The notes beneath the pieces are model-generated. The model was not told the DNA's origin, ran no database searches, and was given only the letters and a program-made list of their open reading frames with translations. The translations under genes were made by a program, and so were the position numbers. 36,347 nt of DNA from NCBI GenBank assembly GCA_018334875.1, contig JAGXLC010000007.1:1-36347 (forward strand). The letters run 5' to 3'. This DNA is from Bacteroidales bacterium (GTDB lineage: Bacteria; Bacteroidota; Bacteroidia; Bacteroidales; UBA12077). Shown here piece after piece: positions 1-36,347 of this stretch (within the stretch, counting starts at the first letter, position 1; each line of letters begins with the position of its first letter).

Positions 1-2
1 CC

Positions 3-365
3 TACCTGGATCAGGATAAGAGCACCAACGGTTTTGAGTCTAAATACTCCCTCAATTACCTCAACCATGATCTGGGGATGTATCTTTCCGGTGGCTGGCA
101 GAGCTGGTCGGTGCGCTTGTCTTCATCCTATTCCCACCGGGCCGGTAAATATTTGAAATACGATTTTGAAAAACAAGCGTACACAGGAGAAGTAGAATAC
201 CAGCCAGCCTGGGTTTTTGACGGAAAAATGAGCTATACCTGGGATCAATGGACTTTCGGTCTTGAGGTAACCAACATTTTTGACAACAAACATTATGATA
301 TTGGAAATGTAAGAACCCCGGGAAGATGGATTAAGGTTCATGTGGGAAAACATTTTGACCTGTAA
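3..365 (+). CDS. TonB-dependent receptor, C-terminal end (partial)
   Basis: The reading frame is already open at the left edge, so only about the last 120 residues are present. They alternate aromatic and polar residues as transmembrane beta strands do (for example YTWDQWTFGLEVTNIFDNKH). The end, GNVRTPGRWIKVHVGKHFDL, fits the last strand of TonB-dependent outer-membrane receptors, with the 'N-x-FD-x-x-Y' and 'PGR' signatures and a near-terminal aromatic residue. Such receptors import siderophores, cobalamin or glycans using the TonB/ExbBD system. The plug domain, and with it the substrate class, lies outside the window. An ATG at 78 is internal and not a real start. Confidence 0.85.
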   Translation, partial: YLDQDKSTNGFESKYSLNYLNHDLGMYLSGGWQSWSVRLSSSYSHRAGKYLKYDFEKQAYTGEVEYQPAWVFDGKMSYTWDQWTFGLEVTNIFDNKHYDIGNVRTPGRWIKVHVGKHFDL

Positions 366-395
366 AGATATTTATCTATGCATTGTGCAGCACTA

Positions 396-479
396 CCAAA
401 GTCTTGTACACCTTTGCCAAAGTCTTGTCCACTGCTCCCATGGTCTTGTGTACCGTTGCCACGGTCTTGCCTGTTGATT
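396..479. repeat. Tandem 21-bp repeat, four degenerate copies
   Basis: Four adjacent 21-bp units start at 396, 417, 438 and 459. Each begins CCA and has GTCTTG at the same offset (first unit CCAAAGTCTTGTACACCTTT plus G). The array fills most of the gap between the convergent TonB receptor and membrane-protein genes. Because 21 is a multiple of three, a minus-strand frame through it gives seven-residue repeats, but nothing else supports a protein there. Confidence 0.8.
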
Positions 480-501
480 ATTACTTTTTCTTGTAATTGT
501 A

Positions 502-1272
502 TTACGAACCGGGCAGGCTGTTGGGAATGGAATAGACAATGAGCAGGAGCAATGCCGCTATCACATAATGCCTGGGTCTGGATTTTTTTCTGTTGGATAG
601 CACTGCTGTGGTCCATCCGATGAATGCGATCAGTGTTTTGTTGTCGGTCAGATCCCAACCAAAAGGAATGCCGGTCCATGCATTGCCGGATGTATAATAT
701 TGCACGGCCGCTTCCAGTATAAATCCTCCTATTATCAACAATATGAGTGTAATATAACCGTAAATCCTGTAATTTCCGATTTTTCCCAATGCAAATAAGC
801 CGGCGATCGTGGAAAACAGCATGGTCAGAACCATTGTTATCATATGAGGAAGCTGTATACCTGTTGGTGCCTCCCCTCTAAAATGAATAACAAGAGGGTC
901 GTTTCGGGCAATATAAATGATGCGTTCGCTTGCCCTCATCCCTATAAAATATTGGAGCTTGGCGGCAGGAGGCTGACCGGGCAGATAAGCAATCTGGCCG
1001 GTCTCATTCTCTCTGAAAGCAGTTGACTTCCAGTCTTCATCGGTGGAATACTTTTTATAGAAAAGCACCCCCTCTACCGAAGCCGGTATCGGCAGTTCTA
1101 TGGCACAGCTATCCGTTCCGCTATGACGTTTGGGGAGGACGGTTGTATATTCTTTGTTCTCAATCTGAAAACGCACTTCTTTTTCATAGGCAGGATCACT
1201 TGTTCTTTGATAAATCGCTGCCGAAGCCGTTATAACTATAGCCAGTATCCAGAGCCATACCTGTTTGTTCAT
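502..1272 (-). CDS. Hypothetical multi-pass membrane protein
   Basis: This 256-residue protein has an N-terminal hydrophobic segment (residues 4-21), an extracytoplasmic-looking domain to about residue 140, and four hydrophobic helices in the C-terminal half (roughly 143-165, 170-190, 210-225, 235-252). The loop GIPFGWDLTDNKTLIAFIGW between helices is the most distinctive stretch. I do not recognise a family with a known function. It begins 60 bp downstream of the M23 peptidase gene on the same strand, so the two are probably co-transcribed, and a role at the cell envelope is an inference from that alone. Confidence 0.7.
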   Translation of the reverse strand: MNKQVWLWILAIVITASAAIYQRTSDPAYEKEVRFQIENKEYTTVLPKRHSGTDSCAIELPIPASVEGVLFYKKYSTDEDWKSTAFRENETGQIAYLPGQPPAAKLQYFIGMRASERIIYIARNDPLVIHFRGEAPTGIQLPHMITMVLTMLFSTIAGLFALGKIGNYRIYGYITLILLIIGGFILEAAVQYYTSGNAWTGIPFGWDLTDNKTLIAFIGWTTAVLSNRKKSRPRHYVIAALLLLIVYSIPNSLPGS

Positions 1273-1332
1273 TTTGTATTTGGTTTATAATGGATGCAGT
1301 TCCCTAAGGTTTTGCATCATACCTATGATGGC

Positions 1333-3096
1333 TTATTTGACGGTGAAAGTATCTTGAAATGTGGCTATGTTGTCCATTTCATCGCTTATATATAGCTCGA
1401 CCTTATGCGTTTTTGCATTGGAAAGCCTGCTTTTGTCAATTTTATAAGTTAACAGATCGTTTTTGGGATCGTATTCGAACAAGGCCCATTCTCCGTCAAT
1501 AAATCCATTATAGTGTTTGATGCCCGAAAGTTCATCTTTTATTTTATAACTGATCTTTTTATTGTTTGACCGAAAAGGCGTTATAGTGGGCTTATCGTTA
1601 TCCACCATTATAATGTACTCTCCGAGTTTTCTTACCTGGGCTGAAATGAAGCCATTGACTTTTTCACTGCCTGCATAAACGTATTCATCCTCTTCAAGAT
1701 AGGCAATGAAGGCTTTATCTTCAAGACCTGCAGGTAATTTTCCGGTTTTAATGGATAAGGTGTAATTTTTATGCACAGCAGTGTATTTGTTATGGATTTG
1801 GTGGAGATCGGAATGGAAATTTTCCCCTTTCATCTTCTGTTTATCGTATTCAAAATACACGGTATCATAAAAGGCATTTTTCGGAAAATGCAGCTTAACT
1901 CCCTCCCGATTGAATTGATTTTCCTTGTTATAAGGCATGACCTTTTCATATGCCTGTTCCTTATCCCGGGGCTGATGATTGGCATTTGATCCGTCAGTTC
2001 CTTGAACATCAAAACTTAAGGTGGAGGTGTTGCCATATACATCCGTTACTTCATATTGCACCTGATGGGTGGCATCGGTATCGAAGTTGTAATATCCATC
2101 GTTCCTGAGAAATTCATAAATGCTTAAGTTGTTGTGGGGTTGAACAAAAGATTTCTGCAGTGTACTGTTGTTCCTTATTTTTGATTCATAATCAATAAAG
2201 CTGTTAATATAGCGGGTCTCTGAGAATGAAAATTCATCCATCGTGTGTTTATATATCAGCGTACTGTCAATATAGAGTTTGAGTGAGTGGATCCCGCACC
2301 AGTTAGGAGTTCCGTTTAAAAAATCGAAGGTTCTTATGCCAAATCCAACAGGCCCGTGCAGTTTGAGTTTGTTTTCTTCCGCCACCTTGTATTGATCGTT
2401 CTCTGAAGATACTGCATCCAGTATCAGCTTTTCATTTTTTCCGTTGATGATGCTGTGTTTGTTACGTGGATAAACAGCCAGATTGAATATCTCGGGGGCT
2501 ATATTGTCCGCAATATCAAATTTATAATGCAATGGGTTAATTGGGTGTTGGTTGGTTATTTTTCTGATTTCGAAGTGGAGGTGAGGTCCATCGGAGCTAC
2601 CACTGTTTCCTGAATAGCCAATCAATTCACCCTGTTTAACCGGGAATTGATTTTTTTCGGGAAAGAGTTGTATCTCAAAAGATTGATTTTTATATTGACG
2701 GTCTTTTATGTAAGAAGCTATCTGGTCGTTGAAAGCTTTAAGGTGTCCATAAACAGAGGTTACCTCTTTTTCAGGATGATGAATATAAATGGCTTTTCCA
2801 TATCCGTTCGCTGCTACCCGGATTCTGGAAACATATCCGTCATCAATGGAAAATACTTTATGGCCTGAAACCCCCTGGGTCTTGATATCAATTCCGGCAT
2901 GGAAATGATTGGATCTGAGCTCCCCAAAGTTGCCCGAAACCCTTAAAGGAATTTCAAGAGGGGGATGGAACCGGTTTGTGATGTCGCTTGTCTGGGTAAA
3001 GGCAGAGGCAATAAACACAAATTGAAACAGAAACAGAGTCCATGGAAAAAATTTGTTACATTGCCTTGTTATGATTTTGGAGCATGCGGTTTTCAT
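1333..3096 (-). CDS. M23 family metallopeptidase (LytM-like)
   Basis: The 587-residue protein has an N-terminal signal peptide (hydrophobic about 18-33, ending near SAFTQ) and then a zinc peptidase domain of the M23/LytM family. The metal ligands are visible as H66-x3-D70 in NHFHAGIDIK and H172-x-H174 in GPHLHFEIR. M23 enzymes cut peptidoglycan cross-links or act as degenerate activators of amidases; here all the ligand residues are present. The roughly 380 residues after the peptidase domain are not a family I recognise and contain beta-rich segments. It probably works in the periplasm. The gene is transcribed away from zapB/zapA, with a large inverted repeat in the divergent gap. Confidence 0.9.
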   Translation of the reverse strand: MKTACSKIITRQCNKFFPWTLFLFQFVFIASAFTQTSDITNRFHPPLEIPLRVSGNFGELRSNHFHAGIDIKTQGVSGHKVFSIDDGYVSRIRVAANGYGKAIYIHHPEKEVTSVYGHLKAFNDQIASYIKDRQYKNQSFEIQLFPEKNQFPVKQGELIGYSGNSGSSDGPHLHFEIRKITNQHPINPLHYKFDIADNIAPEIFNLAVYPRNKHSIINGKNEKLILDAVSSENDQYKVAEENKLKLHGPVGFGIRTFDFLNGTPNWCGIHSLKLYIDSTLIYKHTMDEFSFSETRYINSFIDYESKIRNNSTLQKSFVQPHNNLSIYEFLRNDGYYNFDTDATHQVQYEVTDVYGNTSTLSFDVQGTDGSNANHQPRDKEQAYEKVMPYNKENQFNREGVKLHFPKNAFYDTVYFEYDKQKMKGENFHSDLHQIHNKYTAVHKNYTLSIKTGKLPAGLEDKAFIAYLEEDEYVYAGSEKVNGFISAQVRKLGEYIIMVDNDKPTITPFRSNNKKISYKIKDELSGIKHYNGFIDGEWALFEYDPKNDLLTYKIDKSRLSNAKTHKVELYISDEMDNIATFQDTFTVK

Positions 3097-3113
3097 ATAG
3101 TGATACCTTTTAA

Positions 3114-3166
3114 TACCTTACCGGTCAAATTCTTGCTTTTTTTGGCAAAACTTGCCCGGTAAGGTA
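3114..3166. repeat. Imperfect inverted repeat between divergent genes
   Basis: Arms of 23 bp (3114-3136 and 3144-3166) begin TACCTTACCGG and end with its complement CCGGTAAGGTA, separated by seven T residues. Most positions pair. It lies just upstream of the M23 gene start and before the zapB-like gene promoter, so it may be an operator, a hairpin in the M23 leader, or a small repeat element. Confidence 0.6.
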
Positions 3167-3244
3167 CTGAAAACATCAAATCTAATATTATTTTGAATTA
3201 TAAAAAAAGCCCCGGGTTTATTTTTTTATTTCCGATTCCTGTAT

Positions 3245-3252
3245 TATTTTTG
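3245..3252 (+). promoter_or_regulatory. Putative -7 promoter element (TATTTTTG) for the zapB-like/zapA operon
   Basis: TATTTTTG fits the Bacteroidetes -7 consensus TAnnTTTG and lies 22 bp before the zapB-like start codon. The upstream -33 part is T-rich and not clear-cut. Confidence 0.5.
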
Positions 3253-3274
3253 TAAAATAGAAACCATAAGAAGA

Positions 3275-3565
3275 ATGGACAATGTGGATCAAAATACCGT
3301 GGATGAGCTTAAAGTGAAGGTCAGGAAACTGATGGAGCTTTATGAGCGTTCAAAATCACATAATGTTCAGCTTCAAAAAGAAAATGAATCTTTAAAAAAA
3401 GAATTGGAACAAAAAAAATCTGAAATAGCCGGTTTCGAAAAAAAATATAACAATTTGAAACTGGCAAAAAGCTTGGCATCAGCGGAGTCTCCCCATGAGG
3501 TCAAGATTAAAATTAACAGGATTGTGCGGGAAATTGATAAGTGTATAGCACTTTTAAACAAATAG
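3275..3565 (+). CDS. Small coiled-coil protein upstream of zapA (ZapB-like)
   Basis: The product has 96 residues and is almost entirely a predicted coiled coil (residues about 8-65, rich in K, E, L and Q with heptad spacing, for example LQKENESLKKELEQKKSEI). It has no signal peptide and no catalytic motif. It sits 20 bp upstream of zapA on the same strand, an arrangement often seen in Bacteroidetes. By size, composition and position it resembles division-associated coiled-coil proteins such as ZapB, but homology cannot be judged by eye, so the functional link to the Z ring is an inference from context. Confidence 0.75.
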   Translation: MDNVDQNTVDELKVKVRKLMELYERSKSHNVQLQKENESLKKELEQKKSEIAGFEKKYNNLKLAKSLASAESPHEVKIKINRIVREIDKCIALLNK

Positions 3566-3585
3566 GCAATATTAGGTAAGCGGAG

Positions 3586-3882
3586 ATGGCAGAGGATAAA
3601 TTATCCATAAGAATAAATCTTGCAGATAGGTATTATCCGCTGAAGATAGAAGCGAAGGATGAAGAGCGGATACGAAGGGCTGCAAAATTGATTAATGAGA
3701 AAATATTGCAATACAGACAACGTTATGTAGATAAAGACAACCAGGATTTTTTGGCAATGGCAGCTTTGCAGTTTGTTATTAAATACCTGGAGATTGAAGA
3801 GAAGGCGGATAATCAACCTATTATGGAAGATTTGAAGGAATTGAACGAGGAATTGGAAGCATACTTTAGGAATAGGAAATAA
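3586..3882 (+). CDS. zapA: Cell division protein ZapA
   Basis: The 98-residue protein matches ZapA: an N-terminal beta-rich segment (LSIRINLADRYYPLKIEAKD), a helix with EERIRRAAKLINEKI, then a long C-terminal helix containing DFLAMAALQFVIKYLEIEEK. ZapA binds FtsZ, forms dimers and tetramers and stabilises Z-ring bundles in the cytoplasm. Its length is normal for the family. It follows the coiled-coil gene and precedes a 6S-RNA-like sequence and rny; the zapA-6S RNA linkage is also known from enterobacteria (ygfE-ssrS). Confidence 0.9.
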   Translation: MAEDKLSIRINLADRYYPLKIEAKDEERIRRAAKLINEKILQYRQRYVDKDNQDFLAMAALQFVIKYLEIEEKADNQPIMEDLKELNEELEAYFRNRK

Positions 3883-3906
3883 ACGTTCTTTAAAATATTA
3901 AGAGAT

Positions 3907-4118
3907 ACCCGCATAGTTCCTTAATGGCTGAAAAACTCAACACTTATCAAATTGGAGCCAAAGCTCAGACGGGCAAGAGCAGGCCCCAGCCCCACCATTG
4001 GCGGGGATTCTTCCGCTTCTAGCGGAAGGACAGGGGAAACTCGACCTCGGATGGCAGCTCCACCCATGTCGATACTGGGGTTTTATCCAGCATTAAGGTT
4101 ACTTATGCGGGTTTTTTT
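3907..4118 (+). ncRNA. ssrS: Probable 6S RNA
   Basis: A long terminal stem closes this 0.2-kb non-coding stretch. ACCCGCATAGTTCCTTAATG (3907-3926) pairs with the 3' arm ending CCTTA...TATGCGGGT at 4112, followed at once by a T run typical of an intrinsic terminator. Between the arms are smaller G/C-rich hairpins (for example TCCGCTTCTAGCGGA, 4012-4026) and an unpaired centre, as expected of 6S RNA. 6S RNA mimics an open promoter and binds the housekeeping RNA polymerase holoenzyme. The place directly after zapA agrees with this. No strong promoter is visible in the 24 bp before it, so it may be processed from the zapA transcript. Confidence 0.75.
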
Positions 4119-4150
4119 ATTTATTAAATCTTAATTAAAAATATAGTCAT

Positions 4151-5722
4151 ATGATAACAACACAAATATTCGGAACCATCTCTCATCTGACTCTGTATAT
4201 TATCATCGGAGTTGTTGCTTTTGTTGCGGGAGGATTCCTTTCCTACTTTCTGTGGCAAAAGGCATTAAAGAAAAAGAGAGACGAAATAATAGACGATGCC
4301 AAAAGCGAGGCAGAAGTTATAAAGAAAGATAAGATTCTCCAGGCTAAGGAAAAATTTCTGCAGTTGAAATCGGAACATGAGAAAGAGATTAATGAGCGAA
4401 ACAATAAGGTACAGGCCGCAGAAAACCGTGTGAAGCAGAAAGAGAACAGCTTATCACGGAAGATGGAAGAAACGGAAAGGAAGCGTAAAGAGCTGGATGC
4501 CATCCGTGATAATTTACAGAATCAGATGGATGTGGTAGAAAAGAAAAATGAAGAGCTGGACAAGCTTCGTAAACAGCATATTGAGCAGCTTGAGACTATA
4601 TCCGGTTTATCCGCTGATGAAGCAAAAAATCAGCTTATGGAATCGCTTAGAGCAGAAGCAAAAACAGAAGCGATGTCCACGATGAATGAAATTGTGGAAG
4701 AAGCGAAGATGAATGCCAATAAAGAAGCCAAACGCATCATTGTTCAGACCATTCAGAGGGTAGCTGCTGAAACCACTATCGAAAATGCCATTACGGTATT
4801 TAATATTGACAATGATGAGATTAAAGGAAGAATCATTGGAAGAGAAGGAAGAAACATCCGGGCTCTTGAAGCCGCAACAGGTGTAGAAATCATTGTTGAC
4901 GATACTCCTGAAGCCATAACCCTTAGTGCATTTGACCCCATCAGGAGAGAAATAGCACGCCTTTCTCTGCATCAACTTGTAACGGATGGCAGAATACATC
5001 CTGCAAGGATTGAAGAGATCGTTAAGAAAACTGAAAAGCAAATTGAGCAGGAAATTAATGAAGTGGGCAAGAAAGCGGCCATTGACCTTGGAATACATGG
5101 TTTACATCCCGAATTGATCCGCCTTGTCGGAAAAATGAAGTACCGGTCGTCGTATGGCCAGAATTTGCTTCAGCATTCCCGGGAAGTAGCCAATTTATGC
5201 TCTATCATGGCATCTGAGCTGAATCTGAATCCCAAAGCAGCTAAAAGAGCAGGAATACTGCATGATATAGGGAAAGTGCCGGATGATGAACCGGAGTTGC
5301 CACACGCCTTGCTGGGAATGAAACTGGCTGAAAAATATAAGGAAAAGCCTGAGGTAGCCAACGCCATAGGTTCTCACCATGAGGAAACCGAGATGAACAG
5401 TTTGATTGCCCCTGTGGTTCAGGTTTGTGATGCCATTTCCGGAGCCCGGCCAGGTGCACGACGTGAAGCTGTAGAATCTTATATCCAAAGGCTTCGGGAT
5501 CTGGAAGAACTGGCATTGTCATTCGATGGGGTCACAAAAACCTATGCCATTCAGGCCGGCCGTGAACTGCGCGTAATTGTTGGCAGTGATCAGGTGAATG
5601 ACAGCCAGGCTGATAAATTGTCCTATGAGATTTCTAAGCATATTGAAAATCAGCTTACTTATCCTGGCCAGGTAAAAGTTACCTTGATTCGGGAAAAACG
5701 AGCTGTTAATTATGCTAAGTAA
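4151..5722 (+). CDS. rny: Ribonuclease Y
   Basis: At 523 residues this has the full RNase Y layout: an N-terminal membrane anchor (about 10-33), a long charged coiled coil (about 40-170), a KH domain with [15 protein letters not shown] (about residues 220-235), and an HD phosphohydrolase domain with the metal-binding HSREVANL and LHDIGK motifs (about 345-385). RNase Y is a membrane-bound endoribonuclease that initiates mRNA decay. The start ATG follows the 6S-like RNA by some 35 bp. A terminator hairpin lies about 210 bp downstream, past a copy of a dispersed repeat. Confidence 0.95.
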
Positions 5723-5723
5723 A

Positions 5724-5894
5724 TCTTACCGCAGCTTTAGCTGCAAACAAATTTTTCATAACCTGATGATAGGTATCGTTTTCAAAATTAACCAAATAAC
5801 TTTAAGATCGGCCCAAAGAAAGGCCTACCAAACTTTAGAATTTAAATTGCAGCAAAATTTTGCTAAAAAAACAAAATTTTTAGAAGTGATAGCA
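5724..5894. repeat. Bipartite dispersed repeat, copy 1
   Basis: A 68-bp block (5724-5791, beginning TCTTACCGCAGCTTTAGCTG) recurs at 18297-18364 with one mismatch. A second block (5856-5892, beginning AATTTTGCTAAAAAAACAAA) recurs at 18372. Between the blocks this copy has 64 bp where the other has 7. Both blocks contain small inverted repeats (GCAGCTTTAGCTGC; AAATTTTG/CAAAATTT). The copy starts right at the rny stop codon. Confidence 0.85.
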
Positions 5895-5934
5895 TAGAAT
5901 ATTCCAAAAATCATGTAACATTGGAATTACATGG

Positions 5935-5967
5935 AAAAGAGCCTGTATAAGCTGCAGGTTCTTTTTT
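5935..5967 (+). terminator. Intrinsic terminator after rny
   Basis: The stem AAAAGAGCCTG / CAGGTTCTTTT (one G-T pair) with a 9-nt loop ends in a run of T. It lies downstream of rny and ahead of the wlbC promoter. Confidence 0.75.
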
Positions 5968-5999
5968 AGTTGGTGGAGAGAGAAATCACACAATTTATT

Positions 6000-6007
6000 T
6001 ATATTTG
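6000..6007 (+). promoter_or_regulatory. Putative -7 promoter element (TATATTTG) for wlbC-wlbB
   Basis: TATATTTG matches TAnnTTTG. Transcription from here would start near 6014, just before the ATG at 6029, so the TTG codon at 6005 in the same frame cannot be the start. Confidence 0.5.
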
Positions 6008-6028
6008 TATGAAGCAAATTTCTATTCT

Positions 6029-7159
6029 ATGAGACCAATCAACATGGTAGATCTGAAGACTCAGTATCATCGGATGAAAGATGAAATAGACGGAGCCATC
6101 CAGGATGTACTGGAATCTACTGCCTTTATTAAAGGCCCCCAGGTAAAAGCATTTTCCAAAAATTTGGCAGAATATCTCAATGTGCAGCATGTTGTTCCCT
6201 GTGGCAACGGCACCGATGCACTTCAGCTTGCTTTAATGGCTCTTGACCTGAAACCCGGAGATGAGGTGATCACTCCCGATTTTACGTTCATTTCCACGGC
6301 TGAGGTGATTAAATTGCTGGGCCTTGAACCGGTTCTGGTGGATGTTGACCGGGAAAATTTCAATATTTCGGTGGACAAACTACGCGAAGCCATTACCGAC
6401 AGAACGAAAGCGGTCATTCCGGTTCACCTTTTCGGGCAATGCGCCAATATGGATGAGATCAACCGCCTGGCCCGGGAAAATGATATCGTAGTGATCGAGG
6501 ATGCTGCGCAATCCCTGGGTTCCGAATATTATACTAACGGCAGCTACCAAAAAGCCGGTACGATAGGTGATATAGGATGTACTTCCTTCTTCCCCTCGAA
6601 AAATCTGGGTTGCTATGGTGATGGAGGTGCCGTTTTTACCAATGATCCTGAGTATGCGGATAAAATAAGCACCATTGCCAACCACGGTTCACATAAAAAG
6701 TATTACCATTCCAGGGTGGGTATCAATTCCAGATTGGACACCCTTCAGGCAGCCATTCTTGATGTCAAGCTCCGGTATTTGGATCAGTACAACCAGGCCA
6801 GGCAGAAGGCAGCCGAATTTTACAACAGGGAACTGCAGACAATAGAACAGCTAACCCTTCCATCTGTTACCGGTAAGTCTAAACACATTTATCATCAGTA
6901 TACGCTGATTCTTGAAGAAGGTGTAAACCGGGATGATTTTAAAGAATTTTTAAAGTCAAAAGGGATACCATCTATGGTTTATTATCCCGTTCCCATGCAT
7001 TTGCAGGAGGCATTCAACGAAGGAAAGTATTCCGAAGGGGATTTTCCTGTTTCCGAAGAACTTTGCCGGTCGGTGCTGTCTATACCCATGCATACTGAAT
7101 TGAGTGAGGAACAATTGAACTATATTACCGAAACCATTAAACAATATTTTGCATCATGA
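6029..7159 (+). CDS. DegT/DnrJ/EryC1 family sugar aminotransferase (WlbC/WbpE-like)
   Basis: This is a PLP-dependent aminotransferase of the DegT/DnrJ/EryC1/StrS family, 376 residues from the chosen ATG. The Schiff-base lysine is K191 in FFPSKNLGCYGDGG, IEDAAQSLGS (157-165) holds the PLP-ring aspartate, and CGNGTDALQLAL (58-69) binds the phosphate. The N-terminus (MRPINMVDLKTQY) resembles WlbC/WbpE, which transaminates UDP-2-acetamido-2-deoxy-3-oxo-glucuronate with glutamate. The next gene, which overlaps by 4 bp, encodes the acetyltransferase of the same pathway, and that strengthens the assignment. The pathway dehydrogenase, oxidase and epimerase (WbpA, WbpB, WbpI types) are not in this window. 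I chose 6029 because a promoter element covers the upstream in-frame TTG. Confidence 0.88.
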   Translation: MRPINMVDLKTQYHRMKDEIDGAIQDVLESTAFIKGPQVKAFSKNLAEYLNVQHVVPCGNGTDALQLALMALDLKPGDEVITPDFTFISTAEVIKLLGLEPVLVDVDRENFNISVDKLREAITDRTKAVIPVHLFGQCANMDEINRLARENDIVVIEDAAQSLGSEYYTNGSYQKAGTIGDIGCTSFFPSKNLGCYGDGGAVFTNDPEYADKISTIANHGSHKKYYHSRVGINSRLDTLQAAILDVKLRYLDQYNQARQKAAEFYNRELQTIEQLTLPSVTGKSKHIYHQYTLILEEGVNRDDFKEFLKSKGIPSMVYYPVPMHLQEAFNEGKYSEGDFPVSEELCRSVLSIPMHTELSEEQLNYITETIKQYFAS

Positions 7160-7737
7160 ACGAACAATCCTACTTTGCACATGAAACAGCAGTCATTGAT
7201 GAAGGTTGTGAAATAGGAGCAGGAACAAAAATCTGGCATTTCTCCCATGTTATGCCTGATTCCAAAATAGGGGAAGGATGTAATCTGGGTCAGAATGTAG
7301 TGGTGGCTCCTCATGTAGAGCTTGGTAATAATGTGAAGGTTCAGAACAATGTATCGATTTATACGGGAGTCATCTGCGAAGATGATGTGTTTCTGGGGCC
7401 ATCCATGGTATTTACCAACATCAGCAATCCCAGAAGTGCTGTGGTGAGAAGGGATCAGTATGAATTTACCCGGGTAAAGAAAGGGGCCAGCATCGGTGCC
7501 AATGCTACCATCATCTGCGGTCATGATATTGGCGAATATGCATTTGTTGGTGCCGGGGCTGTGGTGACCAGAGATGTGCAACCCTATTCATTGGTTCTGG
7601 GTAATCCTGCCCGCCATGCTGGTTGGATGAGTGAATACGGTCACCGGCTGCATTTTGATGATTCGGGAGTAGCTTTTTGTCCTGAAAGCAATGAAAAATA
7701 CAAGCTCGAGGAGGGGGAAGTTTATAAAATTAAATAG
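7156..7737 (+). CDS. Left-handed beta-helix N-acetyltransferase (WlbB/WbpD-like)
   Basis: The 193-residue protein is built from hexapeptide repeats ([LIV]-G-x4: IGAGTKIW, IGEGCNLG, VELGNNVKV, IGANATIICG), the left-handed beta-helix fold of acetyl-CoA-dependent transferases. The motifs KIWHFSHV, NISNPRSAV and VLGNPARHAGW are characteristic of the WlbB/WbpD group, which acetylates the 3-amino group of UDP-2-acetamido-3-amino-2,3-dideoxy-glucuronate. Its start codon overlaps the aminotransferase stop (ATGA), so the two are translationally coupled. Together they would make a di-N-acetylated uronic acid nucleotide for O-antigen or capsule. Confidence 0.88.
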   Translation: MNEQSYFAHETAVIDEGCEIGAGTKIWHFSHVMPDSKIGEGCNLGQNVVVAPHVELGNNVKVQNNVSIYTGVICEDDVFLGPSMVFTNISNPRSAVVRRDQYEFTRVKKGASIGANATIICGHDIGEYAFVGAGAVVTRDVQPYSLVLGNPARHAGWMSEYGHRLHFDDSGVAFCPESNEKYKLEEGEVYKIK

Positions 7738-7776
7738 ATGTTTACAGGTCATTGTGAGACATGATGGCACCATGGT

Positions 7777-8040
7777 TCATGAATGAGGAGGGTCAGTTTC
7801 CCCGGAAGGAATATTCCGGCTTTTGAATTCTGGAATGAGCTTTTCCATCTTCTTTATGATGATTTCGTTGTTCCATGAGCGGTATAATTTTTCAATGGCT
7901 TCAATACCCCGGAGAATTCTGGAATGCTGGTTTTCGGACTGCCCCCCTATCCGAATTTTGGAATGGGCGGTGGGAATGTTTTGCTCCGTTTCGTATAGCA
8001 GTTCCTCATGCAGTTTTTCCCCGCGACGCAGTTGAGTATA
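7777..8040 (-). pseudogene. C-terminal fragment of a FlaA1/WbpM/CapD-type nucleotide-sugar dehydratase
   Basis: Minus-strand translation gives about 87 residues with no start codon. They begin YTQLRRGEKLHEELLYETEQ, continue NIPTAHSKIRIGG, and end IIIKKMEKLIPEFKS then a TGA at 7777-7779. This matches the C-terminal end of polysaccharide dehydratases (usual form LRPGEKLYEELL, then PTHHPKI, then a helix ending near VPEF). The Rossmann and catalytic parts are missing; upstream, in the same frame, is the stop codon of the SirB1-like gene at 8041-8043. The fragment is thus a deletion relic and, with wlbC/wlbB beside it, points to a former larger polysaccharide locus. Confidence 0.8.
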
Positions 8041-8922
8041 TTAAATCTGACTGTTTTCTTCTAATATGCTGTATAATTGATTCAATTCCTCTATTTTATC
8101 CGGGTAGCCCATCCTGTCGTATGAATAAATCAAATTGCTGATCAATCGCTGAATGGTTTCTATGTTGGAACAGGGAAGGTAATATTCCTTTTGCGGTTTC
8201 AAGTCCTGTTGCTTGATGAAATAATCTATTTCTTTTTTCCCCAGTATAGCCCCTTTATTATAGGGATTGATGTAAAACAGCATCTGATTTTTCGGATTGT
8301 TGCTTTCGGTATATTCATTTTTGTAGCCCACAATGAAATTTTTGGGAAGGTTTACCCCGTATATGGGTATATTCAGTTTTTCTGCCAGAGAAGAATATAA
8401 AATGGACAGCGTGATGGGATTCCCTTTCTTGGTTTCAAGTACATGGTTGATATAGTTGTTCTGGGGAGCATAGAAATTGGCTGCATTGTTTGAAAATCCA
8501 TAGATTTTAAAAAGGATGTGATTGATGATACGCACCTTTTCCAAAGCTGTCAAATTTTCGTTGATTTCCAGCCAGATATCTTTTTTTATGGTTTCAAGTT
8601 TGTCGTGATAATATTCAAAATTTAACTCGGGGTATTGGTGTTTGGCTAACAGGAATGCGCCTTCAAAAAGGTCCTCACCTCCGGTCATTGCCCATTCTCT
8701 GAAGTTGTTCTTTGCAGAATTGAACTGTATTTCCTGTATCAGATTTTCCAGGCGGCTTTGGATTTTTTCATCAAATGATTGCTCCCAGGCCGCTTCCAGC
8801 TTAGGGATTACATCGTATCCCTGGTCGAGTAATCTCCCGGATACCTGGTTGTAAATTTCTTCATTCGGGTCGTCCAGAAGTTTTACAAGTGCTTTTATTT
8901 CATCTGCCGTTAGTTTGTTCAA
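8041..8922 (-). CDS. SirB1-like transglutaminase-fold protein
   Basis: The 293-residue protein has an N-terminal all-helical region and a central segment with KKGNPITLSILYSSLAEKLN followed by IPIYGVNLPKNFIVGY. This is the signature of the SirB1 / transglutaminase-like core-2 family. These proteins usually lack the transglutaminase catalytic Cys and their biochemical role is unclear, so no reaction is assigned. No signal peptide is seen. It lies 12 bp downstream of the nucleoside phosphorylase gene and is probably co-transcribed with it. Its TAA stop is in frame with the dehydratase fragment that follows. Confidence 0.8.
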   Translation of the reverse strand: MNKLTADEIKALVKLLDDPNEEIYNQVSGRLLDQGYDVIPKLEAAWEQSFDEKIQSRLENLIQEIQFNSAKNNFREWAMTGGEDLFEGAFLLAKHQYPELNFEYYHDKLETIKKDIWLEINENLTALEKVRIINHILFKIYGFSNNAANFYAPQNNYINHVLETKKGNPITLSILYSSLAEKLNIPIYGVNLPKNFIVGYKNEYTESNNPKNQMLFYINPYNKGAILGKKEIDYFIKQQDLKPQKEYYLPCSNIETIQRLISNLIYSYDRMGYPDKIEELNQLYSILEENSQI

Positions 8923-8934
8923 TTGGGTATGGTT

Positions 8935-9834
8935 TTAAATGTTTTCCAGTACTTTTTTTGTTAATTCCTGCATTCTGGGGGTATAATCCCCAATGTACTC
9001 GTTGGTGACGCGGTTGGCAATGATGGCGCAAACCGTTACAGCCTGATGACCCAGCGCTTGTGACAATGCATAAATGGCAGAACTTTCCATTTCGTAATTG
9101 GTGATGGATAAATTTTTGAACCGAAAATTGCTGATTTTATTGTTCATTGTTTCATCAGAAAGAGGCAGTCTCAGCCTTCTGCCTTGCGGGCCATAAAATC
9201 CCGGGGCGGATATGGTCATTCCCTGAATCAATGTTTTATCTTGAAATTTTTCCAGAAGTTTTTCAGAGGCATCTGTAACATAGGGAAAAGTGAAATTCTG
9301 ACTCCAGTTAAGATGATTTTTCAGGCTTTTTTCAATATTTCGGTTTTCTTCGTTCTGATTTAACCGGTAAAAATGGGCCAGATTATCAAAACCAATGGAT
9401 TTTTTGGTGACCACGAAAGCGCCGTTGGGGATGCTTTCCTGAATTGAACCGGAGGTGCCTATTCTGATTATATTGAGCGGTTGAACGGTGCTTTTTGTTA
9501 CCTTATTGGTAAGGTCTATATTTTTGAGCGCATCCAGCTCGTTAATCACAATATCAATGTTGTCCGGCCCAATGCCTGATGATATCACCGAAATGCTTTT
9601 ATTTTTGTAGGTGCCTGTAATGGTTCTAAATTCCCTGTTCTGTCTTTCGATTTCTATACGATCGAAATATTCCCCTATGAGGTCAACTCTTCCGGGATCC
9701 CCCACCAGAATAATATTATCGGCAATCTCACTGGGGAGAAGTCTGAGATGAAAGATGCTTCCGTCGCTATTGGTTATCAGTTCCGAGGATTTCATCATTA
9801 TTGAGCCCGTATTTTGTTGTTCAAAGCTATTCAT
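8935..9834 (-). CDS. Nucleoside phosphorylase (uridine phosphorylase-like)
   Basis: This is a member of the PNP/UDP phosphorylase family, about 299 residues. The phosphate-binding loop is LVGDPGRVDLI (about 41-51), IRIGTSGSIQ forms the central active-site strand, and NYEMESSAIYAL carries the ribose-binding Met-Glu pair. These enzymes cleave nucleosides with phosphate to a free base and ribose 1-phosphate in the cytoplasm; uridine is the likeliest substrate but purines cannot be excluded. The N-terminus (SELITNSDGSIFHL) resembles bacteroidal family members. Internal ATGs at 9798 and 9795 are possible alternative starts. Confidence 0.85.
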   Translation of the reverse strand: MNSFEQQNTGSIMMKSSELITNSDGSIFHLRLLPSEIADNIILVGDPGRVDLIGEYFDRIEIERQNREFRTITGTYKNKSISVISSGIGPDNIDIVINELDALKNIDLTNKVTKSTVQPLNIIRIGTSGSIQESIPNGAFVVTKKSIGFDNLAHFYRLNQNEENRNIEKSLKNHLNWSQNFTFPYVTDASEKLLEKFQDKTLIQGMTISAPGFYGPQGRRLRLPLSDETMNNKISNFRFKNLSITNYEMESSAIYALSQALGHQAVTVCAIIANRVTNEYIGDYTPRMQELTKKVLENI

Positions 9835-9931
9835 TTTTGCAGAATTCTACAATATTTTTTCAGACAGGCTGCAAACACCAATTTTTTTTTAATATTTGTA
9901 GAGCAATTGGTAAATTTAAACATGACTAACT

Positions 9932-11134
9932 ATGAGACTTTTTAAGATTTTTTTTACACTTTTTTTCACAACCACCTTATTGTTCAATTTTCATAATGCA
10001 TTTGCGCAGAATTCAAATGATTATGAATTCACCATGATTAAGGAGCTTGATGCCACTTCTGTAAAAAACCAGTACCGTACCGGTACCTGCTGGAGCTTCT
10101 CGGCAATTTCCCTGCTTGAATCGGAGATGATGAGGAAGGGTAAGGACTCAACAGACCTTTCGGAGATGTATATTGTAAGACATACTTATTCTGAAAAGGC
10201 TAAAAAATATGTACGTTTTCACGGTCATTTGAATTTCTCCCCGGGAGGCGCTTTTCACGATGTGACCAATATGATAGATCAATATGGTATAGTCCCCGAA
10301 TCGGCCTATTCAGGGCTGGAGTATGGCACGGAAAAACACAATCACGGAGAACTGGATGCTGCCTTAAAGGGATATGTGGATCAGGTTATTGAAAATGAAA
10401 ACGGGGAATTGACTCCGGTTTGGCACGAAGGCTTCGTGGAAGTACTGGAGACTTATCTGGGAGAAAAACCCGGGAGTTTTACCTACGAAGGAGAGAAATA
10501 TACCCCGCAGTCTTTTGCAGAAGATTACGTAGGCCTTGATCCCAATAATTATGTGGAATTGACTTCTTATACCCATCATCCGTTTTATACCCGGTTCATA
10601 CTGGAAGTACCCGATAATTGGGCATATGGCCAGGTATACAATTTACCTGTGGATGAGCTGATGGAGGTAATGTATAACGCCATTGACGAGGGTTATACAA
10701 TAGCTTGGGCCGCCGATGTGAGCGATAAGGGTTTTTCCTGGAATAATGGTTTGGCTATTGTTCCTGCCAAAGACCTCGAAGATATGACAGATACAGAAAG
10801 AGCGAGGTGGGAAGAGCTGACTGAAGCAGAAAAACAACAAAGGCTTTATAATTTTAATGAACCCGGGGAAGAAAAGGATATAACCCAGAAAATGCGGCAG
10901 AAAGCGTTCAATAATTATAATACTACCGATGATCACGGAATGCATATAACAGGGCTGGCTGAAGATCAGGACGGAACGAAGTATTTTTATGTGAAGAATA
11001 GCTGGTCTGCTGAGAACCATATATACGACGGATATCTTTACGCCTCCGATGCTTATGTGCGATACAAGACCATGGATATTATGGTTCATAAAGATGCCAT
11101 CCCCGGAGATATAGCTGAAAAATTGGGATTATAA
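9932..11134 (+). CDS. Secreted C1 family aminopeptidase (bleomycin hydrolase-like)
   Basis: The 400-residue product starts with a clear signal peptide (hydrophobic about 6-20, cleavage after HNAFAQ). It has the papain-type active site: Cys53 in RTGTCWSFSA, His335 in DDHGMHITGL and Asn356 in VKNSWS. The large insert between Cys and His and the overall length fit the bleomycin hydrolase / PepC branch, which are usually cytoplasmic aminopeptidases. Periplasmic or exported versions are common in Bacteroidetes. It probably digests peptides outside the cytoplasm. It is a single gene between divergent and convergent neighbours. Confidence 0.9.
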   Translation: MRLFKIFFTLFFTTTLLFNFHNAFAQNSNDYEFTMIKELDATSVKNQYRTGTCWSFSAISLLESEMMRKGKDSTDLSEMYIVRHTYSEKAKKYVRFHGHLNFSPGGAFHDVTNMIDQYGIVPESAYSGLEYGTEKHNHGELDAALKGYVDQVIENENGELTPVWHEGFVEVLETYLGEKPGSFTYEGEKYTPQSFAEDYVGLDPNNYVELTSYTHHPFYTRFILEVPDNWAYGQVYNLPVDELMEVMYNAIDEGYTIAWAADVSDKGFSWNNGLAIVPAKDLEDMTDTERARWEELTEAEKQQRLYNFNEPGEEKDITQKMRQKAFNNYNTTDDHGMHITGLAEDQDGTKYFYVKNSWSAENHIYDGYLYASDAYVRYKTMDIMVHKDAIPGDIAEKLGL

Positions 11135-11206
11135 TCTGGAATTTAATAAATTCCTTTCACGGCGTTTTTTACGTTAAACAGCAGAAGTTTCCGTAATAAG
11201 ATAATT

Positions 11207-12106
11207 CTATGAACGCGGATGATGTTCAATGATCGTAGTTCTCAGGTATTCACGGTCAATGTGTGTATAGGTTTCGGTAGTGGTGATGGATTCATGTCCC
11301 AGCATTTCCTGAATGGCCCTTAAGTCAGCCCCTCCTTCAATGAGATGCGAGGCAAATGAATGCCTGAATGTGTGAGGGCTGACGTTTTTGGTTATGTTGG
11401 CCTTTTCAGCCAGCTTTTTGATTATCAGGTAAACCATTACCCGGGTCAGTTGTTTGCCTCTCCGGTTCAAAAACAGAATGTCCTCACAGTGCTTATCGAT
11501 GTTGAGATGTTTCCGGTCTTCCAAATACAGATTGATCTCCTTAATGGCCTTCTGGCTCACCGGTGTGAGCCTTTCCTTGTTGCCTTTCCCGATTATTCTG
11601 ATAAAGTTTTTATTAAAATACAGGTTGGATATCCGAAGATGTATCAGTTCGGATACCCTAAGCCCGCAACTATACAAGGTTTCGATGATGGCTTTGTTCC
11701 TTTGGCCCTCCGGCTGGCTTAAGTCAATGGCGTGTATTATCCTGTCTATTTCTTCCACCGTAAGGATTTCAGGCAATTTCCTGCCGATTTTCGGAGATTC
11801 GAGCAATTCGGTGGGATCTTTTTCAATATAGTTCTCTATCAATAAGTACTTGAAAAAGGCTTTAATTCCGGAAATCACCCTTGACTGGCTTGTGGGGCTC
11901 ATACCCAATTCATTGACCCAGTGTACAAACTCTCTCAGATGTTCCGGGTCAATCTGATTGGGCCTCAAATGCTCCTTCCTGGCCTGAATATACTCCCGGA
12001 GCTTTTTGATGTCGTTCAAATAAGCATGAATTGAGTTGGAAGAAAGTGACCTTTCCAGTCTCAAAAAATTAACAAATCCTTTTATGGAAATTTCCCAGCT
12101 TATCAT
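11207..12106 (-). CDS. xerD: Tyrosine recombinase XerD
   Basis: The 299-residue protein has the N-terminal SAM-like DNA-binding domain (about 5-95) and the catalytic domain with all expected residues: R150 in SCGLRVSEL, K174 in IIGKGNKERL, H245 and R248 in SPHTFRHSFA, H271 in MLGHESI, and the nucleophile Y280 in TTETYTHID. Length and spacing are those of XerC/XerD, which resolve chromosome dimers at dif with FtsK, and not of an integrase with an arm-binding domain. Nothing nearby suggests a mobile element. It is divergent from aroQ. Confidence 0.9.
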   Translation of the reverse strand: MISWEISIKGFVNFLRLERSLSSNSIHAYLNDIKKLREYIQARKEHLRPNQIDPEHLREFVHWVNELGMSPTSQSRVISGIKAFFKYLLIENYIEKDPTELLESPKIGRKLPEILTVEEIDRIIHAIDLSQPEGQRNKAIIETLYSCGLRVSELIHLRISNLYFNKNFIRIIGKGNKERLTPVSQKAIKEINLYLEDRKHLNIDKHCEDILFLNRRGKQLTRVMVYLIIKKLAEKANITKNVSPHTFRHSFASHLIEGGADLRAIQEMLGHESITTTETYTHIDREYLRTTIIEHHPRS

Positions 12107-12150
12107 AAATATTTTAACGAATAATGGCAGGAAATTAATATGCTATATAT

Positions 12151-12158
12151 TATTTTTG
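12151..12158 (+). promoter_or_regulatory. Putative -7 promoter element (TATTTTTG) for aroQ-pyk
   Basis: TATTTTTG fits TAnnTTTG and is 28 bp before the aroQ ATG, in the divergent xerD/aroQ gap. No clear TTTG is present at the -33 position. Confidence 0.45.
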
Positions 12159-12186
12159 CTAAAGTAAAAAAAATTTGTGATTGGTT

Positions 12187-12621
12187 ATGAAAATTCAAAT
12201 TATTAACGGGCCAAACCTGAATTTATTGGGAGAGAGAGAAAAAGAAATATACGGAGATATCGGGATGACGGAATACTTGAAGATTATACGGGAACATTTC
12301 AAGGATTTCCAAATTGATTATTATCAGAGTAATATAGAGGGCGAACTCATCGATAAGATTCAGGAAGCGGCGAAAATATCAGATGGAATCATATTGAACA
12401 GTGGGGGATATACCCACACGTCAGTGGCCATTCGCGATGCCGTAGCCTCAGTTTCCTGTCCGGTAGTGGAAGTACATATATCCAATATTTACAACAGGGA
12501 AAATTTCAGACATAGCTCCCTGATTGCCCCGAAATGCAAAGGGTCTATAATTGGTTTTGGATTGGACGGGTATCGTTTGGCTGTTGAAAGCTTAAGATTT
12601 ATTCATTCCAACAAATCATAG
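12187..12621 (+). CDS. aroQ: Type II 3-dehydroquinate dehydratase
   Basis: The enzyme converts 3-dehydroquinate to 3-dehydroshikimate in the shikimate pathway. The 144-residue sequence shows the family signatures in order: [13 protein letters not shown] (6-18), the catalytic Tyr22 in [22 protein letters not shown] with its substrate-binding Asn, [16 protein letters not shown] with the catalytic His, and a C-terminal [10 protein letters not shown]. Length is normal for the dodecameric type II class. An in-frame TTG six bases upstream also lengthens the frame, but the ATG is preferred. pyk follows after 36 bp, so co-transcription is likely. Confidence 0.93.
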
Positions 12622-12657
12622 TTTTTTGATAGTTTAGCACAAAAGAAACCTAAAAAT

Positions 12658-14079
12658 ATGCAGAAGACAAAGATTGTGGCCACCATATCGGATCAGCACG
12701 CTGATGTAGATTTTATTCATTCCCTTTACAATGAGGGTATGAATGTGATTCGTTTGAATACAGCTCATCAGAATCCCGATCAAACGAAAATGATCGTGGA
12801 CAACGCCCGTGAGGTCTCCGAAAAAATTGCCTTGTTACTGGATACAAAAGGACCGGAGCTCCGAACAACAGCATCATCCAGTGAACTGTCAGCAAGTAAG
12901 GGCGATATACTGTATGTGGAAGGAGATCCCGAAGGAGAGTCTGAAGGAGACCGGCTCTATGTCAATTACAAAGATCTTGCAAAGGATGTTCCGGAAGGCA
13001 GTGAAATTCTTATTGATGATGGGGACATCAGTCTGACGGTTCAGGAAAAGGATAAAACTACACTGGTATGCCGGGTAAACAATACAGGGGTGATCAAACC
13101 CAGAAAAAGCATCAACATACCCAAGGTTAAGATAAACCTTCCATGCGTTACGGAAAAGGACAACCAGTACATCCATTTTGCCATAGAGCAGGAACTTGAC
13201 TTTATAGCCCATTCCTTTGTCAGGAGTAAAGAAGATGTACTGGCGGTTCAGCATATCCTGGATGAGCATGAAAGTGATATTAAGATTGTAGCCAAAATAG
13301 AAAACCAGCAGGGTGTGGATAACATTGATGAAATCCTGGATTATGCTTATGGAATTATGGTGGCCAGGGGAGACCTCGGTATAGAGATACCCTACGAAAA
13401 AATCCCGGGCATTCAAAAGTACCTGGTGAACAAATGTATCGAACGGAGGCGACCTGTAATCATCGCTACCCAAATGTTGCATTCGATGATTGAAAATCCC
13501 CGACCTACCAGGGCTGAAGTTACCGATGTTGCCAGCGCCATATACGGTCAGGCTGATGCTGTTATGCTTAGCGGAGAAACTGCAACCGGAAAATATCCGG
13601 TGGAATCTGTACGTACCATGGCCCGTGTAGCCCAAGAGGTAGAGAATTCAAAAGAACCTTTTTATGATGCACCTGAATTTGTTCTTAACAATGAAGTGAC
13701 GGCTTATTTGTGTAAATCAGCCGTTAAAGCTTCTATCAGGCTTGATGCGAAAGCTGTTATTGCCGATACCACTTCCGGGAAAACCATAAGAAGTATTTCT
13801 TCCTACAGGGGCAATAAACCGGTATATGCTCAGTGTTATTCACGGAAAACAATGAGGAAACTGCAATTGTCCTATGGAGTTTTTACCGACTTCATGAAAC
13901 CGCGCAGCACTTCACATGATTTTCTGAAGTCTGCCATTTCTAACCTGAAACAATATCATCATTTCAAGGATGAGGATTTGGTTGTGGTTATTGCCGGTAA
14001 TTTTGGGAGAAGTGCCGGGGCCACCTATATTGAGATAGGAAGCCTGGAAAATCTGCTGGGAGCCTCTGATGTAATATAG
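12658..14079 (+). CDS. pyk: Pyruvate kinase
   Basis: Pyruvate kinase makes ATP and pyruvate from phosphoenolpyruvate and ADP, the last step of glycolysis. The 473 residues contain the N-terminal MQKTKIVATIS, the VIRLNTAHQ and LLLDTKGPELRT barrel motifs, the metal and substrate lysine in IVAKIENQQG, VARGDLGIEIP, and the signature ENPRPTRAEVTDVASAIYG followed by DAVMLSGETATGKYP. The C-terminal allosteric domain is present, ending GRSAGATYIEIGSLENLL. It lies 36 bp after aroQ. A 178-bp repeat element begins 20 bp after the stop. Confidence 0.95.
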   Translation: MQKTKIVATISDQHADVDFIHSLYNEGMNVIRLNTAHQNPDQTKMIVDNAREVSEKIALLLDTKGPELRTTASSSELSASKGDILYVEGDPEGESEGDRLYVNYKDLAKDVPEGSEILIDDGDISLTVQEKDKTTLVCRVNNTGVIKPRKSINIPKVKINLPCVTEKDNQYIHFAIEQELDFIAHSFVRSKEDVLAVQHILDEHESDIKIVAKIENQQGVDNIDEILDYAYGIMVARGDLGIEIPYEKIPGIQKYLVNKCIERRRPVIIATQMLHSMIENPRPTRAEVTDVASAIYGQADAVMLSGETATGKYPVESVRTMARVAQEVENSKEPFYDAPEFVLNNEVTAYLCKSAVKASIRLDAKAVIADTTSGKTIRSISSYRGNKPVYAQCYSRKTMRKLQLSYGVFTDFMKPRSTSHDFLKSAISNLKQYHHFKDEDLVVVIAGNFGRSAGATYIEIGSLENLLGASDVI

Positions 14080-14098
14080 AAATAGTACAGTTAGATAG

Positions 14099-14276
14099 TG
14101 TTTGTCCATAAAGTCAAAGAGATTTGAAAGAGTCTCGTCTAGAATGTTCGCTGGCAAGGCTTGCGAGTTTTGAATGCCGAATGTAGAGACGTACGGCCGT
14201 ACGTCTCTACCAAATATAATTGACTGGCATGAAAAACGAGCGTAACGCAGCCAGCGGATATTATAGACAGACTCTA
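14099..14276. repeat. 178-bp palindromic repeat element, copy 1
   Basis: The element matches 31477-31654 without gaps; I count 18 differences in 178 positions. At its centre is a perfect 28-bp palindrome (14183-14210: GTAGAGACGTACGG followed by its reverse complement). The flanks are also imperfectly complementary: AGAGTCTCGTCT at 14129 faces ATAGACAGACTCT at the right end, and CGCTGG faces CCAGCG, so most of it can fold into one long hairpin. It lies between the convergent pyk and SDR genes. It resembles REP or MITE elements; no transposase is linked. Confidence 0.9.
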
Positions 14277-14340
14277 GATAAAATCCCCTCAAACAATTTA
14301 GTCCATCCGTCATATGATAGGGGTGATGTACATTCACCCG

Positions 14341-15099
14341 TCAAAATCCGTACACAGTGAACCCGCCGTCCACGCTGATGCATTGACCGGTAATGAATTT
14401 GGCAGCCGGCATACACAGATAGGCTGCCAGGGAAGCAACATCCTCCGGATCGCCCACTTTACCCAGTGGTGTTCTGGAGATCACTTCTTCATAATATGAT
14501 TTGTCCTTCAGCACTTCATTGGCCAGAGGTGTTTTGATATACCACGGTGCAATGGCATTGACCCGGATATTGTCCCCGGCCCATTCACAGGCAAGGTTTT
14601 TGGTGAGCTGTATCATGGCAGCTTTGGTCATCCCATATATGGATCCGGTTTTAAGGTGCTTTTGACCGGCCACCGACGATACGTTAATTATGGAAGCCCC
14701 GCCCGATTTTCTGAGCAGGGGTAGTGCATTCCTGCTCATTTCAAATGCAGAGGTAAGGTTGGTTTGGATAATCTTTTCATATTCTTCCCGGGTATATTCT
14801 TCGGTTTTTTTCCGAATGTTTATTCCCACATTATTAACAAGAATATCCAGTTTTCCGAATTTTTCTTCCACATATCCGGTTATCTTCCTGTAAGCCTCCT
14901 TCTGACTCAAATCCTCCCGTATTCCTATCAGCTTTTCTCCTTCCACTTCCTCCATCTTTTCGAGATCTTCCTGCGATCGGGCAATCACGCAAACCCATGC
15001 GCCAAAAGAGAGGAACTCCTTTGCAATGGCTGCGCCAATCCCTCTTGTGCCCCCGGTTACTATGGCAATTTTGTTTTCAAGCGTCCATCTTGTATTCAT
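14341..15099 (-). CDS. SDR family oxidoreductase
   Basis: This is a classical short-chain dehydrogenase/reductase of 252 residues. The dinucleotide-binding motif [12 protein letters not shown] is near residues 15-26, the NNVGIN motif near 89-94, the catalytic Ser is in INVSSVAG, and the Tyr/Lys pair is in IYGMTKAAM. The C-terminal [13 protein letters not shown] is typical. The sequence resembles the tropinone-reductase-like and 3-oxoacyl-ACP-reductase-like groups (NNVGI in place of the common NNAGI). The substrate is unknown. It lies downstream of the nifS-selD fusion on the same strand, with 132 bp between. Confidence 0.85.
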
Positions 15100-15180
15100 T
15101 ATTGTAACAGTTTATTAAAAAAATTGAATTTCAAATTGATTGATATGTCAAATTTACAAACTTTGCTTGTATCAGCATAG

Positions 15181-15231
15181 AACCCGCATGTTAACTCATG
15201 TTCTTGGTGTGAAGGTTTCTGCATGCGGGTT
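15181..15231. other. Inverted repeat just after the nifS-selD stop codon
   Basis: AACCCGCATG (15181-15190) and CATGCGGGTT (15222-15231) are perfect complements separated by 31 nt. The right arm abuts the stop codon of the fusion gene. No T run follows on the minus strand, so it is not a standard intrinsic terminator for that gene. Confidence 0.5.
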
Positions 15232-17439
15232 TCATAGGTCTTTTTTTATAGTGATTATTCCTGTGTCAAATTTGGTGAAACGGCCTATTTTGGCGGCATA
15301 TTTAATTCCTGCCTGATGCAGGTCTGAGATGATCTGTTCCTCATATTGTTCCGGGACAGCAAACAGAAGTCCACCGGAGGTTTGCGCATCACACAAAATG
15401 TATTGCTCTGTTTGGGAAATCCGATCATCCCAGCTTGTTTTATTGTCCAGGAAGTTCAGATTATCCCGGGTGCCTCCGGGAATGATGCCGCCACCTGCAA
15501 ATTCCCATACTTCATCAATGACAGGAATTTTATCGGCATATATCTCAGCATCAATCTTTTCAGGAGCGGTCATCTCACTCAAATGACCCAAAAGTCCAAA
15601 CCCTGTCACATCAGTACATGCATGCACCGGATAATTTCTTATAATTTCGGCGGTTTTTTTGTTGAGTGCTGTCATGTATCCGGTAAGCTTCCTCTGCACT
15701 TCCTCATTTGCCAATCCCTTCTTCAGGGCTGTTGCTAGTATTCCGGTTCCTATGGGCTTGGTAAGGATCAGGGAGTCTCCTTCGCGGGAGCCTGAGTTTC
15801 TCCATATCTTTTCGGGATGGACCCGTCCGGTGACCACCATTCCATATTTGGGTTCATGGTCGTCTACGGTGTGTCCTCCCAGGATATTGATGCCTGCTTC
15901 ACGAGCCTTTTCCCTCGCTCCCTCGAGGATTTCCTGCAAAAGTGAAATGGGTAGACGTTTTGAAGGGAATCCGACTATGTTCAACCCAAACAGCGGAATG
16001 GCCCCCATTGCGTACAGGTCACTCAGTGCATTGGCAGCAGCAATGGCTCCAAAATCATAGCCGTTGTCTACGATGGGAGTAAAGAAGTCCAGGGTCTGGA
16101 CAATAGCTACCTCCTCGGTGATTTTATAAACCGCGGCATCATCTGAAGTTCGTGTATCGGCAAGTATGTTGGGATCATCCGTCACGGGAATTTTGCTGAG
16201 CAGCTTTTCCAGTTCCTGGGGCCTCAGTTTACAAGCGCAACCCATGCCTTGCGTGTAGTGGGTGAGCTTAATTTTGCCGGTTTCTTCTTCAGTCGATTCA
16301 CCTCCGGCATTCATACGTGATAGGGTTTTCGTGATGATCTTTGCACATTCACTGATCTCTTCCCTGGTGGTGTACTTTCCGGTAGAGAATCTGAGTGTGC
16401 CCATAGCAAATTGTTCTTCTACTCCAATGGCCCGGAGTACCGCTGAAATATCTATGTTATCGGTATGGCAGGCAGCTCCGGCGGAGGCTGCTATACCTCT
16501 GTCAGAAAGTTCGTTTAAGAGAATATTGGCCTCTATGTTGGGGAAGCTTACCGAAAGGGTGTTGGGCAGTCGCTTTTCCGGATGTCCGTTCAGCCTGATG
16601 TCGGGAAAATTTTTTTCAAGTTGCTGATGGAGCATATCCCTTGTTTCCTTCATGATTTCCGCGTTTTTACTCAGATCCCTGCGGGCCGCCTCGCAGGCTT
16701 TCCCCAGGCCGGCAATTTCTATTACGTTTTCGGTCCCGGCTCTCATATTTCTTTCATGATCCGCACCGTGTATCAGCTTTTCCAGATGAACGCCTTCCCT
16801 GATATATAGCGCACCGACACCCTTGGGGCCGTAGAGTTTATGCCCGGCAATAGATAGCAGGTCCACCCCGGTTTCTTTTGCATTAAGGGTAATTTTTCCT
16901 GCTGACTGCGCTGCATCTGTATGAAAAAGTATATGACGGGCCTTTGCTGTTTGAGCAATCTCTTCAATCGGTTGGATGGTGCCAATTTCGTTATTGGCGT
17001 GCATGATGGTGATCAAAATGGTATCTGTTTTAATGGCATCTTTTAATTCATCCATACGGACAAGGCCATACTCATCCACGGGAAGATATGTAACGGAAAA
17101 ACCATTTTCTTCCAGGTATTTACATACTTCTGTTACAGCAGGGTGCTCTATTTCGGAAGTGATAAGATGGTTCCCTTTATCCCGGCAGGCAAAGGCAGCC
17201 CCTTTGATTGCATAGTTGTTGGATTCTGTACCGCCACTGGTAAAAACAATTTCGTGAGGCCGGCAGCCGATTAGATCAGCAACTTGTTTGCGTGCCTTTT
17301 CCACTGCCTTCTTCCCTTCAATGCCAAACTGATGCATGCTTGACGGATTGCCGAAATAATGGTCGATAAAAGGCTTCATGGCTTCTGCAACTTCCCTGTC
17401 AATGGGTGTGGTGGCATTGTAATCCAGATAAACTTCCAT
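15232..17439 (-). CDS. Fused cysteine desulfurase - selenide, water dikinase (NifS-SelD)
   Basis: One uninterrupted frame of 735 residues joins two enzymes. Residues 1-375 are a NifS/IscS-type PLP enzyme: EVYLDYNATTPID at the start, H-x2 signatures, the Schiff-base Lys201 in SIAGHKLYGPKG, and the sulfur/selenium-accepting Cys324 in GAACHTDN. A short charged linker (about 376-389) leads into SelD, with the catalytic Cys401 and Lys404 in GMGCACKL, the ATP-binding Asp pair DD433-434, and later GGHTVDD, ACTDVTGFGLLGH and DAQTSGGLL. The NifS half would release selenium (or sulfur) from selenocysteine/cysteine, and the SelD half makes selenophosphate from selenide and ATP. Catalytic residues of both halves are intact, and SelD uses Cys, not Sec. 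No selA, selB, tRNA-Sec or mnmH is in the window, so the use of the selenophosphate is not shown. Confidence 0.93.
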   Translation of the reverse strand: MEVYLDYNATTPIDREVAEAMKPFIDHYFGNPSSMHQFGIEGKKAVEKARKQVADLIGCRPHEIVFTSGGTESNNYAIKGAAFACRDKGNHLITSEIEHPAVTEVCKYLEENGFSVTYLPVDEYGLVRMDELKDAIKTDTILITIMHANNEIGTIQPIEEIAQTAKARHILFHTDAAQSAGKITLNAKETGVDLLSIAGHKLYGPKGVGALYIREGVHLEKLIHGADHERNMRAGTENVIEIAGLGKACEAARRDLSKNAEIMKETRDMLHQQLEKNFPDIRLNGHPEKRLPNTLSVSFPNIEANILLNELSDRGIAASAGAACHTDNIDISAVLRAIGVEEQFAMGTLRFSTGKYTTREEISECAKIITKTLSRMNAGGESTEEETGKIKLTHYTQGMGCACKLRPQELEKLLSKIPVTDDPNILADTRTSDDAAVYKITEEVAIVQTLDFFTPIVDNGYDFGAIAAANALSDLYAMGAIPLFGLNIVGFPSKRLPISLLQEILEGAREKAREAGINILGGHTVDDHEPKYGMVVTGRVHPEKIWRNSGSREGDSLILTKPIGTGILATALKKGLANEEVQRKLTGYMTALNKKTAEIIRNYPVHACTDVTGFGLLGHLSEMTAPEKIDAEIYADKIPVIDEVWEFAGGGIIPGGTRDNLNFLDNKTSWDDRISQTEQYILCDAQTSGGLLFAVPEQYEEQIISDLHQAGIKYAAKIGRFTKFDTGIITIKKDL

Positions 17440-17552
17440 AAGTAGTTTTTTACAAATCTAACAATTCTTTCCTGTATTCTATCAGACTTATTCCCCCTGT
17501 GTGTTCGGAAGACCTGGGTTGTAAAATTTCTTCATAATCTTCCGTTTGAAGC

Positions 17553-17610
17553 GGTAGGTTCTGGTTTCAATTTTTTCGAACCAGAGACATTGTCATTGTA
17601 TCAACCTACC
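17553..17610. other. Nested inverted repeat upstream of hsp20
   Basis: GGTAGGTT (17553) pairs with AACCTACC (17603-17610), and directly inside it CTGGTT pairs with AACCAG (17579-17584). The pairs form a two-tier stem in the otherwise empty 307-bp gap between the divergent nifS-selD and hsp20 genes. It could be an operator or a leader structure. Nothing else in this gap is recognisable apart from the hsp20 ribosome-binding site. Confidence 0.4.
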
Positions 17611-17730
17611 TACATGACAACATGACATGAATTAATATTTGGCATATCATTTGATTCTTTAAGGGTGAAAACATAAATGAAGATGGTCGGCCAGAGAAAA
17701 CGAGAAAAAAGTTATGTCGAACTAAAAAAG

Positions 17731-17738
17731 AAAGGAGG
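17731..17738 (+). promoter_or_regulatory. Strong Shine-Dalgarno site of hsp20
   Basis: AAAGGAGG stands 8 nt before the ATG at 17747, which fixes that start over the ATG nine bases later. Such a complete site is unusual in this window, where most genes have weak or no Shine-Dalgarno sequence. Confidence 0.75.
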
Positions 17739-17746
17739 ATAGCATT

Positions 17747-18184
17747 ATGATACCCATGTTAAGAAATAAACGATTTCTGCCAAGCTTTGATGATGATGTA
17801 TTTGGCAAAGATTTTCTGAGGGACTTTTTCGATTTTGAAAGCAATCCGAGTGTACCGGAAGTGAACGTAAAAGAAAGCAAAGATCAGTTCACCATTGAAG
17901 TTGCTGCACCAGGAATGGATAAGAATGATTTTAATGTGAACATTCAGAACAACATGCTGGTTATTTCTTCTGAAAAAGAAGCACAGGATCAGGAAGGCGG
18001 TGAGGATGAGAATTATGTAAGGAGAGAATTCAGCTATAGTTCATTCCAGAGATCTTTCAGTATTCCTGAAACTGTGGATGCAGACAACATCAAAGCCAAA
18101 TATGAAAATGGGGTGCTTTATGTAGAGCTTCCCAAGAAGAAAGAAGCCGTTGAAAAAGCATCCAAACAAATCAAAATCGAATAG
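17747..18184 (+). CDS. Hsp20/alpha-crystallin small heat shock protein
   Basis: The 145-residue protein is a small heat-shock chaperone, an ATP-independent holdase that binds unfolding proteins in the cytoplasm. It has a short N-terminal arm (LRNKRFLPSFDDDVF), the alpha-crystallin domain starting at VPEVNVKESKDQF (about 40) and including EVAAPGMDKNDFNV and the YENGVLYVELPKK signature near residues 124-136, and a short C-terminal tail ending KQIKIE, which has the I-x-I anchoring motif. It is a single-gene unit with a strong ribosome-binding site and its own terminator. Confidence 0.95.
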   Translation: MIPMLRNKRFLPSFDDDVFGKDFLRDFFDFESNPSVPEVNVKESKDQFTIEVAAPGMDKNDFNVNIQNNMLVISSEKEAQDQEGGEDENYVRREFSYSSFQRSFSIPETVDADNIKAKYENGVLYVELPKKKEAVEKASKQIKIE

Positions 18185-18224
18185 TTACCCGGATTAAATC
18201 TGAAGGTATTCATTTGGGTAAGTC

Positions 18225-18261
18225 AAAAAATAACCGCTTGATTTCAAGCGGTTATTTTTTT
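18225..18261 (+). terminator. Intrinsic terminator of hsp20
   Basis: A perfect 16-bp stem (AAAAAATAACCGCTTG / CAAGCGGTTATTTTTT) with a 4-nt loop ATTT ends in a T run 41 bp after the hsp20 stop. Confidence 0.92.
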
Positions 18262-18296
18262 GCTATCGGGAAAAAATGATACCTATTCTGGATCAT

Positions 18297-18411
18297 TCTT
18301 ACCGCAGCTTTAGCTGCAAACAAATTTTTCATAACCTGATGATAGGTATCGTTCTCAAAATTAAGCAATTTAATTTTGCTAAAAAAACAAAATTTTTAGA
18401 AGTGGTAGTAT
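18297..18411. repeat. Bipartite dispersed repeat, copy 2
   Basis: This copy repeats the rny-downstream element: block 18297-18364 matches 5724-5791 with one mismatch, and the block from 18372 matches 5856 onward almost exactly. Only 7 bp separate the blocks here, against 64 bp in the first copy. Like the first copy, it follows a gene end and lies in the same orientation. Confidence 0.85.
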
Positions 18412-18516
18412 ACAATGCTGAAATTTTAGTTTTTGTTTTTCTAATAACCATGAATTATATACATTTGCTGTTGAATAACATATTTTTTCAATTTATGTAA
18501 ATAACGGCCCAATAGA

Positions 18517-19203
18517 ATGAGCGAAGGTGTGCATGTTATAGATAAAATGAATGTGTTTCGGGTCCTTAAAGACGAGCAAAAGGATCGTTTGAAGGAAAAG
18601 AGTACACTGGCCCACTATAAAAAAAATGAAATCATTTACAAAGAAGGTGATAAACCCACAGGCCTTCTTTTTCTTTCCACAGGAAAGGTAAAAATCTATA
18701 AAGAAGGAGTCGGGGGGAGGGAGCAGATCGTTCGCATGGCACGGCCGAATGGATTCATAGGTTTCCGCGCATTGTTTGCCAAACAAAACTATCTTGCTAC
18801 CGCCGAAGCCATTGAAGAGTCAGATATCTATACCATTGAGAAACAGACGCTCTTCGATATACTGAAAGAAAACGGCGAATTCGGTCTTAAGATCATTGAA
18901 TACCTGGCTTCAGAACTCGGATTCTCCAATACCCGTACGGTTACTTTAACGCAGAAACATATCCGGGGAAGACTTGCTGAATCCCTGATATTTCTGAAAG
19001 ACACCTATGGATTTGAAGAGGACGGAGCTACTCTTAAAGTCTATCTTTCCCGTGAAGACCTGGCCAATCTTTCCAATATGACCACCTCCAATGCCATAAG
19101 AACCCTTTCTTCATTTGCCAGGGAAAATATCATTTCCCTGAATGGAAGAAAGATCCAGATTCTTGATGATTTTGAGCTGGAAAGTATCAGTGAACGGGGA
19201 TGA
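18517..19203 (+). CDS. Crp/Fnr family transcriptional regulator
   Basis: The 228-residue protein has an N-terminal cyclic-nucleotide-binding fold (about 12-125; EIIYKEGDKPTGLLFLSTGKV is the characteristic beta-barrel stretch), a dimerisation helix, and a C-terminal winged helix-turn-helix with LSREDLANLSNMTTSNAIRTL as the recognition part (about 175-195). It has no cysteine at all, so it cannot carry an FNR-type iron-sulfur cluster, and the effector is unknown. No target gene is evident; the next gene is convergent. Confidence 0.9.
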   Translation: MSEGVHVIDKMNVFRVLKDEQKDRLKEKSTLAHYKKNEIIYKEGDKPTGLLFLSTGKVKIYKEGVGGREQIVRMARPNGFIGFRALFAKQNYLATAEAIEESDIYTIEKQTLFDILKENGEFGLKIIEYLASELGFSNTRTVTLTQKHIRGRLAESLIFLKDTYGFEEDGATLKVYLSREDLANLSNMTTSNAIRTLSSFARENIISLNGRKIQILDDFELESISERG

Positions 19204-19226
19204 GAAACCGGCAATAATATGACGAC

Positions 19227-20408
19227 TCAGGTTTTTTCGTGCAATATTTGATCTATATTCCTTGTGATTCTGCTGTTATAAGGCCGGTCGGTATGGTTCA
19301 GGATGATGATTGTGCTGGTATCCTCAATAAATCGGATGATACCGGTTCTGAAACCGTTCCATTTGCCATAATGGTAAACCATCTTTTTGCCGTTGGATTC
19401 CTTTAACCTGAATCCGAAGCCATAGGGATAGTGATTTCCGTTTTTCAGTTCAAGTGATTGAAATGCTTCTTTCTTGGTCTGTTCTGAAATGAGCTTGTTT
19501 TCATACAGCCCCTGGTCCCATTTATACAGATCGCTAACAGAAGAGTATACGCCTTTGTCACCCACTGTTCCGTCGTTTACGGTAGGAGAGACGTTTCTGA
19601 AATAGCGACCCCACTGGCGGTAGCCATTTACATGTTGGTGGTTGTTTTTTCCGTAAGCCGTGCTGTAAACATAACTATTATTCATATCCAGGGGGTCAAA
19701 GATGTTCTCTTCCATAAAGGCATCGTATCGCATCCCTGTGATGTTTTCTATTATAGAAGCCAGTACCACATATCCCGTATTGGTATAGTGGAATCTTGTA
19801 CCTGGTTTAAAATACAGGTTTAACCTGTGCCTGGCAAGCATATCCATAACATCATCGTTATAGGGAGGTCTGTCTTTGTTCCAGTAATGTTCTAATAACC
19901 ACATATAATTGGCAAGGCCTGATGTATGATTAAGCAATTGCCTGATGGTGATATCTTTATAGGGGAAATGGTCGATGTATCGATGGGCTGAATCGGAGTA
20001 ATCCAGTAAGCCCCGCTCTTTGAGTATCATTATCCCCATGGCAGTGAACTGTTTGGTTATCGAAGCCACCTGAAATATGTGATCGTCGGATAGGGGGGTG
20101 TTGTTTTTCGGATCGGAATAACCAAATGATTTGTTGTAAATCAGGTAGTTATTATGAGCCACCAGCACATTTCCCTGGAAATTTATGCTTTGGTGGTGTA
20201 TATTAAGAAAAGAATCGATTTTTTCTATTTTTTTGCTGTACATGAGTTGGGCGATCTCCGATTCCTCTATATTGTATTCCCCATGTGCCACACTACTTGC
20301 CGAAGTGGGAAAGGTGAACGTAGTGAAGGAAATGGGGAGAATAAATATCACCATCATTAGGGTGATTCCAAGCAATGTGTTTAGTTTTCCGAATTTTAGG
20401 GCTTTCAT
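19227..20408 (-). CDS. Serine hydrolase, beta-lactamase/penicillin-binding-protein class C family
   Basis: About 393 residues from the chosen start. An N-terminal hydrophobic segment (IMMVIFILPISFTTF region) serves as signal peptide or anchor. The active-site motifs of the class C beta-lactamase-related family are present: S-x-x-K in ASITKQFTAMGI, Y-x-N in YTNTGYVV, and H-x-G in VYHYGKWNG in place of KTG. Members are esterases, D-amino peptidases or PBP4-like enzymes acting outside the cytoplasm; true beta-lactamase activity is not implied. The ATG at 20408 is chosen because a consensus promoter lies at 20432-20462, which rules out the longer frame from 20462. Confidence 0.88.
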   Translation of the reverse strand: MKALKFGKLNTLLGITLMMVIFILPISFTTFTFPTSASSVAHGEYNIEESEIAQLMYSKKIEKIDSFLNIHHQSINFQGNVLVAHNNYLIYNKSFGYSDPKNNTPLSDDHIFQVASITKQFTAMGIMILKERGLLDYSDSAHRYIDHFPYKDITIRQLLNHTSGLANYMWLLEHYWNKDRPPYNDDVMDMLARHRLNLYFKPGTRFHYTNTGYVVLASIIENITGMRYDAFMEENIFDPLDMNNSYVYSTAYGKNNHQHVNGYRQWGRYFRNVSPTVNDGTVGDKGVYSSVSDLYKWDQGLYENKLISEQTKKEAFQSLELKNGNHYPYGFGFRLKESNGKKMVYHYGKWNGFRTGIIRFIEDTSTIIILNHTDRPYNSRITRNIDQILHEKT

Positions 20409-20431
20409 GCTTTTACTCCGTTTAAAGGTTT

Positions 20432-20462
20432 CAAAAGTAAGGTAAAATTTTATATGAGTCAA
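20432..20462 (-). promoter_or_regulatory. Consensus promoter of the serine hydrolase gene
   Basis: On the minus strand TTG (20462-20460), a 20-nt spacer and TACTTTTG (20439-20432) match the Bacteroidetes -33/-7 consensus. Transcription would begin near 20425, about 17 bp before the ATG. Confidence 0.7.
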
Positions 20463-20583
20463 TAGTTGTTTGATTTTTTGTTAATAATAAGACATGTTTT
20501 TATGAAATATACTTCAATTATCATCTTGTCCGGTGCGAATGATTTACAAATGATTCGGGTTAGAAAATCCATGCCAAATATTG

Positions 20584-20591
20584 TACATTTG
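20584..20591 (+). promoter_or_regulatory. Putative -7 promoter element (TACATTTG) for rlmD
   Basis: TACATTTG matches TAnnTTTG and lies 87 bp upstream of the rlmD GTG. No clear -33 element is seen. Confidence 0.4.
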
Positions 20592-20678
20592 TATCAACAA
20601 GGAGAAAGAGAAAATGTTCGGGAGTTGTGTACAGGCAATTATCCCGGATTGATCTTTTAACAAAAAAGTGATTAAAAA

Positions 20679-22091
20679 GTGGGAAGAAAGAAGCGATTAC
20701 CGGTTTACGAAGAGGTACCGATACTTGATATAGGAGCTGAAGGAAAATCCATTGCCAGGGTTGACAATCAGGTGGTATTTGTGACCAAAGCCTTGCCCGG
20801 TGATGTAGTGGATATCAAGATAACCCGGAAGAAAAAATCCTATATGGAAGGGCTGCCTTTAAGGTTCCACCAATATTCGGATAAGCGTGTCGAGCCTTTT
20901 TGTAAACATTTTGACCTGTGTGGTGGCTGTAAGTGGCAGGATTTGCCCTATTCCGAACAATTAAAGTACAAGCGGCAGCAGGTAACTGATAATCTCGAGC
21001 GTATAGCAAAGGTTGATCTACCGCTGGTAAGAGATATCCTTCCGGCACCGGATACCCGGTATTACCGGAACAAAATGGAGTTTACCTTTTCCAGTATCCG
21101 GTGGTTGAGAAAAGAAGAGATGGACTTACCCGATGAAGAGAAGGAGCTGAGGGGCTTGGGCCTGCATATTCCCGGCCGCTGGGATAAGGTCGTGGATATT
21201 GAACATTGCTATCTGCAGAAAGAACCGTCCAACAGAATCCGGCTGGCCGTAAAGGATTTTGCGATCAGAAACGGATACAGTTTTTTCGATCTGAGAAAAC
21301 ATGAAGGTTTCCTGCGCAACCTGATCATCCGTACTTCTTCTACTGATGAAGTGATGGTGATTTTGGTTTTTGCCTTAGATGATCCTTCTGCAAGGGAATC
21401 CATTCTGGACTATCTGAAGGAGGCCTTCCCGGAGATCACCTCCCTGTTTTATATGATCAATCCCAAAGCCAATGATTCGATCTTTGACCTGGATCCCGTT
21501 TTATATTATGGCAGGGCATTTATTTATGAAGAGATGGAAGGTTTAAAGTTTAAAGTAGGGCCAAAATCATTTTATCAAACCAATTCCCGGCAGGCATACG
21601 AGCTTTATAAACTGGTAAGGCGGTTTGCGAATTTGCAGGGTGACGAAAGGGTTTATGATCTTTACACCGGCACCGGCACCATTGCCAATTTTCTGGCTCC
21701 ACACTGCAAACATGTGGTGGGTATTGAGTCGGTAAAAGAAGCCATAGATGATGCCAGGCAGAATGCCGAATTAAACAGGCTAAACAATACCACCTTTATT
21801 CACGGAGATATGAAGGAGCTGCTGAATGAGGATTGCTTCAGCCGGTACGGATACCCGCAGGTTTTGGTAACCGACCCGCCGAGAGCCGGCATGCACAAGG
21901 ATGTGGTAAGCAATGTTCTCAGGGCAGAACCGGCCAGAATTGTATATGTAAGCTGCAATCCCGCCACGCAGGCCAGGGATATTTACATGCTGGCCGGGAA
22001 ATACAGGGTAATGGATGTTCAGCCTGTGGATATGTTTCCCCATACCTATCATGTGGAGAATTTGGTATTGCTGGAAAAGCGCTTGGACTGA
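20679..22091 (+). CDS. rlmD: 23S rRNA (uracil-5-)-methyltransferase, RlmD/TrmA family
   Basis: This 470-residue SAM-dependent methyltransferase makes 5-methyluridine in rRNA. It has an N-terminal TRAM domain (about 10-65, LDIGAEGKSIARVDNQVVFV), an iron-sulfur cluster cysteine set (CKHFDLCGGCKWQ near 74-86), and the catalytic domain with YDLYTGTGTIANFLA for SAM binding, VTDPPRAGMH, and the nucleophilic Cys in VYVSCNPATQARD near the C-terminus. The start is GTG; no in-frame ATG is close by, and the N-terminus GRKKRLPVYE fits the family. Assignment to RlmD over RlmC/TrmA rests on general similarity and is less certain. Confidence 0.88.
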   Translation: MGRKKRLPVYEEVPILDIGAEGKSIARVDNQVVFVTKALPGDVVDIKITRKKKSYMEGLPLRFHQYSDKRVEPFCKHFDLCGGCKWQDLPYSEQLKYKRQQVTDNLERIAKVDLPLVRDILPAPDTRYYRNKMEFTFSSIRWLRKEEMDLPDEEKELRGLGLHIPGRWDKVVDIEHCYLQKEPSNRIRLAVKDFAIRNGYSFFDLRKHEGFLRNLIIRTSSTDEVMVILVFALDDPSARESILDYLKEAFPEITSLFYMINPKANDSIFDLDPVLYYGRAFIYEEMEGLKFKVGPKSFYQTNSRQAYELYKLVRRFANLQGDERVYDLYTGTGTIANFLAPHCKHVVGIESVKEAIDDARQNAELNRLNNTTFIHGDMKELLNEDCFSRYGYPQVLVTDPPRAGMHKDVVSNVLRAEPARIVYVSCNPATQARDIYMLAGKYRVMDVQPVDMFPHTYHVENLVLLEKRLD

Positions 22092-22150
22092 ACACCATTC
22101 CCTTGCATAATCTACGGCAATGATTTTCGTTCTTATTTTTGCCAACAGGT

Positions 22151-22181
22151 TTTGGCGGATAAAATTAAAGTATTAGTTTTG
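22151..22181 (+). promoter_or_regulatory. Consensus promoter of tRNA-Ser
   Basis: TTTG (22151-22154), a 19-nt spacer and TAGTTTTG (22174-22181) match the Bacteroidetes consensus exactly. The tRNA begins 6 bp later, so the transcript would start at or next to its first base. Confidence 0.8.
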
Positions 22182-22186
22182 CAACC

Positions 22187-22273
22187 GGAGGAATGGCGGA
22201 GTGGACGAACGCGGCGGTCTTGAAAACCGTTGACACCTTGCGGTGTCCGGGGGTTCGAATCCCTCTTCCTCCG
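22187..22273 (+). tRNA. tRNA-Ser (anticodon TGA)
   Basis: The 87-nt sequence folds as a class II tRNA: acceptor stem GGAGGAA / TTCCTCC, anticodon stem GCGGT / ACCGT with loop CTTGAAA (anticodon TGA at 22221-22223), a long variable arm GACACC-TTGC-GGTGTC, and a T arm with GGTTCGAATCC. The long variable arm and discriminator G are typical of tRNA-Ser. CCA is not encoded. Confidence 0.95.
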
Positions 22274-22426
22274 CTAGGTCTAAAGGCTTTCTGTATTGCA
22301 GGAAGCCTTTTTTGTTTGTGAAAGAGAATGGATTTGTTGAAGAGGGATCACGGAATGAAATGCAGTAATCCCTCTTCCTCCGCTAGGTCTAAAGGCTTTC
22401 TGTATTGCAGGAAGCCTTTTTTGTTT
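22258..22426 (+). repeat. 60-bp direct repeat of the tRNA-Ser 3' end plus terminator
   Basis: The 60 bp at 22258-22317 (the last 16 nt of the tRNA plus the terminator) are repeated exactly at 22367-22426, with 49 bp between. Duplication of a tRNA 3' end is what integrases that use tRNA genes leave as attL/attR. No integrase or cargo remains here. Confidence 0.85.
22282..22313 (+). terminator. Intrinsic terminator of tRNA-Ser
   Basis: AAAGGCTTTC pairs with GGAAGCCTTT (one G-T pair) around a 9-nt loop and is followed by T residues. An identical second hairpin lies at 22391-22422 in the downstream repeat. Confidence 0.85.
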
Positions 22427-22433
22427 AGACCCT

Positions 22434-23849
22434 TTATTTATCCGCATTGGTCAGCTTCAAAATGCGTCCTGGCTGGTTTACAACCACATAAATGGCGCCA
22501 TCCGGACCGGGGGCTGCATCTCTGACACGGCCCGCGTTTTTCAATATGGTTTCGGTATGCAGAATCCGGTGATCGTAAACACGGAGAAGCTGAACCTCTT
22601 CAAAGCGAAGGGCTGTTACCAGCAGATCGTTGTTCCATTTTGGAAATTCATCACCGGTATAAAAAGACATACCGCATACAGCGATCGAAGGTTTATAGTA
22701 AAGTATCGGCTGCATCATGCCGGGTCTATCGGTCTCCTCGGTGATGATGGTTCCATCGTAGTTTTTTCCGTAGGTGATGACCGGCCATCCATAATTTTTT
22801 CCCCCCTGTATCAGGTTGATTTCATCTCCTCCCATAGGTCCGTGTTCGGTTTCCCAAATTTCGCCAGTTTCAGGATGCACACCCAGCCCCTGGGCATTTC
22901 TTGATCCGAAGGCGAATATGGAAGGCAGTGCACCTTTTCGGTCCTTAAAGGGATTGTCTTTTGGTATGCTTCCATCTGGGTTGATCCGGTGGATCTTTCC
23001 GTTTGGACGGCTCAAATCCTGGGCCTGGTCTTGTGCTCCGCGGTCTCCTATGCTGAAATAGAGATATCCCTCGGGATCAAATACGATGCGGCTGCCATAG
23101 TGATATCTTGTGGTGCGGTAAGTATCATGTGGCGCCTCAAAGATTACCTCCTGCCCGGTCCAGGTATTGTCTTTTATTTTGCCTCTTACTATCCTTGTCA
23201 TGGCGGGTGTACGCTCTCCTTCATTTTCTTCTTTCAGCTCATGGCTATAGGCCAGGTATATCCAACCGTTTTTTTCATATTGGGGATCTACCTTAACATC
23301 AAGCAGACCACCCTGTCCGCTGTGCAAAACTTCCGGTGTATTCTTTACCGGCTCCTCCATCAGTTGGTCGTTTTCGATGATCCGCAGCCGCCCTGGCCGC
23401 TCGGTGACCAGTATTTTGTTATCACCAATGAAATCAATGGCCCAGGGTATTTCCAGCTTATCGGTGATCACCTCCATCTCCATCTGGTAATCCAGTGTCT
23501 GCAGATCGAGTGGTATTTCCTCTCTGTCTTGGCTTCTTTCCGTCTCAAAATCCTCAATATAAGCAAGCACCCGATCTATTTCGTCATCGCTCAGGGTTTC
23601 ATCATATGCCGGCATGCCTACATGTGGAATGCCGAATTTGATGTTGCGGAATTTATAGCTTCTGCCTCCTCCATACTGCCATACACCGTTGATTAAACTC
23701 TGGGCATTGCCTCCGTCTAATTCGGCCCCGTGGCACTGGGCACAATGTTGCTTGTACAGTTGTCTTCCCTCATTCTCCTGCGCCTGAATAGCCATTACAG
23801 GTAGAAGAATAAGCAGCCCGGTGAATAAGTGCATCGGTAAATTTTTCAT
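22434..23849 (-). CDS. PQQ-dependent sugar dehydrogenase with N-terminal cytochrome c domain
   Basis: About 471 residues from the chosen start. A signal peptide (MKNLPMHLFTGLLILLPVMA, cut near IQAQ) precedes a small c-type cytochrome domain with the haem motif CAQCH and the distal Met ligand in VGMPAY. The rest is a six-bladed beta-propeller of the glucose/sorbosone dehydrogenase family: IPWAIDFIGDNKILVTERPG near its start, GQGGLLDVKVDPQY, HYGSRIVFDPEGYLYFSIGDRG, and GSRNAQGLGVHPETGEIW with TEHGPMGGDEINLI. It would oxidise an aldose in the periplasm and pass electrons to its own haem. An ATG at 23885 in the same frame gives 12 more residues before the signal peptide and is less likely. Confidence 0.88.
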   Translation of the reverse strand: MKNLPMHLFTGLLILLPVMAIQAQENEGRQLYKQHCAQCHGAELDGGNAQSLINGVWQYGGGRSYKFRNIKFGIPHVGMPAYDETLSDDEIDRVLAYIEDFETERSQDREEIPLDLQTLDYQMEMEVITDKLEIPWAIDFIGDNKILVTERPGRLRIIENDQLMEEPVKNTPEVLHSGQGGLLDVKVDPQYEKNGWIYLAYSHELKEENEGERTPAMTRIVRGKIKDNTWTGQEVIFEAPHDTYRTTRYHYGSRIVFDPEGYLYFSIGDRGAQDQAQDLSRPNGKIHRINPDGSIPKDNPFKDRKGALPSIFAFGSRNAQGLGVHPETGEIWETEHGPMGGDEINLIQGGKNYGWPVITYGKNYDGTIITEETDRPGMMQPILYYKPSIAVCGMSFYTGDEFPKWNNDLLVTALRFEEVQLLRVYDHRILHTETILKNAGRVRDAAPGPDGAIYVVVNQPGRILKLTNADK

Positions 23850-23958
23850 AAATGAATGATTTATTTGTTGAATGTGAAATTTCAAGGATAAATATAGGAA
23901 TTTTTTATTAAAATTTAATTGTGGATGGTTTGCAGAAGATTATTTATATTCAGTTTAT

Positions 23959-24326
23959 TTAATAAATGGCCATTAGTGCACGAATAAATATAGCCCTGAC
24001 ACAGAAAAGCAGGGTTGGGTCCATGATAATGGCCCGGGCATTTTCCTTGATGGGGGTTTCAGGTTTTAAAGCCAGTTCAATAATCACCTTATTGACATTC
24101 TGGGGTCAATGGTAATGTGCTTAATGGTTCCTACATTGATTCCCATGTATTTAACAGGGCTGCCTACCTCCAGGCCACTAACGGAAACGCCTTCATAGGA
24201 TACATAATATATATCCTCTTTTTCGAAAAACTCCCGGGCGGCTAAAAAACCTATGACAGAAAGCAGTATTGCCAGACTTACAAAGAGAAAAACCCCAAGA
24301 CGGATTTTTTGTGAACGATTTCTCAT
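23959..24326 (-). pseudogene. MlaD/MCE-family protein gene, frameshifted and truncated
   Basis: From an ATG at 24326 the frame reads MRNRSQKIRLGVFLFVSLAI (a membrane anchor), then the MCE-domain start VSGLEVGSPVKYMGINVGTI, and stops early as ITIDPRMSIR. Adding one base at the C run near 24096-24099 restores a normal continuation, NVNKVIIELALKPETPIKEN then ARAIIM, after which the similarity ends and the shifted frame stops at 23959. A full MCE/MlaD protein, the lipid-binding part of an outer-membrane lipid transporter, is about three times longer. Both a one-base deletion and a C-terminal loss are therefore present. No mlaE or mlaF is near. Confidence 0.8.
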
Positions 24327-24427
24327 AATGTGCTTTAAAATTTTTGATAAAAATACATTATTTTTTTTGACTTCATGCATTTTTTTATTATCTTGACAAA
24401 TTGTTAAACATATAAAATTCATCAAAA

Positions 24428-25000
24428 ATGAGTAATGGTAGTTTTAGTTTCGGCAAGTTTTATAAAGATTCAAAGCAAACCCTTTTTCAACCCAAAGCGT
24501 ACTTCGCTGAAATGGAGATCAGTGGAGGTCTGGGTGAACCCATTCTTAAAGCTTTGGTTTATGGGGTTATAGCAGGAATCTTTATATTGATCTGGAGCCT
24601 GTTGGATATAATAGGTGTTACAGCAGGTAGTAACAGCGGCAATGATGCTGTAGTAGGTTTTTTCGGCACCATCATCGGAGCTGTTGTGGGTGTGTTTGTT
24701 GCAGGATTGATTATTATGGCCCTCTCTTACATTTGCAGTGGCAACAAAAATTATGAGGCCAACATGCGGGTAGCTGCTTCCATCATGGTCGTGTTACCCG
24801 TCAGTTCGATTCTGGGATTCTTCGGTGGAATCAGTTACGTGCTGGGTGCGGTGATCGCGCTGCTGGTTCATCTGTACGGTGTGTATATGCTTTATAATGC
24901 ACTTGTAAGTACATTAAAAGGAGACCAAAAGCCTGCCAAGGCAATTTCTTACATCTTGGGTGTATTACTGGTTATTTTTGCCATTATCGGTTTGGTATAG
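24428..25000 (+). CDS. Yip1 family integral membrane protein
   Basis: The 190-residue protein has a polar N-terminus with FGKFYKDSKQTLFQPKAYF, the usual start of bacterial Yip1-family proteins, and then about five hydrophobic helices (around residues 40-62, 78-98, 115-135, 137-160, 170-189). It has no catalytic motif. The family is defined by membrane topology, and its bacterial function is unknown. It is divergent from the broken mce gene and has a strong terminator shared with the convergent nitronate monooxygenase gene. Confidence 0.82.
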   Translation: MSNGSFSFGKFYKDSKQTLFQPKAYFAEMEISGGLGEPILKALVYGVIAGIFILIWSLLDIIGVTAGSNSGNDAVVGFFGTIIGAVVGVFVAGLIIMALSYICSGNKNYEANMRVAASIMVVLPVSSILGFFGGISYVLGAVIALLVHLYGVYMLYNALVSTLKGDQKPAKAISYILGVLLVIFAIIGLV

Positions 25001-25031
25001 CACACTCCGTGGGCGTTATAAGCAGAGGATA

Positions 25032-25074
25032 AAACAAAAAAACAGGAAATGTCGATATTCCTGTTTTTTTGTTT
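25032..25074. terminator. Bidirectional intrinsic terminator between Yip1 and nitronate monooxygenase genes
   Basis: A perfect 17-bp stem (AAACAAAAAAACAGGAA and its complement) with a 9-nt loop has A- and T-rich ends on both sides, so it can end transcription from both convergent genes. Confidence 0.9.
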
Positions 25075-25138
25075 CAGTATTTTTGTGGAATGTTCTGTGA
25101 TTACAGTGTGGCTTGAAAGGTAAGCTGTGTCTTTTTCG

Positions 25139-26284
25139 CTATTTTTCCCCGTAATCTTCTGTAATACGGATTTTTTTCCAATTATGCGTCTGGTGGCTTT
25201 TTTGAGCCTGCAAATACTCGTTTTGCAGTTGAGCGAAAACCATGGGAACGGTTGAAATTCCTTTGACCTTGCCTGCATTCACGCCGGTAAAGGCAAAGCC
25301 GTCGTTCATATTACCGTTATAGGCTTCCAACAGGGCCTGGGCAATACAGTAAGAAGTAGTTTTTGGATCACATGACTTGATGCAGTGATGTCTGCACACA
25401 GACGGCTTTCGTTTCCCTTCTTTTGCTTCCCGGAGAAATTGGTTTGAAAGCGATCTTCCGGGCATGCCCACCGGACTTTTTATAATCTCAATGTCCTCTT
25501 CATCAGCATCCACAAAAGCATTTTTGAAGACAACAGAGGCATCACACTCTTCGGTTGCCACAAAACGGGTTCCCAGTTGCACAGCGTCCGCTCCCTGCCG
25601 GATAAAGCTATACATATCGGCCCCGGAGTAAATACCCCCGGCAGCTATTACCGGTATCTTCCGGTCATACTGTTGCTCTATGTTTTTAGTAACTCCAAGT
25701 ACATCCTCCACCAGATGCTCCAGTCGGTTGTTTTCATTATGGAGGGCTTCTGCTTTAAAGCCCAGATGTCCACCTGCCTTGGGACCTTCCACAACGATAG
25801 CGTCTGGCAGATAATCATAATTTTGTTTCCATTTCTTGCAGATGATCGAAGCTGCCCGTGAGGAGGAAACAATGGGCACCAGCTTTGTTTTACTTTCCTT
25901 GTCCAGGTATCCCGGTAAATCAAGTGGTAGTCCTGCTCCCGAAAATATAATGTCGATGCCTTCTTCAAGGGAAGTACGCACCATATCACTGAAATTGGTA
26001 ATCACCGACATGATATTGACACCAAGGATACCGTCTGTTTGATTGCGTGCTTTTCTGATTTCATTGCGTATGGCTTCGATATTCCTTTTTCTGTATTGTT
26101 TGTGGGTTTTATGACCTATCAAGCCGATGCCTACCGATGATATGACCCCGACACCTCCCATGTTGGCTACCGCCGAAGCAAGCCCTGACAGGGAAATGCC
26201 AACACCCATTCCCCCCTGTATGATGGGGACGGGTATAGAAAGGTCTCCTATATTAAGGGATTCTAAATTCATAATATTTTTCAT
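25139..26284 (-). CDS. Nitronate monooxygenase family protein
   Basis: This 381-residue FMN-dependent TIM-barrel protein belongs to the nitronate monooxygenase (2-nitropropane dioxygenase) family. The N-terminus has the FMN-site glycine motif IIQGGMGVGISLSGLASAVA. Other signatures are EGPKAGGHLGFK with the catalytic His, PVIAAGGIYSGADMYSFI, and GADAVQLGTRFVATEECDAS for phosphate binding. Near the C-terminus, RHHCIKSCDPKTTSYCIAQA holds three cysteines, also seen in other members. The enzyme oxidises nitronates, and some relatives are enoyl-ACP reductases (FabK), so the substrate remains open. Confidence 0.85.
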   Translation of the reverse strand: MKNIMNLESLNIGDLSIPVPIIQGGMGVGISLSGLASAVANMGGVGVISSVGIGLIGHKTHKQYRKRNIEAIRNEIRKARNQTDGILGVNIMSVITNFSDMVRTSLEEGIDIIFSGAGLPLDLPGYLDKESKTKLVPIVSSSRAASIICKKWKQNYDYLPDAIVVEGPKAGGHLGFKAEALHNENNRLEHLVEDVLGVTKNIEQQYDRKIPVIAAGGIYSGADMYSFIRQGADAVQLGTRFVATEECDASVVFKNAFVDADEEDIEIIKSPVGMPGRSLSNQFLREAKEGKRKPSVCRHHCIKSCDPKTTSYCIAQALLEAYNGNMNDGFAFTGVNAGKVKGISTVPMVFAQLQNEYLQAQKSHQTHNWKKIRITEDYGEK

Positions 26285-26614
26285 TTTTAATTGCTTCTTA
26301 TTTTATATGGTAAAAAAGCAGAACCTCTGCTTTTGCATCTGTAGTTGTTTGTGATAAATCCGCAAGAGTCAATGGTTGTATGAAATGGTAAGATATTTCA
26401 GGCCATTATCATCTTCGGCTGCAAACAAAGTTTGCTGCAAAAATGTTCATTTTTACCTGAATTTTATAATTTGAATTTAATCCAATGGAGCAATTGGCAG
26501 CTTACACAAGACACCGAACGCCGATCACCTCCTTTCGGCAATGGAGGGTAGGCGAAGATAGAAGCTTCAGCCCAATGGGTCATCTGTCGTTCATTGAATC
26601 ATTATTTTCTAAGG
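26285..26614. other. 330-bp intergenic region, no gene found
   Basis: It lies between the divergent starts and ends of the nitronate monooxygenase (upstream side) and OLD-like (stop side) genes. It contains GGCTGCAAACAAAGTTTGCT near 26409, an inverted repeat that recalls the first block of the dispersed repeat at 5724 and 18297, and a C/G-rich hairpin around 26528-26549 (CACCTCC/GGAGGGT). I see no promoter that can be assigned with confidence. Confidence 0.5.
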
Positions 26615-28981
26615 CTACTCCGCCTTTTTGACCTTGATGCCTTTTGGTACCTTGATTCCCAGCATGTCTGTAAATTTCTCCACCAGGTTGTAGATGGTCT
26701 CACGGGTTTCTTCGTCAAAATCTTCCAATGTCAACTCTTCGGACTGAACTTTTGAAAGAAAGGTGGAACCCAGAATGGATCTTGACATGTTGTTGTTCTC
26801 GATATAATCCGAATTGGCTTCAGTGATGCCAATGCGTTTGTTAAGTATGTGCTTTTTGAAATCAAGTGTGGAGAAGATGTCCTCGATCTTTCTGAAGCCC
26901 TCATCCAGGATGAGTATCTTCTCCTTGGTTTTTTCATCATCGTTCTGGAAAAGGTTATGCCTGAAATAGTCGTATATATCCCGGCCTTCATCATGGTTGC
27001 CCAGGATGATGTAAAATCCGAGTTTCCAACCCATCAGCAGGTTGGCCAGAGAAGTGACATTGGAAACATCGGAGGCGGGCAGGAAATAAAGTTCTTCATT
27101 CAGTCCCACAATCCTGTAAAGGGCATTAAAGAAATAGTAGGAAGCGATATCCTCTACGATGATGTTGTTGTCCTTCTGGACAAATTTTTGATCGTTCAGG
27201 CGTGTGCCCATCAATACATAGATAGGGGAGAGGGTGTCACTCGAGGCGGTTTTGAAGGAACCGGGTTCAAAGATTACTGTTTCGCTGTATTCTTCTTCAT
27301 CGGCTCTTTGAAGGGCCAGAATCCGGTACAGTTTGTTAACGTTGATCAGATGCGGTGAATGTGTGGTATAGAGAATCTGCACATCATTTTTGAGGTCCTC
27401 GAATACCTTGAGCACATCCTCCTGGGCTCTTGCATGCAGGCTTAATGCCGGCTCGTCTATTAACAATACACGGTCGCGGTTCTTATGCTTGGCAAAGGCT
27501 TTCAGCTCAAGATAAAAGGAGAGAAACCATCTCACGCCGCGGCTTCTTTGCTGGGGATAGAGCCTTTCGTCTTTATCCTTAATCCAGAACTCAATGTAGG
27601 GTTTTCCTACCTTTTCCGGTGTATTGTGGTCGTAATGCTCCATCTCAAATGAAATGTGGATTTTGTTGTTCTTGCCCACATTTTGTCTCCAGTATTCATG
27701 GAAATCCACCGTGATCTCATTGTTGAGCTTTTCGATCTTTTGCTTGAGTATCCGGCTGTTCTTCTGGTTGAAGAATTCTGGTTTCAGATTGGTAATTTCC
27801 AGATAGTTTTTAACGGCTTTGAAGCCTTTTACGTTTTCTTTTTCGTTAATGATGTCTTCCAGGTCGATCTTATTGGGCAGCAGGCTGCTGAAATCGTGAA
27901 AAAATTCGAATACCGGCGCATTGTCGAAAAAAAGGCTCCCGAGGGTTTCCAGATCATAGTAATTGTCTTCAATATCCATCTGATTGGTTACTTCCTTATC
28001 AGCTTGGGATTTTGGTGTACCTTCCATGATCATTGCCGCCGTTCTTACCTTAAACCCATATTCCCTTGTCTTACCGGACAACTGCCTGCTCAGTTCCTTG
28101 TAAGACTCTCTCAGGCTTTTTACCTGCATCTCAGCGTTTCTTCGCTCCTTCTCATTGTTGAGAAGGCTATATTCGGCTTCAGCATTCTTTAAATCCCTGT
28201 ATCTGTTCTGAACCTCGTTCTCCAGGCGTTCTTTTTCCTGATTGATGTTTTCAACCTCACTGGCCAGTTTGTATTGGTCTTCCAGTCTCTGAAGCTTTTC
28301 CCCGTGTTCTTTTATTTTATTTTGTATGTCGCTGTGTTCTTCCTGGTACTGTTTTAATGTATCCTGCAGTTCGTTTAGCTTTTCCCTTGCCTGGGCAACA
28401 TTTTTGTTTTTTTTGGATTTATTCAGCGTCTTTTTTTGTGCCTGAATGTTATGTTCTGTTTCCCTGATGAGTTGATCCAACTCATCTTTCCGGTTGATGA
28501 GGCCATCGTATTCCTTTTTCGTCTCTTCATAATCCGTGTAAACCTCGGCCAGTTGATGCCTGGTATTGTTCAGTAATTTTTCTTTCTCCTCCTTCTTTTT
28601 ATCCCAGTATTTTCTGATGGCTTCTTCCTCAATGCTTATCCTGCTGTTGTGCAGATCCTCCCAGGTTCTGCAGATGCTTATGGACTCCAGTTTTTTTATG
28701 ATATTGAGGGCTTCGGGGGGTAATTTGTTGATGTCGACTATATCCTTGTATTGGTCGTCATTTAATTCAAAGGAACAGTATACTTCGGGCATGGAAAGGT
28801 CGCTTCTCAGGATGTCTTCTGATATTTTTCCAGTATAAAAACTTTCCAGGGCTTCCAGTACAGTCGTTTTTCCGGATTCATTCTGCCCGATCAGTATGGT
28901 GATATTGTCATTGGCCGTATTGCACCATCCGGAATCAATTATGGAACGATAATTTTTTATTCTGAAGGATTTTAATTTCAT
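26615..28981 (-). CDS. OLD-like AAA ATPase with central coiled coil and degenerate-looking TOPRIM domain
   Basis: The 788-residue protein opens with an ABC/SMC-type ATPase half (FRIKNYRSI; Walker A GQNESGKTT at 32-40), has a long coiled coil (about 120-310), and then the second ATPase half: signature-like PQQRSRGVRWFLSF (476-489), Walker B VLLIDEPALSLH (505-516) and H-loop THSPHL (540-545). Residues about 600-720 look like a TOPRIM domain of OLD nucleases: E610 in NNIIVED and, where the D-x-D motif is expected, NHDEGRD (662-668). Proteins of this kind include phage-defence nucleases (OLD, GajA). No GajB-type helicase partner is next to it. It lies 21 bp downstream of the SpoIIE-like phosphatase gene, so the pair is likely one transcript. 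Confidence 0.78.
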   Translation of the reverse strand: MKLKSFRIKNYRSIIDSGWCNTANDNITILIGQNESGKTTVLEALESFYTGKISEDILRSDLSMPEVYCSFELNDDQYKDIVDINKLPPEALNIIKKLESISICRTWEDLHNSRISIEEEAIRKYWDKKKEEKEKLLNNTRHQLAEVYTDYEETKKEYDGLINRKDELDQLIRETEHNIQAQKKTLNKSKKNKNVAQAREKLNELQDTLKQYQEEHSDIQNKIKEHGEKLQRLEDQYKLASEVENINQEKERLENEVQNRYRDLKNAEAEYSLLNNEKERRNAEMQVKSLRESYKELSRQLSGKTREYGFKVRTAAMIMEGTPKSQADKEVTNQMDIEDNYYDLETLGSLFFDNAPVFEFFHDFSSLLPNKIDLEDIINEKENVKGFKAVKNYLEITNLKPEFFNQKNSRILKQKIEKLNNEITVDFHEYWRQNVGKNNKIHISFEMEHYDHNTPEKVGKPYIEFWIKDKDERLYPQQRSRGVRWFLSFYLELKAFAKHKNRDRVLLIDEPALSLHARAQEDVLKVFEDLKNDVQILYTTHSPHLINVNKLYRILALQRADEEEYSETVIFEPGSFKTASSDTLSPIYVLMGTRLNDQKFVQKDNNIIVEDIASYYFFNALYRIVGLNEELYFLPASDVSNVTSLANLLMGWKLGFYIILGNHDEGRDIYDYFRHNLFQNDDEKTKEKILILDEGFRKIEDIFSTLDFKKHILNKRIGITEANSDYIENNNMSRSILGSTFLSKVQSEELTLEDFDEETRETIYNLVEKFTDMLGIKVPKGIKVKKAE

Positions 28982-29002
28982 AATGATTTAATTTTATCTG
29001 TA

Positions 29003-29824
29003 TTAAAAGCTTACCCCTATTACCAACACGTCATCTACCTGTTCAAAATTGCCTTTCCATTCCCTGAACTTTTCATCCAGGATGGATTTTTGCTCAGGTA
29101 ACTCATGGGATTGTATTTCGGTTAGGAGTTTTCTGAAGTTCTTAAACTTGAATTTTTTGAATTCCGAGCCTCCGAGTTGATCTACAAAGCCGTCTGTGAA
29201 AAGATAGGCCCTGTCGCCCGGTTTAACCTGAATGGTATGGTTTGTGAACGAACTTTCGAATAAGGCGTATATACCGATGGGCATCCGGTCTCCACGAATT
29301 TCATTTAAGGTGCCCTTGTGAAAGTGATACATTGGATTTTTGGCTCCTGAAAACTGAAGCTCTCTGGTTTTTTGATTGTAGATAAACAGGGCCAGATCCA
29401 TGCCGTCCTTGAGCTCTTTTTTGTCACCTGTTTGGTTCAGGGTTTTCATAATCCGTTCCCGCATGCTGTTTAAAATGCGGTTTGCTTTGGGAAGGGGATC
29501 CCTGTTGGTAATTTCATTGAGAAAAGTAATTCCCAGTATGCTCATGAAAGCACCGGGAACACCATGACCTGTGCAATCTCCCACTGCCAGGACAATTTTT
29601 TCCCGAACCTGGCGCAACCAGAAAAAATCACCGCTCACCATATCTCTGGGTAAAAAGAATACGAAATTATCGGGAAACATCCTGTTTAAATCTTCCTGAC
29701 TTGGAAGAAGCACTTTTTGGATATACTGGGCATACTCCAGGCTTTCGTTCAGGGCTTTCTTCTGGCGCTCAACGAGTTTCTTGAGATATTCTTCTTCCGA
29801 TGTTTTGATTTTTTCCTGATTCAT
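29003..29824 (-). CDS. SpoIIE/PP2C-type serine phosphatase
   Basis: The 273-residue protein has a charged N-terminal helix (1-40, probably coiled coil) and then a SpoIIE-type PP2C phosphatase domain. The metal-binding motifs are SGDFFW (about 62-67), VGDCTGHGVPGAFMS (about 77-91), ELKDGMDLALF, and YLFTDGFVDQLGG; the last Asp lies in QVDDVLVIGV. Such enzymes dephosphorylate anti-sigma-factor antagonists. Usually a sensor domain (GAF, TPR, membrane) precedes the phosphatase, but here there is only the coiled coil, so a signal would have to come from a partner protein. No anti-sigma factor gene is in the window. Confidence 0.88.
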   Translation of the reverse strand: MNQEKIKTSEEEYLKKLVERQKKALNESLEYAQYIQKVLLPSQEDLNRMFPDNFVFFLPRDMVSGDFFWLRQVREKIVLAVGDCTGHGVPGAFMSILGITFLNEITNRDPLPKANRILNSMRERIMKTLNQTGDKKELKDGMDLALFIYNQKTRELQFSGAKNPMYHFHKGTLNEIRGDRMPIGIYALFESSFTNHTIQVKPGDRAYLFTDGFVDQLGGSEFKKFKFKNFRKLLTEIQSHELPEQKSILDEKFREWKGNFEQVDDVLVIGVSF

Positions 29825-29952
29825 CTCAACTGGTATTGTATTGTCCTCAGTAATTTCATAAAATTAATAAAAATGACGATAAATTAGCATTTAGAAACGG
29901 GTAAATTTTGACCAAATCCATATATTTTTACTTTAGATGACCTTTTGTTTAT

Positions 29953-31305
29953 TTAAAAATAATCCAGACCTGTATAATTCCACGGGCTGATTTTTTTGAG
30001 CTTTTCCCTGACCGATTCATTCACATCCAGTTGATCTATGAATTCAATAAAGTCGTTTTGGGTTAATTGTTTGTTTTTACGAGTAAAATGCTTTAAAAGT
30101 TCGTACGGATTTTCTATTCCTTCTTTTCTCAGCATGGTTTGGATTGCTTCGGCAACAACGCTCCAGTTTTCCTCCAGGTCCCGGTCAATGGCTTCTTTGT
30201 TCAGTGTAATTTTATTCAATCCTTTGGTCAGTGATTGAAAAGCAATGAGTGTATGGGCAAAAGGCACGCCAATATTCCTGGAAACGGTAGAATCCGTAAG
30301 ATCTCTCTGCAACCTGGAAATTGGAAGCTTGGATGCCATGTGTTCCAGGATGGCATTGGCCATGCCCAGGTTTCCCTCTGCATTCTCAAAATCTATGGGG
30401 TTTACCTTATGGGGCATTACCGAGGAACCTACTTCTCCTTTTTTGATCTTTTGTTTGAAATAGTTCATGGAGATATAACTCCACATATCCCTGGAAAGAT
30501 CGGTCAAAATGGTGTTGATCCGGCACATACCATGGAAAAATGACGCCAGGTTATCGTAATGTTCGATCTGGGTGGTGATCTTTGATCTTTCCAGTCCCAG
30601 CCCTTTATTTACAAAGTTATCGGCGAAGGCTTCCCAGTCGATTTCGGGATAAGCCAGGTGATGGGCATTGAAATTACCGGTAGCCCCTCCGAACTTCGCT
30701 GAAAAAGGTATCTGTTTCAGTTGCCTCATCTGCTCGTTTAGGCGCTCGTAAAAAACCCTGATTTCTTTTCCTACCCGTGTAGGTGATGCAGGCTGGCCGT
30801 GTGTATGGGCAAGCATCGGAATGTCCTTCCATTCCCGGGAAAGTTCATCCAGCTTTTTAAGGAGACTTTCAATATGGGGAAGGTAATGGTTGTTAAATGC
30901 ATCCTTCAGTGAAAGCGGTGTGGCTGTGTTATTGATGTCCTGCGAAGTTAGTCCGAAATGTATGAATTCCTTATAATCTTTAAGCCCCAGCTCAATGAAT
31001 TGTTCCTTCAGGAAATATTCTACCGCTTTTACGTCATGATTTGTTTCTTTTTCAATTTCCTTGATCTTTTCTGCGTCTTTGAGATCGAAGTTTTTGTATA
31101 TCCTGCGTAAAGGCTCAAAAAACTCATGGTTGAAACTTTTCAGTTCCGGAAGGGGAATAAGGCACAGATGGATGAAATATTCCATTTCGATCCGGATGCG
31201 GTATTTGATGAGTCCGAATTCTGAGAAATAGCGGTCTGTTTCTTCTGTTTTCCTTCGGTATCTTCCATCTATGGGAGATATGGCCGTAAGTGCATTTAAA
31301 TCCAT
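29953..31305 (-). CDS. purB: Adenylosuccinate lyase
   Basis: The 450-residue enzyme cleaves adenylosuccinate to AMP and fumarate, and also the SAICAR step, in purine synthesis. It belongs to the fumarase/aspartase superfamily: the N-terminus LTAISPIDGRYRRKTEE, the LTSQDINNTATP motif, the catalytic His region AHTHGQPASPTRVGKE, and the flexible signature loop GSSVMPHKVNPIDFENAEG (about 295-313) are present. Length agrees with the E. coli-type PurB. It is a single gene with its own promoter element. Confidence 0.95.
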   Translation of the reverse strand: MDLNALTAISPIDGRYRRKTEETDRYFSEFGLIKYRIRIEMEYFIHLCLIPLPELKSFNHEFFEPLRRIYKNFDLKDAEKIKEIEKETNHDVKAVEYFLKEQFIELGLKDYKEFIHFGLTSQDINNTATPLSLKDAFNNHYLPHIESLLKKLDELSREWKDIPMLAHTHGQPASPTRVGKEIRVFYERLNEQMRQLKQIPFSAKFGGATGNFNAHHLAYPEIDWEAFADNFVNKGLGLERSKITTQIEHYDNLASFFHGMCRINTILTDLSRDMWSYISMNYFKQKIKKGEVGSSVMPHKVNPIDFENAEGNLGMANAILEHMASKLPISRLQRDLTDSTVSRNIGVPFAHTLIAFQSLTKGLNKITLNKEAIDRDLEENWSVVAEAIQTMLRKEGIENPYELLKHFTRKNKQLTQNDFIEFIDQLDVNESVREKLKKISPWNYTGLDYF

Positions 31306-31328
31306 AATGGTTTAAACTTTTGTTTCGG

Positions 31329-31336
31329 CAAAAGTA
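31329..31336 (-). promoter_or_regulatory. Putative -7 promoter element (TACTTTTG) for purB
   Basis: On the minus strand TACTTTTG fits TAnnTTTG, 23 bp ahead of the purB ATG. The -33 part is not clear. Confidence 0.5.
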
Positions 31337-31476
31337 GAAAAATTTGGCTCCCGTTTTTCTTTTAATCGTAATAAATACGCTTTACAATGAAGTGAAAGCT
31401 CGGAGGTGAATTAGAATTGAACCCTTGCTGTTAAAATTTGTAAAAAATGCGTGTGGATTGTTAAATAAATAATTGG

Positions 31477-31654
31477 TGTTTGTCCATAAAATCAAATAGA
31501 TTTGAAAGAGTCTCGTCTGGAATGTCCGCTGATAAGGTTGGGGAGTTTTGAATGCCAAATGTAGAGACGTACGGCCGTACGTCTCTACCAGATATAATTG
31601 ATTGGCATGAAAAATGATCGTAACGAAGCCATCGGACATTATAGACAGCCTCTA
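31477..31654. repeat. 178-bp palindromic repeat element, copy 2
   Basis: This second copy of the 14099-14276 element has the same orientation and equal length. The central 28-bp palindrome (31561-31588) is identical in both copies. Substitutions are mostly in the arms, where the two strands of the hairpin have diverged. It lies between the divergent purB and nfeD-like genes. Confidence 0.9.
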
Positions 31655-31730
31655 ATTAGGCACATAGGATGGATTTGTTTCAGTCCGGATTATATACCGG
31701 TAATTCAGCCGTTTTTAGTAATGGAAGCTT

Positions 31731-31765
31731 TTTGTCAGTCCATAAGATAATTTTTTATACCTTTG
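31731..31765 (+). promoter_or_regulatory. Putative promoter of the NfeD-family gene
   Basis: TTTG (31731-31734), 23 nt, TACCTTTG (31758-31765). The -7 box is a full match to TAnnTTTG; the spacing is at the long end. Transcription would start near 31772, 50 bp before the ATG. Confidence 0.5.
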
Positions 31766-31822
31766 GCTAAAGTCTTTGAGTGTCTTTTTACCTGAATGCA
31801 CTAAATCGTATTAATAATTACC

Positions 31823-33289
31823 ATGATAAACATAAACTTTACAAGAGCTTTATCACTACAGACGGTATTCATGATGGTCATACTGGCGGTAAGTTTTTCG
31901 GTTTTGCCCCGGGAAACAGCAGGAAGGGAGTCTTTAAGACAGAATGAACCCACCGACAGTTTGCTGGTATACAATTTTGATATCACCCAGAACATTGAGC
32001 CGGCTGCCTGGCGACTTACCAAACGGGCATTTGCCGAGGCACAGGAGCTTAATGCAGATTATATCGTTGTCAATATGAATACCTACGGAGGTTTGGTGAA
32101 TATTGCCGATTCCATAAGAAGTAAGTTTCTGGACAGCAAGATACCGGTAATCGTATTTATTACCAACAATGCTGCCTCAGCCGGTGCGTTGATCTCCATT
32201 GCTGCTGACAGCATTTATATGAAGGAAGGGGCACGGATAGGGGCGGCCTCGGTGGTCAATCAACAGGGTGAGGTCATGCCTGAAAAGTATCAGTCATATA
32301 TGCGGTCGACCATGCGGGCTACTGCTGAGGCCCAGGGCAGGGATACACTCATAAGGGGGAAAGATACACTTATCCGGTGGCGGAGGGATCCCCGTATTGC
32401 TGAGGCCATGGTAGATCCTGAAATTTCCGTGGAAGGTGTGGTAGATGATACCAAGGTTTTAACCTTTACTACAGAGGAAGCCATTGAAAACGGTTATTGC
32501 GAAGGCAAAAGAGAAAATATAAAGGAACTGCTTGAAAAGGCCAATATACAGCCCTACAAGATCCGGCGTTATGAGATTACAGGACTGGAGTCTCTGACCG
32601 GTTTTCTTATGAACCCGGCATTTCAAAGTATATTGATCATGATCATTGTAGGAGGTATTTATTTTGAATTGCAATCGCCGGGAATCGGATTCCCCTTGCT
32701 TGCCGCCGTTATTGCGGCTGCCCTTTATTTTGCACCCCTTTATGCCGAAGGCATTGCCCAGCACTGGGAGCTTGGTCTTTTCATTCTCGGGTTAATCCTT
32801 ATCGGCATCGAGATTTTCGCCATACCGGGGTTCGGTGTCGCCGGTATTGGAGGTATCCTGCTGACTGTAGCCGGTTTGGTGTTGAGTATGATCGACAACA
32901 TTGTTTTTGACTATCAGTTGCACACCGAAGAAGCCGTCAAGGCAGTGCTGAAAGCTTTCTTCATTGTCTCCTTGTCCATTTTCATTGCCCTGATACTTTC
33001 CATCTATCTAAGCAAAAAACTCCTGACATCAACCCGTCTTTCCCAGCTTGTGCTGGACAGCACCCAGCAAACAGATGAAGGATATATAGGGGTTGATATG
33101 GAAATGAAGAGTCTGGTGGGCAAAACAGGAGTCGCCAGTACGGTACTCCGGCCAGGTGGAAAGGTGGAGGTTGACGGGGAAATCTATGATGCCCGTGCAG
33201 AAGTTGGATTTATTGACAAAGGCGAAAAGGTAAAAGTGATTCAGTACGGTACCAGCCAGTTGGTGGTTATAAAGGAAGAGGAGAGCTGA
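31823..33289 (+). CDS. NfeD family membrane-bound serine protease
   Basis: The 488-residue protein has an N-terminal hydrophobic segment (about 9-30), a ClpP-fold protease domain (about 45-240) with the catalytic Ser119 in TNNAASAGALIS and probable Lys155 in MPEKYQSYMRS, several membrane helices (about 265-400), and a C-terminal OB-fold NfeD domain (about 425-485; VGKTGVASTVLRPGGKVEVDG). NfeD1b-type proteases associate with SPFH/flotillin proteins to control membrane quality. The partner gene normally lies next to it, but here the next gene encodes a symporter. Its last codons and stop fall inside a heptamer repeat array. Confidence 0.92.
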   Translation: MININFTRALSLQTVFMMVILAVSFSVLPRETAGRESLRQNEPTDSLLVYNFDITQNIEPAAWRLTKRAFAEAQELNADYIVVNMNTYGGLVNIADSIRSKFLDSKIPVIVFITNNAASAGALISIAADSIYMKEGARIGAASVVNQQGEVMPEKYQSYMRSTMRATAEAQGRDTLIRGKDTLIRWRRDPRIAEAMVDPEISVEGVVDDTKVLTFTTEEAIENGYCEGKRENIKELLEKANIQPYKIRRYEITGLESLTGFLMNPAFQSILIMIIVGGIYFELQSPGIGFPLLAAVIAAALYFAPLYAEGIAQHWELGLFILGLILIGIEIFAIPGFGVAGIGGILLTVAGLVLSMIDNIVFDYQLHTEEAVKAVLKAFFIVSLSIFIALILSIYLSKKLLTSTRLSQLVLDSTQQTDEGYIGVDMEMKSLVGKTGVASTVLRPGGKVEVDGEIYDARAEVGFIDKGEKVKVIQYGTSQLVVIKEEES

Positions 33290-33343
33290 GAACTGGGATC
33301 TGAGAACTGGGAACTGGGAACTGAGAACTGAGCACTGAGCGCT
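33281..33343 (+). repeat. Heptamer tandem repeat, nine units
   Basis: Nine perfectly phased 7-bp units of the form G-R-G-A-A-C-T (GAGAGCT, GAGAACT, GGGATCT, GAGAACT, and so on) run from the last codons of the NfeD-family gene, across its stop codon, into the gap. It resembles cyanobacterial heptameric STRR sequences in design. Confidence 0.9.
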
Positions 33344-33368
33344 GTCTTCTCCCTTTCTTCTCTTCCTG

Positions 33369-33408
33369 TCTTCTCGTCTTCTCGTCCTGTCGTGCCGTCG
33401 TTCTTTCA
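33369..33408 (+). repeat. Octamer tandem repeat array A, five units
   Basis: The 8-bp units TCTTCTCG, TCTTCTCG, TCCTGTCG, TGCCGTCG, TTCTTTCA are in phase and share the ending TCG with the longer array 87 bp downstream. Confidence 0.75.
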
Positions 33409-33422
33409 TGCCTCTAATTGAC

Positions 33423-33438
33423 CCACGCCACGGCGTGG
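33423..33438. repeat. Small REP-like hairpin
   Basis: CCACGCC-AC-GGCGTGG forms a 7-bp stem. On the minus strand it is preceded by GTAGAG, as is the core palindrome of the 178-bp element, so it may belong to a related REP-type family. It sits between octamer arrays A and B. Confidence 0.5.
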
Positions 33439-33494
33439 CTCTACAAATGTCTTTCAATTCGTCTTCCTGTTTTTGCTCACAACTCGTCACTCAC

Positions 33495-33606
33495 TTCCGT
33501 CGTTCCATCGCGCCTTCATTCCATCGCTCTCTCGTTCCATCGTGCTGTCGTGCCGTCGTTCCATCGTGCCGTCGTTCTTTCGTGCCCTCGTGCCGTCGTA
33601 CAATCG
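33495..33606 (+). repeat. Octamer tandem repeat array B, fourteen units
   Basis: Fourteen consecutive 8-bp units keep perfect phase. Most read TTCCATCG, TGCCGTCG or close variants (TGCTGTCG, TTCTTTCG, TGCCCTCG), so the last three bases TCG are nearly fixed and the first five vary. Open frames across it encode 8-residue repeats and are by-products of the array. Confidence 0.9.
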
Positions 33607-33715
33607 TTCCCCAATCTCTGACAATACGGCAGAGGCAACCGATTATTATGAATATTGGTTTTCCGGTAGGGGAATCATTAAAAAGTTATAACTTTGAGCG
33701 CTTAAAGTATTGATT

Positions 33716-34672
33716 ATGGAGCAAGCCTTACAGGTATTGGATGAAGTCAGACTGAATTTCAGTCCTTCGGGCCTTTTGGTTCTTAATATCTCCCTGGCCT
33801 TCATTATGTTTGGTGTGGCTCTTGAAATCAATACGGAGAATTTTAAAAAGATACTAAAGCACCCCAAATCGGCTGTCATTGGTTTCCTCTCCCAGTTTTT
33901 GATCCTGCCGGCGCTCACCTTTCTGTTGGTTTTGCTTATACAGCCTACAGCTAGTGTGGCTTTGGGTATGCTGCTGGTGGCATCGTGTCCCGGGGGCAAT
34001 ATTTCCAACTTCATTTCGCATCTAGCCCGGGGAAATACAGCCCTTTCGGTTACGCTTACCGGTTTTGCCACGCTCGGCTCTATTTTTCTCACTCCTTTGA
34101 ATTTTGCCTTCTGGGGAGGCCTCTACGAAAAGGCTTCGAATCTGATTATGCCCATTGAGATTGATCCCTGGCATATGTTGCAAACGGTTGTTATTTTGCT
34201 GGGCATTCCCATGGTGCTTGGGGTACTTTTTTCAAGGAAATTTCCGGAAACAACCCGGCGCATTGTCAGGCCCATTAAGATCATGTCTATAATTATTTTC
34301 GCAGGGTTTGTAGTTGTGGCTTTATCCAATAACTTCAGCTATTTTATTGAATACATTCATCTGATATTTCTTATTGTTCTGGCGCATAACGGTCTGGCTT
34401 TGGTGGCAGGCTTTTCGATAGGCACGGCATTTAACCTTCCCCGAATTGACAGACGGTCTGTTACCATAGAAACGGGTATTCAAAATTCCGGTCTGGCGCT
34501 CGTGTTGATATTCAATCCAAATATTTTCGGCGGCCTGGGAGGTATGGCTTTTATTGCTGCCTGGTGGGGAATATGGCATATTATTGCTGGTATGGTTATC
34601 GCTGGGATTTGGTCAAGAAAACCGCTTCAAAAGAGAGATAATTCATTGGTATGGCAGAGAAAAGGGGTATGA
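33716..34672 (+). CDS. Bile acid:sodium symporter family protein
   Basis: About 318 residues, almost wholly hydrophobic, with nine or ten membrane helices. The sequence matches the SBF/BASS family: NISLAFIMFGVALEI in the first helix pair, the conserved VASCPGGNISNFISHLARGN crossover motif (about 88-107), and ETGIQNSGLALVLI (about 253-266) in the second inverted repeat. Members take up bile acids or other organic acids with sodium; the substrate is not predictable. The ATG at 33716 is preferred over an in-frame TTG six bases earlier. The stop overlaps the start of the next gene (ATGA). Confidence 0.88.
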   Translation: MEQALQVLDEVRLNFSPSGLLVLNISLAFIMFGVALEINTENFKKILKHPKSAVIGFLSQFLILPALTFLLVLLIQPTASVALGMLLVASCPGGNISNFISHLARGNTALSVTLTGFATLGSIFLTPLNFAFWGGLYEKASNLIMPIEIDPWHMLQTVVILLGIPMVLGVLFSRKFPETTRRIVRPIKIMSIIIFAGFVVVALSNNFSYFIEYIHLIFLIVLAHNGLALVAGFSIGTAFNLPRIDRRSVTIETGIQNSGLALVLIFNPNIFGGLGGMAFIAAWWGIWHIIAGMVIAGIWSRKPLQKRDNSLVWQRKGV

Positions 34673-36042
34673 CACCACAGCGCAACATTGAAAAACGGGA
34701 TCCGGGATATGCATTGTTGAAATCATACGTTGAAACCGTATTTCGTTTATATTTCCGAAAGATTTATGTGCAAAACAAGCACAGGATCCCGGATGATGCA
34801 CCGGTGATCTTTGCCCCCAATCATCAAAATGCCCTGATGGATGCATTGGCTGTACTTTATTCGATTTCCGGCCAGCCGGTATTTCTTGCCCGTGCCGATA
34901 TCTTTAAAAATAAAGTGATCGCTTCCATACTGGGTTTTTTAAAGCTAATGCCCGTATATCGCATTCGCGACGGTTATACCAGCCTGCAGAACAACGAAAG
35001 GGTTCTGAATAAGGTGAGTGAAGTTTTATTTGCTAAAGGCGCTCTTGTGATCTTTCCTGAGGGGAATCACGGAGATAGAAAAGCACTCCGCCCCCTGAAA
35101 AAAGGAATTTGCCGGATGGCCCTACAGGCAGAGGAAAAAAACAATTTCCGTCTGGGGCTTTACATAGTACCTGTGGGATTGGATTATGAGAATTATTATA
35201 AGTTTCACAAATCCTTGCTGGTCAACTTTGGAGAACCTATTCCAGTTGAATCTTTTCAGGATGAATACCTTCAAAATTCCTCCAGGGCTTATAATTCTCT
35301 AAAGAACCGGATTGCAGAGGAATTAAAGAAGGTAATGATTCATATAGGTGAAGTGCATCGGTATCATCTTATTGACCACTTACGGGAGATTTACAGGAAA
35401 AGGATGAAGGAGCAGATGAATCTCCCTGATTTGAGTCATCCGCAGAAGTTCAAAGCCGACAGGAGGCTGGTTGGTATTTGTGAAAGTAAGATACAAGAGG
35501 AGCCTCATGAAGGTGAAGCGCTTGGCAGAAAAGTGAGGAAATTTCAGAAACACCTGCACCGGCTGAATTTTCGCCCCTGGTTGTTTGAGCGGCAAACGTT
35601 TTCCATGCCGCTACTGCTTGTAACTTCTTCTCTTTTTGTACTGTTTTTGCCTTTGTTTTTTTATGGCTTGGTCAACAATGCCCTTCCGTTTTTTCTTCCC
35701 GGCCTGGCCAACCGGAATGTAAAAGATCCTCAGTTTTATAGCTCCATTCGCTTTGGGTTGGCCCTTATTTTGTTTCCCCTGTTTTATTTGGTTCAGCTTG
35801 TGGTTTTCAGTCAGTTTGTTGACAATGGATGGTGGAGACTCGCTTACCTGGTAAGTCTGCCTTTAACAGGTTATGCCGCATATCAGTATTACCGCCTGCT
35901 GAAAAGGTGGTGGCTTAAGGTCCGTTATGAGCTGTTCAGGATGAAAAAACCGGAGCGGTTTAATATGCTCCGTAAGCTCCGTGAGGAAATAATACGAACT
36001 GTTGACCGGTGGGTGGAAGAGCGCGTAGGGTCTAATGCCTAG
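34669..36042 (+). CDS. 1-acyl-sn-glycerol-3-phosphate acyltransferase family protein
   Basis: From the chosen start the protein has 457 residues. The acyltransferase (PlsC-type) motifs are NHQNALMD (H52 and D58, an H-x5-D variant) and IFPEGNHGDRKALRPLKKG for phosphate binding, followed by YIVPVGLDYEN. The C-terminal third has hydrophobic helices (about 310-345, 360-385, 390-415), so it is membrane-anchored. It likely acylates a lysophosphatidate-like lipid. ATG 34669 has a GAGAAAAGGGG site just ahead and couples to the symporter stop (ATGA); an upstream ATG at 34651 would add six residues. Confidence 0.85.
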   Translation: MTPQRNIEKRDPGYALLKSYVETVFRLYFRKIYVQNKHRIPDDAPVIFAPNHQNALMDALAVLYSISGQPVFLARADIFKNKVIASILGFLKLMPVYRIRDGYTSLQNNERVLNKVSEVLFAKGALVIFPEGNHGDRKALRPLKKGICRMALQAEEKNNFRLGLYIVPVGLDYENYYKFHKSLLVNFGEPIPVESFQDEYLQNSSRAYNSLKNRIAEELKKVMIHIGEVHRYHLIDHLREIYRKRMKEQMNLPDLSHPQKFKADRRLVGICESKIQEEPHEGEALGRKVRKFQKHLHRLNFRPWLFERQTFSMPLLLVTSSLFVLFLPLFFYGLVNNALPFFLPGLANRNVKDPQFYSSIRFGLALILFPLFYLVQLVVFSQFVDNGWWRLAYLVSLPLTGYAAYQYYRLLKRWWLKVRYELFRMKKPERFNMLRKLREEIIRTVDRWVEERVGSNA

Positions 36043-36060
36043 GGCAAAGCGTTCAGGGTT

Positions 36061-36081
36061 TGGAGCATGGAGCGTGGAGCA
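36061..36081 (+). repeat. Short heptamer repeat, three units
   Basis: TGGAGCA, TGGAGCG, TGGAGCA run end to end 18 bp after the acyltransferase stop. It is another 7-bp tandem array following a gene, like the one after the NfeD-family gene. Confidence 0.7.
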
Positions 36082-36175
36082 GGAAATATCTTTCGGGTCT
36101 CGGGTTGGCTGTAGCTAAAGTTGGTGCCTGTAGCTTGATTTACTTGTTGACTCATAGCTATTAATTTCTTTTTCA

Positions 36176-36239
36176 TTCCATCGTTCTTTCGTACCGTCGT
36201 GCCGTCGTGCCGTCGTGCCCTCGTGCCCTCGTGCCGTCG
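36176..36239 (+). repeat. Octamer tandem repeat array C, eight units
   Basis: Eight in-phase 8-bp units (TTCCATCG, TTCTTTCG, TACCGTCG, TGCCGTCG twice, TGCCCTCG twice, TGCCGTCG) have the same consensus and direction as array B, 2.6 kb away. Confidence 0.9.
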
Positions 36240-36260
36240 TGATTTTTTTTATTTTGATAA

Positions 36261-36347
36261 TTACCTCAGGAAAGAAAGGTCTGCATGTTGCGCTCCATGA
36301 ATGGTTTTTGCCTCATTCAAAGCTCTCAGATGGAGCGCTGTAGAATC
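36261..36347 (-). CDS. Possible C-terminal end of an unidentified gene (partial)
   Basis: On the minus strand an open frame runs from the window edge to a TAA at 36261-36263 and would end with NEAKTIHGAQHADLSFLR. Codon use looks ordinary, and the stop is followed by an AT-rich stretch. With only 28 residues no family can be recognised, and the frame could be chance. Confidence 0.3.
   Translation of the reverse strand, partial: DSTALHLRALNEAKTIHGAQHADLSFLR

Follow-up and report, generated by a model that had tools for sequence, protein, structure and literature searches.

Among the described systems closest to the repeat reported here are two MITEs of Bacteroidota, MITECca01 of Cardinium (PMC9769881) and BrickBuilt of Porphyromonas gingivalis (PMC4596501), both of which are IS-derived, short and non-coding, with inverted repeats and many intergenic copies; BrickBuilt also resembles our element in holding a trapped passenger repeat. 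Their ends are IS982- or IS5-like, whereas those of our element are ISNCY-like with a TAWWTA target, and the passenger that it holds is a palindrome that recurs in different phyla. By its termini the element is closest to the ISNCY insertion sequences of the ISRsp17/ISRm17 type, with which it has in common terminal repeats (GTGYCYGTCCATAAA) and a 6-7-bp TA...TA target duplication, and sister elements carry a DDE_Tnp_1 transposase that scores above the ISNCY_1 cut-off. It differs from them in having no gene of its own and in agreeing over only about 18 terminal bp; the annotated rhizobial elements of the ISRsp17 type end in GTGCCCGTCCATAAAC and make a 7-bp duplication (TAGTCTA) rather than one of 6 bp, and transposase identity to them is only 33-35%.

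The third comparison concerns the 28-bp palindrome at the centre of the element, referred to below as the core. GTAG-tagged REPs (Di Nocera 2013, PMC3733652) likewise begin with GTAG, form palindromes of 20-40 bp in which inner residues change complementarily, and sometimes lie inside longer palindromes. However, the core is symmetrical over its full 28 bp, its GTAG is base-paired with a terminal CTAC and does not stand unpaired as a tag at one end, and no RAYT was found beside it. The same survey lists Bacteroidetes with CGTC repeats, not with GTAG repeats (PMC3733652).

Borders, copy number and insertion sites

The window, the whole 36,347-nucleotide stretch of Bacteroidales DNA that was analysed, contains two copies of the element (Table 1). 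Alignment confirmed the earlier description of two ungapped 178-bp copies that differ at 18 positions and have an identical, perfect 28-bp palindrome. The places given then (14099-14276 and 31477-31654) were right but the ends were not: when genomic copies were aligned together with their flanks, the left end moved one base to the left and the right end was drawn in by two bases, leaving a 177-bp element that in copy 1 begins with G and ends with C. Copy 1 lies between convergent genes for a pyruvate kinase (ending at 14079) and an SDR dehydrogenase (ending at 14341), and copy 2 between divergent genes, one ending at 31305 (-) and one starting at 31823 (+). The predicted fold of the element has a dG of -38.9 kcal/mol compared with -17.4 +/- 2.9 kcal/mol for shuffled sequences (z -7.5), far beyond chance.

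Table 1. Features of the two window copies and the two intact insertion sequences with matching ends
Feature	Position	Strand	Details	Basis or score
MITE copy 1	14098..14274	+	177 bp	genomic copies aligned with flanks
Copy 1, left target duplication	14092..14097	.	TAGATA, 6 bp	flank alignment
Copy 1, right target duplication	14275..14280	.	TAGATA	flank alignment
Copy 1, left terminal inverted repeat	14098..14115	+	GTGTTTGTCCATAAAGTC	terminal-repeat search
Copy 1, right terminal inverted repeat	14257..14274	-	GAGTCTGTCTATAATATC	terminal-repeat search
Copy 1, left inner arm of fold-back stem	14130..14178	+	complementary to 14226-14274	fold, alignment
Copy 1, right arm of fold-back stem	14226..14274	+		fold, alignment
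Copy 1, 28-bp perfect palindrome	14183..14210	.	GTAGAGACGTACGGCCGTACGTCTCTAC, tip of fold-back	sequence
MITE copy 2	31476..31652	+	177 bp	genomic copies aligned with flanks
Copy 2, left target duplication	31470..31475	.	TAATTG, one mismatch to right	flank alignment
Copy 2, right target duplication	31653..31658	.	TAATTA	flank alignment
Copy 2, 28-bp palindrome	31561..31588	.	GTAGAGACGTACGGCCGTACGTCTCTAC, identical to copy 1	sequence
Intact IS	L392:506-2143 (G325)		1638 bp, transposase 446 aa	ISNCY_1 372.6
Intact IS	L397:502-2143 (G114)		1642 bp, transposase 452 aa	ISNCY_1 331.9

The repeated element is a MITE, not a RAYT/REP element and not a segmental duplication. It is 177 bp long (below 400 bp) and non-coding, with 18-bp inverted ends. 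A search of its whole own genome with the 178-bp query found at least 40 near-full-length places at 85-100% identity, and the terminal repeat GWGTYTGTCYATAAWRTC had at least 174 matches there with up to two mismatches, compared with seven for the reversed control. About 65 copies were counted and at least 64 could be measured, most of the measured ones being 155-178 bp long; these counts come from sequence searches of the genome and are lower bounds. Across the 64 elements, flanking positions 1 to 6 agree between the two sides at frequencies of 0.84, 0.89, 0.84, 0.91, 0.94 and 0.78, falling to 0.14-0.28 just outside. The target duplication thus has a constant length of 6 bp, with the consensus TAWWTA, and at least five of its six positions match in 55 of the 64.

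The convergent pyruvate kinase-SDR pair is kept in four genomes of the same genus (G001-G004). In G004 its spacer is about 42 bp and is without the element, which identifies an empty site; the spacers in G001, G002 and G003 hold other sequence and also lack the element. The full element was found in none of 58 other relatives searched, and the plasmid and phage collections held no relatives of it. Dozens of dispersed copies, 6-bp duplications and a syntenic site empty within the genus together bear out the proposal of the earlier note that the repeat spread recently as a MITE.

The candidate transposase and relatives of the MITE in the order

We consider it highly probable that a single model accounts for the element: a MITE moved in trans by a DDE transposase of the ISNCY family (ISRsp17/ISRm17-like), with a palindrome that it picked up, exchangeable centres, and pairing that is corrected within a hairpin. 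The ISNCY transposase would bind the terminal repeat, excise or copy the element, and insert it with a 6-bp stagger into a TAWWTA site, giving the 6-bp duplication. The inner arms pair back on each other, with the 28-bp palindrome as the tip in some copies. This palindrome, GTAGRGACG-N10-CGTCYCTAC, is a separate and widely dispersed sequence, which one MITE would have acquired and since carried along; on essentially the same arms the GTAG palindrome, GGAGTTTAC...GTAAT and GGAGTCCGG...CCGGAT would be interchangeable as centres, and arms and core would stay paired through template-directed correction whenever a hairpin forms during replication.

A search for DDE_Tnp_1 (PF01609) in 14 genomes rich in the terminal repeat gave 28 places, of which exactly two have the MITE termini and TAATTA on both sides (L392 and L397, Table 1). 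Both are intact insertion sequences from other genera of the order, so that the ends of the MITE match those of an autonomous element. Their transposases, 61% identical to each other, exceed the NCBIfam ISNCY_1 cut-off of 325, which none of 20 other scanned proteins passed; those above any cut-off belonged to IS4, IS5, IS982 or IS1634. For the mechanism, the strongest evidence is that ends, duplication and family agree across phyla. Judged from these sequences, a DDE transposase of the ISNCY family, and not a RAYT, most likely moves the MITE. This link would make the mobility of the MITE testable with a single cloned gene.

The parent was found in only two of the 14 genomes, and the PF01609 search found no ISNCY transposase in the window's own assembly. 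Multi-copy insertion sequences tend to be lost from draft assemblies, and as this one consists of 533 contigs, loss of the gene and its collapse in assembly are indistinguishable; nevertheless, absence of the parent from the host is real missing evidence. What the parent and the MITE have in common is, moreover, confined to about 18 terminal bp. The viral contigs searched did not contain the transposase either. Several other candidates for the parent were rejected. The DDE_Tnp_1 genes of the own genome, one of the IS4 family and two interrupted pseudogenes, lack matching ends; the sequence beside single terminal repeats in that genome consists of ordinary host genes or truncated MITEs; and pairs of terminal repeats 1.0-2.1 kb apart each proved to be two separate MITEs.

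The same termini, allowing one mismatch, recur in many genomes of the order (334 matches in G069, 177 in G242, 137 in G365, 136 in G071 and 122 in G325), with controls near zero. The examples that we retrieved are fold-back elements of 120-220 bp with TAATTA, TATTTA or TATATA duplications. The subterminal motifs TGCGTTACGCTCGT and AGGCTTGCGAA are kept in these relatives and the remainder has diverged; the relatives are often inserted end to end with a target duplication in common (L187:13123-13272, L199:11604-11919, L194:22-268). G325 also contains minimal elements of 32 bp (L184:142-173) and 40 bp (L182:18690-18729), with little beyond the two ends and with the 6-bp duplications TAAATA and TATATA, respectively; these may belong to the smallest DDE elements that have inserted, or may have lost internal sequence after insertion. 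Literature searches by end sequence or core sequence returned nothing relevant. The MITE itself is of a known kind, and the family to which it belongs in this order is a prolific and apparently undescribed superfamily.

Centres, core symmetry and the palindrome outside the MITE

The ancestral MITE did not include the perfect 28-bp core. Sister copies with equivalent arms have a different centre. The same arms occur in 24 elements of a 155/156-bp form in which the centre is GGAGTTTACTTGATGTAATCGA or GGAGTCCGGCGGCTGCCGGATGA, without the palindrome, and 27 of the 64 elements have the same ends and no match to the core. Where present, the core replaces about 11 bp. A GGAGTTTAC...GTAAA centre occurs in other genera as well and is therefore probably the ancestral one.

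Arms and centres are unlinked. On a tree the centre class changes 20 times, against a mean of 20.0 when classes are shuffled; r2 with centre class is at most 0.06 at every polymorphic arm site, and window copy 1 has identical arms to one of the 155-bp copies. Either centres have been exchanged between copies, which we suppose to occur by recombination, or there were several masters, identical in their arms, that were active at the same time; several such sources combined with recurrent mutation could account for the unlinking instead of exchange. A palindrome at the tip of a MITE whose centres swap freely would offer a natural experiment on the entry of small palindromes into genomes and their persistence there.

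The earlier note took the unchanged core of the two window copies as suggesting recognition by a protein, an active structure or recent spread as a MITE. The cores of this pair are indeed identical, but this is accidental to the pair: over 37 copies the core accumulates 0.031 changes per site and the arms 0.036. The core is thus not slower-evolving than the arms, and the argument for protein recognition fails. That the core is special holds good, as a separate palindrome of GTAG type and not by reason of conservation. The feature that is kept is its self-complementarity, which is perfect in 28 of the 37 copies.

Nine of the 37 cores contain a mirrored pair of compensating changes, where 0.24 would be expected; seven of the nine have one change in common, T-A to C-G at positions 10/19, and independent events therefore number fewer than nine. 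Mirrored changes are also seen in one copy of 176 bp, which has GTAGCGACG...CGTCGCTAC, in arms that changed from CATGAAAAAC to CATTCAAAAC in every class of copy, and where the core is extended by CATCTG...CAGATG. Quasipalindrome correction, in which one strand of a hairpin is corrected against the other as template, is a known mutational process. The mirrored changes are typical of it, and would here be explained by template switching within the hairpin; selection for symmetry may be an alternative source of them.

Outside the MITE, the core occurs in the own genome on contigs C22, C3, C26, C338 and C397 (all G000), and among the matches listed in a scan of named genomes it is found by itself, in surroundings that are unrelated, in about ten phyla. 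The record titles among these matches include Bacteroidota, Spirochaetales, a cyanobacterium, Desulfatirhabdium/Desulfamplus, Chitinivibrionales, Phycisphaerae, Balneolaceae, Chlorobiota, Omnitrophica and FCPU426; the records are mostly metagenome bins, and some taxon assignments may be wrong. With its inner ten bases left free, the core matches in 63 of 395 Bacteroidota genomes and a control in almost none. Nineteen of the 39 distinct inner 10-mers are perfectly self-complementary, compared with 0.04 expected; the core is thus a dispersed palindrome with a conserved outer and a co-varying inner stem, as in the GTAG type. Putative viral contigs contain it as well, in seven stretches (L315-L321), and a GTAGGGACG form of the palindrome sits in a cccttccc...gggaaggg hairpin repeated in the genome (G000:C26:209, C26:1544, C397:284).

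These observations raise the possibility that the core is itself an active mobile unit which invades the tips of existing hairpins, with the ISNCY-dependent MITE as only one of its hosts. On this account GTAGRGACG-N10-CGTCYCTAC would be an independently spreading minimal element that prefers hairpin tips and whose inner half would be rewritten into palindromic form whenever the element moves or is replicated. The very small mobile repeats of cyanobacteria that Elhai described in 2008 are reportedly also very short, dispersed and without a known enzyme, a likeness to the core by description only. In favour of a mobile core, the flanks of solo copies are unrelated from case to case, and nine of 127 cases lie inside a flanking inverted repeat (score of at least 6), among them the tRNA-side hairpin at G000:C22:203, compared with 0.6% in shuffled flank pairings; the association with hairpin tips is real but concerns a minority. 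The 10-bp inner spacing dominates, with 192 cases against 15 for all other spacings, which is partly due to the choice of query. Against it, neither a target duplication nor an enzyme nor an empty site was demonstrated for the solo core, its replacement of MITE sequence is not a clean insertion, and within the MITE it clearly moves with the arms. We put this forward tentatively, as possible but rather unlikely. If true, the sequence of the palindrome would be free and its symmetry kept, in an element common to about ten phyla among the matches listed; in any case its design is constant over that range and it has no known carrier protein.

Alternative readings and other features of the window

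The strong fold and the position of copy 1 between convergent stop codons would suit a structured RNA or a transcription terminator that owes its fold to selection and its copy number to amplification by the host; this reading is nonetheless very improbable. The neighbouring genes of the copies are convergent in 14 cases, tandem in 13 and divergent in 11, with eight copies lying within ORFs of 120 aa or more, and so reveal no preference of orientation; Rfam has no match to the element and recognises only a tRNA in the window; the sites are empty in the genus, and the target duplications show insertion.

Scarcely any weight, and slightly less again, can be given to a REP/REPIN-type element whose mobility would depend on a RAYT (a Y1 tyrosine transposase), with the core as the REP and the arms as its flanks. 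The core does start with GTAG, the tag of GTAG-REPs, REP dimers of Anabaena variabilis lie inside longer palindromes (PMC3733652), and the own genome has three Y1_Tnp genes. However, Y1 transposases do not give rise to a 6-bp duplication or to terminal inverted repeats, the two of these genes that were scored reach 21 and 20 against a REP_Tyr cut-off of 80, and neither the core nor another palindrome adjoins any of the three; the absence of an unpaired tag and the elements with the same ends but no core weigh in the same direction. The REP/RAYT-like idea of the earlier note is accordingly not borne out for the 177-bp unit, and the transposase with matching ends that it proposed to look for exists in the form of ISNCY elements in sister lineages.

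That one segmental duplication made both window copies, as their lying within 17 kb of each other might suggest, is excluded by similarity that stops exactly at the element ends between unrelated flanks, and differing target duplications (TAGATA and TAATTR) and dozens of other copies in the genome likewise leave nothing of this case, in which the mobile-element proposal was to be given up.

Some other features were also observed in the window. A 735-aa ORF at 15232-17439 (-) encodes a cysteine desulfurase (Aminotran_5) fused to a selenophosphate synthetase (AIRS, AIRS_C). The gene at 26615-28981 (-), which could be a defence gene, encodes an AAA_15/AAA_21 ATPase of 788 aa; this has a long coiled coil and is possibly OLD-like. 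The octamer TCGTGCCG forms two separate arrays, at 33497-33610 and 36189-36241, and arrays of a heptamer (GAGAACT) at 33281-33339 adjoin the octamer arrays.
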